Shown here piece by piece: positions 1 to 64,000 of a DNA stretch of 64,000 nt. Under the pieces are notes generated by a model. That model ran no database searches. It worked only from the letters and a program-made list of their open reading frames with translations, and was not told the origin of the DNA. Position 1 is the first letter of the stretch, and each line of letters begins with the position of its first letter. Source of the DNA: Parapedobacter tibetensis (lineage in GTDB: Bacteria; Bacteroidota; Bacteroidia; Sphingobacteriales; Sphingobacteriaceae); NCBI RefSeq assembly GCF_024704835.1, contig NZ_JAMXBE010000002.1:62001-126000 (forward strand), given 5' to 3'. Both the position numbers and the translations under genes were made by a program.

Positions 1-498
1 TTCAAGCTGAAATCCGTCAAGCGGAAGACGCCGCTGCTACAAGCAGGTGAGGCGGCGCACCACCTGTATTTTGTCGTGCAGGGCATACTGCATATGTATT
101 ATGCCGATGAACAGGGATCGCTGCATTCGTGCTATTTTTTTATGCCCGGTGAATTGGCTACCGATTTGGAAAGTTTTTCCAAGAAGATTCCCGCCGGGAA
201 TTACATCGAAGCGCTGACCCGCGTAGATTACCTATACATTTCATGTAAAGATACGATATTGCTAATGCGGGAGTCTCCTGCATTCAATAAGTATATTTTA
301 GATATTGTGGAGGCTACGGCAACGCAGAATATCAACCGAACGAAAGACCTGCTCAGTTTACAGCCGGAATCCCGTTACCAAAAACTACTGGCCACGCGGC
401 CTGATATTATAAAGCAAGTCCCCCAGAAATATATCGCTCGATTTTTGGGCATGAGCCCCGAGAGTCTTAGCCGTATCCGTAGCCGCATTGTAGCGTAG
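1..498 (+). CDS. Crp/Fnr-family transcriptional regulator, 5'-truncated by window edge
   Basis: The reading frame is open from base 1, so the N-terminus lies outside the window; 165 residues are visible. The visible part starts inside a cyclic-nucleotide-binding-like beta-roll (LLQAGEAAHHLYFVVQG, then HMYYADEQGS), continues through the long dimerisation helix and ends with a helix-turn-helix (QKYIARFLGMSPESLSRIRS). This is the Bacteroidota type of short Crp/Fnr regulator that usually binds DNA as a dimer. I see no cysteine cluster of the FNR type, and the arginine/serine set needed for cAMP binding is not evident. The SDR-like gene starts 76 bp downstream on the same strand and is a plausible target or operon partner (inference). 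Confidence 0.85.
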   Translation, partial: FKLKSVKRKTPLLQAGEAAHHLYFVVQGILHMYYADEQGSLHSCYFFMPGELATDLESFSKKIPAGNYIEALTRVDYLYISCKDTILLMRESPAFNKYILDIVEATATQNINRTKDLLSLQPESRYQKLLATRPDIIKQVPQKYIARFLGMSPESLSRIRSRIVA

Positions 499-574
499 TG
501 AGCGTGATGCAGATTTCTTAACGTTCGTCAATCTTTTTAAGCGCCGTTCTTCCCAACTTTGCGGTAACAAAATA

Positions 575-1510
575 ATGATTATGCATACTATATTAGGAGC
601 CGGGGGCGCGATAGGTACCCCATTAGCCAGGAACTTGAGGGAAATCCATGGCAAATCCGTACGCATTGTGGGACGGAGACCGCAAAAGGTGAATGACGAT
701 GACGAAATCGTTGTAGCTGATTTGCTAAAAGCCGATGAGGTCCACCGCGCGGTGGCCGGATCTGCAGTAACCTATTTGTGTGTAGGGTTGCCCTATAAGC
801 ATAAACTTTGGAAACGCGATTGGCCGCGCCTGATGCGACATGTTATCGATGCCTGTAAGGCATATGGCTCCAAGCTGGTTTTCGTGGATAATGTATATAT
901 ATATGCACCGGAGGCGTTGCCGCATATGACCGAGCAATCGCCTGTAGGTCCGGTGAGCAAGAAGGGTAAGGTGCGCCGACAGGTGAACGATATGCTCATG
1001 GCTGAGGTAGCCAAGGGCGAGTTGCAGGCGCTTATTGCACGCTCGGCAGACTTTTATGGTGTAGGTATTCGCAACAGTCTTTTGCTCGAATTGGTGTACA
1101 ATAACCTCAAGAAGGGGAAATCGGCATTGTGGCAATGTGATAAAAATAAAATACATAGCTTTACCTACACACCCGATGCCGCCAAGGCGATTGCAGTACT
1201 GGGCAATAGCGAGGGAGCCTATGGCCGTGTATGGCATTTGCCCACGGCCAAAGACAAGCTTACGGGACAAGATTGGGTAAGGTTATTTGCGGAAGAACTC
1301 CAAGCTAAACCCAAGGTGTTTGTGTTGAGACGGTGGATGATGAAGCTGGTTGGTGTTTTTGTGCCACTGATGCATGAACTCGAAGAGATGAGTTATCAAT
1401 ATCAATATGATTATTTCTTTGATAGCAGTGACATTGAACGCACATTCGGATTAACAGCAACCCCAGTTGCGCAAGCCATCCGTGAAATTGTGGCGGTGGA
1501 ACATCAATAG
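575..1510 (+). CDS. NAD(P)-dependent epimerase/dehydratase-like protein (atypical SDR)
   Basis: A 311-residue protein with an N-terminal Rossmann nucleotide-binding loop (ILGAGGAIGTPLA, about residues 6-18), a second-strand GRRP stretch, and a C-terminal part like NAD-dependent epimerases of the extended/atypical SDR class. The canonical YxxxK catalytic pair is not obvious: the expected region reads YAPEALPHMTEQSPVGPVSK. It may therefore be a binding or sensor protein, or use a variant active site. Cytosolic, with no signal peptide. Starts at ATG 575 or 581 are both possible. It sits directly behind a Crp/Fnr regulator gene, an arrangement that suggests a regulator plus its target. Substrate unknown. 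Confidence 0.75.
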   Translation: MIMHTILGAGGAIGTPLARNLREIHGKSVRIVGRRPQKVNDDDEIVVADLLKADEVHRAVAGSAVTYLCVGLPYKHKLWKRDWPRLMRHVIDACKAYGSKLVFVDNVYIYAPEALPHMTEQSPVGPVSKKGKVRRQVNDMLMAEVAKGELQALIARSADFYGVGIRNSLLLELVYNNLKKGKSALWQCDKNKIHSFTYTPDAAKAIAVLGNSEGAYGRVWHLPTAKDKLTGQDWVRLFAEELQAKPKVFVLRRWMMKLVGVFVPLMHELEEMSYQYQYDYFFDSSDIERTFGLTATPVAQAIREIVAVEHQ

Positions 1511-1552
1511 TTTGACGAATAAAAACTATTTTTCATCTATAAATGTAAGTTC

Positions 1553-1577
1553 TCAGTGGCAGATGAGAGAACGATAA
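1553..1577 (+). repeat. Intergenic 25-nt motif, copy A (copy B at 37022-37046)
   Basis: The block TCAGTGGCAGATGAG followed by AACGATAA recurs at 37022-37046 with 22 of 25 identical positions. Both copies are intergenic and lie upstream of promoter-like sequences. Copy A also carries flanking GTTCTC (1549-1554) and GAGAAC (1567-1572), a 6-bp inverted repeat. Function unknown; an operator or a degenerate repeat are both possible. Confidence 0.4.
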
Positions 1578-1601
1578 CTTGCATATAAGAGGCAAGTTAT
1601 C

Positions 1602-1609
1602 TAAGTTTG
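1602..1609 (+). promoter_or_regulatory. Bacteroidota -7 box TAAGTTTG for the nucleotidase gene
   Basis: TAAGTTTG matches the Bacteroidota -7 consensus TAnnTTTG exactly and ends five bases before ATG 1615, which implies an almost leaderless mRNA. A TTG upstream (1579-1581) is 20 nt away, about the usual -33 spacing. The box is the main reason for rejecting the longer TTG-initiated ORF, which would start at 1579, upstream of the inferred transcript. Confidence 0.6.
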
Positions 1610-1614
1610 CAGCT

Positions 1615-2148
1615 ATGGATAATGATAAACCTCGCTTGGCGATCGATATGGACGAGGTGCTGGCCGACACCCATTATAAATTTCTGACCTTATTTCACCG
1701 TGATTTCGGTATCCCGATGGACCTTCATCAGGAACCCGGGAAGGAGCTTCATGAGAACCTTCCTGAGGAAATAAATGGACAGTGGGAATTGTATGTTAAC
1801 GAAAAGGGATTTTTCCGAGATATCCCGCCAATGCCTTATGCTATAGATACCGTAAAGGCCTTATCTGAAAAGTATAATGTGTATATTGTCTCAGCTGCCA
1901 TGGAATTCAGGAATTCATTGGAAGATAAATTTGATTGGCTCGGCGAGTATTTCCCCTTCATTGAATGGACCAATATCCTCTTTACAGGCGACAAAATCAT
2001 ATCGGCCAATATCTTGATTGACGACCGTACAAGGAACTTAAAAAATTTCAATGGCCGGAAATTGCTGTTCACCTCTCCCCATAATTTGCTTTTCAAGGAG
2101 TATGAACGGGTAAACAACTGGCAAGAAGTAGCAGAATTGTTACTTTGA
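1615..2148 (+). CDS. 5'(3')-deoxyribonucleotidase-like HAD phosphatase
   Basis: A 177-residue protein beginning MDNDKPRLAIDMDEVLADTH. DMDEVLAD is the HAD motif I in the DxDxV form typical of 5'-nucleotidases of the NT5C/YorS type. VSAAME supplies the motif II region and ILIDDR (motif IV) two further acidic residues. Family members dephosphorylate deoxynucleoside monophosphates and act in the cytosol. The start was set at ATG 1615 because of the -7 promoter box just upstream; a TTG at 1579 would add 12 unrelated residues. It is monocistronic, followed 68 bp later by a gene with its own promoter-like box. Confidence 0.85.
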   Translation: MDNDKPRLAIDMDEVLADTHYKFLTLFHRDFGIPMDLHQEPGKELHENLPEEINGQWELYVNEKGFFRDIPPMPYAIDTVKALSEKYNVYIVSAAMEFRNSLEDKFDWLGEYFPFIEWTNILFTGDKIISANILIDDRTRNLKNFNGRKLLFTSPHNLLFKEYERVNNWQEVAELLL

Positions 2149-2201
2149 CATCGGTTAAACGCTCTCCCTTGATATAGGTCTTATCTATTATTACAATAAC
2201 T

Positions 2202-2209
2202 TAAATTTG
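2202..2209 (+). promoter_or_regulatory. -7 box TAAATTTG before the Spy-like gene
   Basis: TAAATTTG fits TAnnTTTG and ends seven bases before ATG 2217. A TTG at 2169-2171 is 30 nt upstream, which is too far for a normal -33 element, so only the -7 element is well supported. Confidence 0.4.
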
Positions 2210-2216
2210 ATAGACC

Positions 2217-2618
2217 ATGAAAGGAAGTATCTTAACAGTGATGGTGGTATTGATGGCCATAGGGCTTTCATTCGCCCAGCAGCGGGGTGGCAGGGGCTTC
2301 GGTAATCCAGAAGAGAATGCCAAGCGGACCAGCGAACAATTGGAGAAGGAACTCAAGCTTTCTGCAGCTCAAAAAGATTCGGTGTATGCCTTTACACTAG
2401 AACAAAGCAAGGCGATGCAGCAAGCTTTCCAAAACAACCAAGATGGAGACCGGAGCCAAATGATGGGGAAAATGCGTGAACTTCGAGAGCAGACGGACAA
2501 AAAGATCCTTTCTGTGCTGGATGATGACCAAAAGAAGGGGTATGAAAAGATGGTGAAGGAACGGGCAAATCGGATGAGGCAAGGAGGTGGCCAGCGTGGT
2601 GGCGGCCGTAATGGATAA
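2217..2618 (+). CDS. Small secreted Spy/CpxP-like helical protein with Gly/Arg-rich tail
   Basis: A 133-residue protein with a clear signal peptide (MKGSILTVMVVLMAIGLSFA, cleavage before QQRG). The mature part is charged and helical, with two repeats of the kind KELKLSAAQKDSVYAFTLEQ and ILSVLDDDQKKGYEKMV, the LTxxQ pattern of Spy/CpxP-like or DUF4890-type periplasmic proteins. It ends in a Gly/Arg-rich tail (RQGGGQRGGGRNG) and also carries GGRG near the mature N-terminus. In Bacteroidota such proteins are small periplasmic chaperone or sensor candidates; the exact role here is unknown. It converges with dnaA and shares a bidirectional terminator with it. Confidence 0.75.
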   Translation: MKGSILTVMVVLMAIGLSFAQQRGGRGFGNPEENAKRTSEQLEKELKLSAAQKDSVYAFTLEQSKAMQQAFQNNQDGDRSQMMGKMRELREQTDKKILSVLDDDQKKGYEKMVKERANRMRQGGGQRGGGRNG

Positions 2619-2633
2619 CCAGTGGTTAAACGC

Positions 2634-2671
2634 AAAAAGCGGGCTGTTGTATATACAACAGCCCGCTTTTT
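2634..2671. terminator. Bidirectional intrinsic terminator between the Spy-like gene and dnaA
   Basis: A perfect 38-nt inverted repeat: AAAAAGCGGGCTGTTGTAT at 2634-2652 and its complement at 2653-2671. It has a GC-rich core, A-tract on the left and T-tract on the right, so it can end transcripts from both converging genes. Confidence 0.9.
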
Positions 2672-2684
2672 TTATGTTATTCGC

Positions 2685-4112
2685 TTAGCTTGTCTTCAAT
2701 TTCTTTTGGATATCCTGCACGTAGGATTTGAATTTCTTGTCTGTTTCAATGAGGTCTTCTACGGTTTGGCAAGCATAGATGACGGTGGAGTGGTCTCTAC
2801 CCCCAAAGAAAGCACCGATGGATTTTAATGAGGTTTTGGTGTGGTTTTTGGCCAAGTACATGGAAATCTGCCGCGCCTGCACAATTTCACGCTTCCTCAC
2901 CTTTGACTTGACCATTTCTATGGGCACCTCGAAATAGTCACATACCAGCTTCTGGATGTAATCCATCGAGATTTCCTTATGGGTGTTTTTGATGAAATTC
3001 TTCAACATGGATTTGGCCAGGTTAAGGTCAATCTCCTTTTTATTCAAGGTAGCCTGCGCCAATAATGATACCATGGCCCCCTCCAATTCCCGCACACTGT
3101 TGTCGATTTGGTTGGCCACATATTCAATAACGTTTTCGGGCAACTCGATGCCATCGGAATACATTTTCTTTTTGAGGATGGCCATGCGGGTTTCCAAGTC
3201 AGGGACCTGCATATCTGCAGAAAGCCCCCATTTGAATCGGCTCAATAAGCGTTCTTCTAACCCTGCCAAATCTTTTGGCGGCTTGTCGGAAGTGAGGATG
3301 ATTTGTTTGCTGGATTGATGCAGGTGATTGAAAATATGGAAGAAGATGTCTTGCGTGCGTTCTTTTCCGGCGAAATTATGTACATCATCCATGATGATGA
3401 CATCCATGGCCTGATAGAAATTGACAAAATCGTTGATGGTGTTGTTTTTCAACGAATCCACGAATTGTTGGCAGAATTTCTCGCAAGAGACATAGATGAC
3501 CAATTTATCGGATAGGTTGCGTTTGATTTCATTGCCTATGGCCTGGGCTAAGTGTGTTTTGCCAAGCCCTACGCCACCGTATATCATCAATGGATTGAAA
3601 GAAGTACCTCCGGGTTTGCTGGCTACCGCAAATCCTGCCGACCGCGCCAAACGATTGCATTCGCCTTCGATGAAATTGTCAAAGGTGTAATGTTGGTTCA
3701 ATTGTGGATCTACCTGTAGTTTTTTAAGACCGGGGATGACAAATGGATTCTTGATGTCTTTGTTTAAAGCCACGGGCACAGGGATGGACTGCCTTTTGGC
3801 TTCTGCCCCATTGCCACTTGAGGGTATATTGGTGGTATAAGGGTTGCTTGTGGAGGATTTTTCAACCACAATATTGTATTCCAATCTCCCATTTTCGCCG
3901 AGATGCTTCTTTATGGTCTTACGCAACAAACCTACATAATGTTCCTCAAGCCATTCATAAAAAAATAAACTGGGTACTTGAATAGTCAAAACGTTACCGT
4001 CCAATCGTACGGCCTTAACGGGCTCAAACCAGGTCTTGTAACTTTGGGCGGGAATATTGTCTTTAATGATTTGCAGACAACTATTCCAGACACTCGTGCT
4101 CGTTTTTTCCAT
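2685..4112 (-). CDS. dnaA: Chromosomal replication initiator DnaA
   Basis: A 475-residue protein, full length for DnaA. Domain I (SVWNSCLQIIKDNIPAQSY) is at the N-terminus and a variable linker runs to about residue 125. The AAA+ domain III carries Walker A GGVGLGKT (179-186) and Walker B IIMDDVH (MDD at 241-243). Domain IV ends with the DNA-binding signature GGRDHSTVIYA (437-447), which reads the DnaA box. It initiates chromosome replication by binding ATP and oriC. It is followed by a strong bidirectional terminator. The upstream 426-bp gap is AT-rich but has no cluster of DnaA boxes, so I do not claim an origin there. Confidence 0.98.
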   Translation of the reverse strand: MEKTSTSVWNSCLQIIKDNIPAQSYKTWFEPVKAVRLDGNVLTIQVPSLFFYEWLEEHYVGLLRKTIKKHLGENGRLEYNIVVEKSSTSNPYTTNIPSSGNGAEAKRQSIPVPVALNKDIKNPFVIPGLKKLQVDPQLNQHYTFDNFIEGECNRLARSAGFAVASKPGGTSFNPLMIYGGVGLGKTHLAQAIGNEIKRNLSDKLVIYVSCEKFCQQFVDSLKNNTINDFVNFYQAMDVIIMDDVHNFAGKERTQDIFFHIFNHLHQSSKQIILTSDKPPKDLAGLEERLLSRFKWGLSADMQVPDLETRMAILKKKMYSDGIELPENVIEYVANQIDNSVRELEGAMVSLLAQATLNKKEIDLNLAKSMLKNFIKNTHKEISMDYIQKLVCDYFEVPIEMVKSKVRKREIVQARQISMYLAKNHTKTSLKSIGAFFGGRDHSTVIYACQTVEDLIETDKKFKSYVQDIQKKLKTS

Positions 4113-4538
4113 TCGTCAATTCTTAATAAGTTGATTTACAATAAATGACCGAGAAAATGTTGATAACTCCTCTGTGAAACGAAGATGGCAAAAATTAATC
4201 AGCTAAAAAATTAAAAATTAAAATATTGGTTGTTTATCTGTAAATCAATAACTTAGATGTATTTTTTCGTAAAATTATTCAAGCAAAACACGGGCCTCGA
4301 AAATTCTTAACATTGTCTGGAAAGGGCATCAACAATGAATGGCAAACAAAAGCGGTCTCGCTATTGCATGCGTTAAAGTTAAGTAAAATTAAAGCAAACA
4401 AATAGTAAAAAAATAAATAAAAATGGAATCAGGTCAGGTAAGCCCAGCAGGGCTATTGGCTCTCTTTGATAATCAAATATGGGGATGCTGTTTCCGTATT
4501 GTTTGATTGACGCACCAAAAAAATGGAGGAAGCAGGTG
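4113..4538. other. AT-rich gene-free region upstream of dnaA
   Basis: No ORF of quality. It contains long A/T runs (4203-4235 and 4381-4425), one DnaA-box-like TGTTGATAA (4158-4166, one mismatch to TGTGGATAA), and an inverted repeat AATCAAA (4471-4477) / TTTGATT (4502-4508) that could form an imperfect hairpin behind the TMEM220-like gene. The dnaA promoter must be here but I could not place a clean TAnnTTTG box. A single box-like site is not enough to call oriC. Confidence 0.5.
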
Positions 4539-4925
4539 TTATCGGGTTGTTATCCGTTTACGTTTCCAACCAACAAACCAATTGATTGCCAATGTCACAA
4601 TGAGTATCAATAGTCCACCCAACTCTCGGGTTTCCTCTATCCACGGTTTGTCGGCCTTCATGCTTTGCACCAGATCTTTGGTCGGATGATGCTGAAACCA
4701 ATCGATTACTCCCTGACTGAAAAAAAGGAGATATGCCGCATAGCCTAAGTAAACCACGATGCCTAGCAAATAGGCTTTTGGCAGGTATTTTTTTCTGGCA
4801 GCCAAATAGCATAGCAAAGCACCGTAAAGGTAAATAGGAATCCAGATATAGGGGTCTTCGTCGTTATACTGTAACGCTGCGCTTAACACAAACAGGATGC
4901 TGCATATGATATTGAAAGCTTTCAT
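4539..4925 (-). CDS. TMEM220-like small integral membrane protein
   Basis: A 128-residue protein with about four hydrophobic segments. The stretch LQYNDEDPYIWIPIYLYGA matches the QxNDPDPxxW pattern I associate with the TMEM220/transmembrane family 220. The C-terminus is basic (WKRKRITTR), so probably cytoplasmic. Function of the family is not established. I placed the start at ATG 4925 (MKAFNIICSILF); an upstream in-frame start would add 19 residues overlapping the gcvP intergenic spacer. It lies 60 bp behind gcvP on the same strand, so the two are probably co-transcribed. Confidence 0.65.
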   Translation of the reverse strand: MKAFNIICSILFVLSAALQYNDEDPYIWIPIYLYGALLCYLAARKKYLPKAYLLGIVVYLGYAAYLLFFSQGVIDWFQHHPTKDLVQSMKADKPWIEETRELGGLLILIVTLAINWFVGWKRKRITTR

Positions 4926-4985
4926 TTCGTTTATAAATTGACTAAAGGTATGAAAAAAACACCAATATGGGTTATTCCCCACTGC

Positions 4986-7865
4986 TTATGCCTCCAGTTC
5001 TTCATACGCACTCATCGGAGGGCAAGCGCAAATAAGTACCCGATCACCTTGCGAGTCGTTGACGCGACCCACAGATGGCCAAAATTTATGTTCACGCACA
5101 AAAGGTAAGGGGAAAGCCGCTTGCGATCGAGGATAGGGTTTATCCCAAACATCTGCACTCACCATGGCTACGGTATGTGGTGCACGCTTCAGCAGGTTGT
5201 CCACCTTGTCTGACCGACCATCTTCAATGGCGGCAATCTCTTCCCGGATAGCAATGAGCGCATCGCAAAAGCGATCCAATTCGGCTTTTGACTCTGATTC
5301 AGTGGGCTCCACCATGAGGGTGCCAGCCACGGGGAACGACACCGTAGGGGCATGGAATCCATAGTCCATGAGTCGTTTAGCTATATCGCCCACTTCCACT
5401 CCTGCTGTTTTGAAGGAGCGGCAATCCAATATCATCTCATGTGCACAACGGCCATTGGCCCCGGCATATAGTACCGGATAATGGTTTTCCAGCCGTGCTT
5501 TGATGTAGTTGGCATTCAAGATGGCATATTTCGTGGCGTTGGTGAGCCCCTCGGCACCCATCATGGCAATGTAGGCGTGCGATATCAGTAAAATCGATGC
5601 CGAACCCCAAGGTGCTGCTGATACGGCACTGATGCCTTGCTCACCGCTGACATCCACCACTTGGTGGTTGGGCAAGAAAGGCACGAGGTGTGCGGCCACT
5701 CCGATGGGTCCCATGCCAGGGCCACCTCCACCATGTGGGATGCAAAATGTCTTGTGTAGGTTAAGGTGGCATACATCTGCGCCGATAAGGCCTGGGCTTG
5801 TGAGGCCCACCTGTGCGTTCATGTTGGCGCCGTCCATATAGACCTGTCCGCCATGTTGGTGGATGATATCACATATTTCAATGATGGGCTCTTCAAAGAC
5901 ACCATGCGTAGAAGGATAGGTAACCATCAATGCTGAAAGATTACCAGCATGTATTTCAGCCTTGGCTTGGAGGTCGGCCACATCGATATTACCGCGTTCA
6001 TCACATTTGACAACGACCACTTTCATGCCTGCCATGCTGGCGGATGCTGGGTTGGTGCCGTGTGCGGATGCAGGGATAAGCACCACATCGCGGTGCATGT
6101 CTCCCCGGCTTTCATGGTAAGCACGAATAACCATCAATCCGGCATATTCACCTTGCGCCCCTGAATTAGGCTGAAAACTCACCTTGGCGAAACCTGTAAT
6201 TTCGCTCAGCCATTGGTCCAATTCACTGATGATTTGCATATATCCGCCAGTTTGGTCAGCTGGAGCGAAAGGATGCAGGCTGCCAAATTCCGGCCATGTG
6301 ATCGGAATCATTTCGGTAGTGGCATTGAGCTTCATCGTGCAGGAACCCAAAGGAATCATCGAGTGGCAAAGCGAAAGGTCCTTGGTTTCCAATGACTTGA
6401 TGTATCGTAGCATCTCATGTTCAGCATGGTAGCTGTTGAATATAGGATGCGTAAGGTATTCAGATGCACGCTGCAGCGATGGCGGTATATGGGGATGGAT
6501 AGCAGCTGCGATAGCGGCCAAATCCACATCAGTGGCAGTTTTGCCCTTTATTTTGGCAAAAATACGCACTAATATTTCGATATCTTGGTAGGTGGTAGTT
6601 TCATCCACAGAAATTCCAGCGATCGTGCCTTGATAATAGAGGTTTACCTCATTGTTGAGCGCTTCGGCATGAAGTGGGCCGGCCAACTCGCCGAGTTCTA
6701 TGCGTAGTGTATCAAAATACGTTTCATTGAGCTGTGTATAACCAAGCTGTTGCAAGGCATCATCCAAGAGGACTGCCAAACCATGTGTACGTTCGGCAAT
6801 ATTCAGTAAGCCCTTCTGCCCATGGTAAACGGCATAAAATCCAGCCATGATGGCAAGGAGCGCTTGGGCCGTACAGATGTTGGACGACGCTTTGTCCCGG
6901 CGGATGTGCTGCTCACGTGTTTGTAAAGCCATGCGTAGTGCATAGCCTCCGGTAGCATCTACCGTAACACCGATGATGCGGCCGGGAATGTTGCGTTTGT
7001 AGGCCTCTTTGGTCGCAAAATAGGCCGCATGTGGACCGCCGAAACCCATAGGGATACCAAAACGTTGGGTGCTGCCCACCACCACATCGGCTCCCCATTC
7101 ACCGGGAGGCGTAAGGAGCACAAGGCTCAATAAATCGGCCACGGCACAGACCGAAATGTCTCGGGCATGCAATAGTTCGACAACGGTTTTATAATCCTGC
7201 ACGGTTCCATCTCCCGCTGGGTATTGTACAAGTGCTCCAAAAATATTAGCTTCCTGAGGTATGTCATTGAGATTACCTACCAACAATTCTATCCCATAGG
7301 ATAGCGCCCTGGTGCGTAATACATCCAAGGTTTGAGGGAAAATAGTTGAGGATACGAAGTAGGCGTTAGCTGCTTTGTTTTTACGGAGCCCATATTGCAT
7401 AAACATGGCCTCAGCAGCAGCGGTGGCCTCATCCAATAAGGATGCATTAGCGATTTCCATGCCGGTGAGGTCGATGACCATCGTTTGGAAATTCAGCAGC
7501 GCTTGCAGCCGTCCCTGCGCAATCTCAGCTTGATAAGGCGTGTATTGGGTATACCAACCTGGGTTTTCAAACACATTGCGCTGGATAACTCCTGGAAGGA
7601 TTACATCATAGTAACCTTGTCCGATATAGGATTTGAAAGCCTTATTTTTATCAGCTACTACTTTCATCCTGTTCAAGTAGGCCGTTTCTCCTAGGGCATT
7701 GGGCAAAGCAAGAGGGGGCTTTGCTCGGATTTGCACGGGCACGGTTTCGTCTACCAGCTGGTCGAGGTTTTGGAGGCCTAAAGCATCCAACATGGCGGTG
7801 GTTTCATCGGCGCTGGGGCCAATGTGCCGCTCTTCAAATTTTTCCTGAAAATGTATCTTACTCAT
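4986..7865 (-). CDS. gcvP: Glycine dehydrogenase (decarboxylating), P protein
   Basis: A 959-residue single-chain P protein, the normal length for the fused alpha/beta form. It starts [10 protein letters not shown] and has the family's RHIGPS near the N-terminus. The PLP lysine is in [16 protein letters not shown] (Lys705), followed by the glycine-rich loop. It decarboxylates glycine and transfers the aminomethyl group to the lipoyl H protein. ATG 7865 is preferred over ATG 7943 in the same frame, because the extra 26 residues are not like the family. The T and H proteins are not in the window. A TATCTTTG box lies upstream at 7963-7970 (minus). Confidence 0.97.
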
Positions 7866-7962
7866 TGGGTGTATGAAAAAGTAACCCCCTGTCCCTTTCT
7901 TCCGGCATACCTGAATATGGCCAAGGTGTTTGTCGGCAAGCAAACGAGTGGTTTTGCGCGTG

Positions 7963-7970
7963 CAAAGATA
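7963..7970 (-). promoter_or_regulatory. -7 box TATCTTTG upstream of gcvP
   Basis: Reads TATCTTTG on the minus strand, an exact TAnnTTTG match, giving a leader of about 93 nt before ATG 7865. No TTG is found at the expected -33 position, so support is moderate. Confidence 0.45.
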
Positions 7971-8050
7971 CGGCTTTTGGAGCGAGAAATAAAGCGGAGG
8001 AAGCTTTTTGGAAATTAGTAGCGAAATACTTGGAATGTTACGAAATCATC

Positions 8051-8065
8051 AAACCACATAGGTTT
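8051..8065. repeat. Palindromic repeat unit AAACCACATAGGTTT
   Basis: Differs by one base from AAACCTCATAGGTTT, the unit found at 38365-38379 and, in variant form, at 8089-8137 and 59468-59482. It lies just beside the pdhC terminator and is probably a diverged extra copy of the same intergenic repeat. Confidence 0.5.
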
Positions 8066-8088
8066 CCATTGCATAGGTGATAACAAAA

Positions 8089-8137
8089 AACCTCATAGAT
8101 TAACCCGCTAGCCTATCGCGCGGAAATCTATGAGGTT
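8089..8137 (-). terminator. Intrinsic terminator of the pdhA-pdhC operon built from an AACCTCATAGATT repeat
   Basis: A 13-bp perfect inverted repeat, AACCTCATAGATT (8089-8101) and AATCTATGAGGTT (8125-8137), with a 23-nt loop. On the minus strand it is followed by a T-tract (the complement of the A-run 8085-8090), so it terminates transcription coming from pdhC, whose stop codon is at 8156-8158. Confidence 0.75.
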
Positions 8138-8155
8138 CGTCTTGTTAACTATTAT

Positions 8156-9841
8156 TTAAGCTAATATCCGAATGGGTTCCTCCAACAGTGATTTGAGTGT
8201 TTGCAGGAATGCGGCGCCTGTGGCACCGTCTACCACGCGGTGGTCGCAAGTCAGGGTCACTTTCATGATGTTGCCGGCTACCACAGCTCCGTTTTTTACA
8301 ACGGGTACTTGGTCAATTCCGCCGATGGCCAAAATACAGGAATCCGGCGCGTTGATGATTGCTGTAAATTCATCGATGCCAAACATGCCGAGATTGGACA
8401 CGGTGAAGGTGGAGCCTTCCCAATCAGCTGGTTGCAATTTTTTTGCTTTTGCCCGTTGCGCAAATTCCTTCACTTCAGCGGAGATATGCGACAGGGATTT
8501 ACCGTCTGCGAACCGGACAACAGGAACCAATAATCCTTCTTCCACAGCCACAGCCACACCGACGTTCACATGCTCATTATAGCGTATTTTATCACCTTGC
8601 CAAGAAGCATTTACATCAGGATGTTTTTTCAGCGCTGCCGCCGCTGCCTTGATGACGATATCGTTAAAGGATACTTTAACAGGGGCCACTTCATTGATTT
8701 TGGCCCTCGCCTGGATGGCGCTATCCATATCAATTTTTATGGTCAAATAGAAATGCGGGGTGACGAATGTTTCAGAGAGCCTTCTGCTGATGGTTTTCCG
8801 CATCTGGGTGACTGGTTTCTCCGTATAGCGCTCTTCCCCAACAAATTGAGGGATGCTGATGGTTGTGGCAGGGGTCTCGCCCGCTGCTGCTTGTGAAGCC
8901 GAAGGAGCCGCCTCCGCTTTGGCCGATGGTGTATACGATTCCACATCCTTTTTCACAATACGCCCACCATCGCCCGTGCCTTTGACGTCACCAAGGCTGA
9001 TACCTTTATCCTTGGCAATTTTGCGGGCCAAAGGCGAAGCTTTCACCCGTGCACCGTCTTGCGTGGATGCTGATTCATCGCTTTCATCGGCCTGCGCCGG
9101 TTTGGGTTCTGCCGATTCGGTAGCCTCGTCTGTTGGTTTTTCTGCCTTTTTTGGTTTTTCCGGTTGTTGTTTGAGTAATGGGGTTATATCGGTTCCTTCC
9201 TTACCTACAATGGCAATGATGTCGTTTACTTTCGCCGCTTCGCCTTTTTCCACGCCAATGTACAACAGCGTACCATCGGCATAGGCGGTCACTTCCATGG
9301 TGGCCTTGTCGGTCTCCACATCGGCAATGGCATCGTCGCTTTTGATGGTGTCGCCTACCTTAAAGTGCCATTCGGCGATCACTCCTTCGGTCATGGTATC
9401 ACTCAGCAATGGCATGGTGATGACCGTGGCACCTAATGACTCAGCGGTCACTTCTTCGCCTCCATCGTCTGCATTGTCTTCTACGTCGCTATCTGCCGCC
9501 TCTGCTGGTTCTGCCGGTTCTTTTGCTTCTTCCTTGGCGTTATCACCATGATCACTGGGCGAGCCTTCACTTTCTCCCTTCAACAATTCCTTGTAATCTT
9601 CACCTTCTTCGCCTAGGACAGCGATAACCGCATCTACCGGTACCGCTTCGCCCTCTTTGGGGCCAATATATAATAATGTTCCTTCTTGGTAGGATTCGAA
9701 ATCCATGGTGGCCTTATCGGTTTCCACCTCTGCTATCAAATCGCCAGAACTGACTTTGTCGCCCACTTTTTTGTGCCACTTTGCGATTACCCCTTCGGTC
9801 ATGGTATCGCTCATCTTAGGCATTTTTACTACTTCAGCCAT
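8156..9841 (-). CDS. pdhC: Pyruvate dehydrogenase E2, dihydrolipoamide acetyltransferase
   Basis: A 561-residue E2 with two lipoyl domains (ETDKATMDF, lipoyl Lys43; ETDKATMEV, Lys179). Long acidic Ala/Pro/Glu linkers separate them. A peripheral subunit-binding domain follows (about 266-300, ASPLARKIAKDKGISLGDVK), then the catalytic CoA-acetyltransferase domain with the DHRVVDG motif near the end (His534, Asp538). It transfers acetyl groups to CoA inside the PDH complex. The gene is 55 bp behind pdhA and ends at a strong terminator. Pyruvate and not oxoglutarate specificity is inferred from the pdhA neighbour. Confidence 0.95.
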   Translation of the reverse strand: MAEVVKMPKMSDTMTEGVIAKWHKKVGDKVSSGDLIAEVETDKATMDFESYQEGTLLYIGPKEGEAVPVDAVIAVLGEEGEDYKELLKGESEGSPSDHGDNAKEEAKEPAEPAEAADSDVEDNADDGGEEVTAESLGATVITMPLLSDTMTEGVIAEWHFKVGDTIKSDDAIADVETDKATMEVTAYADGTLLYIGVEKGEAAKVNDIIAIVGKEGTDITPLLKQQPEKPKKAEKPTDEATESAEPKPAQADESDESASTQDGARVKASPLARKIAKDKGISLGDVKGTGDGGRIVKKDVESYTPSAKAEAAPSASQAAAGETPATTISIPQFVGEERYTEKPVTQMRKTISRRLSETFVTPHFYLTIKIDMDSAIQARAKINEVAPVKVSFNDIVIKAAAAALKKHPDVNASWQGDKIRYNEHVNVGVAVAVEEGLLVPVVRFADGKSLSHISAEVKEFAQRAKAKKLQPADWEGSTFTVSNLGMFGIDEFTAIINAPDSCILAIGGIDQVPVVKNGAVVAGNIMKVTLTCDHRVVDGATGAAFLQTLKSLLEEPIRILA

Positions 9842-9896
9842 GTTATCTTGAGGTTACTCCTTGTAATTATAAACGTTAGTTAGCTATTACCTAATC

Positions 9897-10892
9897 TCAG
9901 GCAGTAATAAATGGATAGTCAGTTTGCACATATACGTCTTTGTACAGCTCTTCCGGTTCAGGGTAGGGGGATTCTTCCGCAAACTTGACACATTTTTCGA
10001 TGGTTTCCTTTACATCGGCTTCCACTTTGGCAAACCAATCTTCATCAGCATATTTCTTTTCTACGATGGCGGCCTTGGTGGTGATTAGTGGATCACGGCC
10101 CTTGTATTCTTCCAACTCTTCCTTGGTGCGATACTTTGCGGGGTCAGACATGGAATGACCTTTGTACCGGTAGGTGCGCATTTCCAAGAACGTAGGGCCT
10201 TCACCGGTGCGGGCACGTTGTACGGCCTCATCCATGGCATTGTGTACGGCTATCACATCCATGCCGTCTACGGGTGCACTAGGCATGTCAAATCCGAGTC
10301 CCATCTTGTAAATATCGATCATGTTGGTCGTACGGGCCACGGATGTGCCCATGGCATAGCCGTTGTTTTCACAAACGAAAATAACAGGCAATTTCCACAG
10401 CATGGCCATGTTCAAGGTTTCATTGAAAGCCCCTTGCCTAACGGCACCATCGCCCATATAACAAACGCATACATTGTCTGTGCCGTTGTATTTCTCAGCA
10501 AAGGCGATACCAGCGCCTAGGGGGATTTGCCCACCTACAATACCATGTCCGCCCATGAATTTATGCGCTTTGCTGAAAAAGTGCATCGAACCGCCCTTGC
10601 CTTTGGAACATCCGGTGGCTTTGCCATACAATTCAGCCATGGCAGCATTGGCAGGAACGCCTTTGGCGATGGCATGAGCATGGTCACGATAAGCCGTAAT
10701 CATGGAGTCCTCTGGCCGTAGTGTAGACATGGCCCCAGCTACCACAGCTTCCTGACCGATGTATAGGTGACAGAATCCTCTGATTTTTTGCTGCCCGTAT
10801 AATTGCCCGGCTTTCTCTTCAAATTTGCGCATGAGTAGCATGGTCTTATACCACTCCAAATAAGTCTCTTTTGTTATAGCTGTCGAACTCAT
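9897..10892 (-). CDS. pdhA: Pyruvate dehydrogenase E1 component, alpha subunit
   Basis: A 331-residue protein with the thiamine diphosphate-binding motif from GDG (147-149, in GDGAVRQGAFNE) to CENN (about 174-177). The phosphorylation-loop region reads YRYKGHSMSDPAKYR. E1 decarboxylates pyruvate and passes the acetyl group to lipoyl E2. The alpha subunit needs a beta partner (PdhB), which is absent next to it, so pdhB must be elsewhere, a common arrangement in Sphingobacteria. It has a well-formed promoter 35 bp upstream and heads a two-gene operon with pdhC. Confidence 0.95.
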   Translation of the reverse strand: MSSTAITKETYLEWYKTMLLMRKFEEKAGQLYGQQKIRGFCHLYIGQEAVVAGAMSTLRPEDSMITAYRDHAHAIAKGVPANAAMAELYGKATGCSKGKGGSMHFFSKAHKFMGGHGIVGGQIPLGAGIAFAEKYNGTDNVCVCYMGDGAVRQGAFNETLNMAMLWKLPVIFVCENNGYAMGTSVARTTNMIDIYKMGLGFDMPSAPVDGMDVIAVHNAMDEAVQRARTGEGPTFLEMRTYRYKGHSMSDPAKYRTKEELEEYKGRDPLITTKAAIVEKKYADEDWFAKVEADVKETIEKCVKFAEESPYPEPEELYKDVYVQTDYPFITA

Positions 10893-10926
10893 TTCAAAGT
10901 TTTAGAAAATTCATTTTTTCGGAAGG

Positions 10927-10957
10927 CAAACTTAGGCAAAATTGTTGTTATATGCAA
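10927..10957 (-). promoter_or_regulatory. Promoter of pdhA-pdhC (-33 TTG, -7 TAAGTTTG)
   Basis: On the minus strand: TTG at 10957-10955, a 20-nt spacer, then TAAGTTTG at 10934-10927. Both elements and the spacing match the Bacteroidota sigma-ABfr consensus. Transcription would start near 10922, giving a leader of about 30 nt. Confidence 0.7.
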
Positions 10958-11114
10958 TTTTACAGAAAGGCATACGACACAATTATTCACCACCTGCCAA
11001 CGGCAAGAAAAGGATAAAATATAGGGGACAACAATGTTTCCAAGGCGATGCTATTGGTTTTGCATATAAATTATGTTAACTTTATTCGTTTTTTAAATTT
11101 TGATACACTATAAA

Positions 11115-12848
11115 ATGGGATATCGCAACTATCGGCTAAGCGCAAACCGCATTGCCATTTTATCTATAGTTTTCTTGCTTTTCTCTGCTTTTATTGCCGT
11201 CAAGGACGACCTGTTCCTTATCAGCAAAAACCTAGATATTTTTTCTTCGGTTTACCGCCAAATAAGCCTCAATTATGTGGATGAAACGGATCCTAATACA
11301 TTAATCAGAACTGCTGTGGATGCCATGCTTGACGACCTCGACCCTTATACCGAATATGTGCAGGAAACGGACGTAGAAGATTACAGGCTGAAATATGTGG
11401 ATACCAAATACGGAGGTATTGGCGCGTCTATTTTTGAGCGAAACCGTCGCATCTATATTTTGGAACCCTATGCCGGATACCCAGCAGATCAAGCGGGGTT
11501 GCAGGCAGGAGATGAATTGGTAACCATCAGCGGCACAACGTTGGAGAACATGACAACCAGTGAGGTGAGCCATTTGCTACGGGGAATGGATAATAGTCAA
11601 GTCCAACTCCAAGTACGAAAAGCGGGAGGTGATGAACTGGAGGGGCTAACGATAACCCGTACGTCTATCCGCCAACCCAATGTGAGTCATGTGGCCATGC
11701 TGGACGAGGGGATTGGCTACATTAAGTTGGACAAATTTCTGGAGCAGTCGGCAAAGGAAATGGGAAATGCATTGGCTGATTTAAAACGGGAAAATGAACT
11801 CAAGGGCTTGGTGATCGATTTGCGTAATAACGGTGGCGGCATTTTACAGGAGGCTGTAAAAATCGTCAACTTGTTTGTGCCCCAGGGGGAGCTTGTGGTG
11901 AGCCAACGAGGAAAAAATGCTTCCAAGACCCATAGCTACCGTACAATGGCTGAACCCCTAGCCCCTGAAATCCCTATAGCGGTGCTTATCAATGGACATT
12001 CTGCCTCCGCGGCCGAAATCGTGGCTGGCGCATTGCAAGACTTGGATAGGGCCATTGTTATTGGCGAGCGGAGCTTTGGCAAGGGGTTAGTGCAACAGAC
12101 ATTCAATATCCCGTATAACAACTTGGTGAAGGTGACTGTCGCCAAATATTATACGCCATCCGGTCGATGCATCCAAGCGTTGGATTTTATCCATAGAGAC
12201 ACTGAGGGAAAATACACCAGGGTATCCGATTCGTCAATTAATTCGTTTAACACCAAAAATGGAAGGGTGGTATATGATGGCAGTGGTATCTATCCAGACA
12301 TATCGGTAGAGAACGGGAAATACAGTCCCATTACTCAAACCTTGCTTAACCGCCACTTGATCTTTGATTATGCGACTACGTTCAAAGCAAAGAACCCGAG
12401 GATCCAAGGGATAGATAAATTCCATGCTGACGATATCCTGTATGATGATTTTATTCATTTTCTCGAAGACAAGGATTATCAATATTTTACCAAAACCGAA
12501 GAATCGCTCAAACGGCTGAAAGCACAGGCAGAGGCGGAAAAGAAACCAGCAGAAATCCTTCAGGAATTGGAATCGCTGGAGCGCAAAATCTATCAGAGTA
12601 AACAACATGACCTCATCAACCACCGTGAAGAAATCAAGGAAGTGTTAGGCAATGAAATTGTATCCCGCTACTATTATAAGGAGGGGAGGGTTACATTTTC
12701 CTTTGCATACGACGACCAATTACAGCGTGCCCTGAATCTGCTGAGTACCCCTATTAACGAATACCACAGTATTCTTGCCGGAGAAGGGCAGTATAAAATT
12801 ATTGGTCGGCCTGAGACGCTTTTTGCTGTGGCGGAAACAAAAAATTAG
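11115..12848 (+). CDS. S41-family C-terminal processing peptidase (CtpA-like)
   Basis: A 577-residue protease. A membrane anchor or signal segment (NRIAILSIVFLLFSAFIAV) lies at the N-terminus. A PDZ domain with GGIGASIF and GLQAGDEL follows, then the S41 catalytic core: VIDLRNNGGGIL, GHSASAAE (serine region, about residues 295-302) and GERSFGKGLVQQ (catalytic Lys about 323). The long C-terminal tail is typical of Bacteroidota CtpA homologues. It would process proteins in the periplasm. ATG 11115 was preferred over TTG 11100 because it puts the membrane segment in a normal position. Monocistronic, converging with ugd. Confidence 0.92.
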   Translation: MGYRNYRLSANRIAILSIVFLLFSAFIAVKDDLFLISKNLDIFSSVYRQISLNYVDETDPNTLIRTAVDAMLDDLDPYTEYVQETDVEDYRLKYVDTKYGGIGASIFERNRRIYILEPYAGYPADQAGLQAGDELVTISGTTLENMTTSEVSHLLRGMDNSQVQLQVRKAGGDELEGLTITRTSIRQPNVSHVAMLDEGIGYIKLDKFLEQSAKEMGNALADLKRENELKGLVIDLRNNGGGILQEAVKIVNLFVPQGELVVSQRGKNASKTHSYRTMAEPLAPEIPIAVLINGHSASAAEIVAGALQDLDRAIVIGERSFGKGLVQQTFNIPYNNLVKVTVAKYYTPSGRCIQALDFIHRDTEGKYTRVSDSSINSFNTKNGRVVYDGSGIYPDISVENGKYSPITQTLLNRHLIFDYATTFKAKNPRIQGIDKFHADDILYDDFIHFLEDKDYQYFTKTEESLKRLKAQAEAEKKPAEILQELESLERKIYQSKQHDLINHREEIKEVLGNEIVSRYYYKEGRVTFSFAYDDQLQRALNLLSTPINEYHSILAGEGQYKIIGRPETLFAVAETKN

Positions 12849-12878
12849 GTATACGGGGGAGATTATACGCCGGAGGGA

Positions 12879-14258
12879 TTACTCCCCTATGGCGTAATAA
12901 TTAAACCCGATATCCGAAAGGTTGTTGTTTGCTAGGAGCTTCCTTCCATCGAACACGAAGGCAGGCTTCATCATGTTATCCTTGATGCGCTTCCAATCAT
13001 AGCCCTTGAATTCATCCCACTCGGTAAGTACGGCGATGGCATGAGCACCTTGTATGGCTTCATATGGGGTTTCGATGACAGTTACCAGCCTCCGGTTTTC
13101 TTCTGGACTCCGGGTGCAAAGGTAATCAAGATCGGCATAGATTTGCTTGGCTGAAACCTTTGGATCATACACGATGATATTAGCCTCTTCGTCCAACAGG
13201 CTATCAGCCACATAGATGGCGGCCGATTCGCGGGTATCGTTGGTATCTTTCTTGAAGGCCCACCCGAGGAAAGCGATTTTCTTCCCCGATACGGTGTTAT
13301 ACATCGTCTGCACGATATTATCGGCAAAACGTTGTTTCTGGTGATCGTTCATGATGATAACCTGCTCCCAATAATGGGCCACTTCATGGAGGCCATAGCT
13401 GCGGGCGATGTACACGAGGTTGAGGATATCTTTCTGAAAGCATGAGCCGCCAAACCCTACGGATGCCTTTAAGAACTTGGACCCAATGCGGCTATCGGTC
13501 CCGATTGCACGTGAGACCTCGTCGACATTGGCTCCGGTTCGCTCACAGAGCTCGGAGATCGCATTGATGGACGAGACGCGCTGCGCAAGGAACGCATTGG
13601 CGGTAAGCTTGGAGAGCTCCGACGACCAGAGATTGGTCGTGAGCACCCGTTCGCGGGGCACCCATGTTGCGTAGATGTCTACAAGCGCATTGACAGCCTC
13701 AGGAGTTTCTCCGCCAATAAGCACACGATCGGGGTTATGGAGGTCTTGTACGGCAGTTCCCTCGGCGAGGAACTCGGGGTTAGAGAGAATATGGAAGTTG
13801 ACACCGTTGCCGGTGTTATGTAGGATGCTTTTGAGGGCTTCGGCGGTACGGACAGGTAGTGTGGATTTCTCCACGACAATCTTGTCAGATGTGGCGGCGG
13901 CGGCAATCTGACGGGCGCAAAGCTCGATGAACTTGAGATCGGCGGCCATGCCCTTTCCCTTACCATAAGTCTTGGTCGGTGTATTCACGGAGATAAACAC
14001 CATGTCTGCCTCGGCTATAGCGGTGTCCACATCAGTAGAGAAAAAAAGATTGCGTCCGCGCGCTTCGGCGACAACCTCAGCCAATCCGGGTTCGTATACG
14101 GGTAATTTGGTGAGGTCAGAATCGTTCCAAGCAGCGATCCGCGCTTCGTTGATGTCAACAATGGTAACAGTGATGTGCGGGCACTTTTGGGCAATGACCG
14201 ACATCGTGGGGCCGCCTACATAGCCTGCTCCGATGCAGCAAATCTTTGTGATGTTCAT
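12879..14258 (-). CDS. ugd: UDP-glucose 6-dehydrogenase, metazoan-like type
   Basis: A 459-residue enzyme that oxidises UDP-glucose to UDP-glucuronate, a sugar donor for surface polysaccharides. The N-terminal Rossmann loop is [13 protein letters not shown] (about residues 8-20), the catalytic cysteine is Cys273 in [10 protein letters not shown], and Lys217 lies in [14 protein letters not shown]. Length and motifs such as PTMSVIA and QRVSSINA are closer to animal/plant UGDH than to short bacterial Ugd. Codon use is unusual: in the middle of the gene C-ending codons (GTC, CTC, TCC) dominate, whereas neighbouring genes favour GTG and TTG. No polysaccharide genes flank it. Confidence 0.92.
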
Positions 14259-14561
14259 GTTGGATGTACTATTATTTTGTGTTAATGCGTTGTCCGAATA
14301 CTAGATACTAGGTAGTTGCACTGGGTCGGAACAAGTTCAATACCATTTCAGTAATGGTTATTTTCTTCGACAAGCAAAAATAAAAAAAAAATGCGGTTTT
14401 GAAATTAAAATTGCAGCTAAAGCGAATTAGTGAGATTAAATAAGGCCTAATTACCCCATAAGGCCTCGTTTTTTTTTGTTGTTTACCATAAATTAACATT
14501 ATCTTCTTGATACTTGTTGCTTATTCTTTAATTTTACCATGCCAAATTTAGGAGGGCATCC
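14259..14561. other. Divergent promoter region between ugd and dnaG
   Basis: AT-rich, with long A/T runs. On the minus strand TATTTTTG (14382-14375) is a possible -7 box for ugd, without a clear -33 partner. On the plus strand no clean TAnnTTTG was found for dnaG. An eight-codon ORF (14539-14565) precedes the dnaG start and is listed separately. Confidence 0.4.
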
Positions 14562-14565
14562 GTGA
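14539..14565 (+). other. Mini-ORF overlapping the dnaG start codon
   Basis: ATG at 14539 opens an eight-codon ORF (MPNLGGHP) whose TGA stop at 14563-14565 overlaps the GTG start of dnaG (14562-14564). The sequence GGAGGG at 14551-14556 serves as a Shine-Dalgarno-like element for the GTG. It could couple dnaG translation to the short ORF, or be chance. Confidence 0.3.
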
Positions 14566-16505
14566 TAAAACAGGAAACAGTCGATAAAATATTGGATACA
14601 GCCCGTATTGAGGAAGTAGTGGGAAATTTTATGGAGCTCAAAAAGCGGGGTACATCACTTATTGGCCTCTGTCCGTTTCATAATGAAAAGACACCATCCT
14701 TCAATGTATCTGTGAATAAGGGCATCTACAAATGTTTTGGATGTGGAGCAGGGGGCGATGCTGTACGTTTTGTGATGGAGCATGAAAAGTATTCTTATCC
14801 TGAAGCCTTGAAATACCTTGCCCAAAAGTATCACATCGAGGTGGTGGAAACCGAGCGTACCCCTGAACAGCTTGCGGCACAAGATAAGCGGGAGAGCCTG
14901 TTTATCGTGACGAATTGGGCTGGCAAATTTTTCAGGGAAACATTGTGGGACACGGAGGAAGGCCGTACCATTGGCCTCAATTATTTCAAGGAAAGAGGTT
15001 ACCGCGAAGATATCATCCAGAAATTCGAACTTGGCTATTCACCTGAAGGGTGGGCCGCGCTTTATGACCAAGCGAAGATAGCAGGGTATAAAGATGAATT
15101 CCTCGAAACAACGGGTTTGGTCATCCGCCGGTCTGCGGATCAGGAAGGTGCATATGACCGCTTTCGTGGGCGGGTGATGTTTCCCATCCATAACCTTACG
15201 GGAAGGATACTAGGTTTTGGTGGCCGTACATTGAAGACCGACAAGAAAACCCCGAAATATGTAAACTCACCGGAAAGTGAGGTATACCATAAATCGGATG
15301 TGTTATATGGTCTTTTTTTTGCCAAAAAGGCAATCCTCGATGCAGATCACTGTTACCTGGTGGAGGGCTATGCCGATGTGCTATCCATGCACCAGGCAGG
15401 TGTAGAAAACGTGGTGTCCTCATCAGGCACTTCGCTGACTAGTGGGCAAATACGGCTCGTTTCTCGATATACCAAAAATGTAACCATCCTTTATGATGGA
15501 GATGAAGCTGGTATCAAAGCATCGCTGCGTGGTACGGATATGCTTCTTGAGGAAGGACTCAACGTGAAGGTGCTGCTTTTTCCCGACGGCAATGACCCGG
15601 ACTCCTATGTGCAACGATTTGGCTCTACAGCGTTCAAACAATACATCGCCGAACACCAACAGGATTTCATTTTCTACAAAACACATGTGTTGTTACGGGG
15701 TGCTGGCAACGACCCCGTGAAACGGGCGGAGATTATCCATGATGTGGTGGAAAGTATTGCGTTGATTCCTGATGCCATCAAAGCATCCGTGTTTGTACGG
15801 GAGTGCAGCACATTACTTGACATCGAGGAACGGATTCTGATTGCTGAACTCAACAAAATCCGTATTGGCAACGCGCGGAAATCCGGTCGGAAACCCGATA
15901 CGTTACCGGCGCAACCAACCGCTATAGACCCTCCTGCCGAAGCGGGTGTCGAAGACAAAAATAGTGGCATGTCTTCTGATGTATTGCAGGAACGTGAAAT
16001 TGTGCGGATTTTGCTGCACTACGGTAGTACGGCCGCCGCATGGGAAGCCAACAGTGAAATCCCGATAGCGCCGCTCTTACTTAGTGGATTGAGTGACCTT
16101 TCATTTGATGATCCGGCATGTTTGTTGGTGATCAACGTGTTTAAGGAATACATCGCGCGCAACGAGCTTCCAGATGAACGGGTTTTTGTAGCCCATCAAG
16201 ACAGGCGTATCGCAGACTTGGCAGTTGATTTGCTTTCCTCAAAATATAGCCTTAGTCCAAATTGGAACGATGAAAAACGCAAAATATATGTTCCGCACGA
16301 GTCAGAGCGATTGGAAGATCTGGTGTATGGGGCTATTTACCGGATTAAGAAGCGGAAGGTAGAACAACAGATGGTCCGGATCAGGGAGGAAATGAAGACC
16401 GAAAAGGATGAAACCGATATGGAGCTGATGCTTGCAAACTACCAAAAGCTGAAAGACGTTTCGAAAATAATAGCCGAGAAATTAGGCACCATAGTCATAA
16501 AATAA
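14562..16505 (+). CDS. dnaG: DNA primase DnaG
   Basis: A 647-residue primase that makes RNA primers at the replication fork. The N-terminal CHC2 zinc-binding domain has Cys37, His40, Cys58 and Cys61 (CPFHNEKTPSF, CFGCGAGG). The catalytic TOPRIM core contains VEGYADVLSMHQAG and ILYDGDEAG, followed by the C-terminal helicase-binding region. The start is GTG 14562: it gives the standard N-terminus (MIKQETVDKILDTARIEEVV), and an unusual-for-the-phylum GGAGGG precedes it by about six bases. The next gene starts on the base after the dnaG stop, so they are translated from one mRNA. Confidence 0.98.
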   Translation: MIKQETVDKILDTARIEEVVGNFMELKKRGTSLIGLCPFHNEKTPSFNVSVNKGIYKCFGCGAGGDAVRFVMEHEKYSYPEALKYLAQKYHIEVVETERTPEQLAAQDKRESLFIVTNWAGKFFRETLWDTEEGRTIGLNYFKERGYREDIIQKFELGYSPEGWAALYDQAKIAGYKDEFLETTGLVIRRSADQEGAYDRFRGRVMFPIHNLTGRILGFGGRTLKTDKKTPKYVNSPESEVYHKSDVLYGLFFAKKAILDADHCYLVEGYADVLSMHQAGVENVVSSSGTSLTSGQIRLVSRYTKNVTILYDGDEAGIKASLRGTDMLLEEGLNVKVLLFPDGNDPDSYVQRFGSTAFKQYIAEHQQDFIFYKTHVLLRGAGNDPVKRAEIIHDVVESIALIPDAIKASVFVRECSTLLDIEERILIAELNKIRIGNARKSGRKPDTLPAQPTAIDPPAEAGVEDKNSGMSSDVLQEREIVRILLHYGSTAAAWEANSEIPIAPLLLSGLSDLSFDDPACLLVINVFKEYIARNELPDERVFVAHQDRRIADLAVDLLSSKYSLSPNWNDEKRKIYVPHESERLEDLVYGAIYRIKKRKVEQQMVRIREEMKTEKDETDMELMLANYQKLKDVSKIIAEKLGTIVIK

Positions 16506-16871
16506 ATGCTTGACCACCTTCAAAAGGGTAAGAATGGAGAAGAAGTAGCGGCAGGGTTGCTGAAGCAACGAGGCTATCGGATTATCTGCCAAAACTGGCG
16601 CTATAAAAACCTCGAAATAGATATTGTAGCCCAAGAGGGCGACATATTGGTTTTCGTGGAGGTAAAAACCCGTTCACATCATGCGTATGGCATGCCCTAC
16701 GAAGCTGTGGACAACGTGAAACAAGCGAAGCTTACCCGCGCAGCCAATCATTATATCGCTACCCATAGATATGGAGGGGAAATCCGGTTTGACGTGGTAT
16801 CTATCTTATATTCCTCAAAGAATAAAACCTATGATACACGGTTGATTAAGGATGCGTTTTGGCCGGATTAG
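16506..16871 (+). CDS. UPF0102 (YraN-like) nuclease-fold protein
   Basis: A 121-residue protein of the UPF0102 family. The fold is that of Holliday-junction resolvase-like/restriction endonucleases: G.NGEEVAAGLLKQRGYRI at the N-terminus, then the acidic active-site set EIDIVAQEGDILVFVEVKTRS (Asp and the ExK pair). The biochemical role is not firmly known; a DNA-processing role is suggested by the fold and by the direct junction with dnaG (ATG immediately after TAA). Cytosolic. Confidence 0.88.
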   Translation: MLDHLQKGKNGEEVAAGLLKQRGYRIICQNWRYKNLEIDIVAQEGDILVFVEVKTRSHHAYGMPYEAVDNVKQAKLTRAANHYIATHRYGGEIRFDVVSILYSSKNKTYDTRLIKDAFWPD

Positions 16872-16897
16872 TTAGCCGTTATGAGACTGAAAGTGCT

Positions 16898-16905
16898 TAT
16901 GTTTG
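16898..16905 (+). promoter_or_regulatory. -7 box TATGTTTG before the glutaminyl cyclotransferase gene
   Basis: TATGTTTG matches TAnnTTTG exactly and ends five bases before ATG 16911. It implies a near-leaderless transcript starting at the second in-frame ATG. No clear -33 TTG was found. Confidence 0.45.
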
Positions 16906-16910
16906 CAACC

Positions 16911-17966
16911 ATGAACAAATTCATTTACTTCCCAGCAGTGCTGATTGCGTTCATTGCATCATGCAATACGCAGAAGAATGCATCGAAATTCCGGTTCACA
17001 ACACCGGAAGCAGGCATGGTGGTTAAAATCGGTGATGCCATTCCGCTGAAGTTGGAGTTTCCCAGTGATGTGTCCATCGATTCGATCGTATATTCGATGG
17101 ATGATGAGGTACTGGCTCGAAAGACGGATAGCACACCTATAACCCTTGACACCGAAAAAGCGGCTTTTGGGAGCCGAACGATTAGTGCTCGACTCTATTA
17201 TGGTGGCGAAGAGCGGATAGCATATAGCAACATTGTGGTGGTGCCCCCCACTCCGAAGCGCTATGGGTTCAAGGTTGTGAACGAATATCCCCATGATCCC
17301 AAAGCCTATACACAAGGACTGGAGTTCGATGACAATGGCGCCTTGTATGAGAGCACGGGAAACGAGAGTACCGGCCAAAATGGTAAATCTTCACTCCGTA
17401 AGATTAATTATCAAAGCGGAGAAGTGTTACGGCGGATTGATTTGGATGAAAATTACTTCGGCGAGGGGCTGACGATTGTCGGTGACAAAATCATCCAGCT
17501 CACTTGGCGCGAAAAGATCGGTTTTGTTTATAGCAAAAATAACTTTGCCAAGATTGGAGAGTTTCCATACGGTCAAAGCCCCGAAGGTTGGGGGCTTTGC
17601 TACGATGGCAATCGCCTCATCAAATCCGATGGCAGCAGCAAACTCTATTTCCTTAATAAGGACACCTACGTTGAGGAGGGGTTCGTCGAAGTATTCAATG
17701 ATCGAGGGCCTGTAGATAGTCTCAATGAACTGGAATACATCGATGGCAAGGTGTACGCCAATGTTTATCAGGAAGATACCATTGTCATTATAAACCCGCA
17801 GACAGGGGCCATTGAAGGAGAAGCCAATCTTATTGGTATCTATCCGGATAAGGCAACCAGTAACAACGAGCTTAATGGCATTGCGTATGACCGACAGGGT
17901 GATCGACTTTTTGTGACGGGGAAACTTTGGAGCAAGCTTTATGAGATTGAGTTGATAGCACGGTAA
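16911..17966 (+). CDS. Glutaminyl cyclotransferase-like lipoprotein
   Basis: A 351-residue protein. It begins with a lipoprotein signal (MNKFIYFPAVLIAFIASC), lipobox ASC with the lipidated Cys at residue 18. The C-terminal two thirds is a beta-propeller of the glutamine cyclotransferase family (YTQGLEFDDNGALYESTG, FGEGLTIVGDKIIQLTW, GWGLCYDGNRLIKSDGS). Such enzymes cyclise N-terminal glutamine to pyroglutamate. Start at ATG 16911 fits both the lipoprotein signal and the promoter box; ATG 16881 would add ten residues. Its stop overlaps the trkH start by one base. Confidence 0.88.
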   Translation: MNKFIYFPAVLIAFIASCNTQKNASKFRFTTPEAGMVVKIGDAIPLKLEFPSDVSIDSIVYSMDDEVLARKTDSTPITLDTEKAAFGSRTISARLYYGGEERIAYSNIVVVPPTPKRYGFKVVNEYPHDPKAYTQGLEFDDNGALYESTGNESTGQNGKSSLRKINYQSGEVLRRIDLDENYFGEGLTIVGDKIIQLTWREKIGFVYSKNNFAKIGEFPYGQSPEGWGLCYDGNRLIKSDGSSKLYFLNKDTYVEEGFVEVFNDRGPVDSLNELEYIDGKVYANVYQEDTIVIINPQTGAIEGEANLIGIYPDKATSNNELNGIAYDRQGDRLFVTGKLWSKLYEIELIAR

Positions 17967-19744
17967 TGTTTAGTGATATCAAATACTTTTTTAAGTACCG
18001 GGAGAAAGCGGTTGACCGGACCATGCTGTATATCAGTTTGCTCTGTGCATTGGCGGTCTTGTTTCATGTGGGTTACAATAAAGACAAGGTTACCGCCCAA
18101 TATTTCGATACCGTTAGCATCCGGCTGTTTTACGGGCTCTTTGCGTTGAATGTCCTTCGCACGATATTGTCCATTATCGTGGCAAAACGGGTGGAAGTGG
18201 CTCATTATGGTGGGCTGATACTCATGCTGTATTTTTCGATCGTTACATTGGCAAGGGTATCGGAGCATGGGGCTTTATCGTTTTTACAACAGGAAGAGTG
18301 GCTGTATCTGGGGGTTTTTGCCGTTTTTCTGACCGAACTATCCAAGAATAGCCTGTTTTTCGACAATTTTTATTTTAATCCCACTATTCTTTTCGTCATC
18401 AGTTTTTTGGTGCTGATTCTGATAGGTACGTTGCTCCTGATGTTGCCACGCACCACACACGATCAACCCTTGAGTTTTGTGGATGCATTGTTTATGGCCA
18501 CAAGTGGGGTATGCATTACGGGGCTGTCGGTCATCGATGTATCTTCGCGCCTTACGATCTTTGGCCAATCCGTATTGATGGTACTCATTCAGGTAGGGGG
18601 CTTGGGCATCATGACCTTCACAGGCTTTTTCGGGTATTTCTTTTCGGGCGGGTTTTCGTATAAAAACCAATTGATGTACAGCGAAATCCTTGGACATAAC
18701 AAGGTCGCCTCGGTAATCAATACCTTGTTTAAGATTGTATTTATTACCTTGTTTTTCGAAGCAATTGGAGCGGCGTTGATCTATTTTAGTATGGATGCTT
18801 CGGATTTTTCATCCAATGGCGAACGCTTGTTTTTCGCGGTATTCCATACCATATCGGCCTTTTGCAATGCGGGGTTTTCAATAATTAATGACGGTATGCA
18901 CAACCCGATAATGCGCTTTAACTACAACCTACAGCTTGTCATCGCCATGCTGTTTATATTGGGAGGCTTCGGATTTGCCATTGTGCTGAACACCTATACC
19001 TTCATCAAACGCTGGGCAATCAATATTTTTAGGCGGATGTTTTATGGACGACCCTTTGTCTACAGGGCGTGGGTCATGAGTTTCAATTCGCGCCTGATTG
19101 CGTGGACAACCGCTATACTCATTGTTTTTGGGACAATAAGCACCGTTGTGTTGGAATATGACCAAACGCTGGCTGAACACAATACGCTGTGGGGTAAATG
19201 GGTTGCGGCCTTTTTCTCCGGGACCTCAACGCGTACTGCGGGTTTCAACGTATTGGATATGGAAGGGGTTACGTTTCCTACCGTTATGCTGACGATGTTG
19301 CTGATGTGGATCGGAGGGTCCCCAGGTTCTACGGCGGGGGGTATCAAAACCACCACATTTGCTGTTGCATTCCTCAATATTATCAGCTTGGCCAAGGGGA
19401 AGGATAGTTTGGAGATTTTCAAGCGAAAGATATCAAACGATGCCGTGAACAAGGCTTTTGCCATCATCATGTTGTCGTTGCTGGCCCTTGGGGTTTCTGT
19501 GTTTGCACTGACCATCACGGATGGCGACAAGGGACTGATGGATATTGCTTTTGAGTGTTTCTCGGCTTACGCCACCTGTGGACTCAGTTTAGGCATCACA
19601 CCTGAACTCAGCGACGGGGGTAAAGTAATCATTACCTGTACCATGTTTATCGGTCGGGTTGGGCTATTGACCTTGTTGGTGGCCCTAATAAAAAACACCA
19701 GGAACATGAATGTTGCATATCCGCAAGAGAAGGTGTTATTTTAA
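17966..19744 (+). CDS. trkH: TrkH/KtrB-family potassium channel subunit
   Basis: A 592-residue polytopic membrane protein of the Trk/Ktr potassium uptake family. The four selectivity-filter P-loops can be read in order: SGVCITGLS, SAFCNAGFS, STRTAGFNV and YATCGLSLG. It forms the ion-conducting part of a K+ (possibly Na+-coupled) transporter in the inner membrane. There is an N-terminal extension of several membrane segments before the core, as in other Bacteroidota members. It overlaps the cyclotransferase gene by one base and is followed after 21 bp by its cytosolic gating subunit. Confidence 0.93.
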   Translation: MFSDIKYFFKYREKAVDRTMLYISLLCALAVLFHVGYNKDKVTAQYFDTVSIRLFYGLFALNVLRTILSIIVAKRVEVAHYGGLILMLYFSIVTLARVSEHGALSFLQQEEWLYLGVFAVFLTELSKNSLFFDNFYFNPTILFVISFLVLILIGTLLLMLPRTTHDQPLSFVDALFMATSGVCITGLSVIDVSSRLTIFGQSVLMVLIQVGGLGIMTFTGFFGYFFSGGFSYKNQLMYSEILGHNKVASVINTLFKIVFITLFFEAIGAALIYFSMDASDFSSNGERLFFAVFHTISAFCNAGFSIINDGMHNPIMRFNYNLQLVIAMLFILGGFGFAIVLNTYTFIKRWAINIFRRMFYGRPFVYRAWVMSFNSRLIAWTTAILIVFGTISTVVLEYDQTLAEHNTLWGKWVAAFFSGTSTRTAGFNVLDMEGVTFPTVMLTMLLMWIGGSPGSTAGGIKTTTFAVAFLNIISLAKGKDSLEIFKRKISNDAVNKAFAIIMLSLLALGVSVFALTITDGDKGLMDIAFECFSAYATCGLSLGITPELSDGGKVIITCTMFIGRVGLLTLLVALIKNTRNMNVAYPQEKVLF

Positions 19745-19765
19745 CGCGCTAAATTTATTCATATT

Positions 19766-20452
19766 ATGAAGTACATTGTTTTAGGCCTTGGGAATTTTGG
19801 GAAGTCATTGGCCATTCGTCTCACCGAACTGGGGCATGAAGTGATTGGTGTGGACAACCGTATGGCTAAGGTTGAGCAGTTGAAGGAAAAAATTACCCAC
19901 ACCGTATGCATGGATAGCACGGATGTGGATGCGGTAAGTGCACTCCCCTTGAAGGATGCGCATGCTGTCATTGTGGCTATCGGAGAAGATGAGGGTGCTT
20001 CATTATTGACCACCGCGCTGCTGAAGCAACTCCCTGTGAAGCGGATCATTGGCCGGGTTGTTTCCGACCTCCAAAAGACGGTATTGGAGGCCATGAGCAT
20101 TGACGAATACATCATGCCAGAGGAAGAGACGGCCGGTCGCTTGGCGATGCGTTTGGACAATATCGATATTGTGGATTCCTTCAAAATATCGGATAAGTAT
20201 AGCATCATCGAAACCAAGGTGCCCGCGAAATATGTGGGGATGACCCTGAAGGAGGCCAATTTGACCAATAAATATAAAGTAATTGTGCTCACCACGCTTC
20301 AAACATCCGAGCGGCTTGAAAAGGGGAAAATGAAAATTTGCAAGGAGGCTACGGGCATAGCTAAGTCTGATACGGTGCTGGTAGAAGGAGACATCTTGGT
20401 CTTGTTTGGTGAGTTGAAGGATATCAACCGGCTTATCCAAAAAGGAGAGTGA
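19766..20452 (+). CDS. trkA: TrkA/KtrA-type RCK gating subunit
   Basis: A 228-residue cytosolic protein with one RCK_N domain (YIVLGLGNFGKSLAIRL, a GxGxxG NAD/ATP-binding loop, then VIGVDN) and one TrkA_C domain (about 140-225). Single-unit length matches KtrA and not the duplicated TrkA of E. coli. It controls opening of the TrkH/KtrB channel in response to nucleotide. It follows trkH after 21 bp, forming a cotranscribed pair. Confidence 0.93.
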   Translation: MKYIVLGLGNFGKSLAIRLTELGHEVIGVDNRMAKVEQLKEKITHTVCMDSTDVDAVSALPLKDAHAVIVAIGEDEGASLLTTALLKQLPVKRIIGRVVSDLQKTVLEAMSIDEYIMPEEETAGRLAMRLDNIDIVDSFKISDKYSIIETKVPAKYVGMTLKEANLTNKYKVIVLTTLQTSERLEKGKMKICKEATGIAKSDTVLVEGDILVLFGELKDINRLIQKGE

Positions 20453-20529
20453 ACCTCTCCATTGCCATTTGCATATAAAAGCCATTTTATCTATGTTTGG
20501 CACTTGATCATTACAACCAATAGCAATAC

Positions 20530-23010
20530 ATGAAAACCTGGTTCAACAGTAATTCAACCCATCTGGCCATCATTGGCATATTCATCGCCATCAGTTTCCT
20601 GTATTTCCCCTCCGCGTGGCAAGGCAAGGTGCTGTATCAAAATGATGTGCTGCAAGCCCAAGCGGGACAAAAAGAAATCTTGGACATCAAGGAACGCGAT
20701 GGGGATATGCCACTGTGGACCAATTCGATGTTTAGCGGGATGCCGACATACCAAGTGTTGATTGACCTGCCAAATAACATCGGCACCTATATCATGAGGG
20801 GGTTCAAGGGAATTTTTCCACATCCCATCGATGTGGTGTTGTTGTACTTGCTCGGATCTTATTTATTATTCAGTGTTTTGCGCATAAGGCCCTGGTTAGC
20901 CGCTGTTGGGGCTATTGCTTTCGCGTTCTCCTCGTATAATTTTATTTATATCGATGCAGGGCATGCCAATAAAACCTATGCGATTGCGTTCATGGCTCCG
21001 ATATTGGCGGGAATCCTGTTGGCTTTCCGGGGTAAATACCTGTTGGGAACCGTCATATTGGCGTTTGCTATGGCCCTGGAAATCCGGGTAAACCATATCC
21101 AAGTGACGTATTACCTATTTTTGGTGGCGCTGATATTGGTGGGGATAGAACTCTATCATGCCGTCCGAGAGAAAAGGGTGCTAGGATTTGGCAAAGCCAT
21201 AGCCTGTCAGGCCGGGGCTGTGATTATCGCCCTTGCCGTAAATGCATCCCTCCTTTGGCCTACTTATGAATATAGTAAGGAATCAATACGGGGGCAGGCA
21301 AATTTGAAGACGGAAGGTACTCAACGGTCCGATAATGGTGTAAGTCGCGAATATGCCTACCAATGGAGCCAAGGGGTGGGTGAAAGCCTTACGTTCTTGA
21401 TTCCAAATGCCTACGGTGGAGGGATATCTACGCAGTTGGATGCAACGTCCAACGTGGCAAAATTGGTGATGAGCAAGGGGGTTGATCCCAATCAGGCAAT
21501 GCAGTTTGTGGCCAATTTGCCAACCTATTGGGGAGAGAAAGAGTTCACCTCGGGTCCATGGTATTTTGGAGCAGGTATTGTCTTCCTGTTTATATTGGGG
21601 CTGGTCATCGTCAAAGGTCGGCTTAAGTGGTGGCTAGTGGGAGCTACAGCGTTGGTATTGTTGCTATCCTTTGGTAGACACTTTCCGTTGGTTTCCGATT
21701 TGTTCTTTGATTATTTCCCCATGTACAATAAGTTTAGAGCCGTCGAATCCATCTTGATTATGGCCGTGCTATTGGTGCCCATATTGGCTATATTGGCTAT
21801 AAATGCAATTATTACCGATGGCAATACAATCAAGAACCTAAACAAAAAAGTACTATATGTTTTATATGGCGTGGGTGGTGTGACCTTACTTATTGCCATC
21901 CTGCCGGACCTCTTTTTGAGTTTCAAAAGTTCCAGCCACCAAGCCATGATTCAGCAATATGGCCAGCAGATGCGGGACAATACCTTTGCCAATGAAATGG
22001 TGGCAGCTTTGGTCAAGGATCGGGCAGCTTTGGCAAGGGCCGATGCTTTCCGTTCGCTGCTTTTCATTGTGGTTACATTTGCATTGGTATGGCTGCTGGT
22101 CAAAAACAAACTCAAGGCGCAAATGGCCGTGGTGTTACTTGGAGCAGTCACATTGATTGATTTATGGGGTGTTGATAAACGGTATTTGAATGAAGAGGGA
22201 TTTGCAGACCAGCTGCAATTGACGCGGCAATTCAATGTGGAGCGCGAGGTGGACAAGCTCATCCTGATGGACAAAGATCCCAACTATCGGGTAATGGACC
22301 TGACGACAAATCCATTTGCCGATGCCCGTACATCCTATTTTCACAAGTCTATCGGTGGATACAGTGCTGCCAAGCTTATGCGCTACCAGGAAGTCATTGA
22401 AAGGCAGTTTGCAGGGGCCATCAATGAGGATGTGTTGGATATGCTCAATACACGCTATTTGATTACAACAGATAACCAAAACAGCCAACGGATCCAGCGG
22501 CGGAGTACGGCGGCTGGCAATGCTTGGTTTGTGGAAAAGGTGACCTTGGTGAAGGATAACGAGGAGGAGATGCAGGCCATCAACGGGTTTAACCCGCTCA
22601 AGGAAGCATTTATTCATGAGGAGTTTAAGCTGCACTTGGACGAGAAGCGATTGGGGCAGCCTGGGAATGCGAGTATTAAGCTTACTTCATACCGCCCCGA
22701 TCGGCTGGTATACGAATACTCGACTCCCAATGATGCATTGGCAGTATTTTCTGAAGTATGGTATGACAAGGGGTGGAAGGCTTTTGTGGACGGGGAAGAA
22801 CGCCCGATCTTACGGGCTAATTACCTATTACGGGCACTGCAATTGCCGGGAGGAAATCATGAAGTTGAATTTAAGTTTGAGCCGCGGTCCTATCACCTCG
22901 GCGAAACCATCTCCTTGATTGCGTCTATTGTGCTATTGTTGGGCTTGGGGGCTGTCATTTGGCTGGAGATCAAGCGTAAACCGGAGCAAGTGCCAACTAA
23001 AAAAGCTTAA
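20530..23010 (+). CDS. YfhO-like large integral membrane protein
   Basis: An 826-residue protein with about 12 or more membrane segments in the N-terminal two thirds. These are spaced with loops such as [17 protein letters not shown] and [18 protein letters not shown], and a soluble C-terminal domain ends in another membrane segment ([19 protein letters not shown]). This layout matches YfhO-family (PF09586-type) proteins, GT-C-like membrane enzymes implicated in glycosylation of surface polymers. The substrate is unknown. Its 3' end overlaps the opposite-strand rnhB by 14 bp. Confidence 0.8.
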
Positions 23011-23593
23011 GCTGCGGATCAGTTACCCTGAATGATCGTCGATGATGGGGGGTGAAACCATGTTGTAGAATGGCACTGCGATGCTGTATGGTGGGATACC
23101 CTTTGTTTTGCAACCAACCGTACTGCGGAAATCCATTGGCAAGCTCCCTCATGTGGTCGTCACGGTAGGTCTTGGCCAAAATAGAGGCAGCAGCGATAGA
23201 CAGGTATTTGCCATCCCCTTTTACGATGCAGCAATGTGGGGTTTGCTGGTAGGGGATAAATCGATTGCCGTCAACGATAATGTATTCAGCCTTTAAATCT
23301 AATTGATCAAGTGCTCTATGCATGGCCAAATAGGAAGCATTATGGATGTTTATTTTGTCGATTTCCGCCGCGCTTACGCTGGCCACGGCAAAGGCCAAGG
23401 CTTCCGATTCGATGATGGGCCGCAATTCGTAACGTCGTATAGCGGACAGCTGCTTGGAATCTGTAAGTATTTCATGCCTGAAATCTTTAGGGAAAATCAC
23501 TGCCGCGGCAAAAACAGGGCCGGCCAAACATCCTCTGCCTGCTTCGTCACAACCAGCTTCAACAAGAACGTCCTGGTGCTTGGATAGTAGCAT
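22997..23593 (-). CDS. rnhB: Ribonuclease HII
   Basis: A 198-residue enzyme that cuts the RNA strand of RNA-DNA hybrids and removes single ribonucleotides from DNA. The family motif [18 protein letters not shown] (about residues 14-31) contains the catalytic Asp-Glu pair; further acidic residues lie in YIIVDGNRF and AKTYRD. The 3' end overlaps the convergent YfhO-like gene by 14 bp, so the two transcripts are antisense at their ends. A good promoter lies at 23622-23651. Confidence 0.95.
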
Positions 23594-23621
23594 TGTTTTC
23601 TTTCATTTCGTTAACAGGTAA

Positions 23622-23651
23622 CAAAAATATACTTTTATCTTGAGGAATCAA
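23622..23651 (-). promoter_or_regulatory. Promoter of rnhB (-33 TTG, -7 TATTTTTG)
   Basis: Minus strand TTG at 23651-23649, 19-nt spacer, TATTTTTG at 23629-23622. Both elements and spacing fit the Bacteroidota consensus. Transcription would start about 24 nt before the ATG at 23593. Confidence 0.65.
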
Positions 23652-23737
23652 GCGTATGTTTGATTTACGAGGAAGGCAATTAATCAAAGTTTAAATGCCT
23701 ATATGTAATAATTCTTATACAATTAAACTTATCAATT

Positions 23738-24547
23738 ATGCTAGTGTCAAAATCACACATTTTGTTAGTAACCATGGCTTTGAAAGCGCTTACAATAATT
23801 GTCTTGATGTTTGCTGTAACGAATCCCGTTTCCGCCCAGCGGAATAAAGGCAACGTACAGCAATCGTTGGATCGGGCTACCGACATTGTTATTGACGGCA
23901 AACTTGACGACTGGGGCGATACGTTGATTTACGAGTATACAACCCAAAACCTTCGATATCACATCAAGAATGATGACGACAACCTATATGTGGCCGTACG
24001 AGTGAACGATAAAGACCGGCAGATGCAAATTTTTGCGCAAGGGCTCGCCTTCATGGTTAATACCAGGGGCAAAAAAAGAGAGGGTCCTACGGTTTATTTT
24101 CCTGTTGCCGATCGATTGGCCCTCCGTTCGATCATGTCTGCCGACAACGATGACCGCCCCGATGACATGCGGAAAGGGGCACTGAAAGCCATCCGCGCCA
24201 TTTATGTCATGCGGTTTGACGATGTGCTTGACGGACAGATTTCCTTGGAAAACACCTATGGTATCGATGCTCAAGCGACATTAGATACTACCGATGCAAT
24301 GTGTGTAGAAATGGTGGTGCCGCTGGAGCGATTGGGTGTATCCATCAGCGACCAGGATGAGCTGGCCTTCAATGTGAAGATTAATGGGGTAATGGTGCCG
24401 GGGAGCGGCAGTTCGGCCAGCACCATGCGTAGGGGATACCCTTATGGCTATGGCTACGGTTATCCTTATGGTTATGGGCAGCAAACACCATCAAAGCCCC
24501 GGGAGGAGTCGGGCGTATGGGTAAAGGCTCCTTTGGCAAGAGAATAA
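23738..24547 (+). CDS. Secreted protein with CBM9-like domain and Tyr/Gly-rich C-terminal segment
   Basis: A 269-residue protein. A hydrophobic signal segment ends at NPVSAQ (about residue 34), so it is probably exported. The mature part opens with IVIDGKLDDWGD, the entry motif of carbohydrate-binding family 9-like domains (DGxxDDWx), followed by a beta-sandwich pattern. The C-terminal part carries a Tyr/Gly/Pro repeat (GYPYGYGYGYPYGYG). ATG 23774 is an alternative start that gives a shorter signal. The outer-membrane barrel gene begins 22 bp downstream, so the pair are probably one unit and may work together at the cell surface. Ligand unknown. Confidence 0.65.
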   Translation: MLVSKSHILLVTMALKALTIIVLMFAVTNPVSAQRNKGNVQQSLDRATDIVIDGKLDDWGDTLIYEYTTQNLRYHIKNDDDNLYVAVRVNDKDRQMQIFAQGLAFMVNTRGKKREGPTVYFPVADRLALRSIMSADNDDRPDDMRKGALKAIRAIYVMRFDDVLDGQISLENTYGIDAQATLDTTDAMCVEMVVPLERLGVSISDQDELAFNVKINGVMVPGSGSSASTMRRGYPYGYGYGYPYGYGQQTPSKPREESGVWVKAPLARE

Positions 24548-24569
24548 AGATTTTTTTATAAATAACTAA

Positions 24570-27386
24570 ATGACTACTTTCAATCAATCAGGTCTTAAAC
24601 AAACCACGAAAGCATGCCTATTGGTTGCTTTATTTTTATCACTCGGTTTATCGGGGTTTTCGCAAATTAAGAAACGGGTTCAGGGTACGCTGAATAACCA
24701 AAGCGGGGAGGCTATCGTGGGAGCGTCCATCAAACTGATATCTGACCTCGATTCCGTACAGACAAGCTCGGGCAGAGGCGGACTTTTTTCCTTCAATAAT
24801 ATAAAGGGCGAACGTTTTGTGCTTACGGTGACCAGCTTGGGGTTTGATACCTTCCGGCAAAACTATGCCTTTGAATCAGGCAAAAGCGAATTGATGATGT
24901 CCATCAGCCTTAATGAATCAAGCCAGATGCTTGCAGAGGTCTCCATTACCGGGGTGGCGGCCATTACCGTAAAGGAAGATACCTTGGAATACCGCACCAA
25001 GGATTTGCGCCTGCGTGAGGGTGCTTTGGTAGAGGATGCGCTCAAGAAGCTTGATGGGGTGGAAGTGGACAAAGATGGCAATGTGACCGCGCAGGGCGAA
25101 ACGGTGACCCGTGTGCGGATTAATGGCAAGGACTTTTTTGGGGGTGATGTGAAAACGGCTACCAAAAACCTTCCCGCAGAAATCATCGAGAAAATTCAGA
25201 TTGTGGATGACTATGGAGACATGGCCAATATCACTGGTAACCGTACGGGGGATCCGGAAAGGATTTTAAACATCGAGATTGCACCGAGCCGAAATAATGG
25301 AGATTTTGGAAATTATCGGGTAGGCGGTGGAACGGAGGAACGGTACCAATTGACAGGAATGTACAGCATGTTTAAAGATGGCCTGCAGCTGTCTGCGCTG
25401 GGCAATCTCAATAATACGAATGCCTCGCTATTTGACTTCAACATCCGTGGTGGTGGCGCACGCAGAGGCCGCGGTGGAGGGGGAAGCTTCGGCCGCGGGT
25501 TTGGCGGCGGCTGGGGCGGGAGCAACGGGCTCACTAACACCGGCTCCATTGGATTTAATTACCGACAGGATGTGAATGACAAACTCACCATGTACGGCAA
25601 TTATAGCTATGGGCACAATGATAATACGACATTGAGCAACACCTATGATTTTCAGGATTTCAGGGATACCGTGCTGATCAAAAATGGAAATACTAATAAT
25701 GGGTCAATCGGAAACGACCACCGATTTGACTACAACATCGAGTACAAGCCCAATGACAAAGATTACATCAAGATTTCTCCGACGTTCAGTCTCCGAAGTG
25801 GCAATAGTAATAATGTGATTTTCAGGGATAATATATTGAACGAAAATTTGATTAATGAGGAGACCAATCTCAATAGCGACAAATCCTATTCCCCTAATTT
25901 CGGTGGCAGTGGGTTGTATAATCGAAGACTGAATGATCGGGGACGTAATGTGTTCGTCAATTTTTCCCTAAACTCTTCAAGTACCGACCAAGACCAGGAA
26001 AATATACGGGATGCGCTATTGTATGCAACCGCGGAGGAGGCTGAAGAGATTTATCAACGGTCGATCGTAGATCTGCGGAATAAAAACCTCAATGGGGGGG
26101 CCTCGTTGTCGTATATTGAACCACTGGGGAAAAACAGCAATTTGGAAGTCAATTATGATTATAACTTCGCGACTTATGATAATTCCAGAACGAACAATGC
26201 ATATGACGCTGACGGAGGGTTGATCAATGATCCAAGCCTGACGTTCAGCCGTGATCTCGACTACACATTTTCCACGCATCGGGCAGGATTGACCTACCGC
26301 TACCGCACCGATAAATTGAACTATTCCATAGGTGCAAGTGCCCAGCCCAACCTGTTGCGCGGAGAAGCCAATGTGGATGGTGTCATCATTCCGATAAGCC
26401 GTAATGGATTTAACTTTGTGCCGGTAGCACGGGTGGAATATAAGTTTTCACGCTCCAAATCGCTGAATTTGAATTATAGCGGGCGCGCAAACGAACCGAG
26501 TTTCTCGCAACTGCAACCTTTTACGGATGCAACTAACCAAGCGGCACCCGTGACGGGCAACCCAAACTTGAACGCTGAGTTTTCGCATGAAGTCCGGTTG
26601 AATTACCGCAACTTCAATGTCAGTGGAGGCAATTCAATATTCGCCTCGCTTTCGGGTACGATGACGGAAGACCGTATCGTGACCAACCGCACTCAATACG
26701 TGGATTCCATTGGTGTCGTGCAGGCCACGGAATACCTCAATGCCGATGGCTTTTACAACGTGCGTGGATTCTTCAACTTTTCAAAGCCATTTTCCGATAG
26801 GAAATATGTGGTTTCTTTATCAGGATTTTCATCGTACAATAATAATGTATCCTATACAAGTTCCATTGAAAACATCGCTCGCAATCTGGTGCTTTCACCC
26901 GGCCTTAACTTGCAATACAATCCCAAAGAAACCATCGAGATCACGCCAGGGGTAAGGTACACCTATAATACAACGACCAATACTGTTTCGTCCCGCACGA
27001 ATAGTGACGTGTCTACCTGGGCACTGACCTTGAATAGTATAATCAACATTACACCCACGTGGGTATGGGGTGGCGACTTTGCCAAAACCAGCAATACTGG
27101 CTATACCAGCGGCGTAGATGCCAACCCAGTAATCATTAATACATACATCGAAAAGCAGTTTTTCAAGGGGCGCAATGGGGCTATACGCTTCCAAGCCTAT
27201 GACCTGCTCAATGAGCAAATCAATGTGTCGCGTAACGTCACCGAAAATGGGTATTTAGATAGCCGCAGCAATCGGTTAGCCCGCTACTTCATGCTTACGC
27301 TGTCTTATCGTTTCTCCAACTTTGCCGGTGGAAGCATGGGCATGGACGGCCCTGGAGGCCCGGGTGGATATCGGCGTGGTGGATGA
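24570..27386 (+). CDS. TonB-dependent-receptor-like outer-membrane beta-barrel protein
   Basis: A 938-residue protein with a signal peptide (VALFLSLGLSGFSQ), an N-terminal carboxypeptidase-regulatory-like Ig fold (QGTLNNQSGEAIVGASIKL), a plug-like domain (DALKKLDGVEVDKDGNVTAQG, VRINGKDFFGGD), then a long region of alternating beta strands ending in aromatic RFSNF. This layout matches the OMP_b-brl_3-type barrels of Bacteroidota. An unusually Gly/Arg-rich segment, GGGARRGRGGGGSFGRGFGG, interrupts the barrel near residue 290. The tail is also glycine-rich (GGPGGYRRGG). Cargo is unknown; it is not a SusC because no SusD follows. Confidence 0.85.
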   Translation: MTTFNQSGLKQTTKACLLVALFLSLGLSGFSQIKKRVQGTLNNQSGEAIVGASIKLISDLDSVQTSSGRGGLFSFNNIKGERFVLTVTSLGFDTFRQNYAFESGKSELMMSISLNESSQMLAEVSITGVAAITVKEDTLEYRTKDLRLREGALVEDALKKLDGVEVDKDGNVTAQGETVTRVRINGKDFFGGDVKTATKNLPAEIIEKIQIVDDYGDMANITGNRTGDPERILNIEIAPSRNNGDFGNYRVGGGTEERYQLTGMYSMFKDGLQLSALGNLNNTNASLFDFNIRGGGARRGRGGGGSFGRGFGGGWGGSNGLTNTGSIGFNYRQDVNDKLTMYGNYSYGHNDNTTLSNTYDFQDFRDTVLIKNGNTNNGSIGNDHRFDYNIEYKPNDKDYIKISPTFSLRSGNSNNVIFRDNILNENLINEETNLNSDKSYSPNFGGSGLYNRRLNDRGRNVFVNFSLNSSSTDQDQENIRDALLYATAEEAEEIYQRSIVDLRNKNLNGGASLSYIEPLGKNSNLEVNYDYNFATYDNSRTNNAYDADGGLINDPSLTFSRDLDYTFSTHRAGLTYRYRTDKLNYSIGASAQPNLLRGEANVDGVIIPISRNGFNFVPVARVEYKFSRSKSLNLNYSGRANEPSFSQLQPFTDATNQAAPVTGNPNLNAEFSHEVRLNYRNFNVSGGNSIFASLSGTMTEDRIVTNRTQYVDSIGVVQATEYLNADGFYNVRGFFNFSKPFSDRKYVVSLSGFSSYNNNVSYTSSIENIARNLVLSPGLNLQYNPKETIEITPGVRYTYNTTTNTVSSRTNSDVSTWALTLNSIINITPTWVWGGDFAKTSNTGYTSGVDANPVIINTYIEKQFFKGRNGAIRFQAYDLLNEQINVSRNVTENGYLDSRSNRLARYFMLTLSYRFSNFAGGSMGMDGPGGPGGYRRGG

Positions 27387-27415
27387 TTCTAAATAGCCCA
27401 TTAAGTTTGAAGTTC

Positions 27416-27452
27416 AAACCTAACAGGTTTCAAAAACCTGTTAGGTTTTTTT
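27416..27452 (+). terminator. Intrinsic terminator after the barrel gene
   Basis: A 15-bp perfect inverted repeat, AAACCTAACAGGTTT (27416-27430) and AAACCTGTTAGGTTT (27434-27448), loop CAA, then seven T (27446-27452). It is strong and immediately precedes the promoter-like box TATCTTGC (27455-27462) of the next gene. Confidence 0.9.
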
Positions 27453-27454
27453 GC

Positions 27455-27462
27455 TATCTTGC
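27455..27462 (+). promoter_or_regulatory. -7-like box TATCTTGC before the M16 peptidase gene
   Basis: TATCTTGC has seven of eight positions near the TAnnTTTG pattern (TTGC in place of TTTG) and ends six bases before ATG 27469. Its -33 region would fall inside the terminator stem. Confidence 0.3.
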
Positions 27463-27468
27463 GCGGCT

Positions 27469-28695
27469 ATGGAATATGGGCTTGTTCATCTACCTAATGG
27501 CATCAGGATAGTTCTGCATCCCGTTGCTTCATCGGTGTCTCATGCATGCATGATTATCAATGCTGGTGCTAGAGACGAGCAGGAGGGTCGCTATGGGTTA
27601 GCACATTTCATCGAGCATTTGTTGTTCAAGCAAACCGAAAAGCGGAGTACTAACCAGATTCTGAATCGCCTCGAATCCGTTGGAGGCGACTTGAATGCCT
27701 ATACTACCAAGGAATATACCTGCATTCATGCCTCTTTCCTATCACCTTATTTAGCGCGAGCCCTGGATTTGTTCGAGGATTTGTTTTTTCATTCCGTTTT
27801 TCCAGCGCATGAAATGGAAAAGGAAAAGGGCGTAATTATGGATGAGATGGCGTCATATCTAGATAGCCCCGAAGAATCTATCATGGATGATTTTGAAGAT
27901 CAAGTGTTTGAAGGGCATGGCTTGGGGCATAATATCCTAGGGACAGCCGCAGATTTGCAAGCCTTGTCCAAAACGGACATTGTCGATTTCATCCAACAAA
28001 ACTACAACACCCATGAGATTGTCATCGGGATCAGTGGAAAATATTCCTTGAAGAAAGTTCGGGTCATGGCCGAAAAAATCTTAGGCTGGATACCTGATCA
28101 TCATACACCTAGAAGAAGGCTGGTGCCTACGGAAATAAAACCGCAACGATTGACCCACCATAAACCCATCAACCAAACACATCATGTAATGGGGGCCAAG
28201 GCGTATAGCATCCATGATGAAAATAAGACCGGATTATTGCTGCTTAATAACCTGCTTGGGGGAATGGGGATGAGTTCACGACTCAATTTGGTTGTGCGTG
28301 AAAAACACGGCATAGCGTACACCGTGGAGTCTAACTACACCCCCTACTCGGATACCGGGCTTTTCCATATTTACTTTGGTACAGATGAGGAAAAAATGGA
28401 TAGGGCACTGAAACTTGTGCACCGAGAGCTGAAAAAATTGCGTGAGCAGAAGCTTGGCGTATTGCAATTGTATCAGGCCAAGCAGAAGTTTATCGGCCAA
28501 ATCGCATTAGGTGAAGAAAACCGCCTTAACCTTATTATCACGCTGGCCAAGAGCTTGCTGGATTATAACGAAGTACAAACCTTGGAAGAGGTCTTTGCCA
28601 AGATCAGCGCTGTTGAAGGGAGTCTCCTACTTCAGATTGCCAACGAGATCTTTGACGACAACAATCTTTCGTCACTGAGCTTCATGCCGGAATAA
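27469..28695 (+). CDS. M16-family zinc metalloprotease
   Basis: A 408-residue protein of the M16 (insulysin/MPP-like) family, active-site half. The inverted zinc motif HFIEH is at residues 46-50, and a third ligand glutamate is expected in the region EKGVIMDEMASY (about 117-130). Two M16 half-domains follow, with the second less conserved. It cleaves peptides, probably in the periplasm or cytoplasm (no signal peptide seen). The start was moved from TTG 27451 to ATG 27469: it gives the standard N-terminus (MEYGLVHLPNGIRIVLHP) and lies downstream of the terminator T-run. Confidence 0.93.
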   Translation: MEYGLVHLPNGIRIVLHPVASSVSHACMIINAGARDEQEGRYGLAHFIEHLLFKQTEKRSTNQILNRLESVGGDLNAYTTKEYTCIHASFLSPYLARALDLFEDLFFHSVFPAHEMEKEKGVIMDEMASYLDSPEESIMDDFEDQVFEGHGLGHNILGTAADLQALSKTDIVDFIQQNYNTHEIVIGISGKYSLKKVRVMAEKILGWIPDHHTPRRRLVPTEIKPQRLTHHKPINQTHHVMGAKAYSIHDENKTGLLLLNNLLGGMGMSSRLNLVVREKHGIAYTVESNYTPYSDTGLFHIYFGTDEEKMDRALKLVHRELKKLREQKLGVLQLYQAKQKFIGQIALGEENRLNLIITLAKSLLDYNEVQTLEEVFAKISAVEGSLLLQIANEIFDDNNLSSLSFMPE

Positions 28696-28845
28696 TATGT
28701 ATTGAATGAGACGTTATTTACGCAATACCTATTATGACCATTTGGATTCACCGAAAAGTCGGGTGTGTCTTTTAATAATTTAATAACCTACCTTCTTTGG
28801 TTTTAAGGCGTAAATACACGAAATTCGTCCAGTTAGCCTTAATTT

Positions 28846-29397
28846 ATGTCTGAATATAAGGAGTATACGGATATTCAACTGGTCACTTTACTCAAAGTGC
28901 GCAATGAAGAGGCGTTTGCGGAAATTTTTGACCGGTATTGGGGTATTTTATACATCCATGCGCAACGGATGCTTCAAGACGAAATGTCCGCCAAAGACGT
29001 TGTTCAAGAGGTTTTTATCGGCTTGTGGAAGAAATCAGCCATCCTGAATGTCCATGATAATCTTTCTTCCTATCTGTTTGTCGCTGTGCGGAATAAGGTG
29101 CTAAACCTAATTCGGGATAATAAAGTCAGGACAGATTATACGGGCTTGTTTGCTATGTATATCGAAGAATATGCGCATGAGACCCTCGATCAGCTGTATG
29201 AAAAGGAACTGTTGGAAGTCATCGAGGAAGTGGTCCAGTCGCTTCCCGAAAGGATGCGGCAGGTATTTGAGTTGAGCCGGAAAGAATACTTGAGCCATCG
29301 GCAGATCGCTGAGCGGCTTCATATTTCCGAAAAAACGGTAAAAAGGCAGGTTAGTAATGCGTTGCAGGTTCTCCGTGCACAGCTGCTCGACAAATAG
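28846..29397 (+). CDS. ECF sigma factor, FecI-like (Bacteroidota PUL type)
   Basis: A 183-residue sigma-70 family protein with region 2 (EIFDRYWGILYIHAQRMLQD, then DVVQEVFIGLWKK) and region 4 (ERMRQVFELSRKEYLSHRQIAE, HISEKTVKRQVSNAL). The SHRQIAERLxxSEKTV pattern is typical of FecI-like factors that control SusC/SusD loci in Bacteroidota. It is followed 126 bp later by the cognate FecR, then SusC and SusD. It would be held inactive by FecR until substrate is sensed by the STN domain of SusC. Confidence 0.92.
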   Translation: MSEYKEYTDIQLVTLLKVRNEEAFAEIFDRYWGILYIHAQRMLQDEMSAKDVVQEVFIGLWKKSAILNVHDNLSSYLFVAVRNKVLNLIRDNKVRTDYTGLFAMYIEEYAHETLDQLYEKELLEVIEEVVQSLPERMRQVFELSRKEYLSHRQIAERLHISEKTVKRQVSNALQVLRAQLLDK

Positions 29398-29522
29398 CTA
29401 TCCACGCTCTACCATCCACCGTTAAAAATCTCCCTTAAATTAACTAATATAAAAAGACGATTGGTGCTACATCCATAGCGCCCCAGCCGTGTCATATCAC
29501 TAAGAGCATTAACCATGAGGTG

Positions 29523-30683
29523 ATGAACGACCAGGAAAGAGCTAAGGAATTAATTGATAAATACCTTCGAAACGCGTGTACAGAGGAGGAAAGGGCGCTC
29601 GTAGAGCGGTTTTATCTGGATCAGTTCAGGAACCAGTTGCTGCCAACGGATGCGCCGTCCGACCGGCTCAAGGTTTCCCTTTGGGAACAGGTCTCGGAGG
29701 CCACAGCGGGCAAAAAGAGGAAACCGAAACCCTTGATTTGGCGATGGCCACGAGTGGCGGCAGCGGCGGCACTCGTGTTTCTGGCCGGATCGACACTGTA
29801 TTTTTATGTGGGCCATATAAAACCGGAGGTGCAGGAAGATTGGATCGCAGGGGATGTAGGCCCCGGTGGAAACAAGGCCACCCTTGTTCTTGCCGATGGC
29901 CGCCAGATTGAACTGAGCGAGCATCAAGAAGGGGTTATTTTCCATCGCAACGAAGTGACTTACGATGATAATACCGCTGTTGCCGTGCTTCCATCGGGAG
30001 AAGGGGTGTTGCCGTCCGATCTTTATACCCTAAGCACACCGCGGGGCGGGCAGTACCGGTTGACCTTGCCCGACGGGACTGGTGTATGGCTGAATGCCGC
30101 TTCCTCCATTACGTACCCCGCCGCCTTTGGGGAAGGCGAACGCCGGGTGGAGCTGACTGGTGAAGCGTATTTTGAAGTGACCCACGACACGGCACAGCCT
30201 TTTATCGTGGAAACAGCAGGTCAGCAAGTGGAGGTTTTGGGTACACATTTCAATATCAATGCGTATCCGGACGAGGAGGTTAGCAAAACAACCCTGCTGG
30301 AAGGAGCGGTGCGAGTCTCCCTCTCCGAATCCCAGGTTTCGCGCCAGCTAGAACCCGGTCAACAGGCGAATATACAGCATGAGGTCATCCAGGTGGAGGA
30401 CGTCGTTGACCCCGCTGACGCTATCGCTTGGAAAGAGGGCAAGTTTGCCTTTGACGAGGAATCGCTGGAAAGCATCCTGAAAAGGGTAGCCCGCTGGTAT
30501 AATGTTGAAGTGGAGTATAAAGCCCCTCAAGCCAAGAATATTAGGTTTGGGGGCACCATGTCGCGGTTCGATAACATGTCAAAAGTACTCTCGAAGCTGG
30601 AGATTACTGGTGACGTTCAGTTTGAGATGATTCAGGGGAAAACGTCTAGGATTCTTGTGCGTATGAAATCAGATAAACGGTAA
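29523..30683 (+). CDS. FecR-family anti-sigma factor
   Basis: A 386-residue single-pass inner-membrane protein. A cytosolic N-terminal helical part (RAKELIDKYLRNACTEEERALVERF) should hold the ECF sigma factor. One membrane segment (VAAAAALVFLAGSTLYFYV, about 77-95) follows, then the periplasmic FecR domain (LPDGTGVWLNAASSITYP, ELTGEAYFEV, VEVLGTHFNINAYPDE). A C-terminal DUF4974-like STN-related domain ends it (FDEESLESILKRVARWYNVEV). Start is ATG 29523, one codon after an overlapping GTG. It relays the signal from the SusC STN domain. Confidence 0.95.
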   Translation: MNDQERAKELIDKYLRNACTEEERALVERFYLDQFRNQLLPTDAPSDRLKVSLWEQVSEATAGKKRKPKPLIWRWPRVAAAAALVFLAGSTLYFYVGHIKPEVQEDWIAGDVGPGGNKATLVLADGRQIELSEHQEGVIFHRNEVTYDDNTAVAVLPSGEGVLPSDLYTLSTPRGGQYRLTLPDGTGVWLNAASSITYPAAFGEGERRVELTGEAYFEVTHDTAQPFIVETAGQQVEVLGTHFNINAYPDEEVSKTTLLEGAVRVSLSESQVSRQLEPGQQANIQHEVIQVEDVVDPADAIAWKEGKFAFDEESLESILKRVARWYNVEVEYKAPQAKNIRFGGTMSRFDNMSKVLSKLEITGDVQFEMIQGKTSRILVRMKSDKR

Positions 30684-30779
30684 TAATTAATTAACTAATT
30701 AACGGAATAATTTAAATCATAATCATGTCATGAAATACGAACAACCACCTTAAACCCGCCGGTCGGAAGCAATCAAAAA

Positions 30780-30836
30780 GGATCCCGGAAGTAATCCGGA
30801 ATCCCTTAGCTCTGCCATGGTAGCCCACAATGTGGG
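30780..30836 (+). promoter_or_regulatory. Hairpin and palindromic site in the SusC leader
   Basis: Two features in the 239-bp FecR-SusC gap. First, GGATCCCGGA (30780-30789) pairs with TCCGGAATCC (30795-30804) with one mismatch, giving a 10-bp stem and 5-nt loop. Second, CCCACA-A-TGTGGG (30824-30836) is a perfect palindrome about one central base, better as a protein-binding site than as an RNA hairpin. Either could tune the switch from fecR to susC expression. No consensus TAnnTTTG was found here, as expected if an ECF sigma drives the gene. Confidence 0.4.
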
Positions 30837-30922
30837 TAGGAATAATTAATGAATATTAACTAATCTCGGTGGTGTATCAGCGCTGGAAACAAAGGGACAC
30901 CGCCAAACGAGCAGATAAACAA

Positions 30923-33900
30923 ATGTATAAAATTTATACGGATAAATTTTCATGCCCACATTCGGCCAACCATCCGGTCCTAAAAAAGATAATCATGTGG
31001 ATGAACCTGACAACGATTTTGCTTACGATATCGATGATCCAGGTAAGCGCTGCCAGTTATGGACAGCGTGTCACCTATTCAGCGGATAAGGTCACCTTGA
31101 AAAAAATGTTCAGGGAGATTACCCGGCAGACGGGCTATGATGTGGTATATGCCATGGATAAGCTGGACAACAGTCAATCCGTCCGGGTTGATTTTAATGA
31201 TGCGCCGCTGGAGGAGGTATTGACGTATTGCCTACAGGAACAGGTGCTGACGTACACCATTGAAGACAAAACCATTCTGATTAAAAATAAGGATGGTGTT
31301 CCCACGCAACAAAATGGAAATCTATTTTCTGAACGTCATAACAAGGAAGCGCAAGTTACGGTCAAGGGCCGTGTCATAGACGAAACAGGCACTTCTTTGG
31401 CGGGAGCGACGGTACGTGTGAAGGAAACCGGAAGGGCTACTTCAGCGGATACGGAGGGAAACTTTACGATTAACGCGGAGAGCGACCAGATCCTGGAAGT
31501 ATCCCTCATCGGCTACCTGACGGAAGAAGTCCCCATCCGAGGACGCACCCAAATCGTCGTCCGGTTGAGGGAGGGCATTACCGATATGGACGAAGTGGTC
31601 GTGGTGGGCTACGGGACACAGAAAAAGATCAACCTTACCGGTGCTGTCTCAGAAATTCAGGGAAGTGTACTGGATAACCGACCGGTGGCAGCGGCGAGTA
31701 CCGGACTTCAGGGTTTACTTCCGGGCGTCACCATCACCTCCTCGTCTGGGCAGCCGGGCAGTCCGAATACGAGTATCCTGATAAGGGGAGTGAGTACCAT
31801 CAACAGTCAGACCGAACCGCTAATTCTGATCGACGGCGTAGCGGGTGGGGATATCAATCTGATCAATCCAAGCGACATTGAGCGGGTGACCGTGTTGAAG
31901 GACGCCGCGTCGTCGGCCATTTATGGTGCCAGGGCCGCGAACGGGGTTATTCTGATCACCACCAAAAAGGGCAAAAGTGAAGGTAAGACCGCACTAAACT
32001 ACTCCGGCTATTTTGGCGTTCAAACCCCGATATCGATGCCTGAATTGGTGAATGGACGGGAATACATGATGCTCGAAAATGAAGCCCGTAGTGCCCGGGG
32101 GGTGGCCATCCCGTATTCGGATGAGGCATTTGCGAGATACGACTCCGGGGATTTCCCTAATGACTACGCAAACACGGATTGGGTAGACGAGACCTTCAAG
32201 GCTTATTCAACACAACAGGGCCATAATTTCGATGTCAATGGTGGCGCTGGACAAACGTCGTATTACATGTCTTATGGACTCCTTGATCAGACTGGGCTGG
32301 TAGTGGGTGATCCGTACGCTTCTACACGGCACAATGTACGGCTACGGTTAAATACAGCCATCTCCGACCGTCTTCGGCTGGATGGGAACCTGAGTTTCAT
32401 TGATTATTCTAGGCAAGACGCTGGAGGTTCCGGGACAGGCGGAGTCTTTCGTTTGGTGCAGCGGATCTCTCCGCTGCTCCCCGTTTGGTGGCAGGTACCC
32501 ACGGATGGCGGTGGTTGGGAGGATTCACCCTATTGGTCGTATGGATCGGTGGGCAATCCGGTACGTGTGGCCCATGAATCGGGATATACCAAGAACTCTT
32601 CAAGAACATTCAACGGTAATTTCAATGCAACGCTCGACCTGATCGACGGCATGTATGCCAACGCACAATACGCTTACAATTATTACGCCAGTAGTGTGAA
32701 AGACTGGAGCCCGACGATGCCTCGATTCTCGGCCAATGGTACGCCCCATGCTGCAAATGATAACGCGGTGAATACCATAGCTGAAACGCAACGAAGCATC
32801 TTGACCCAAACGTTTGTGAGCACCTTGAATTACGAAAAGCAACTGGCAAAGCATGAGCTGAAACTCCTGGGTGGATTCTCTCAGGAATGGGCATATCAGC
32901 CGCTGCTTTCGGCGTCCCGTCAGAACGTGTTGCTAGAAGGTGTGGAAGAAATCAATGCGGGAACCGAAAATGTGGTCAATAGTGGCATGGCCGATCACTG
33001 GGCCCTACGCTCTTATTTTGGTCGACTGAATTATAGTTTTGACAATAAATACTTATTCGAAGCGAATGTGCGGTATGATGGGACATCCCGATTTGCCAAG
33101 GCAAACAGATGGGGGCTATTTCCTTCTTTTTCTGCAGGATGGAATTTTTCGCAAGAAAACTTCATGGCGTTCTCCAAGTCGGTGCTGAGCTTCGGAAAGC
33201 TGAGGGCTTCCTGGGGCGAGCTCGGAAATCAAAACATCAGCAACACCTATTATCCTTACTTGACCGAAATTGTGCATCAGGCTAGGGCTTATCCGATTGG
33301 CAATCGTGAAAACGTAGGCTTCATACAGAATGCGTTGGCCAATGAAAACATTCAGTGGGAGAGCATCAGAATGCTCAACCTCGGGATAGACCTCCGGCTA
33401 TTCCGCGACCGGCTGGACCTATCATTCGATTGGTTTGAAAAAAACAACATGAATGCGTTGCTCAGACCAATCTACCCAACGGTCATTGGCATCACCACCG
33501 CCGCTAACCTTCCCTTTGAGAACATCGGTTCCATCGAAAATAGGGGCTGGGAGCTGAGCGTTGGCTGGCAAGACCAGGTAGGCGCCATCCGCTATGGGTT
33601 GACAGCTAATGTATGGGATGCCAAGAACAAGATTACCGATTTAGGAAATAGTGTTCCTTCGTTGGGAAATAATATCAGACGTGTTGGCGATCCTATTAAT
33701 GGCTATTACGGCTATTTGACCAATGGCTTGGCCCAAATTGCCGATTTCGGCGCATACAACGATGTGACCGGGCGGTATACAAACCCTAATTTTGCCTTAA
33801 TCAGCGCCTATGGTGATGTCATTCAGCCGGGAGACATCATTTACCGTGACGTTAGCGGACCCGACGGTATAGCCGACGGGATCATCGATAATTACGACAA

Positions 33901-34396
33901 GGTGGTTTTTGGGGATCCGTACCCTCGGTATTCGTATTCGCTACGGACATTCTTGGAATGGAACAATTTCGATCTTGCGCTCTATTTCCAAGGGGTGGGA
34001 AAGGTGAACGGCTATTTAAGTGAAGAAGCCCGTCATGCCTTTACCAATGACTATTCCATTCCCAAAACGGCTCACATGGATCGCTGGACACCAGACAACG
34101 TTGGGGCTTCCTATCCCCGGATGTACTACCAGCCGAACCACAACATCGTCTTTTCGGATTATTGGCTCGAAAATGCTTCTTATCTCCGGCTAAAGAATGT
34201 ACAGGTAGGATATAGGCTTCCGGTACGCTTCGCGGAGAAGGTTGGAGCGAACCGGTTGAAAGTATACCTGTCTGCCGAAAACCTGTTTACGATCACGAAC
34301 TATTTCGGTGGCTTCGACCCGGAAGTGAGGGAAACGTCTGGGGATGCTTATCCTCAAATGAAGACATTTGTATTCGGAGTTCAGGTCGGTTTTTAA
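30923..34396 (+). CDS. SusC/RagA-family TonB-dependent transporter with STN signalling domain
   Basis: A 1157-residue outer-membrane transporter. Signal segment (WMNLTTILLTISMIQVSAASYG), then an STN domain (VTLKKMFREITRQTGYDVVY, about 60-130) that can talk to FecR, a carboxypeptidase-regulatory-like domain (VKGRVIDETGTSLAGATVRV), the SusC TonB-box-like VVVGYGTQKK, plug (LIRGVSTINSQTEPLILIDG, YGARAANGVILITTKKG) and a long barrel ending in FVFGVQVGF. It imports large substrates with SusD. Start ATG 30923 was chosen over GTG 30869, which adds 18 charged residues. Confidence 0.96.
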   Translation: MYKIYTDKFSCPHSANHPVLKKIIMWMNLTTILLTISMIQVSAASYGQRVTYSADKVTLKKMFREITRQTGYDVVYAMDKLDNSQSVRVDFNDAPLEEVLTYCLQEQVLTYTIEDKTILIKNKDGVPTQQNGNLFSERHNKEAQVTVKGRVIDETGTSLAGATVRVKETGRATSADTEGNFTINAESDQILEVSLIGYLTEEVPIRGRTQIVVRLREGITDMDEVVVVGYGTQKKINLTGAVSEIQGSVLDNRPVAAASTGLQGLLPGVTITSSSGQPGSPNTSILIRGVSTINSQTEPLILIDGVAGGDINLINPSDIERVTVLKDAASSAIYGARAANGVILITTKKGKSEGKTALNYSGYFGVQTPISMPELVNGREYMMLENEARSARGVAIPYSDEAFARYDSGDFPNDYANTDWVDETFKAYSTQQGHNFDVNGGAGQTSYYMSYGLLDQTGLVVGDPYASTRHNVRLRLNTAISDRLRLDGNLSFIDYSRQDAGGSGTGGVFRLVQRISPLLPVWWQVPTDGGGWEDSPYWSYGSVGNPVRVAHESGYTKNSSRTFNGNFNATLDLIDGMYANAQYAYNYYASSVKDWSPTMPRFSANGTPHAANDNAVNTIAETQRSILTQTFVSTLNYEKQLAKHELKLLGGFSQEWAYQPLLSASRQNVLLEGVEEINAGTENVVNSGMADHWALRSYFGRLNYSFDNKYLFEANVRYDGTSRFAKANRWGLFPSFSAGWNFSQENFMAFSKSVLSFGKLRASWGELGNQNISNTYYPYLTEIVHQARAYPIGNRENVGFIQNALANENIQWESIRMLNLGIDLRLFRDRLDLSFDWFEKNNMNALLRPIYPTVIGITTAANLPFENIGSIENRGWELSVGWQDQVGAIRYGLTANVWDAKNKITDLGNSVPSLGNNIRRVGDPINGYYGYLTNGLAQIADFGAYNDVTGRYTNPNFALISAYGDVIQPGDIIYRDVSGPDGIADGIIDNYDKVVFGDPYPRYSYSLRTFLEWNNFDLALYFQGVGKVNGYLSEEARHAFTNDYSIPKTAHMDRWTPDNVGASYPRMYYQPNHNIVFSDYWLENASYLRLKNVQVGYRLPVRFAEKVGANRLKVYLSAENLFTITNYFGGFDPEVRETSGDAYPQMKTFVFGVQVGF

Positions 34397-34414
34397 CATT
34401 TAAATCTCATAACA

Positions 34415-36142
34415 ATGAATCGTTTTAAGTATATAACTTTAATGGTCGTGCTGCTCGTCTGCGGTTGTAACGACAGCTTTCTTGACCGGTATCCGTTGGA
34501 CACGGCCACCCATGCAACCTATTGGAAAACCGAATATCAGTTAAAAGCAGCACTGTATCCGTGTTATGAAGGACTGCGGTATGATTTGATCATGAATCCG
34601 AATATCTTTGGAAACGATGTGGTGTGGGGAGCGTTGAGCAGTGGTTTGGTCTCCATTCCGGGCGGGAGGCATACGGCGTTGGACGGTTTTCCTTTTACTT
34701 CTATTTGGGGGTATTGTTACCAGAATATATTCGTATGCAACAATTTTCTCGACCATTATGACGCGGCAGAAATCGATCAGGATATCAAGGATGCTTATGC
34801 AGCGGAGGTGAGGGTAATCCGGGCATTGCAGTATTTCTGGCTGACTTCATATTGGGGCGACGTACCATTGGTTACGGAGGTAATTAACTCTTCCGAAGCC
34901 TATGGTCCCCGTAACCCAAGAAGCGAGGTTATCCAGTTCGTCTTAGACGACTTGGACTGGGCCGCAAGTAAGTTGGGCCCGGACATCGCAACCGGGGAAA
35001 ATGTTGGCCGGATCAATCGTTGGGGAGCCCTTGCAGTAAAAGCCCGGATCGCGTTGCAGAATGAGTTATGGGAAGTTGCCGCCGCCACGGCGAAAGAGAT
35101 CATGGACAACAGCCCGCACGCACTGTATCCCGATTACGGGGCATTATATCACCTGGAGGGCAATGCCGAGGTAAATCCCGGCAACAGGGAGGCGATTATC
35201 TATAGCCTGTACGTCGATGACATCCGGATGCACAATATGACCAACTATACCTGTACGGGTGTAGACTATATCCGGATAAATCCTTCCAAGCGGCTGGTAG
35301 ATGCCTTCTTATGTACCGATGGCAAACCGGCAAAAACAGGATTGGAATATTACGATCGGACGGACGTCGAGGTTTCTGATCTATATACGTACCCAGAACA
35401 ACACTATTCCGATTATTTCACGGAAAGAGACCCCCGGATGTCGATGACACTCTATACGCCCGGAGACGAATGGCCGGGGCGGGATGACGGCGACGCGGAT
35501 GTGGATGTCACGAATCCGGTTTTTCAGCTACCACGGTTTGCTGTATTGCAAAACAACAACCGGTTGGGGGCAAATGGGCTGACCGGATTTTATTTCAAAA
35601 AGTACAATACCCCCGAGCTGGCCGGCGCCACAAACCGTGATCATAATAATCTCAATGTGATACGGTACGCTGAAATACTGCTCATCTATGCGGAAGCATT
35701 GTTCAATATACAGGGAGAAACACTGACTCAGGCGCAGATAGACATGACGGTAAACCAGCTCAGGGCGCGGGTGGATATGCACCCGATGCTGCTCACCGAG
35801 TTGGATGCTTGGGGCATGGACCTGAAAACAGAACTTCACCGGGAGCGCCGGGTAGAACTGTCCATGGATGGTATGCGGTATTTTGATATCTTACGATGGA
35901 GAGAGGGGGAAATCATGTTGGGTAAAGCGATGGTCGGCCCAAGCCTGACGGTCTGCCTTAACGATTTGGGTGCAAGCCCGTTCCCGGGTAATGGTGTCGA
36001 TGAGTTTGGGGATATTATTTATCAAAAATCGGTTGCCGAGGGAGGGCTTGACCATTTTGATCCTAATAAGCACTATTTGTGGCCTGTACCCAACGCCGAG
36101 CGCGAAAAAAATCCGGCACTGGGACAAAATCCGGGGTGGTAA
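34415..36142 (+). CDS. SusD/RagB-family nutrient-binding lipoprotein
   Basis: A 575-residue surface lipoprotein. Signal and lipobox: MNRFKYITLMVVLLVCGC, lipidated Cys about residue 18. N-terminal family motif FLDRYPLDTATHATYWKTE; TPR-like helical core (AAEVRVIRALQYFWLTSYWGD); C-terminal ELHRERRVELSMDGMRYFDI and the LWPVPNAEREKNPALGQNPGW ending. It forms the lid of the SusC transporter and binds its substrate. It starts 18 bp after susC, and the hydrolase gene begins one base after its stop, so all three are one operon. Confidence 0.96.
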   Translation: MNRFKYITLMVVLLVCGCNDSFLDRYPLDTATHATYWKTEYQLKAALYPCYEGLRYDLIMNPNIFGNDVVWGALSSGLVSIPGGRHTALDGFPFTSIWGYCYQNIFVCNNFLDHYDAAEIDQDIKDAYAAEVRVIRALQYFWLTSYWGDVPLVTEVINSSEAYGPRNPRSEVIQFVLDDLDWAASKLGPDIATGENVGRINRWGALAVKARIALQNELWEVAAATAKEIMDNSPHALYPDYGALYHLEGNAEVNPGNREAIIYSLYVDDIRMHNMTNYTCTGVDYIRINPSKRLVDAFLCTDGKPAKTGLEYYDRTDVEVSDLYTYPEQHYSDYFTERDPRMSMTLYTPGDEWPGRDDGDADVDVTNPVFQLPRFAVLQNNNRLGANGLTGFYFKKYNTPELAGATNRDHNNLNVIRYAEILLIYAEALFNIQGETLTQAQIDMTVNQLRARVDMHPMLLTELDAWGMDLKTELHRERRVELSMDGMRYFDILRWREGEIMLGKAMVGPSLTVCLNDLGASPFPGNGVDEFGDIIYQKSVAEGGLDHFDPNKHYLWPVPNAEREKNPALGQNPGW

Positions 36143-36143
36143 T

Positions 36144-36917
36144 ATGCGCAATTTTCTTTTCATTTTCATTTTTTTCTTCTCAGGGGCAGCGGTGGCACAG
36201 ACCGCGCCCCCTGTTCGGCTAAAAGTCCTATGTTATAACCTGCGTTTTGGTGAACTCGCCTCCCTGGAGGAGCTGGCCGGGTTCATCAAGGCGCAGGATC
36301 CCGATGTGGTGGCCCTGCAAGAGGTGGATTGCCGCACCTACCGTGGCCGTACCCCGGAACAACATGGGAAGGATTTCATTACCGAGCTGGGCTTTCGGAC
36401 AGGGATGCTGACTGCCTTTGGCAAAACCATCCCTTATGCCGGCGGATATTATGGCATTGGCATTTTGTCGAAATATCCGTTGGCTTCAGTCGAGCGGATT
36501 TATCTGCCGAAGACGGCGGACGGGAAAGAACAGCGAGCCGTGCTGGTGGCCGATATCGAATACCGAGAAGGGCGCTATTTCACATTTGCCAGCACGCATT
36601 TGGACTATGTCAATAACCAAGTTCGGCAGGCTCAAGTGGAGAAATTGAATGAAGTGCTAACGTCTAGAGCACATCCGGTGATATTGTGTGGTGATTTCAA
36701 CGCCCGTCCACATTACGAAGAAATAGCCCATGGTATGGCCTCATGGAGACCGCTGGACAATACGGAATTCACTGTTCCCGCGAATAACCCCCTATATAAA
36801 ATCGATTATATTTTTGGCTATCCGAAAGAAAGATGGAAGAGTATTGAGGCGGTCACTTATCCGGTGCAATTGTCGGATCATTTACCGTTAGGTGCTCTCG
36901 TGGAGCTGCATGAATAA
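36144..36917 (+). CDS. Secreted endonuclease/exonuclease/phosphatase-fold hydrolase
   Basis: A 257-residue protein with signal peptide (MRNFLFIFIFFFSGAAVAQ). The EEP (DNase I-like) fold motifs are all present in order: CYNLRFGE (Asn), VVALQEVD (Glu), STHLDYVN (His), ILCGDFNARP (Asp, Asn) and SDHLPLGA (Asp-His). The family cuts phosphodiester or phosphomonoester bonds in nucleic acids, lipids or sugar phosphates with a divalent metal. It is the only enzyme of the SusCD locus and sits one base behind susD, so it probably processes the imported substrate. Which substrate is unknown. Confidence 0.88.
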   Translation: MRNFLFIFIFFFSGAAVAQTAPPVRLKVLCYNLRFGELASLEELAGFIKAQDPDVVALQEVDCRTYRGRTPEQHGKDFITELGFRTGMLTAFGKTIPYAGGYYGIGILSKYPLASVERIYLPKTADGKEQRAVLVADIEYREGRYFTFASTHLDYVNNQVRQAQVEKLNEVLTSRAHPVILCGDFNARPHYEEIAHGMASWRPLDNTEFTVPANNPLYKIDYIFGYPKERWKSIEAVTYPVQLSDHLPLGALVELHE

Positions 36918-36934
36918 CCGGAGGCTGCCTCCGG
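36918..36934 (+). terminator. Hairpin at the end of the SusCD operon
   Basis: CCGGAGGC (36918-36925) is followed after one base by GCCTCCGG (36927-36934). It starts right after the stop codon of the hydrolase gene. A T-rich stretch (36938-36945) follows, but it is weak as a T-tract, so it is a probable terminator. Confidence 0.55.
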
Positions 36935-37021
36935 TAGATTCTTTTGCTTAAGTTTCAGCTATAAAACCTGTCGTTACTCGTAATTGTCTGTCTTTATCGG
37001 TCTCAGTGATTGTGCTGCAAT

Positions 37022-37046
37022 TCAGCGGCAGATGAGCAAACGATAA
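37022..37046 (+). repeat. Intergenic 25-nt motif, copy B (copy A at 1553-1577)
   Basis: TCAGCGGCAGATGAG followed by AACGATAA, 22 of 25 positions identical to copy A. It sits 24 bp upstream of the promoter at 37070-37101. Confidence 0.4.
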
Positions 37047-37069
37047 AACAGATGTTTTTTCCCTATGGA

Positions 37070-37101
37070 TTGATATTTTAACTGCCTAAATGATATCTTT
37101 G
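37070..37101 (+). promoter_or_regulatory. Promoter (-33 TTG, -7 TATCTTTG) in the fabD upstream gap
   Basis: TTG at 37070-37072, 21-nt spacer, TATCTTTG at 37094-37101, matching the Bacteroidota consensus. It would start transcription near 37106, some 360 nt before fabD, into a stretch that folds well but has no ORF. Confidence 0.65.
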
Positions 37102-37105
37102 CAGA

Positions 37106-37290
37106 CATCCAAAATAGCGAACCTGTATTGAATTAACTGAACAACGATATGAAACCTGCATGAATTGCCATTCACAAAAAGACATAAACTTAGCGAAGCG
37201 ATTTCTTGAACGCCGCTGAAAACAAATAGAAAGTGAAAAATAATTCATGCAAGCTTCATTGTCATTAAAAAGCAAACTGCGAAGCATTCA
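37106..37290 (+). ncRNA. Candidate structured non-coding RNA upstream of fabD
   Basis: No ORF over this stretch, but strong self-complementarity. The main stem is TGCATGAATT (37157-37166) with AATTCATGCA (37242-37251), 10 bp perfect. It extends inward by TTCAC (37171-37175)/GTGAA (37233-37237) and outward by ATGAA (37149-37153)/TTCAT (37255-37259). The apical hairpin AGCG+GCG (37192-37200) pairs with CGCCGCT (37211-37217). GCAG near 37101-37104 can also pair with CTGC (37277-37280). A long rod with internal bubbles after its own promoter is reminiscent of 6S RNA, but no sequence signature was recognised. It could alternatively be a long fabD leader. End position is approximate. Confidence 0.4.
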
Positions 37291-37467
37291 TTAATACCAA
37301 AGAAAGCAGACAAAGCATTAATAATTATTCTAATGAAACCATCATGATTTTTCAGACCACACAGTGGGATGAATAAACCGAGCTTGCGAGCTCTTGAACA
37401 CCCATTTAGCAAACACTTGTGAAAAATCTGATAGCTTCATCGCCTTTTAAAAACAAATTATATACAG

Positions 37468-38352
37468 ATGAAAAAAGCATATATATTCCCCGGACAGGGT
37501 GCCCAATTTGTGGGTATGGGACAAGACCTATACAACCATAGCGATGAGACAAAGTTTTTGTTTGAGCAAGCCAATGAGATCTTGGGTTTTCGGATCACGG
37601 ATGTGATGTTTGGCGGCACGGAAGAGCACTTGAAACAAACTAACGTGACCCAACCAGCCATTTTCTTGCATTCTGTGATTTTGGCCAAGGCATTAGGCAA
37701 GACTTTTGACCCTCAAATGGTTGCAGGACATTCCTTGGGAGAATTTTCGGCATTGACTGCGGCCGGTGCATTGAATTTTGAAGATGGATTGAGGTTAGTA
37801 GCTGCCCGTGCCAACGCTATGCAGAAAGCCACGGAAATTCAACCATCTGCCATGGCTGCCATCTTGGGGTTGGATGATTTTGCGGTGGAAGATATATGTC
37901 AACGGGTAAGCGATGTGGTCGTCCCTGCAAATTACAATTGCCCTGGCCAATTGGTTATTTCGGGTAGTATCGCCGGTGTGGACAAGGCTTGTGAATTGTT
38001 AGTGGAAGCAGGGGCGAAACGGGCATTGAAACTCAATGTAGGTGGTGCATTCCATTCGCCATTGATGGAGTCGGCGAAAGTGGAGCTGCAGGCTGCAATA
38101 GAAGCTGTGGAAATCCGAGAACCGATATGCGCGGTTTACCAAAACATCGATGCCAAGGCGTACACGAATCCAGTGGCAATAAAGCACAACCTCATTGAAC
38201 AACTTACTGGACCTGTACGCTGGACACAAACCGTATTGCACATGATTGAGGACGGAGCGACGTCATTCACCGAGATAGGGCCGGGGAATGTGCTGCAAGG
38301 ATTGGTGAAAAAAATAAACCGGCAAGCGGAAACTGAAGCAGCTTCCTTATAA
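37468..38352 (+). CDS. fabD: Malonyl-CoA:ACP transacylase
   Basis: A 294-residue enzyme that loads malonyl groups onto acyl carrier protein for fatty-acid synthesis. Family motifs: FPGQGAQFVGMGQDLY at the N-terminus, active-site serine in AGHSLGEFSALTAAGA (about residues 89-104), and the catalytic-His region GGAFHSPLM. Length is normal. No other fab gene is adjacent, so it is not part of a fab operon here. It converges with metK across a shared bidirectional terminator. Confidence 0.96.
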   Translation: MKKAYIFPGQGAQFVGMGQDLYNHSDETKFLFEQANEILGFRITDVMFGGTEEHLKQTNVTQPAIFLHSVILAKALGKTFDPQMVAGHSLGEFSALTAAGALNFEDGLRLVAARANAMQKATEIQPSAMAAILGLDDFAVEDICQRVSDVVVPANYNCPGQLVISGSIAGVDKACELLVEAGAKRALKLNVGGAFHSPLMESAKVELQAAIEAVEIREPICAVYQNIDAKAYTNPVAIKHNLIEQLTGPVRWTQTVLHMIEDGATSFTEIGPGNVLQGLVKKINRQAETEAASL

Positions 38353-38364
38353 AAGAATAAATTA

Positions 38365-38418
38365 AAACCTCATAGGTTTCGCCCGCACTGATTGCCCGAA
38401 CGTAAACCTATGAGGTTT
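38365..38418. terminator. Bidirectional terminator between fabD and metK (AAACCTCATAGGTTT repeat)
   Basis: A 15-bp perfect inverted repeat, AAACCTCATAGGTTT (38365-38379) and AAACCTATGAGGTTT (38404-38418). Short T runs sit at the ends of both strands, and it lies between two converging genes. Same family as the repeats at 8051-8137 and 59437-59482. Confidence 0.7.
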
Positions 38419-38430
38419 GTAGCTACCTTG

Positions 38431-39684
38431 TTATAACCCAAAAGCAGCCTTCACCTTATCCACATAATCCAGCTTTTCCCAAGTGAATAGTTCTACCTCT
38501 TGGGTGGTAGTTTCACCATTGCTGCTTTCAAATGTCTTGGTAACGATACGTGGCTCGCGCCCCATATGCCCATAGGCAGCCGTTTCCGAATAAATGGGGC
38601 TACGTAGCTTGAGCCGGGTTTCGATGCCGTAAGGTGTCATATCAAACAGTTCATGGATTTTACTGGCGATTTGACCATCGGTGAGCCCCACCTTGGCAGA
38701 GCCATAAGTATTTACATAAATACCGATGGGGTCTTTCACGCCGATTGCATAGGATACCTGTACCAGTAGTTCGTCTGCCACACCAGCGGCCACCAAGTTC
38801 TTGGCGATGTGCCTGGTGGCATAAGCAGCGGAACGGTCTACTTTCGATGGGTCCTTGCCTGAAAAGGCTCCTCCGCCGTGGCCCCCTTTGCCACCATAAG
38901 TGTCTACGATGATTTTCCTTCCAGTCAATCCGGTGTCGCCATGTGGTCCGCCGATGACGAACTTACCCGTAGGGTTAATATGGTATTTGATGTCATCTGT
39001 GAAAAGCTGTTGCAACTCCGGCTTCAACTGTGATTTTACCCGTGGAATTAAAACATGAATGATGTCTGATTTAATTTGTTCAAGCATAGCTGTTTCCGAA
39101 TCAAACTCGTCATGCTGGGTAGATATCACAATGGCATCGATGCGGATAGGTTTATGGTCATCACTATATTCGAGGGTTACCTGAGCCTTGGCATCTGGCC
39201 TTAAATACGTGATTTCCTTGTTCGCACGGCGTAGCGCAGCTAGCTCATATAGCAGCCGGTGCGAAAGGTCGAGCGCTAAAGGCATCAGGTTTTCAGTCTC
39301 ATTGCTGGCGTATCCAAACATCATACCTTGGTCTCCGGCACCCTGTTCCTGCTTTTCTTTGCGATCTACGCCTTGGTTTATATCAGGTGATTGCTCATGT
39401 ATTGCTGACAATACCCCACAAGAATTGGCTTCAAACATGTACTCGGATTTGGTGTATCCAATACGTTCAATTACGGAGCGGGTGATTTTCTGCACGTCGA
39501 GGTATATATTGGACTTCACTTCGCCGGCCAAGACCACTTGCCCAGTGGTTACTAAGGTCTCGATGGCCACGCGCGCGTCGGGATCCCAAGCGAGGAAATG
39601 GTCAATGAGGGAATCAGAAATTTGATCGGCTATCTTGTCTGGATGTCCTTCCGAAACCGATTCTGAGGTAAATAAATAAGGCAT
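38431..39684 (-). CDS. metK: S-adenosylmethionine synthetase
   Basis: A 417-residue enzyme making S-adenosylmethionine from methionine and ATP. Motifs: [15 protein letters not shown] (ATP site, about residues 9-23), [12 protein letters not shown], and the [22 protein letters not shown] loop region. The start was moved to ATG 39684 ([17 protein letters not shown]), since the longer ORF would add 29 unrelated residues from the leader. The 177-nt leader upstream has strong RNA structure and looks like a riboswitch (listed separately), and an excellent promoter lies at 39866-39896. Confidence 0.97.
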
Positions 39685-39728
39685 AACTAATTGTAAATCA
39701 GTATTATAATAGAAGTTATAAAAATTAC

Positions 39729-39862
39729 CGTGAATGGTTAATTGCGATGGGGAAGTTATGGTGCAAAACAAACAATAAGGTAGGTTTTAGCACTTTTTTA
39801 CCGTGGTTGCAATCCTAAGCGGTCTACGACACCGCCATACGCAAATCAATCCACAATTCACG
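39729..39862 (-). promoter_or_regulatory. Riboswitch-like structured leader of metK (SAM-I-clan-like)
   Basis: Read on the minus strand. A closing helix of about 18 pairs joins 39862-39840 (CGUGAAU ... UGCG) with 39746-39729 (CGCA ... AUUCACG). Inside are a hairpin GCGGU (39835-39831)/ACCGC (39823-39819) and a second arm UAGG (39817-39814)/CCUA (39784-39781). The second arm encloses GCAACC (39810-39805) and GUGCUAA (39793-39787), which resemble the GGCAACC and GGUGCUAA boxes of SAM-I riboswitches. The 5' SAM-I motif (k-turn region) is not recognisable, so it may be a divergent or different class. It precedes metK, a classic SAM-riboswitch target. Confidence 0.5.
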
Positions 39863-39865
39863 CTG

Positions 39866-39896
39866 CAAACTTAGATAAACTTGCCTTTATATGCAA
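39866..39896 (-). promoter_or_regulatory. Promoter of metK (-33 TTG, -7 TAAGTTTG)
   Basis: Minus strand TTG at 39896-39894, 20-nt spacer, TAAGTTTG at 39873-39866, identical in box and spacing to the pdhA promoter. The transcript would begin near 39861, just where the folded leader begins. Confidence 0.7.
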
Positions 39897-39993
39897 ATAT
39901 ACCTATACGATAAATGGAGAGCGAAGGGTGATGTGACCATATTAAATTTTCATTAAATAATTTTGCTTATTAAAGAATGTTGTATTTTGCAGG

Positions 39994-40001
39994 TACATTT
40001 G
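39994..40001 (+). promoter_or_regulatory. -7 box TACATTTG before the lipid kinase gene
   Basis: TACATTTG matches TAnnTTTG and ends 11 bases before ATG 40013. A second partial box TATTTTG at 39983-39989 with TTG at 39963-39965 is an alternative. Confidence 0.35.
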
Positions 40002-40012
40002 TGGCCAACTAT

Positions 40013-40891
40013 ATGGAAAAAAGGAAGCGCATTCTATTTGTTATCAATCCGATATCGGGAGGTAAGAAGAAGAAAGGCTTTGAAAAGCGGGTCAGTGAAG
40101 ACCTCGATGCGACTACGTACACAGCAGAGTTTGTCCATACACGATATGCTAATCATGCCTATGAGTTGGGCGTGCAAGCGGTTGCAGCAGCTATAGATGT
40201 GGTGGTGGCGGTGGGTGGTGATGGTACAATCAATGAAATCGCTTCTGCATTGAATGGTACCGATACCGTATTAGGAATCGTGCCTGAGGGATCCGGCAAT
40301 GGGTTGGCGTTGTATTTGGGTATTCCACTTAATGAACGTGCCGCAGTCCGCAGGTTGAACCGGTTTGAACCGATAACCATTGATAGTGGCACGATAAATG
40401 GCCATTTGTTTTTCAATATGGCGGGTATAGGATTCGATGCATCGGTAAGTGATCGATTTGCCAATGACAACATTAGGGGAGCGATCGGTTATCTGAAGGC
40501 TGTGTTGAGCGAAATCAGTACCTATAAGCCCAAGCAGTATACGTTAGACATTGATGGGAAGACTTTCAAACGAGAAGCATTTATGATTAGTGTGGCTAAT
40601 TCACCACAATATGGGAATAATGCCTATGTTGCACCACAGGCTTCCATAACGGATGGAATATTAGACGTATGCATCATCCATAAATTCCCGTTATATATAT
40701 TTCCAATGATGTTGTTTCACTTGTTCAACAAGACGGCCGACCAATCTGAATATGTGGAAATCATCCCGGGCAAGCAAATCCATATTGAACGGCAAACGGC
40801 AGATGCAGTGCACGTGGATGGTGAACCAAAAGAAATGGGCACAGTGCTTGATATCGCGGTGAATCCAAGTACATTGAAGATCCTGTGTTGA
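40013..40891 (+). CDS. Diacylglycerol kinase / YegS-like lipid kinase
   Basis: A 292-residue lipid kinase of the DAGK catalytic-domain family. Motifs: ILFVINPISGGKKKKGFE at the N-terminus, VVVAVGGDGTINEIASAL (nucleotide-binding GGDGT) and VPEGSGNGLALYLGI. Family members phosphorylate diacylglycerol, sphingosine or related lipids on the cytosolic membrane face. Sphingobacteria make sphingolipids, so a sphingoid substrate is possible (inference). Start at ATG 40013 (MEKRKRILFVIN) fits the promoter position; the upstream ATG would add 12 residues. The SUI1 gene follows after 21 bp. Confidence 0.88.
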   Translation: MEKRKRILFVINPISGGKKKKGFEKRVSEDLDATTYTAEFVHTRYANHAYELGVQAVAAAIDVVVAVGGDGTINEIASALNGTDTVLGIVPEGSGNGLALYLGIPLNERAAVRRLNRFEPITIDSGTINGHLFFNMAGIGFDASVSDRFANDNIRGAIGYLKAVLSEISTYKPKQYTLDIDGKTFKREAFMISVANSPQYGNNAYVAPQASITDGILDVCIIHKFPLYIFPMMLFHLFNKTADQSEYVEIIPGKQIHIERQTADAVHVDGEPKEMGTVLDIAVNPSTLKILC

Positions 40892-40912
40892 TGATGGAAT
40901 GTAAGGTAAATT

Positions 40913-41260
40913 ATGACGAAGAAAAGGCAGAAGTATAGTGGTATTGTATATTCTACAAATGAAACATTTGAATATCAATCGGATGAGGACGCCGGTCAAG
41001 TAGGAACATTACCTAATAGCCGGCAAGACCTTCGGGTGATGTTGGATAAGAAAATGCGTGGAGGGAAGGTAGTGACCTTAGTAAAGGGATTCACCGGTAC
41101 GCCGGCGGATTTAAGTGCTTTGGGTAAGCAACTTAAGCAAAAATGTGGCGTGGGAGGCAGTGTTAAAGATGAGATGATCCTCATCCAAGGCGATTTCAGG
41201 CAACGTATTTTACAAATTTTAATAGATGCTGGGTATCGCGTGAAAATATCGGGTGGATGA
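40913..41260 (+). CDS. SUI1/eIF1-like translation factor (YciH family)
   Basis: A 115-residue protein with the SUI1 fold: RGGKVVTLVKGFTGTPADL, LGKQLKQKCGVGGSVKDEM and IQGDFRQRILQIL, ending AGYRVKISGG. The GGxVKDxxIxIQGD pattern is diagnostic of eIF1-like proteins. Bacterial members are thought to influence start-codon choice, but their role is not well established. It is placed 21 bp behind the lipid kinase gene and probably shares its transcript. A hairpin at 41478-41502 is the first terminator candidate downstream. Confidence 0.92.
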   Translation: MTKKRQKYSGIVYSTNETFEYQSDEDAGQVGTLPNSRQDLRVMLDKKMRGGKVVTLVKGFTGTPADLSALGKQLKQKCGVGGSVKDEMILIQGDFRQRILQILIDAGYRVKISGG

Positions 41261-41477
41261 TAGGTGAAGGTTTAAGAGGTAACAATTAAATTATATTAAG
41301 CGAAGTATAGCGTAAAAGAGTATATTAAATATTTGATAAATAATGATTTACGATTTGTGCAATGAATTGTTTCAAATTTCTATAAATGTAGGAATGCCAT
41401 TTAAGCCCAGCTAAAACCATATTTATTTGAAGGATTAATTTGCAATTACAAAAAAAAATAGTTTTCATTGTAAAAAA

Positions 41478-41502
41478 ATTGCTTCCAGATTACAGAAGCA
41501 AT
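41478..41502 (+). terminator. Hairpin terminator candidate after the SUI1 gene
   Basis: ATTGCTTC (41478-41485) pairs perfectly with GAAGCAAT (41495-41502), 8 bp with a 9-nt loop, followed by GTTTGTTT. An A-run precedes it. A further imperfect hairpin (GGGTGTG about 41512-41518 with CGCACCC about 41535-41541) lies just downstream. The rest of the 447-bp gap (41261-41707) is AT-rich without an ORF. Confidence 0.45.
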
Positions 41503-41585
41503 GTTTGTTTAGGGTGTGTTGATGCTGCTGCTGCGCACCCCTTATGTAAAGCTTAAGATTTTACGAACAATTATTGACAAGGATT

Positions 41586-41613
41586 TTGTTTTTAGTTTAA
41601 AACGCTATATTTG
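41586..41613 (+). promoter_or_regulatory. Promoter of the exbB operon (-33 TTTG, -7 TATATTTG)
   Basis: TTG at 41586-41588, 17-nt spacer, TATATTTG at 41606-41613, an exact -7 match. Leader to ATG 41708 is about 90 nt. Confidence 0.6.
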
Positions 41614-41707
41614 CTTTAACCATATACGGTGGTTAACAATGGATTAATTTGCACAAATTACATTAAATATCATATTCAACAACATTAAAATCTAAAAACT
41701 GAGAAAA

Positions 41708-42538
41708 ATGGCAAACGCACCAAAAACAAGTACAACAAAACAAGAAAAGGGCAGCACAGGTTCGAATATTTTTGCAAGCCTATCAATTATTTTCTGTTTA
41801 GTCATCGGCGCTTTGGTTTGGAAGTACATCATGGGAGATCCAAACAATTTTATTGACAACAATCCAGAAAACCAACCGAAGCCTGGTAATTACTTCGGCA
41901 TGGTCTACCACGCAGGTTTTGTGGTTCCAGTCTTATTAGGCGAATTCCTGATGGTGTGGGTATTTGCTATCGAACGCTTTATCGTAATCGGCAGAGCTTC
42001 AGGTAAAGGCAACGTAGGCAATTTTGTTCGCAAGGTTCAGTCACTCATTGGCGGCGGGAATATTGATTCAGCAATTGTGGAGTGTGACAAGCAAAAAGGC
42101 TCAGTAGCAAACGTAATCAAGTCTGGACTGCTTAAGTATAAGGATGTTTCTGCCAATCCTGACCTTGACACGGAACAGGCAACAGTTGCTATCCAAAAGG
42201 AAATTGAAGAAGCCACCGCATTGGAGATGCCGATGTTGGAAAAGAATCTTACCGTTATAGCTACCTTGGTATCCATTGGTACATTGACCGGACTATTAGG
42301 TACGGTAACCGGTATGATCAGGGCGTTTGCGGCTTTGGCCACAGGTGGTTCTCCTGATTCAGCAATGTTGGCAAATGGTATTTCCGAAGCGTTGGTAAAT
42401 ACGGCTACGGGGATTGGTACTTCCACGGTTGCGATTATATTTTATAACATTTTCACTTCGAAAATTGATACGTTGACCTATTCCATTGATGAAGCAGGTT
42501 TCTCCATCATACAAACCTATGCTGCGAGCCACAAATAG
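41708..42538 (+). CDS. exbB: ExbB/TolQ/MotA-family proton channel protein
   Basis: A 276-residue inner-membrane protein of the ExbB/TolQ type with three main membrane segments: SIIFCLVIGALVWKYIM, FVVPVLLGEFLMVWVFAIERF, and VIATLVSIGTLTGLLGTVTGMIRAF followed by SEALVNTATGIGTSTVAIIFYN. It forms the proton-driven motor with ExbD that energises TonB. It heads a seven-gene cluster with exbD, exbD, tonB, a small membrane protein, a lipoprotein and a TPR protein, a layout common in Bacteroidota. Confidence 0.95.
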   Translation: MANAPKTSTTKQEKGSTGSNIFASLSIIFCLVIGALVWKYIMGDPNNFIDNNPENQPKPGNYFGMVYHAGFVVPVLLGEFLMVWVFAIERFIVIGRASGKGNVGNFVRKVQSLIGGGNIDSAIVECDKQKGSVANVIKSGLLKYKDVSANPDLDTEQATVAIQKEIEEATALEMPMLEKNLTVIATLVSIGTLTGLLGTVTGMIRAFAALATGGSPDSAMLANGISEALVNTATGIGTSTVAIIFYNIFTSKIDTLTYSIDEAGFSIIQTYAASHK

Positions 42539-42619
42539 GAATAAAACTTCAACCCAGGTTATGGAATCTGGGGTGAAGTTGCATCTTATCAATAAAGTTA
42601 GTGAATTAAAATTACCGTT

Positions 42620-43246
42620 ATGCCTAGGGTAAAAGTTAAAAGAACCAGTACGACAATAGATATGACCGCCATGTGCGATGTATCTTTCCTGCTGCTTACA
42701 TTTTTTATATTGACGGCTACAGCACGTCAGCCGGAGCCACTTCAGGTGGATACTCCGGCATCTACAACCCAAACGAAGGTGCCCGATGACAACCTTGCAA
42801 TGATAATCGTGGGCGATGACGGAAAATTGTTTTTTGGTGTAAAAGGCCGTGAGACCAGGAGTCGGATGCTTGAGCTGATGTCGGAGAAGTATTCGACCCC
42901 GTTTAGCCAGGAGGAAAAAGAACGGTTTTCTTTGATCGAGTCTTTCGGTGTACCGATGGGCAACCTGAAGCAGATTATTGCAATGGATGGAAACGACCGC
43001 GTGACTCCGGGGTTGCAGCCGGGGATACCGGCAGATACAACCGATGCCATAACCAATGAGCTATATCATTGGATTTATTCGGCACGGGTGGCCACAAAGG
43101 AGCTTCAGAATGTAGATATGCGCGTTTCCATCAAGGGTGATGCAGCAGAGAAATATCCAGCGATTAAGAACGTAATCGATATCCTCCAAAGCCAGAAACT
43201 GAACAAGTTTAGCTTGATTACAAGCTTGAGGAATGAAGATTTCTAG
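42620..43246 (+). CDS. exbD: ExbD-family biopolymer transport protein (first copy)
   Basis: A 208-residue protein with a short cytosolic N-terminus, one membrane helix (MTAMCDVSFLLLTFFILTA, Asp of the proton path), and a periplasmic domain. It is 82 bp behind exbB. Length exceeds E. coli ExbD (141) because of an insertion in the periplasmic part. It works with ExbB to move protons and drive TonB. The second exbD follows after 38 bp and is not identical. Confidence 0.93.
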   Translation: MPRVKVKRTSTTIDMTAMCDVSFLLLTFFILTATARQPEPLQVDTPASTTQTKVPDDNLAMIIVGDDGKLFFGVKGRETRSRMLELMSEKYSTPFSQEEKERFSLIESFGVPMGNLKQIIAMDGNDRVTPGLQPGIPADTTDAITNELYHWIYSARVATKELQNVDMRVSIKGDAAEKYPAIKNVIDILQSQKLNKFSLITSLRNEDF

Positions 43247-43284
43247 TGAAGAAGGATTGTTTAACAAACTAAGATTTTAATGCA

Positions 43285-43833
43285 ATGGCAGAATTAAATC
43301 AAGATGGCGGTGGCGGTAAAGGCGGTGGTAAGGTTAGAAGCAAGAAAGCAGGCGGCAGGGTCGATCTCACTGCGATGGTGGATTTGGCATTCTTGCTGAT
43401 TACATTCTTCATGCTGACCACATCACTCAATAAGCCCAATGCAATGGATGTAGCCATGCCGGATAAAAACGAAGAAGATCCAGAAGATAGGCTGGAAGTT
43501 GCCGATACACGGACAATGACTTTATTGCTTGGATCCAATAATAAGATTGAGTGGTATTTAGGTGAGTTTAGCAATCCCATTGAAGGTCCTGAAATCGTGG
43601 ATTTCGGCAAGGATGGTATTCGTCCGGTATTGTTAAAGAAACAGGAGGAAATACGCCAAAAAACTGGTCAGGACTTGATTATCGTATTGCGACCCAGCGA
43701 TAAATCAACCCATCGTAACCTGGTAGATATTCTCGATGAGATGAACATCGTGAAAGCTCCAATATATATGATTGGGACAATCAGTGAGGCAGAAATAGAG
43801 GTGTTGGAACGCGATGGCCTGTATAATGATTAA
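43285..43833 (+). CDS. exbD: ExbD-family biopolymer transport protein (second copy)
   Basis: A 182-residue paralogue. Its N-terminus is Gly/Lys-rich (GGGGKGGGKVRSKKAGGR), then the membrane helix VDLTAMVDLAFLLITFFMLTT with the conserved Asp, and a periplasmic domain. The two ExbD proteins may form a mixed complex with ExbB, or act at different TonB-type motors. It lies 38 bp behind the first exbD and 22 bp before tonB. Confidence 0.93.
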   Translation: MAELNQDGGGGKGGGKVRSKKAGGRVDLTAMVDLAFLLITFFMLTTSLNKPNAMDVAMPDKNEEDPEDRLEVADTRTMTLLLGSNNKIEWYLGEFSNPIEGPEIVDFGKDGIRPVLLKKQEEIRQKTGQDLIIVLRPSDKSTHRNLVDILDEMNIVKAPIYMIGTISEAEIEVLERDGLYND

Positions 43834-43855
43834 TCACCACATAAAACAATAAATT

Positions 43856-44692
43856 ATGCTTGGTTCTAAATTAGATATTTTTAAGAAAGAATGGCTTGAT
43901 GTGGTGTTCGAGGGACGAAACAAAGAGTACGGGGCTTATGACCTCCGTAAGCTGTCGCCCAAAGCCACTAACATCGGGCTTGTGGTGGCCACAATAGCCT
44001 TTTTGTTGCTATTGCTGGCGCCAGCGATTGCGCGCTGGATTGGTTTGGATTCCGGACAAGGAGAGGTTACCGAGCGGATTTTAGAGACGGAAGTGACGCT
44101 TTCTGAACCGCCTCCGGTAAACGAGGAGGAACCTCCTCCTCCCCCTCCTGTGGAGCCACCACCACCGCGGGTAGACCAGGTTCGGATGCCCGAACCGAAA
44201 GTTGTTCCAGCCGAGCAAGTGCAAGACGAGGAACCGCCTACGGTAGAGCAGCTGAAGCTTGCTGACCCCGGATCTAAAACCATTGAAGGTGATCCGAATG
44301 CTGAGATACGCATTGATTTGCCTGTTGGCGAGGGAAAAATTGATGCTGAAGTGACGGAAAGTGGAGGAAGTGATCACATTTTCCAGTCGGTGGAGATAAA
44401 CCCCGAACCGCCTGGGGGAATGAAGGCTTTTATGGATTGGGTGTCCAAAAATTACCAGTATCCGCAGGCAGCAATGGATGCGGGGGTGAACGGGCAAGTG
44501 CAAATTTCTTTCGTGGTAGAAAGGGATGGAAGCCTGACGGATTTGAAAGTGACAAGAGACTTAAAGTACGGTACCGGTGATGCCGCATTGAAGTTGCTTC
44601 AGAAAGCACCAAAATGGAGCCCCGGTATTCAGAATGGAAGACCTGTACGGGTGGCTTACACGCTACCTATAAAGCTTAATCTTCAAAATTGA
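43856..44692 (+). CDS. tonB: TonB energy transducer
   Basis: A 278-residue protein. N-terminus reads WLDVVFEGRNKEYGAYDLRK, a Bacteroidota TonB feature, followed by one membrane anchor (about 40-60), a Pro/Glu-rich periplasmic linker (EEEPPPPPPVEPPPPRVDQ) and the C-terminal domain (KNYQYPQAAMDAGVNGQVQI, YTLPIKL). It carries proton-motive energy from ExbB/ExbD to outer-membrane receptors, which here include the SusC transporter at 30.9 kb. Ends in TGA overlapping the TTG start of the next gene. Confidence 0.96.
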   Translation: MLGSKLDIFKKEWLDVVFEGRNKEYGAYDLRKLSPKATNIGLVVATIAFLLLLLAPAIARWIGLDSGQGEVTERILETEVTLSEPPPVNEEEPPPPPPVEPPPPRVDQVRMPEPKVVPAEQVQDEEPPTVEQLKLADPGSKTIEGDPNAEIRIDLPVGEGKIDAEVTESGGSDHIFQSVEINPEPPGGMKAFMDWVSKNYQYPQAAMDAGVNGQVQISFVVERDGSLTDLKVTRDLKYGTGDAALKLLQKAPKWSPGIQNGRPVRVAYTLPIKLNLQN

Positions 44693-44931
44693 CACAAGAT
44701 CACCATAGCAATAGTAATGGCCCGCAGTACAGAAGACAGAAATCGCCAACTAAGCGGTTTCTGTCCGTTTTGGGGCTATTCATGTTCGGGTTTTATTTTG
44801 CGTTAGGAGTGACGATTATCTTTTGGAAGGATTTTCCGCTTCGATTGGAGTACACTTATCGGGTGTTGTTTGGGGGATTGTTGATAGTATATTCTTTTTT
44901 TCGTTTTGTACGGCTGTGGCAGAATAGGTGA
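44689..44931 (+). CDS. Small two-helix membrane protein of unknown function
   Basis: An 80-residue protein started by TTG 44689, which overlaps the tonB stop by four bases (TTGA); no earlier ATG exists in frame, and the next ATG is at residue 32. Two hydrophobic segments (FLSVLGLFMFGFYFALGVTIIF and YRVLFGGLLIVYSFFRFV) flank a charged loop. The N-terminus is hydrophilic and basic. I do not recognise the family. Overlap with tonB suggests translational coupling and co-expression with the Ton system. Confidence 0.55.
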   Translation: MTQDHHSNSNGPQYRRQKSPTKRFLSVLGLFMFGFYFALGVTIIFWKDFPLRLEYTYRVLFGGLLIVYSFFRFVRLWQNR

Positions 44932-44983
44932 TGATGGATAACGACAGGAATTTTTGCCAATGTGATGTTTTTTTTCCATAAGT

Positions 44984-45892
44984 ATGAAAAAATTACTATT
45001 ATTACCAATCATTTTTGGTTCTTTAGTTTTTCTGTGGTCTTGCAATAGCAGATCACCCAAAGAAAGCAAGACCATAGTGAGTGGGCAGCTGGAGGTATTG
45101 GTAGACGAAAGCTTACTGCCTATCATGGAAGAGCAGGTCGCCGTTTTTGAACACCTGTATAAGCAAGCGGATGTGTTCTTGTTGGATGGTCCTGAAAACC
45201 AAATCATTACCAAGCTTTTAAATAATTCGTCTGAAGTTGCTGTTTTGACAAGGCTGTTGACGGATGAAGAGAAAAAGTTCTTTGAGGCTAGGCAATTCCA
45301 GCCACGGGTGAATAAGTTTGCTACGGATGCCGTAGCGTTGATTGTCAACAAAAATAATCCCGACTCGACATTGACGGTGGATGATCTTATCGGCATGATG
45401 CAAGGTAAACCATCCTCCGATCGTTTGAATCGGCTCGTGTTTGACAATCCTAATTCAAGTACTGTCCGTTTCTTGAAGGAGCTGGCTGGAGTGGATTCAT
45501 TACCTAGTACAGGAATATATGCATTGAAATCCAACAGTGAAGTGTTGAAGCATGTATATGAAACACCCCAGTCTATAGGCGTACTGGGAATTAATTGGAT
45601 TGTGAGGCCCGATAGCAGTTTACAGAAGTACGTAGAAGGAGTGAAAGTCTTGGCGGTAAAAAATCAGGAAGGGAAACCGGGAGGTGATGGTTATTATAAA
45701 CCTTCCCAATCAAACCTGGCAGAAGGGTATTACCCGTTATCGCGTTCTGTTTACATCTTAAATGCGGAACCACGTCGCGGTTTAGGCATGGGGTTTGCAG
45801 CATTTTTGTCGGGTATATCAGGCCAACGGATTATATTGAAATCAGGGTTGATGCCTGACAGTTTGCCACCAAGAGAGATTATTATCAGGTAG
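44984..45892 (+). CDS. PstS-like substrate-binding lipoprotein
   Basis: A 302-residue lipoprotein (MKKLLLLPIIFGSLVFLWSC, lipidated Cys at 20). The rest is a type II periplasmic binding protein fold, as in phosphate-binding PstS: LEVLVDESLLPIMEEQVAVF, SEVAVLTRLLTDEEKKFF, DAVALIVNKNNPDSTLTVDD, and ending AAFLSGISGQRIILKSGLMP. The phosphate-ligand residues are not clearly conserved, so another ligand is possible. It lies between the Ton motor genes and a TPR protein, a conserved neighbourhood in the phylum, and not next to pst transport genes. Confidence 0.75.
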   Translation: MKKLLLLPIIFGSLVFLWSCNSRSPKESKTIVSGQLEVLVDESLLPIMEEQVAVFEHLYKQADVFLLDGPENQIITKLLNNSSEVAVLTRLLTDEEKKFFEARQFQPRVNKFATDAVALIVNKNNPDSTLTVDDLIGMMQGKPSSDRLNRLVFDNPNSSTVRFLKELAGVDSLPSTGIYALKSNSEVLKHVYETPQSIGVLGINWIVRPDSSLQKYVEGVKVLAVKNQEGKPGGDGYYKPSQSNLAEGYYPLSRSVYILNAEPRRGLGMGFAAFLSGISGQRIILKSGLMPDSLPPREIIIR

Positions 45893-45916
45893 TATAAATA
45901 TTAAACACTAAATAAG

Positions 45917-47653
45917 ATGAAAATGATGAAGAAAGCAATGATATGGGGTATATCCCTTGCTTTTATGATTACCGGAGTGCGGGCGCAAAGTTTGGACGAT
46001 GCGAAGAAGGCAATGGATGCGGAGCAGTTTGCCAAGGCTAAGGGGATGTTGGAGACACTTGTCAAGAACCAATCCAAGGAAGGCGACAATTATTTTTATT
46101 TGGGGCTTGTGTATTTGCACAATGAACACTTGGATTCGGCTTTGGCCATATTTGACCAAGGATTAGTCGCAGATTCCAAAAACAAGTTAAATATAGTAGG
46201 ACAAGGTATTGTAGAATTGTATAAAGGGAATGAAAGCGCTGCAAGTGCCAAGTTTTCGGAAGCTACGGAAAGACTAAAACGTAGGGATTACTTGGAATTG
46301 TATCATATTGGTCGTGCGAATATTGACGCTGAAACACCCAATTATCAGAAAGCAGTTGAGTATTTGAATCAGGCAAAAGAAAAAAACCAAAAGGATCCAT
46401 TGATTCCACTGGCGCTGGGTGACGCTTATTTTGGGCTGAAGAATGCTAGCATGGCCTATAAAAATTACCGGGATGCTTCGACATTGGACAACACACTTAC
46501 TCGTGCACGCGTCCAAATGCAAGTGATCACTAGGGGCTCTCACGCATGGCAAGAAGCTATTGACGGATTGAAGAAGATAGCCTCCGAGGTGCCCGACTAT
46601 GCACCTACCTACCGTGAGCTAGCCGAAACCTACCATGGTTGGGCGCGTACGGCTACGGATATCGAGGACTACAACGCACGTAATAAGGAAGCGGTGGAGT
46701 ATTACAAGCAATACATGGATAAGACGGACTACTCGGTAGATTCACGTATCCGCTATGCCGACTTCTTGGTATATGCCAAAGATTATGACGAATTGCAGGT
46801 ACAGGCCGCTGAATTGGCCCAATTGGAGGATGTTAATCCAAAAATATTGCGTTATTTGGGATATTCTGCTTATGAAAAAGAACAGTATCAGGAAAGTAAA
46901 GAGGCACTGGATAGAATGTTTACTCGTATGGAGCCCGAGCGGATCATTCAGCTCGATTACTTGCACCTTGGAATGGCTGACTTAAAGCTTGCGAGTAATG
47001 GCGATACGAATGAAGCACTTTTTAATGAGGGAATAGCTCAATTGAAGAAAGCCGTGGCAGCGGATTCATCGATAGCGGATGACTTGCATGATGTAGGTTT
47101 GGAACTCTTCACCGGCAAGAAGTTCATTAATGCATCGAAAGTGTTTGAAATAGCCGCATCGACACCGACATCGAGGAATTTCATTTATGATAATTTCTTC
47201 TTGGGGTATTCCTTATACTATGCGGTAGCTACCACGCCTGTAGCCGAGCGTGGTGAAGAGGAACTTGCATTATTGCACCAAGCTGATACCGCCTTCGGTG
47301 TGGTGATTGACAAAGCACCTACTACGCAGGATGCTTACCTCTTCCGTGGCAATGTGAGCAACTTATTGGACGACCCCGAGAATCCAAAGGGGTCGGCAGA
47401 GCCCTATTTCCTGAAATATATCGAAATGGTGAAGGAAAAAGGTGACGCGGAAGTTCAGAAGAACAAGGTTAGATTGGTTGATGCCTATAGCACCATTGCG
47501 GTAGTAAGCGTGAAGCGGGGCGAGTACCAAAAAGGTAGGGAGTTAATCAGTGAGGTTTTGAAACTGGATCCTGAAAATACTTGGGCTAAAAGTACTTTGC
47601 GATACTTAGAGCAAGAGACGGCTGCTTCGCCGGATACTACAGGACAGCAGTGA
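45917..47653 (+). CDS. Secreted TPR-repeat protein
   Basis: A 578-residue protein with signal peptide (MMKKAMIWGISLAFMITGVRA). The mature part is mainly tetratricopeptide repeats, recognisable from regularly spaced Trp/Leu/Gly-Tyr-Ala patterns (KGMLETLVKNQSKEGDNYFY, LALGDAYFGLKNASMAYKNY, ISEVLKLDPENTWAKSTLRY). It should act as a protein-protein scaffold in the periplasm. It lies 24 bp behind the PstS-like gene and is followed by a strong terminator, closing the Ton cluster. Exact role unknown. Confidence 0.8.
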   Translation: MKMMKKAMIWGISLAFMITGVRAQSLDDAKKAMDAEQFAKAKGMLETLVKNQSKEGDNYFYLGLVYLHNEHLDSALAIFDQGLVADSKNKLNIVGQGIVELYKGNESAASAKFSEATERLKRRDYLELYHIGRANIDAETPNYQKAVEYLNQAKEKNQKDPLIPLALGDAYFGLKNASMAYKNYRDASTLDNTLTRARVQMQVITRGSHAWQEAIDGLKKIASEVPDYAPTYRELAETYHGWARTATDIEDYNARNKEAVEYYKQYMDKTDYSVDSRIRYADFLVYAKDYDELQVQAAELAQLEDVNPKILRYLGYSAYEKEQYQESKEALDRMFTRMEPERIIQLDYLHLGMADLKLASNGDTNEALFNEGIAQLKKAVAADSSIADDLHDVGLELFTGKKFINASKVFEIAASTPTSRNFIYDNFFLGYSLYYAVATTPVAERGEEELALLHQADTAFGVVIDKAPTTQDAYLFRGNVSNLLDDPENPKGSAEPYFLKYIEMVKEKGDAEVQKNKVRLVDAYSTIAVVSVKRGEYQKGRELISEVLKLDPENTWAKSTLRYLEQETAASPDTTGQQ

Positions 47654-47680
47654 TCGGTTTAACTTCTTAAGAATGTTTTT

Positions 47681-47715
47681 AAAGCGCTAATTTTCGAATT
47701 AGCGCTTTATTTTTT
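47681..47715 (+). terminator. Intrinsic terminator closing the Ton cluster
   Basis: AAAGCGCTAATT (47681-47692), tetraloop TTCG, AATTAGCGCTTT (47697-47708), then ATTTTTT. A 12-bp perfect stem with the stable UUCG-type loop. The -7 box of nuoA begins on its last T. Confidence 0.92.
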
Positions 47716-47722
47716 AGCTTTG
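47715..47722 (+). promoter_or_regulatory. -7 box TAGCTTTG of nuoA
   Basis: TAGCTTTG matches TAnnTTTG and sits 21 bp before ATG 47744. Its first base is the last T of the terminator, so the -33 region lies inside the terminator stem/loop. Confidence 0.5.
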
Positions 47723-47743
47723 TCGCATCTTAAAACTGGTAAT

Positions 47744-48121
47744 ATGGAATCGGAAATAATAAGTACACCCCACGATTATCTGCCTATACTGATCCAGCTG
47801 ATCGTGGCGGCAGGGTTTGGCGTAGGAACGATCATCATTACGCACCTCATTGGACCCAAGGTAAGGACTGAAAATAAACTGGGGGCGTTTGAATCGGGTA
47901 TAGAGGTGATTGGAAACGCCCGTCAGCCATTCTCCATCAAGTATTTTATGGTGGCGATCTTATTCGTGATTTTTGATATCGAAGTGATTTTCATGTACCC
48001 ATGGGCGGTAAACTTCCGGGAATTTGGACTTTCTGGATTGCTTGAGATGTTTGTTTTCATGGGATTGTTGCTTTTGGGCTTCATCTATGTGATTAAAAAG
48101 AAGGCCTTAGAATGGGATTAA
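47744..48121 (+). CDS. nuoA: NADH:quinone oxidoreductase subunit A
   Basis: A 125-residue membrane subunit with three helices. The family motif KVRTENKLGAFESGIEVIGNAR and PFSIKYFMVAILFVIFDIEVIFMYPWA is complete. Start set at ATG 47744 (MESEIISTPHDY), since the longer ORF would begin inside the promoter region. First gene of the nuoA-N cluster, though a further promoter-like box precedes nuoB, so nuoA may also be expressed separately. Confidence 0.94.
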   Translation: MESEIISTPHDYLPILIQLIVAAGFGVGTIIITHLIGPKVRTENKLGAFESGIEVIGNARQPFSIKYFMVAILFVIFDIEVIFMYPWAVNFREFGLSGLLEMFVFMGLLLLGFIYVIKKKALEWD

Positions 48122-48179
48122 TCATATATTAGAACGTTTCTAAATAATATAATTGACCCTATAAGCGGCCAATATATCG

Positions 48180-48187
48180 TAAATTTG
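48180..48187 (+). promoter_or_regulatory. -7 box TAAATTTG before nuoB
   Basis: TAAATTTG matches the -7 consensus; a TTG at 48153-48155 is 24 nt upstream, slightly longer than the usual spacing. It lies in the 126-bp nuoA-nuoB gap. Confidence 0.4.
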
Positions 48188-48247
48188 CAGCTCATCTATA
48201 TCAGCATATAGGTGGGTTTTTTTTGTCAGGTAAAGACTGGAGTTAGC

Positions 48248-48799
48248 ATGAGTGATATTAAATTAGCAGAAGCACCCCCAGGTGTAGAAGGGTCGGGTTT
48301 TTTTGCAACCAAGTTGGACAAGGTTATTGGATTGGCGCGAGCCAATTCGTTATGGCCGTTGCCATTTGCGACCTCCTGTTGTGGTATCGAATTCATGGCA
48401 ACAATGGGCTCTACTTATGACTTAGCCCGTTTCGGTGCGGAGCGTCCAAGTTTTTCCCCCCGGCAGGCGGATATGTTATTGGTGATGGGTACCATTGCAA
48501 AAAAGATGGCACCAGTACTCCGACAGGTATATATCCAGATGGCTGAGCCACGCTGGGTGATTGCCGTAGGGGCATGTGCATCGAGCGGTGGTATTTTCGA
48601 TACTTACTCCGTATTGCAGGGTATCGATGAGGTCATTCCGGTGGATGTGTATGTGCCAGGCTGCCCACCACGCCCTGAAGCCATTTTGGACGGGGTAATT
48701 CGCTTGCAGGAAATCGTGAAGAACGAACCGCTAAACAGACGTAATTCGCCTGAATACAAAGCTTTACTCGAAAAATACGGAATACATACACATGGCTAA
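48248..48799 (+). CDS. nuoB: NADH:quinone oxidoreductase subunit B
   Basis: A 183-residue peripheral subunit carrying the N2 [4Fe-4S] cluster. Ligand cysteines are in [23 protein letters not shown] and [12 protein letters not shown]. The start is ATG 48248 ([10 protein letters not shown]); the longer in-frame ORF would begin without a sensible family N-terminus. It overlaps nuoC by eight bases, so translation is coupled. Confidence 0.96.
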
Positions 48800-49295
48800 A
48801 CTCGATAACCAAACTGTATTGCACTATCTTGTGAAACGGTTTGCCGACGATATCCATCATGTGAGTGAGCCATATGGATTGCTCACCATCGAAACGGATA
48901 CAACACATATTTTGGATGTCCTTGAGTTTTTGAAAACTGACAAAAATTTGCAGTTTGGTTATTTGACAGATATAACTGCCGTACACTACCCCGATCTGGA
49001 TAAGGAGTTTGCAGTAGTGTATCATGTGCATAGCTTGGTGAACAACATTCGCATTCGAATCAAGGTTTTTCTTGATGGGAATTATCCTGCTATTCCTACG
49101 GCCACCGTATTATGGAATGGGGCTAATTGGATGGAGCGCGAAACCTATGACTTTTTCGGGATACAGTTTGTGGGGCATCCCGATTTACGCCGCATATTGA
49201 ATGTAGATGATATGGAGGTATTTCCCATGCGGAAAGAATACCCATTGGAAGACCCCAATAAAGTGGATAAGAAAGATTATTTCTTTGGTAGATAA
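48792..49295 (+). CDS. nuoC: NADH:quinone oxidoreductase subunit C
   Basis: A 167-residue peripheral subunit. The C-terminal signature [20 protein letters not shown] and [10 protein letters not shown] identifies the 30-kDa subunit family. NuoC and NuoD are separate genes here, not fused. It begins eight bases inside nuoB and ends six bases before nuoD. Confidence 0.95.
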
Positions 49296-49301
49296 GGCAT
49301 C

Positions 49302-50534
49302 ATGAGCGATTCGATTTCCAAAATACATAACAAGCCCGTTTACATAGACAACGATCCGCAGGATGAGTTGTTTACGCTCAATTTGGGGCCTACGCACCCA
49401 GCTACGCATGGCGTATTCCAGAATGTGCTGCAGGTAGATGGTGAACGCATTGTAAGTGGGATATCCACCATTGGCTACATCCACCGCGCATTTGAGAAAA
49501 TAGCCGAGCATCGTCCATATTACCAAATCACTCCGCTTACGGATCGCCTCAACTATTGCTCCTCGCCCATCAATAACATGGGCTGGCATATGACGGTTGA
49601 AAAACTGCTGGAGATCGAACTGCCCAAGCGCGTACAATACATGCGGGTCATCGTAATGGAACTAGCACGTATTGCGGACCATATTATTTGCAATGGCATA
49701 TTGGGAGTAGATACAGGAGCCTTTTCCGGATTCCTATACGTGATGCAGGAACGGGAGTTTATCTATGAGATCTTTGAGGAAATCTGTGGTGCAAGGCTTA
49801 CCACCAACATTGGGCGTATTGGTGGATTTGAACGTGACTTTAATGAAACGGCATTTGCCAAAATAAGGGAGTTCTTGAAGCGGTTTCCTCCGGTGCTGAA
49901 GGAATTTGAGGAACTCTTCAGTCGTAACCGTATATTCATTGACCGTACAGCCAATGTGGCAGCTGTCGATCCAGAGACTGCATTGAGCTATAGCTGGAGT
50001 GGCCCAATATTGCGAGCTACGGGGGTTGATTATGATGTACGGGTAAACGAGCCGTATTCTTCCTATGAAGAGTTTGAGTTTGATATCCCCGTTGGAACCA
50101 AAGGGGATGTATATGACCGGTATCTCGTGCGCAACAATGAAATGTGGGAAAGCTTGAAAATTATCCAGCAAGCTTTGGATAAAATCGAGAACGAACCCAA
50201 GGGTGTTTTCCATGCCGATGTGCCTGAATTTTACTTGCCTCCCAAAGAACAGGTGTATAACAATATGGAGGCGTTGATCTACCATTTTAAAATCGTAATG
50301 GGCGAGATAGATACCCCGAAAACGGAAGTGTATCATTGTGTGGAAGGCGGCAATGGAGAGTTGGGTTTTTACCTTATTAGTGATGGTGGTAGGTCGCCCT
50401 ATCGGTTACATTTCCGTAGACCGTCATTCATCAATTATCAGATGTATGCGCCCATGAGTAGTGGGATGCTGCTTTCTGACGCCATCATCAACATGAGTAG
50501 TTTAAACGTTATAGCAGGAGAATTGGATGCTTAA
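49302..50534 (+). CDS. nuoD: NADH:quinone oxidoreductase subunit D
   Basis: A 410-residue 49-kDa-type subunit of the quinone-binding module. N-terminal LNLGPTHPATHGVFQNVLQV, the quinone-site tyrosine/histidine region GYIHRAFEKIAEHRPYYQ, and C-terminal SSLNVIAGELDA are all as expected. It overlaps nuoE by eight bases. Confidence 0.97.
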   Translation: MSDSISKIHNKPVYIDNDPQDELFTLNLGPTHPATHGVFQNVLQVDGERIVSGISTIGYIHRAFEKIAEHRPYYQITPLTDRLNYCSSPINNMGWHMTVEKLLEIELPKRVQYMRVIVMELARIADHIICNGILGVDTGAFSGFLYVMQEREFIYEIFEEICGARLTTNIGRIGGFERDFNETAFAKIREFLKRFPPVLKEFEELFSRNRIFIDRTANVAAVDPETALSYSWSGPILRATGVDYDVRVNEPYSSYEEFEFDIPVGTKGDVYDRYLVRNNEMWESLKIIQQALDKIENEPKGVFHADVPEFYLPPKEQVYNNMEALIYHFKIVMGEIDTPKTEVYHCVEGGNGELGFYLISDGGRSPYRLHFRRPSFINYQMYAPMSSGMLLSDAIINMSSLNVIAGELDA

Positions 50535-51069
50535 TGTGAAACATAATGAACCCGTCGAGTTCACGGAAGAAATGCTAGGCAAATTTGCAGAAATCGTGGC
50601 GCGCTATCCTGAAGGGCGTCAAAAGTCAGCTTTATTGCCTATTCTGCATGAAGTACAGGCAAAACAGGGCTGGCTAAGTGTGCCCGCGATGGATAAGGTG
50701 GCGGAATACCTGCAATTGGAACCCATCGAGGTATACGAGGTGGCTAGTTTCTATACCATGTTTTTCCGGCAACCGCGAGGTAAATATGTATTAGAGATAT
50801 GTCGCACCGGACCCTGCTGTTTGGTAGGTGCTGAACGCATCATGAAGCACATCGAAAGCAAGTTGGACGTGAGGGAAGGGGAAGTGACCCCGGATGGGCA
50901 GTTTAGTTGGCGCGGTGTGGAATGCTTAGCTGCATGTGGCTATGGACCTGTGCTGCAAATCGGTCCGGAATATACCTTCTATGAAAACCTCACGGAGGAG
51001 AAGATAGACAAACTTATAAATGAACTTAGGAATAAAGCTGAAGGCCGAGCGCTGACCGCAGAAAGCTGA
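50527..51069 (+). CDS. nuoE: NADH:quinone oxidoreductase subunit E
   Basis: A 180-residue thioredoxin-fold subunit with the N1a [2Fe-2S] cluster; four cysteines are present in EICRTGPCCLVGAE and VECLAACGYGP. Preceded by the helical region LLPILHEVQAKQGWLSVPAM. It starts eight bases inside nuoD. Part of the NADH-oxidising module, here present together with NuoF, unlike Bacteroidota that lack NuoEFG. Confidence 0.96.
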   Translation: MLNVKHNEPVEFTEEMLGKFAEIVARYPEGRQKSALLPILHEVQAKQGWLSVPAMDKVAEYLQLEPIEVYEVASFYTMFFRQPRGKYVLEICRTGPCCLVGAERIMKHIESKLDVREGEVTPDGQFSWRGVECLAACGYGPVLQIGPEYTFYENLTEEKIDKLINELRNKAEGRALTAES

Positions 51070-51074
51070 TTATT

Positions 51075-52427
51075 ATGGCTCGTAAGTTATTATTGACACA
51101 TATCGATGTTCCAGGCATCAATACTTTTGAGGTATACCGCCAAAAAGGAGGCTACCGCGCTGTGGAGAAGGTGCTTAAGACACTCACACCGGAGGATGTG
51201 GTGGAGGAAGTCAAGAAGTCTGGCCTACGAGGGCGTGGTGGAGCGGGGTTCCCCACAGGCATGAAATGGAGCTTCTTGGCCAAACCCGAAGGTGTCCCCC
51301 GTTACCTGGTATGTAATGCAGACGAATCGGAGCCAGGAACGTTCAAAGATCGGTACCTGATGACGCATATCCCCCACGCGTTGATTGAAGGAATGATTGT
51401 ATCGAGCTTTGCTTTAGGCGCTAATACATCATATATTTATGTACGGGGTGAGATGATGCCGCAGATACGCATCCTCGAAAGAGCCATTACCGAAGCGAAA
51501 AATGCTGGATTCCTTGGCAAGAACATATTGGGGTCAGGGTATGATTTGGAACTGTATGTACAGCCCGGGGGTGGTGCTTACATCTGTGGCGAAGAAACAG
51601 CGTTATTGGAATCCTTGGAAGGTAAAAGGGGCAATCCTCGGATTAAACCACCATTTCCCGCTATATCTGGCCTCTATAACTGCCCAACGGTGGTAAATAA
51701 TGTTGAATCTATTGCTGCTACAGTTCCCATCATCAATGACGGAGGTGAAGAATATGCTAAGATTGGTGTTGAGCGCAGTACAGGAACCAAATTGATTTCT
51801 GCTGGTGGAAACCTGAACAAACCTGGCGTTTATGAAATCGAATTGGGCCTACCTGTAGAAGAATTTATTTATTCGGATGAATATTGTGGAGGCATTGCCA
51901 ACGGCAAATACCTCAAAGCGGTGGTGGGCGGAGGGTCTTCAGTACCTATTTTACCGGCTAATCTGATCATGAAGACCTTGAAAGGGGAATCCAGGCTAAT
52001 GACCTATGAGTCATTGGCTGATGGCGGGTTTCAAAGTGGCACCATGTTGGGGTCAGGAGGCTTCATCGCTTTTGATGAAGATCAATGCATTGTAAAGAAT
52101 ACGTGGAATTTCACACGATTTTACCACCATGAGAGTTGCGGGCAGTGTTCACCATGCCGTGAAGGTACGGGTTGGATGGAGAAAGTATTGCATAAGATTG
52201 AGCATGGACAGGGCACATTTAACGATATCGATTTGTTGGTGGATGTGGCCAAAAAGATTGAAGGTAATACAATCTGTCCGCTTGGTGATGCCGCGGCATG
52301 GCCAGTGGCCAGCGCCATCCGGCATTTCAGGGATGAGTTTGAATGGCATGTGACTAACGGCCAGGAGGCGCAAATGCGCAACTATGGCCTGGCACATTAT
52401 GCAGACCCATTGGAACCGGTAATTTAA
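51075..52427 (+). CDS. nuoF: NADH:quinone oxidoreductase subunit F
   Basis: A 450-residue subunit that oxidises NADH. FMN/NADH site motifs: GLRGRGGAGFPTGMKWSF, GGGAYICGEETALLESLEG; the N3 [4Fe-4S] ligands are in SCGQCSPCREGTGW with a later Cys in NTICPLGDAAAW. Starts five bases after nuoE. Full length. Confidence 0.97.
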   Translation: MARKLLLTHIDVPGINTFEVYRQKGGYRAVEKVLKTLTPEDVVEEVKKSGLRGRGGAGFPTGMKWSFLAKPEGVPRYLVCNADESEPGTFKDRYLMTHIPHALIEGMIVSSFALGANTSYIYVRGEMMPQIRILERAITEAKNAGFLGKNILGSGYDLELYVQPGGGAYICGEETALLESLEGKRGNPRIKPPFPAISGLYNCPTVVNNVESIAATVPIINDGGEEYAKIGVERSTGTKLISAGGNLNKPGVYEIELGLPVEEFIYSDEYCGGIANGKYLKAVVGGGSSVPILPANLIMKTLKGESRLMTYESLADGGFQSGTMLGSGGFIAFDEDQCIVKNTWNFTRFYHHESCGQCSPCREGTGWMEKVLHKIEHGQGTFNDIDLLVDVAKKIEGNTICPLGDAAAWPVASAIRHFRDEFEWHVTNGQEAQMRNYGLAHYADPLEPVI

Positions 52428-52476
52428 GGGAAGCATAAATACGAATTAGATATACAAGCTACAGAAGAGGCTAAAT

Positions 52477-52500
52477 GCTGATAGCTGATAGCTGAAAGCT
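52477..52500 (+). repeat. Heptad tandem repeat in the nuoF-nuoG gap
   Basis: GCTGATA occurs twice, then GCTGAAA and GCT, giving three and a third tandem copies of a seven-base unit in an 80-bp gap. Repeats of this type are common between genes in Bacteroidota. No role can be assigned. Confidence 0.6.
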
Positions 52501-52507
52501 AAAACAA

Positions 52508-53518
52508 ATGGCTGAAGACGTAAAATTCAAGGTAAGCATAGACGGTATTCCGGTGGAAGTAGCCCCTGGCACCACGATATTGAATGCCGCACGCCAAATT
52601 GGTGGTGATATTGTGCCTCCAGCTATGTGCTATTATTCTAAATTGGAAGGTAGCGGGGGAAAATGCCGTACTTGTTTGGTGAAGGTAAGTAAAGGATCTG
52701 AGAAAGACCCACGTCCTATGCCCAAGCTAGTCGCTTCATGTCGCACGACGGTGATGGATGGTATGGAAGTGCAGAACATCACCTCCCCCGAAGTGTTGGA
52801 AGCCCGCAAAGGTGTTGTGGAAATGTTGCTCATCAACCATCCGTTGGATTGCCCGATTTGCGACCAAGCTGGGGAATGCCATTTGCAGGATTTGGGTTAT
52901 GAGCATGGCCTTGCCGAGACACGCTATGAATTTGAGCGCCGTACCTTTGATAAAATCGATATTGGCGATAAGGTACAGCTGCACATGACGCGTTGTATAC
53001 TTTGCTATCGTTGCGTGTTTGTGGCAGACCAGCTTACCCCACAGCGTATGCATGGGATACTGGGACGTGGAGATGCGGCCGAAATTTCCACTTATATAGC
53101 GAAGGCAATAGATAACGATTTTTCAGGCAATGTGATTGATGTGTGCCCTGTAGGCGCTTTAACGGATAAGACGTTTCGCTTCAAAAACCGGGTATGGTTT
53201 ACTAAGCCGGTGGAAGCTCACCGAGACTGCCCTTCTTGCAGCGGCAAAGTGACCTTATGGTACAAAGGTGAAGAGGTGCTTCGCGTAACGGCACGCAAGG
53301 ATGAATATGGCGAGGTGGAAGACTTTATTTGCAACACCTGTCGGTTTGAGAAGAAAGCCATATCGGATTGGGTAATTGAAGGACCACGTAAAGTGAAACA
53401 TACGTCGGTTATTTCATCCAATCATTATGAACAATTGAATCCACCTGCCGTAGTGAGGAAAAACCTTGCTCTGCAGGCAGCAAATAAGGAGGAATTTGAT
53501 AGGGCGGAGAAGTTATAG
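52508..53518 (+). CDS. nuoG: NADH:quinone oxidoreductase subunit G, truncated form
   Basis: A 336-residue NuoG that carries only the iron-sulfur part. The [2Fe-2S] N1b site is in AMCYYSKLEGSGGKCRTCLV. The N3-like cluster ligands are in PLDCPICDQAGECHLQDLG, and N4/N5 ligands in MTRCILCYRCVF and DVCPVGALTDKTF, followed by CPSCSGKVTLW and FICNTCRFEKK. The large molybdopterin-like C-terminal half, about 500 residues in E. coli NuoG, is missing. The reading frame ends cleanly before nuoH, so this looks like the natural short form and not a frameshift. Confidence 0.9.
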   Translation: MAEDVKFKVSIDGIPVEVAPGTTILNAARQIGGDIVPPAMCYYSKLEGSGGKCRTCLVKVSKGSEKDPRPMPKLVASCRTTVMDGMEVQNITSPEVLEARKGVVEMLLINHPLDCPICDQAGECHLQDLGYEHGLAETRYEFERRTFDKIDIGDKVQLHMTRCILCYRCVFVADQLTPQRMHGILGRGDAAEISTYIAKAIDNDFSGNVIDVCPVGALTDKTFRFKNRVWFTKPVEAHRDCPSCSGKVTLWYKGEEVLRVTARKDEYGEVEDFICNTCRFEKKAISDWVIEGPRKVKHTSVISSNHYEQLNPPAVVRKNLALQAANKEEFDRAEKL

Positions 53519-53540
53519 TCTCATATCTCAATACTAAGAA

Positions 53541-54578
53541 ATGGAGTTAGCATTTTTCATAGAAAAATTTTTACTGGTGACGATCGTATTTGTCATCTCC
53601 TTGGTGATAGCGATGTATTCCACCTTGGCTGAACGTAAAGTAGCCGGATTTATGCAAGACCGTTTCGGACCAGACCGTGCAGGGCCTTTTGGCATCTTGC
53701 AACCGCTATGTGATGGTGGTAAGTTCTTTTTCAAGGAAGAAATTATTCCTGCCGGGGCTCATAAGTCCCTGTTTATTCTAGGACCTACCATTGCCATCAT
53801 CACGGCTTGTATAGGTAGTGCGGTTATCCCATGGGGCCAAGAACTGGTCATCGGTGAGCGGGTCATTGAATTGCAGGTAGCGGATATCAATGTAGGCGTA
53901 TTGTACATGTTTGGTGTGGTAGCATTGAGTGTGTATGGTATCATGCTGGGTGGCTGGGCATCTAATAATAAGTTTTCATTAATGGGGGCCGTTCGAGCTG
54001 CCTCGCAGAGCATCAGTTATGAGCTTGCGTTGGGCCTGTCGTTAATTGCGCTGCTCATGGTCACCCAATCACTTTCATTGAAGGAAATCGTAGTACAACA
54101 ACAAGGGTTTGTCAATTGGAACATCTGGGTGCAGCCACTTGGTTTCTTGATATTCTTAGTCTGTGCTTTCGCGGAATGTAACCGCGTTCCTTTTGATTTG
54201 CCGGAATGTGAGACTGAATTGATTGGCGGATATAATGTGGAATATTCGTCGATGAAATTGGGGTTGTATATGTTTGCCGAATACATCCACATGTTTGTAT
54301 CGTCGGCGTTGATGTCAGCACTTTATTTCGGGGGATATAATTTCCCTTTCATGTATGATTTGGGGCTGTCGCAGAACTGGATTACAATCATCGGTGTATT
54401 GGCGTTTTTTGCTAAGATATTCGTGTTCATCTTTTTCTTCATGTGGATTCGTTGGACACTCCCGCGGTTCCGCTATGACCAATTGATGAACTTGGGATGG
54501 AAGATGTTGATTCCATTGGCCATTGCCAACATTGTATTGACAGGTATAATAACCATCATAAAGGATACATTTTTTTAA
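53541..54578 (+). CDS. nuoH: NADH:quinone oxidoreductase subunit H
   Basis: A 345-residue membrane subunit next to the quinone site. Family motifs: YSTLAERKVAGFMQDRFGPD, GPFGILQPLCDGGKFFFKEE, CAFAECNRVPFDLPECETEL and FFFMWIRWTLPRFRYDQLM. Eight or so helices. It links the peripheral arm and the membrane arm. Confidence 0.97.
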   Translation: MELAFFIEKFLLVTIVFVISLVIAMYSTLAERKVAGFMQDRFGPDRAGPFGILQPLCDGGKFFFKEEIIPAGAHKSLFILGPTIAIITACIGSAVIPWGQELVIGERVIELQVADINVGVLYMFGVVALSVYGIMLGGWASNNKFSLMGAVRAASQSISYELALGLSLIALLMVTQSLSLKEIVVQQQGFVNWNIWVQPLGFLIFLVCAFAECNRVPFDLPECETELIGGYNVEYSSMKLGLYMFAEYIHMFVSSALMSALYFGGYNFPFMYDLGLSQNWITIIGVLAFFAKIFVFIFFFMWIRWTLPRFRYDQLMNLGWKMLIPLAIANIVLTGIITIIKDTFF

Positions 54579-54594
54579 CGAAAAGGGAAATCCT

Positions 54595-55116
54595 ATGGAG
54601 CCATTGAGCAACAGGAAAAAAGTATTGGAACAAAAGCCGATGAATTTTTGGGAGCGTATTTACCTCCCGGCGATTTTCAAGGGCCTATCCATCACCATTA
54701 AGCATTTCTTCAAGCGTATTCCCACCGTGCGATACCCGGAAGTGCTGCGGCCTTATTCGAAAAATTTCCGAGGGCAGCATTCACTCAAGCGAGACGAGGA
54801 AGGGCGCGAGCGCTGTACAGCCTGCGGCTTGTGCGCATTGTCTTGTCCGGCTGAGGCCATCACCATGATTTCGGCCGAGCGCGAAAAAGGGGAGGAACAT
54901 CTGTACAGGGAAGAAAAATATGCCGCTGTATATGAGATTAACATGTTACGCTGCATTTTCTGCGGATTATGCGAAGAAGCCTGCCCCAAAGAAGCCATTT
55001 ATTTGGATGGACCACATGTAACGGCAGATTACCTGCGCAAAGATTTTATTTATGGCAAAGACAAATTGGTGGAGCCCCGGTTTGATTATAAAAAAGAACA
55101 AGAACCCACAGCCTAA
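54595..55116 (+). CDS. nuoI: NADH:quinone oxidoreductase subunit I
   Basis: A 173-residue subunit with two [4Fe-4S] clusters. The ligand sets are RCTACGLCALSCPAEAI and RCIFCGLCEEACPKEAI. An N-terminal helix (FLVFERIYLP-type region around LPAIFKGLSITIKHFF) anchors it to the membrane arm. It lies 16 bp behind nuoH. Full length. Confidence 0.96.
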   Translation: MEPLSNRKKVLEQKPMNFWERIYLPAIFKGLSITIKHFFKRIPTVRYPEVLRPYSKNFRGQHSLKRDEEGRERCTACGLCALSCPAEAITMISAEREKGEEHLYREEKYAAVYEINMLRCIFCGLCEEACPKEAIYLDGPHVTADYLRKDFIYGKDKLVEPRFDYKKEQEPTA

Positions 55117-55143
55117 TCAGCTGGAAGAACCATACGAAATAGC

Positions 55144-55641
55144 ATGAGCGTTTTTTATTTTGTAGCCTTTTTGTCGATATTTTTTGCGCTGATGACCATA
55201 TTCACCAAAAACCCGGTGCATAGCGTATTATACTTGGTCATCACTTTTTTCACTTTTACGGTGCATTATATCCTATTGAACGCGCAATTCCTCGCTGTGG
55301 TTAATTTCATCGTTTACATGGGAGCCATTATGGTGCTTTTCCTGTTTGTGTTGATGCTGCTTAATCTAAACAAAGATACCGAACCGCTGAAATCCAATTT
55401 GGTGAAATTCATGAGCGTTATAGCAGGAATGTGTCTATTGGTTACGTTGGCTGGATCGTTCAGGGTATTGGAGTCGTCTGAGCCGATTGTGCTGAAGAAT
55501 CCCGATATTGGATTGGTGAGCAACTTGGGCAAAGTATTGTTCAGCGATTTCCTACTTCCGTTTGAGATTTCCTCGATTTTATTGTTGACTGCCATGGTAG
55601 GTGCGGTGTTATTAGCCAAAAACGATCCAAAAAAAATATAA
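55144..55641 (+). CDS. nuoJ: NADH:quinone oxidoreductase subunit J
   Basis: A 165-residue subunit with five membrane helices: VFYFVAFLSIFFALMTIF, VLYLVITFFTFTVHYILL, VNFIVYMGAIMVLFLFVLM and others. The VYMGAIMVLFLFVLMLLN stretch is the family signature. Stops immediately before nuoK. Confidence 0.95.
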   Translation: MSVFYFVAFLSIFFALMTIFTKNPVHSVLYLVITFFTFTVHYILLNAQFLAVVNFIVYMGAIMVLFLFVLMLLNLNKDTEPLKSNLVKFMSVIAGMCLLVTLAGSFRVLESSEPIVLKNPDIGLVSNLGKVLFSDFLLPFEISSILLLTAMVGAVLLAKNDPKKI

Positions 55642-55971
55642 ATGGAGACTATCGTACAAAATATACAGGGTGTTCCGCTTAACCATTACATTCTGTTTTG
55701 TAGTGTTATTTTCACCATCGGCGTCATTGGCGTATTAATTCGTCGTAATGTCATCATCATCATGATGTCCGTAGAATTGATGCTCAACTCGGTAAACTTA
55801 TTATTGGCCGCGTTTTCGGCATACAGCGGAGATTCCGCAGGACAGGTATTCGTATTCTTTGTTATGGCATTAGCCGCAGCGGAAGTGGCGGTTGGCTTGG
55901 CAATTATCGTCATGGTGTATCGCAATACGCGTTCGGTGGATATTAATGCGTTGAACCGATTGCGGTGGTGA
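55642..55971 (+). CDS. nuoK: NADH:quinone oxidoreductase subunit K
   Basis: A 109-residue antiporter-like subunit with three helices. The GVIGVLIRRNVIIIMMSVEL stretch carries the conserved glutamate of the proton path (MSVEL), and AAAEVAVGLAIIVMVYRN a second one. ATG directly follows the nuoJ stop. Confidence 0.96.
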   Translation: METIVQNIQGVPLNHYILFCSVIFTIGVIGVLIRRNVIIIMMSVELMLNSVNLLLAAFSAYSGDSAGQVFVFFVMALAAAEVAVGLAIIVMVYRNTRSVDINALNRLRW

Positions 55972-56031
55972 GATGGACAGGTTTGCGATTTTGGATTTAC
56001 GATTTGGATAGCATCATATATTTTTAGAAGC

Positions 56032-57951
56032 ATGATAGATTTAATTTGGTTGATTCCGCTGTTGCCTTTGGTTGGCTTTCTGGTTAATGGCCTTGGCAGG
56101 AACGTGTTGCCAAAATCATTAGTTGGGGTTATCGGTAGCGGCATGGTGTTGGCTTCTTTTCTGTTGAGCTGTGGCGTATTTTCAGTAGTTTATGCTGCTC
56201 GTCAAGCAGGGGAAGCAGCTTCTTTTACACAAGCTATTTTTGACTGGATTAATGCAGGAAACCTGCATGTTTCACTTTCATTTTTGGTTGATCCCTTGAG
56301 TGCCGTCATGCTGCTTATTGTCACCGGTATTGGCTTTCTCATCCATGTCTATTCCATCGGGTATATGAAGCATGATGCGGGTTTTGCCAAGTTCTTCGCC
56401 TTTCTCAACTTATTTATCTTCTTCATGTTGTTATTGGTGTTGGGGTCCAATTACATCGTGATGTTCATCGGTTGGGAAGGTGTGGGGCTATGTTCATACC
56501 TACTTATCGGTTTCTGGTTTAAAAATTCTGCCTACGCAAGTGCGGCGAAGAAAGCGTTCGTGATGAACCGTATAGGCGATTTGGGCTTTCTTATTGCGGT
56601 ATTTCTGTTATTTGCCACATTCGGAACATTAGAATTTTCGGGGATATTTCCACAGGCAGCAAATATGTTGGTAGGCGATACCACCTTACTAGTGATTACG
56701 TTGTTGTTGTTTGTGGCGGCTACGGGTAAATCGGCTCAGATTCCACTGTTCACATGGCTGCCGGATGCGATGGCTGGACCTACACCTGTTTCGGCATTGA
56801 TACACGCTGCCACAATGGTTACCGCAGGTATCTACATGATTGCACGGTCCAATATCTTATTCACCCTTTCGCCCATCACACTCCAAGTAGTTACAGCTAT
56901 CGGTATCTGTACGGCGTTATTGGCGGCCGCCATAGCTGTTACACAAAATGATATCAAAAAAGTATTGGCTTATTCCACTGTTTCGCAGTTGGGTTATATG
57001 TTTTTAGGCTTAGGTGTGGGCGCTTTCACGGGTGCGTTCTTCCATGTGATTACCCATGCGTTTTTCAAGGCGCTGTTGTTTTTGGGTGCCGGATCTGTGA
57101 TCCATGCAATGAGCGACGAACAAGATATGCGTAGCATGGGTGGGTTGAAAAAACAGTTGCCCGTGACGTATTTAACGATGTTGGTCGGCACCATTGCCAT
57201 CGCAGGGATTCCGCCATTGTCGGGCTTTTTCTCCAAGGATGAACTATTGGCCCATGCTTTTGCAGATAACAAGCTGTTGTGGGTACTCGGTTTCATCGGG
57301 GCATTGTTCACCGTGTTCTATATGTTCAGGATGCTTTTCCTTACGTTTTTCGGTAAATTCAGAGGTACAGCGGAGCAAGCGAGCCATTTGCATGAATCTC
57401 CGGCTACGATGACCATTCCGTTGATCGTACTGGCGGTATTGGCAGCAGTGGGCGGTCTGCTCAATGTGCCATCGGCTTTAGGTGGTAGCCAGGCATTGGC
57501 TGATTTTCTCTCGCCTGTATTCGCGGATTCAGTAGCCATAAAAGGATCGTTCCATTTGGAGCATAGTACAGAATATGTATTGATGGGGATATCGGCTTTG
57601 GCGGCTGTGGTGATGGCCATCATTGCATATAGGCAATACGTGACGAAAAACATGGTGCCTACTTCTGATGATGCGCCGCGTAGTCTGCTAGCAAGGCTAT
57701 CGTACCGCAAGTTTTATGTGGACGAGCTATACGATGCATTGGTGGTGCGCCCCTTGAACACATTATCTGTGTTCTTATATCGTATTGTAGATAACTGGGG
57801 TATTGATGGTATAGTCAATGGCTTAAGCAGAAGTGTGGGCGAGTCGGGCAGGGGCATCCGGCTATTGCAAAGTGGCAATGTGGGGTTTTATATCTTTATG
57901 ATGGTCATTGCCATTGTGGTACTATTGGCCTACGGGTTTTTTAACGGTTAA
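56032..57951 (+). CDS. nuoL: NADH:quinone oxidoreductase subunit L
   Basis: A 639-residue distal proton-pumping subunit, antiporter-like. Motifs include FIGWEGVGLCSYLLIGFWF, FTWLPDAMAGPTPVSALIHA, and the C-terminal FFSKDELLAHAF; the lateral helix lies after residue 560. It starts 60 bp after nuoK. No other membrane subunit is fused. Confidence 0.97.
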   Translation: MIDLIWLIPLLPLVGFLVNGLGRNVLPKSLVGVIGSGMVLASFLLSCGVFSVVYAARQAGEAASFTQAIFDWINAGNLHVSLSFLVDPLSAVMLLIVTGIGFLIHVYSIGYMKHDAGFAKFFAFLNLFIFFMLLLVLGSNYIVMFIGWEGVGLCSYLLIGFWFKNSAYASAAKKAFVMNRIGDLGFLIAVFLLFATFGTLEFSGIFPQAANMLVGDTTLLVITLLLFVAATGKSAQIPLFTWLPDAMAGPTPVSALIHAATMVTAGIYMIARSNILFTLSPITLQVVTAIGICTALLAAAIAVTQNDIKKVLAYSTVSQLGYMFLGLGVGAFTGAFFHVITHAFFKALLFLGAGSVIHAMSDEQDMRSMGGLKKQLPVTYLTMLVGTIAIAGIPPLSGFFSKDELLAHAFADNKLLWVLGFIGALFTVFYMFRMLFLTFFGKFRGTAEQASHLHESPATMTIPLIVLAVLAAVGGLLNVPSALGGSQALADFLSPVFADSVAIKGSFHLEHSTEYVLMGISALAAVVMAIIAYRQYVTKNMVPTSDDAPRSLLARLSYRKFYVDELYDALVVRPLNTLSVFLYRIVDNWGIDGIVNGLSRSVGESGRGIRLLQSGNVGFYIFMMVIAIVVLLAYGFFNG

Positions 57952-57976
57952 TCGAGACGAAGTTATATCGCGATAC

Positions 57977-59431
57977 ATGGACAATCTATTTATACTTTTA
58001 TTATTTCCAGTCCTTGGGGCGTTGGTGCTTGCCTTTGTGGCACATGCAAAGACTGCTAAGTGGTTGGCGTTGTTGATGTCATTAATCTCACTGGGCCTTA
58101 CCATCCCATTCCTGGTGAACTTCGTGCCGGATGCCAGTATGCAATTTGAGCAACGTTTTGCTTGGATCCCTTCTTTGGGTATACACTTCCATGTTGGCAT
58201 AGATGGTATCAGTTTACCGTTGGTATTGCTTACTAATGGTTTGATACCGTTAATCGTTCTTTCTGCATTCAGCTACGATTACAAAGGAGGTTTCTATGCC
58301 CTCGTGTTATTCATGCAGGCCGGTTTACTGTTGGTCTTCACTGCATTGGATGCGTTTGCGTTTTATGTGGGATGGGAAGTTGCCTTGATACCAATTTACT
58401 TTATATGCGCACTATGGGGAGGGGAAAACCGCATCCGTGTTAATCTGAAGTTTTTCATCTATACGTTCTTAGGGAGCTTGCTTATGTTGGTGGCGATTAT
58501 CTACCTGCATTTACAAGTGCCGTCAGATGATTACGAGTTGACTTCGTTCTATCAATTGACATTGGATTCCAGCACGCAAAGATGGATTTTTTGGGCATTT
58601 TTCATCGCCTTTGCTATCAAAATGCCAATCTTCCCCTTCCACACCTGGCAACCCGATACGTATACAGAAGCGCCTACTGCCGGGACCATGCTTTTGGCTG
58701 GTATCATGCTCAAAATGGGCGTGTATGGTGTCATTCGGTGGTTGATTCCAGTAGCCCCCTTGGGTTTCGCGGCTTATGGGCAACTGGCATTGATATTATG
58801 TGTGATTGGCGTAGTTTATGCGTCTATCATCGCTTTCAAACAACACGATGTAAAACGGCTAGTGGCTTATTCATCCATTGCCCATGTGGGACTGATTGGC
58901 GCAGGCATTTTTGCTTGGAATGTACAGAGTATGCAAGGGGCCATCATCCAAATGGTCAATCACGGTATCAGTGTGGTCGGGTTGTTTTTTGTGCTAGATA
59001 TTGTCAGCCGTCGACTGGGCACGCGGGAGATGTCGGCCATGGGCGGTATTGCAAAACCCGCACCATCACTAGCCCTTGTGTTTTTGGTGATTGTAATGGG
59101 TGCAGTGGGCCTTCCGCTAACCAATGGTTTCATTGGTGAATTCCTGTTGTTGCTTGGAGTCTATGAATACGGTCTCTGGTATGCTGTTTTTGCGGGGCTT
59201 ACGCTTATATTGGGTGCCGTGTATATGTTGCGGATGTACCAAAAAGTGATGCTGGGCGACATGAATGCGCGAACTTCTAGCTTTGCAGACATTAAGGGAT
59301 CTGAATGGGTGGTATTGGCTGTGGTGGTGGTGTTGGTTATAGGCATTGGGATTTATCCCAAACCGTTGTTGGACATTTCGGAAGCGGCGGTAACGGATTT
59401 GATTGATAAGGTGGGGCCGATTGAGCGTTAA
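57977..59431 (+). CDS. nuoM: NADH:quinone oxidoreductase subunit M
   Basis: A 484-residue proton-pumping subunit, antiporter-like. Motifs: YVGWEVALIPIYFICALWGG (glutamate of the pump), FHTWQPDTYTEAPTAGTMLLAGIMLKMG, VMGAVGLPLTNGFIGEF. Start ATG 57977 (MDNLFILLLFPVLGA) was chosen over an upstream ATG at 57908 that lies inside nuoL. Confidence 0.96.
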   Translation: MDNLFILLLFPVLGALVLAFVAHAKTAKWLALLMSLISLGLTIPFLVNFVPDASMQFEQRFAWIPSLGIHFHVGIDGISLPLVLLTNGLIPLIVLSAFSYDYKGGFYALVLFMQAGLLLVFTALDAFAFYVGWEVALIPIYFICALWGGENRIRVNLKFFIYTFLGSLLMLVAIIYLHLQVPSDDYELTSFYQLTLDSSTQRWIFWAFFIAFAIKMPIFPFHTWQPDTYTEAPTAGTMLLAGIMLKMGVYGVIRWLIPVAPLGFAAYGQLALILCVIGVVYASIIAFKQHDVKRLVAYSSIAHVGLIGAGIFAWNVQSMQGAIIQMVNHGISVVGLFFVLDIVSRRLGTREMSAMGGIAKPAPSLALVFLVIVMGAVGLPLTNGFIGEFLLLLGVYEYGLWYAVFAGLTLILGAVYMLRMYQKVMLGDMNARTSSFADIKGSEWVVLAVVVVLVIGIGIYPKPLLDISEAAVTDLIDKVGPIER

Positions 59432-59436
59432 TAATA

Positions 59437-59482
59437 AAACCTCATTGAATACAAACAAAGGCAATGGAAACCTATGAGGTTT
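59437..59482. repeat. AAACCTCATAGGTTT-family repeat in the nuoM-nuoN gap
   Basis: AAACCTCAT (59437-59445) pairs with ATGAGGTTT (59474-59482), within the unit AAACCTATGAGGTTT (59468-59482). It is the same repeat family as at 8051-8137 and 38365-38418, but here it lies inside an operon and has no T-tract, so it is unlikely to be a full terminator. Confidence 0.6.
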
Positions 59483-59512
59483 GGATAAAGAAGATTAAGA
59501 TATAAACAAAAC

Positions 59513-60892
59513 ATGAGTGCGATTATTACGCTGTCTTTATTAGCAATATTGGTTCTATACCTGGGATTGTTCAATGCTAAGAAAGCTTTATTGCCGATTT
59601 CCCTACTGGGGCTGGGGGCTACCTTGGTGTTATACCTGATAGAATGGGGGAAAGATGCGGAACCGCTGTACAGTGGTATGGTGCTTTTCGATCACTTTGC
59701 TGTAGCGTTTTCGGTGCTATGCGTTTTCGTAACTGTGCTGATATTCCTTTTATCCAAGGATTATTTTGATAAAGCCAGCACCCATGTGGCAGAATATTAT
59801 GCCCTTATCATGTTCTCGTTGACAGGAGCATTGCTGGTGGTCTCTTTCCACAACCTGGCCATGCTCTTTATTGGTATCGAAATCATGTCAGTGGCGTTGT
59901 ATATTCTTGCAGGTATCCGGAAGAGAGACTTTGCTTCTAATGAAGCTGCATTGAAATATTTCCTAATGGGGGCGTTTTCCACTGGATTTTTGTTGTTTGG
60001 GATTGCGCTGTTGTATGGGGCGAGTGGATCATTCGACTTGGCAGAGATAAAAAATTATGTGGTAAACAACCCTCAGACGGTATCCCCGCTGTTTTATGCT
60101 GGCATCCTGCTATTGATTGTGGGCTTGGCTTTCAAGGTAGGGGCGGCACCCTTTCATTTCTGGACACCTGATGTGTATGATGGCGCACCGATATTGATTA
60201 CCACGTTTATGAGCACGGTGGTTAAGGCAGCGGCTTTTGCTGGTTTCCTCCGCTTGTTTTATTTCTGTTTTGTGCCATTGCAGGATTTTTGGATGCCGGT
60301 TTTGCTGGTTATGACAATTATCACACTATTTGTAGGAAATATTACGGCCATCGTACAACAAAGTTTCAAGCGAATGCTTGCCTATTCGAGTATCTCGCAT
60401 GCAGGATATATGCTTTTCGCCATCATTGCCATCGGTCCCGCTTCAGCAGGATCGGTGTTGGTATATGCCGGAGCATATTCATTGGCGTCAGTAGTTGCCT
60501 TTGGGTCGCTTATTGTGGTGAAGCGTGCTACAGGGAGTGACCATTTTGAGGCATTCAACGGTCTAGCAAAGAAAAACCCTTATTTATCCCTAGCACTTAC
60601 CGTTGCTATGCTGTCTCTGGCGGGGATTCCGCTTACCGCCGGTTTCATCGGTAAATTCATGATGTTTTCGGGTGTGTTGGCAGATTACCAGGTGTTGTTG
60701 GTGGTACTTGCGGCTATTAACGCGGCGATGGGTATTTTTTATTACTTCCGTGTCATCGTGGCCATGTATTTCAAACCAATCGATCGCGATCAAATCGTGC
60801 TTACTGGCCAATACAAAACCGTATTGTTATTGGCGGTATTGATTACGTTGGCACTGGGTGTATACCCAGCGTGTGTGGCGGGATTGGTATAG
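59513..60892 (+). CDS. nuoN: NADH:quinone oxidoreductase subunit N
   Basis: A 459-residue antiporter-like subunit with about 14 helices. Motifs: MLFIGIEIMSVALYILAGIRKRD, FKVGAAPFHFWTPDVYDGAPI and SLAGIPLTAGFIGKFMMFSG. Last gene of the complex; with it all fourteen nuoA-N genes are present in order. The orphan histidine kinase gene converges from the other strand 31 bp further. Confidence 0.97.
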   Translation: MSAIITLSLLAILVLYLGLFNAKKALLPISLLGLGATLVLYLIEWGKDAEPLYSGMVLFDHFAVAFSVLCVFVTVLIFLLSKDYFDKASTHVAEYYALIMFSLTGALLVVSFHNLAMLFIGIEIMSVALYILAGIRKRDFASNEAALKYFLMGAFSTGFLLFGIALLYGASGSFDLAEIKNYVVNNPQTVSPLFYAGILLLIVGLAFKVGAAPFHFWTPDVYDGAPILITTFMSTVVKAAAFAGFLRLFYFCFVPLQDFWMPVLLVMTIITLFVGNITAIVQQSFKRMLAYSSISHAGYMLFAIIAIGPASAGSVLVYAGAYSLASVVAFGSLIVVKRATGSDHFEAFNGLAKKNPYLSLALTVAMLSLAGIPLTAGFIGKFMMFSGVLADYQVLLVVLAAINAAMGIFYYFRVIVAMYFKPIDRDQIVLTGQYKTVLLLAVLITLALGVYPACVAGLV

Positions 60893-60923
60893 AAGGTGAT
60901 TTGTCGTAATGGTTTGAAACATT

Positions 60924-62678
60924 CTATTGGCTATTCAGCACGTTCTCTAATTTGTGGTGCAGGTCGTTGGGGCGGAAAGGTTTACCCAAGTAATCATCAA
61001 ATCCCAATTGTGTAATGCCGGTAATGATATCATCAGATACGGATGCCGTCAAGGCCAAAATATAAACATGCGATTTGTTAGGATCATCCATGGTGCGGAT
61101 GTATTTAGTGGCATCTATCCCGTTCATTACAGGCATATGCAAGTCCATCAAGACCACATCGTATACCCGTTGTTCCAATTTATCGATAACCTCTTGGCCG
61201 TTTTTGGCTATATCAGGGCTGACTTGCCATTTGAATAGCAATTTTTGCATGAATACGATACTCATTGGGTTGTCTTCGGCCAACAATATACGTAGCCCAT
61301 GCAGGCTTTTGGTACTGATGGGCCTTTCCCGCTTGGTGGTGCTTGCATGAAGTTGACCATGGTATATGGGATATGTGATATCGAAATAGAACAGGGAACC
61401 CACTTGAGGGGTACTTTTCAATTTAATCACACCACCATGCAAATCGACCAAATGCTTTACAATGGCCAATCCCAATCCGGTACCACCAAACTTACGAGTA
61501 ATGTTGCGCGAGGCTTGAGAAAATGGTTCAAAAATCACTTGTTGCTGGGAAGGATCAATGCCGGTTCCAGTGTCTTCAACGGAAAATCGTACATTGATAC
61601 GATTAATGTTTTTGCGCAATAATTTGACATCTACGTTGATGGTCCCCTTTTCTGTAAACTTGATGGCATTGCCCACCAGGTTATAAATAATTTGAGCGAG
61701 CCTAGCGGTATCACCTGCCACATTAACGGACAACAGCTCTGGATCCGTATTGAGGTTGAAATATAGTGCTTTCTCGTTTGCCTTAATTCTTAACCCGCCA
61801 CATATATTTTCTAAGAGGTGAGGTAAATTGAAAGGGATGGTCTCCAGTTCGACCTTATGCGAGTCTATCTTGTTGAAATCCAGAATGTCGTTTATCAAAA
61901 TCAGCAAGCTTTCCGCGGAGAATCTCAAATTGTCTAAATTCTCTTTTTGTTCATCATCTTGGCTATTGTCAATGAGGAGGTTGGCCATGCCGATGACAGA
62001 ATTTAATGGGGTGCGCAGCTCATGCGACATGGTCGACAAAAAGTCAGACTTGGCATCCAATAGCCTATTGAGTTGATCATTAAGTTTGGTTTTTTCCTCC
62101 ATGGTTTTATGGAGTGCCCTTTGATAGTAAAAATGTGCGATGATGATGATCAAGGTGTTGGTGGTAATGATAATCATCGAAGCCGGGAATGGATATTGGC
62201 TAGGAAGCATCAGCGAATCCTGCAGGGCATTCGTGTTGAACAATAAATAGCCAATAGGTACGACCATAAAGGCAAAGGAATACCAGAGCCCCCGCCGTTG
62301 GCCAAGCCCATAGAAGCTCCACAAGACCGCCATGAAAATATTTTGCATCACGATAATGTTTAAACCCGATTCCGTGAAAAAAACGCGATTCCAAACTAGG
62401 TAGAGGTATATCATCAAGGCCACGTGGATCAGGAGCTCTAAATACTGTGGCCGTGAGAGAAGCAGTTTCAAGGCCATGATGGTAGCCAAAGCCCCTGCAA
62501 TAAATCCAGTTATCAGGCTAGGATTTGTTGGCAAGAACGGCAATATCGCACCCATCTTTGCCAGATTGAGAATAAAAACAAGGAAAAAAATCCATATTCG
62601 AGCGCGAGTCAGCGCGTCGGATACCGTTTCCAATGTTTTATTTAAGGATAAGTTGGCTAAGGGTAGCTTTTTCGTCAT
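60924..62678 (-). CDS. Hybrid sensor histidine kinase with C-terminal receiver
   Basis: A 584-residue hybrid kinase. Residues about 28-185 contain six or so membrane helices and no extracellular sensor domain, so it may sense the membrane or an intramembrane signal. The HisKA domain has the phospho-accepting His219 in FLSTMSHELRTPLNSVIG; HATPase N, G1 and G2 boxes are NLVGNAIKFT, DTGTGIDPSQ and GGTGLGLAI. The receiver has ILLAEDN, phospho-acceptor Asp512 in DVVLMDLHMP, and LGKPF. No DNA-binding response regulator is adjacent, so its output partner is unknown. Confidence 0.93.
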   Translation of the reverse strand: MTKKLPLANLSLNKTLETVSDALTRARIWIFFLVFILNLAKMGAILPFLPTNPSLITGFIAGALATIMALKLLLSRPQYLELLIHVALMIYLYLVWNRVFFTESGLNIIVMQNIFMAVLWSFYGLGQRRGLWYSFAFMVVPIGYLLFNTNALQDSLMLPSQYPFPASMIIITTNTLIIIIAHFYYQRALHKTMEEKTKLNDQLNRLLDAKSDFLSTMSHELRTPLNSVIGMANLLIDNSQDDEQKENLDNLRFSAESLLILINDILDFNKIDSHKVELETIPFNLPHLLENICGGLRIKANEKALYFNLNTDPELLSVNVAGDTARLAQIIYNLVGNAIKFTEKGTINVDVKLLRKNINRINVRFSVEDTGTGIDPSQQQVIFEPFSQASRNITRKFGGTGLGLAIVKHLVDLHGGVIKLKSTPQVGSLFYFDITYPIYHGQLHASTTKRERPISTKSLHGLRILLAEDNPMSIVFMQKLLFKWQVSPDIAKNGQEVIDKLEQRVYDVVLMDLHMPVMNGIDATKYIRTMDDPNKSHVYILALTASVSDDIITGITQLGFDDYLGKPFRPNDLHHKLENVLNSQ

Positions 62679-62788
62679 AGATTATAATCTAAACAAATAT
62701 ACACTACTTAAGAGCAGGCGCACACCATATCTATAAAGTATTTAACTAGGCAAAAACATACCAAGAGCGCTCCTATTCCAGTGATATG

Positions 62789-64000
62789 TTAGTTTGATTT
62801 ATTAGGGAATGCTGGTATTTTCGGGACACCTGTAGTACCGCCTTCAGCCAGTTTTTTCATCAGCTCGACTATGCCGCGGGTCAATTGCGCATCTGTACCT
62901 TGGTATTCTTCATGTGGGTCGTTTATCACCTCAATATCGGGGTGAACGCCCTCTCCCTCGATGATGAATGACGAACCATCTGCCGCGAAGTGCGCAAATT
63001 CAGGCTTGCGCATATCGCCGCCATCAATAAACGGCAATGTACCGCTGATGCCTACTACGCCACCCCATGAGCGTTGTCCGATGAGTGGTCCGATACCGTA
63101 GTGCTTAAATTGCCAAGGGAACAAATCACCGTCTGAAGCCGAATATTGGTCAATCAAGCACACCTTGGGACCCACATGCGCATCGGGCTTGATGGACGCC
63201 GTTTTGCTATTGCGTCGCATGGTGCCCAAGCCAGGTTTACGAAGTAATCGCTCAATAATCATAGGGGATACATTGCCACCACCATTTCCCCGGTCGTCAA
63301 TGATGAGTGCTTCCTTGTCGAGCTGCGGGTAGAAATAGCGGGCGAATTGGTTGAGGCCATCCGGACCCATATCTGGTATATGTACATATCCGATACGGCC
63401 ATCACTGGCGGCGCTCACTTTAGCGATGTTTTGTTGCACCCATTCATGGTAATACAATGCCGATTCATCGGGAATGGGTTTTACCAACACCTTGCGTGCA
63501 CCTTTATCCAAGGGCGATCCGTTGATTTCGATTTCCACCAGTTGGCCAGCCTTGGCAATCAGTGTTTGATAGAGGTTGTCCACATCCTTCAATGACGTGC
63601 CGTTGATGGAGATAAGGTATTCACCGGTTTTGGCGGCTACGCCTGAAGCGCGCAGAGGTGACACCAAACTTTTATTCCAGCTTTGTCCGGAAAGGATGCT
63701 GTCTATGCGGTAATAACCACTTTTGTGTCGACTGAATAGGGCGCCCAATAGCCCCATGGGGATGCGTTCCACCGCTGGGCGATCGCCACTGTTCACATAG
63801 GCATGGCCGACGTTAAGTTCGGAAATTAATTCACCAATCAGATAAGTAAGATCATCTCGATGGTTCACAAAGGGAAGCAGCGGGGCATATTTGTCGCGCA
63901 TGGCTTTCCAATCTACCCCATGCATATTAGGGTCGTAGAAGTAATCGCGCATTTGCCGCCAGCTTTCGTCATATACCTGCTTCCATTCAGCCTTTAGGTC
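62789..64000 (-). CDS. Tricorn-like S41 peptidase, N-terminus cut by the window edge
   Basis: The frame is open to the window end; the reading before the internal ATG at 63952 continues as DLKAEWKQVYDESWRQ, typical of tricorn-like proteases, so the ORF is truncated 5' and the ATG is not the true start. Visible parts: SWRQMRDYFYDPNMHGVDW, a PDZ-like region (RASGVAAKTGEYLISINGTS), the S41 core with GNGGGN, the serine region DQYSASDGDLFPWQF and a Gly-rich RSWGGVVGI. It probably cuts peptides in the periplasm or cytosol; a beta-propeller is expected upstream. Confidence 0.85.
   Translation of the reverse strand, partial: DLKAEWKQVYDESWRQMRDYFYDPNMHGVDWKAMRDKYAPLLPFVNHRDDLTYLIGELISELNVGHAYVNSGDRPAVERIPMGLLGALFSRHKSGYYRIDSILSGQSWNKSLVSPLRASGVAAKTGEYLISINGTSLKDVDNLYQTLIAKAGQLVEIEINGSPLDKGARKVLVKPIPDESALYYHEWVQQNIAKVSAASDGRIGYVHIPDMGPDGLNQFARYFYPQLDKEALIIDDRGNGGGNVSPMIIERLLRKPGLGTMRRNSKTASIKPDAHVGPKVCLIDQYSASDGDLFPWQFKHYGIGPLIGQRSWGGVVGISGTLPFIDGGDMRKPEFAHFAADGSSFIIEGEGVHPDIEVINDPHEEYQGTDAQLTRGIVELMKKLAEGGTTGVPKIPAFPNKSN

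Follow-up and report, generated by a model that had tools for sequence, protein, structure and literature searches.

By its sequence, the metK leader in the window (the whole 64-kb stretch of DNA analysed here) is a SAM riboswitch of class SAM-II, matching the Rfam family "SAM-II long loop" (RF01726). We infer SAM binding and regulation by this leader from its class membership. Most likely the element, placed at the 5' end of the metK mRNA, would lower metK expression when SAM is plentiful, and off-switching by SAM via alternative pairing is the likely route. Taken as a whole, a SAM-II riboswitch on metK that works by anti-aptamer switching is the best explanation we can offer, and one that we regard as probable. 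The element belongs to a known riboswitch class, with the addition of an optional hairpin, and is not a new class; "SAM-II long loops" were tabulated as a class in 2010, with Bacteroidetes and marine entries in the excerpt concerned (Weinberg et al. 2010, PMC2864571).

Class and architecture of the element

The gene, its promoter, and the parts of the aptamer are as follows.

38431..39684, minus strand: metK, S-adenosylmethionine synthetase, 417 aa (three S-AdoMet_synt domains, Pfam PF00438, PF02772, and PF02773)
39866..39897, minus strand: Bacteroidetes-type promoter, from sequence (TTTG at 39897-39894, 20-nt spacer, TAAGTTTG at 39873-39866)
39777..39860, minus strand: SAM-II (long loop) riboswitch aptamer, RF01726 (aligned over model positions 1-60 of 60 at 52.3 bits, with a gathering score of 44 and, across the 64-kb window, an E of 3.8e-7)
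39854-39851 and 39806-39803, minus strand: P1 helix, GUGG with CCAC (two further U-G pairs possible)
39850-39842, minus strand: L1, AUUGAUUUG, from the covariance-model match mapped on the sequence
39818..39836, minus strand: extra hairpin, GGCGGU-GUCGUAG-ACCGCU, an insertion that follows L1 and precedes the P2 5' strand
39781..39817, minus strand: pseudoknot P2, paired by analogy with SAM-II
39817-39814 and 39784-39781, minus strand: P2a, UAGG with CCUA (4 pairs)
39812-39808 and 39792-39787, minus strand: P2b, UUGCA with UGCUAA
39802-39793, minus strand: L3, A-rich

Promoters of Bacteroidetes follow the consensus TTG / TAnnTTTG. The sequence agrees with the initial annotation in placing a promoter with TTG and a 20-nt spacer before a metK leader of about 177 nt; the ATG lies at 39684-39682 on the minus strand, and the promoter position leads us to expect transcription to start at about 39860-39862. 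Across 128 parsed leaders, an exact TAnnTTTG is found upstream of P1 in 106 (median distance to P1, 12 nt), and TTG stands at the expected upstream spot in only 29 of those 106.

At gathering thresholds, RF01726 is the sole Rfam element in the entire 64-kb window, which confirms the proposal of the initial annotation that a SAM-sensing riboswitch precedes metK. When 601 bases were scanned permissively (E up to 10) against all 4227 Rfam families, RF01726 had an E of 3.6e-9, the next match stood at a chance-level 3.1, and the SAM-I, SAM-IV, and SAM-V models had no match to the leader. Within its own genome, the metK leader is the one RF01726 match at E up to 0.001. The match is full-length and above the gathering score, and shares with the family P1, L1, the P2 strands, L3, and metK downstream; the window differs in its 28-nt hairpin insert between L1 and P2, which is an insertion to the 60-position model. 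The pseudoknot core is also shared with the alpha-proteobacterial metX SAM-II, which we take to be the Rfam family SAM_alpha.

The initial annotation had assigned the leader to a divergent member of the SAM-I clan or to an unlisted SAM class, with a multi-branch domain closed by 39862-39840 and 39746-39729. GCAACC and GUGCUAA do resemble SAM-I boxes, and the minimum-energy fold of the leader contains the closing helix. However, the scan with Rfam SAM-clan models that it had recommended found nothing of the SAM-I clan at E up to 10, SAM-II being the class that did match, and the closing helix occupies the same bases as P1 and L1 of SAM-II. We therefore give the SAM-I-type assignment next to no credence. 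The P2/k-turn half of SAM-I, whose absence had been remarked upon, is missing because the leader fold is an H-type pseudoknot. The individual segments read by eye are all present in the sequence, namely the GCGGU/ACCGC hairpin (within 39836-39818), GCAACC (39810-39805), and GUGCUAA (39793-39787), and the latter two boxes are SAM-II core segments. The significant structure of the leader is the SAM-II pseudoknot formed by P1, P2a, and P2b, with helix names following the excerpts of two SAM-II structure papers (PMC5352136, PMC12434664).

The window's leader carries the core GAUUU (L1) together with UUGCA and GCUAA (P2b). Among the parsed leaders, GAUUU is found in 127/128, UUGCAACC in 127/128, and GCUAA in 128/128, counts to be read with the fact that the parser itself required loose forms of all three. 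P1 shows a compensatory change: three leaders from other families (L144, L149, and L153) have GAGG/CCUC where the window has GUGG/CCAC. For P2a, 110 distinct leaders average 2.50 pairs vs 2.27 with shuffled tails, and 20 of 2000 shuffles score as high.

Distribution among relatives and the loop hairpin

An RF01726 match (E up to 0.01) is present in 139 of the 151 genomes of the host family, Sphingobacteriaceae, and lies above the cut-off in 115; in the whole class, 28 of 198 genomes reach an E of 0.001 or better. We fetched 131 of the 142 places found in the family, and metK lies downstream of the element in all 131. A pattern search recovers the core boxes at 130 of these 131 places, corresponding to 130/140 family leaders with a readable start, the other ten being one core-mutated leader (L087) and nine from genomes without the element. 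The initial annotation had made conservation of its boxes and of its closing helix across related metK leaders decisive: the boxes are conserved (130/140), and the related leaders do not share a single closing helix that can be aligned. In L087, from genus g13, GAUUGCUGCC replaces the otherwise near-invariant GAUUGCAACC, with the hairpin, P1, and GCUAA intact; this could be a decaying switch, an altered ligand, or a sequencing error.

Twelve family genomes have no RF01726 match; ten of these have a metK match, nine of them with a readable start, and two have none. These nine element-less metK loci (L132-L140), four of which belong to the window's own genus, gave no riboswitch match at E up to 1. 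In eight of them, the ATG lies only 21-44 nt behind TAnnTTTG, so the aptamer and the part downstream of it are mostly missing together. The ninth leader (L138) measures 66 nt and begins with GUGGACGGGACCAC; by eye, this resembles a P1 hairpin that survived an internal deletion. We consider these nine genomes putative natural losses of SAM control, usable as comparison strains.

The window's insert, of 28 nt, carries a 6-pair hairpin and separates L1 from the P2 5' strand. Insert length was obtained for 123 parsed leaders, of which 41 have 6 nt or less and 82 have 16-36 nt; 79 of the 82 long inserts fold better than the mean of their own shuffles (mean -5.8 vs -2.8 kcal/mol), and their sequences vary between genera. 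The hairpin is found in 11 of the 22 parsed genera. Judging from these predicted folds, it is real but optional, and kept as structure rather than as sequence. SAM-V, as described in an excerpt of PMC6061858, is likewise an H-type pseudoknot, has almost the same binding site as SAM-II, occurs in Bacteroidetes too, and has an extra hairpin, P3. However, P3 follows the 3' side of P1 and precedes the last P2 strand, whereas the window's extra hairpin stands between L1 and the P2 5' strand. A few long RF01726 matches also occur in other families of the class; in family f54, three of the five SAM-II matches (G214, G249, and G281) span 103-108 nt, which suggests that their insert in this loop is longer still.

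Proposed alternative pairing of the aptamer with the downstream leader

Two segments downstream of the aptamer are complementary to parts of it.

39729..39746, minus strand: CGCAAUUAACCAUUCACG, the proposed anti-aptamer arm, which can pair with the 5' flank, P1 5' strand, and L1 (39862-39840) and is the downstream strand of the closing helix in the initial annotation
39761..39769, minus strand: GUUUUGCAC, a second possible alternative pairing, complementary to GUGCUAAAAC (39793-39784; p 0.05 in the window)

What stands of the closing helix is its pairing, since the arms 39862-39840 and 39746-39729 do give 18 pairs at -15.3 kcal/mol. Its reading as a functional multi-branch fold is not confirmed: whole-leader folding barely beats shuffles (z -1.24; 18/200 shuffles as good), and the 5' arm reaches p 0.09 against shuffled downstream sequence in the window and p 0.09 to 0.77 in four congeners with the element. 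We rejected the minimum-energy fold of the whole leader as a guide, as it cannot show a pseudoknot and is misleading. Because the closing helix uses P1 and L1 bases, it and the SAM-II fold are mutually exclusive. We also rejected a pairing of the P2 3' strand with the downstream GUUUUGCAC, which gave p 0.35 to 0.93 in the four congeners and no excess across the family.

Since the window's 5' arm alone gave p 0.09, we asked about complementarity across species, taking that of the aptamer to its own downstream leader minus that to the downstream leaders of other genera, averaged by genus, for seven segments in three sets. For the 5' flank, P1 5' strand, and L1 combined, the own-minus-swapped energy in the long-insert class averages -1.96 +/- 0.37 kcal/mol and falls below zero in 10 of the 11 genera (p 0.0002 by t-test and 0.001 by Wilcoxon test), with -1.8 in the window's genus and +0.2 in genus g16, where the signal is absent; leaders that lack a long insert give -0.70 +/- 0.51 (p 0.10). 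Without the flank, P1-5' and L1 give p 0.23 over all genera and p 0.03 in the long-insert class. The P2 5' strand, P1 3' strand, and L3 give -0.95 +/- 0.35 (17/22 genera negative, p 0.0065), with no excess in the window's genus (about +0.6 to +0.7). None of the controls (P2 3' strand, loop, and promoter) differs from zero, either over all genera (+0.08, 0.00, and -0.08) or in the long-insert class (-0.26, -0.29, and +0.04). Tested as a whole against its own downstream leader, the aptamer has z -1.02 in 55 long-insert and -1.80 in 34 other leaders, the reversed-sequence control giving 0.07 and 0.19. The p-values have to be tempered, as the segments, with the 5' flank added, were chosen after a weaker first duplex test on short aptamer pieces (111 leaders; mean z between -0.26 and -0.52).

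Words enriched after the aptamer, counted in 109 leaders, include GCAATC, the most enriched 6-mer (22 leaders vs 1.7 expected), TGCAATC, the most enriched 7-mer (15 vs 0.6), and TTTTTAC (32 vs 9.0), which are complements of the aptamer segments GAUUGCA and GUAAAAA; other enriched words (TTCTGC, 19 vs 3.1; CTGTTT, 20 vs 3.7; GATTTTT, 19 vs 3.2) fit the model less simply. With relatedness handled by thinning alone, the ordered pair TTTAC-n3..14-CAATY is found in 18/89 leaders vs 2.0 expected, and TTTTAC lies downstream in 43 of the 70 leaders that carry GTAAA or GTTAAA in L3 vs 1 of the 19 that do not. By eye, no covariation is seen in the post-aptamer GCAAUC pairing beyond the invariant GAUUGCA, so the case for this part is its enrichment, and the UUUUAC/GCAAUC pattern is only occasional in the 17 leaders shown from other families.

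Because the own-vs-swapped excess is seen in 10 of 11 long-insert genera, the 5'-strand arm is probably real, and the closing helix is probably an anti-aptamer arm; the multi-branch structure of the initial annotation is at most an alternative conformation to the SAM-II fold. In long-insert genera, the comparison supports alternative pairing of the 5' strand of the aptamer that differs from lineage to lineage, and the simplest reading would be an anti-aptamer platform using different aptamer strands per lineage. A rival account has the post-aptamer complementarity play no switching role, leaving a plain SAM-II aptamer followed by an unstructured G-poor spacer. The per-leader effects are indeed modest and differ between genera, and most individual tests are not significant; however, the downstream leader is enriched in words exactly complementary to the best-conserved parts of the aptamer, and the excess is seen at genus level with controls not different from zero, and we judge this account unlikely.

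Under anti-aptamer switching, P1, the L1-P2 triplex, and the pseudoknot would form in the SAM-bound state. In the SAM-free state, a downstream complementary arm would open the aptamer, in the window by pairing of 39862-39840 with 39746-39729 and in other genera often by UUUUAC...GCAAUC binding to the P2 5' strand and L3. SAM would then close the aptamer, freeing the arm and the G-poor, pyrimidine-rich leader. The approximately 130 related leaders turn this into a testable prediction concerning the arm, its partner, and compensatory mutations.

The post-aptamer leader and its readout

39685..39780, minus strand: G-poor post-aptamer leader up to the start codon (20 C and 8 G in 96 nt)

For the readout, a plausible candidate that we put forward tentatively is Rho-dependent attenuation, in which the freed leader would undergo early Rho-dependent termination. 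Rho favours C-rich, G-poor stretches, and rho is present in the genome. C exceeds G in 127/127 post-aptamer leaders, compared with 10/17 TPP and 5/22 cobalamin leaders of the same family and 77/174 upstream regions of the window's own genome. Measured against TPP leaders, the depletion of G is clear (10.0% vs 19.1%), whereas C richness is modest (22.8% vs 21.7%), as is the difference in YC dinucleotides (9.9 vs 8.8 per 75 nt). G depletion may serve just to keep the leader open, or other needs of an unstructured leader.

A simple scan for a hairpin with a T-run found intrinsic terminators in one of 89 nonredundant leaders (L128, not the window's) vs 2.0 expected, in agreement with the initial annotation, which had seen none in this leader. 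An excerpt of PMC6061858 states that most SAM-II riboswitches are transcriptional; against this, the terminator count makes a SAM-II element acting through an intrinsic terminator very improbable here.

Control at translation, the choice of the initial annotation, would have the two folds differ in the openness of the start region. The best-studied SAM-II, that of metX, is translational according to an excerpt of PMC10907184, a Sinorhizobium SAM-II paper is titled as controlling translation at a distance (PMC9373788), and initiation in Bacteroidetes is described in an excerpt of PMC6847099 as tuned by structure near the start codon. In metX SAM-II, excerpts place the Shine-Dalgarno sequence in the P2a strand (PMC10907184, PMC12434664); the window's P2 contains no ribosome-binding site of this type, its aptamer ending at 39777, 92 nt before the start codon at 39684 (mostly 60-100 nt in related leaders), so occlusion of the metX type is inapplicable. 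For the start region, complementarity to the post-aptamer leader is at chance level (z -0.01 in 59 long-insert and 0.13 in 34 other leaders), and predicted openness with the aptamer removed does not change systematically (more open in just 58/128, one without a value). Sequestration of the start codon by the released arm, hinted at by L097, L054, and L100, all of one genus, was rejected, family-wide complementarity being at chance. These results go against the translational reading, which we nevertheless hold to be the main rival readout, only a little less likely than Rho-dependent attenuation.

We found no account of SAM-II readout in Bacteroidetes among the matches listed (full text, open-access subset), and in Bacteroidota, which lack Shine-Dalgarno sites, this readout is the point of interest. 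In Sphingobacteriaceae, and perhaps more widely in Bacteroidota, one might speculate that an anti-aptamer arm captures the SAM-free aptamer and that SAM, by releasing the arm, makes a G-poor leader available to Rho, with an optional loop hairpin and no Shine-Dalgarno sequence; in this general form, we consider the scheme somewhat unlikely.

Upstream of metK lies a divergent YegS/diacylglycerol-kinase-like gene (39977-40891, plus strand), a relative of which is found by tblastn in 116/131 fetched riboswitch loci and 7/9 riboswitch-less loci, so the metK neighbourhood is conserved. Between metK and the convergent gene at 37468-38352, an inverted repeat seen by eye at 38364-38418 (AAACCTCATAGGTTT / AAACCTATGAGGTTT) looks like a two-way terminator.
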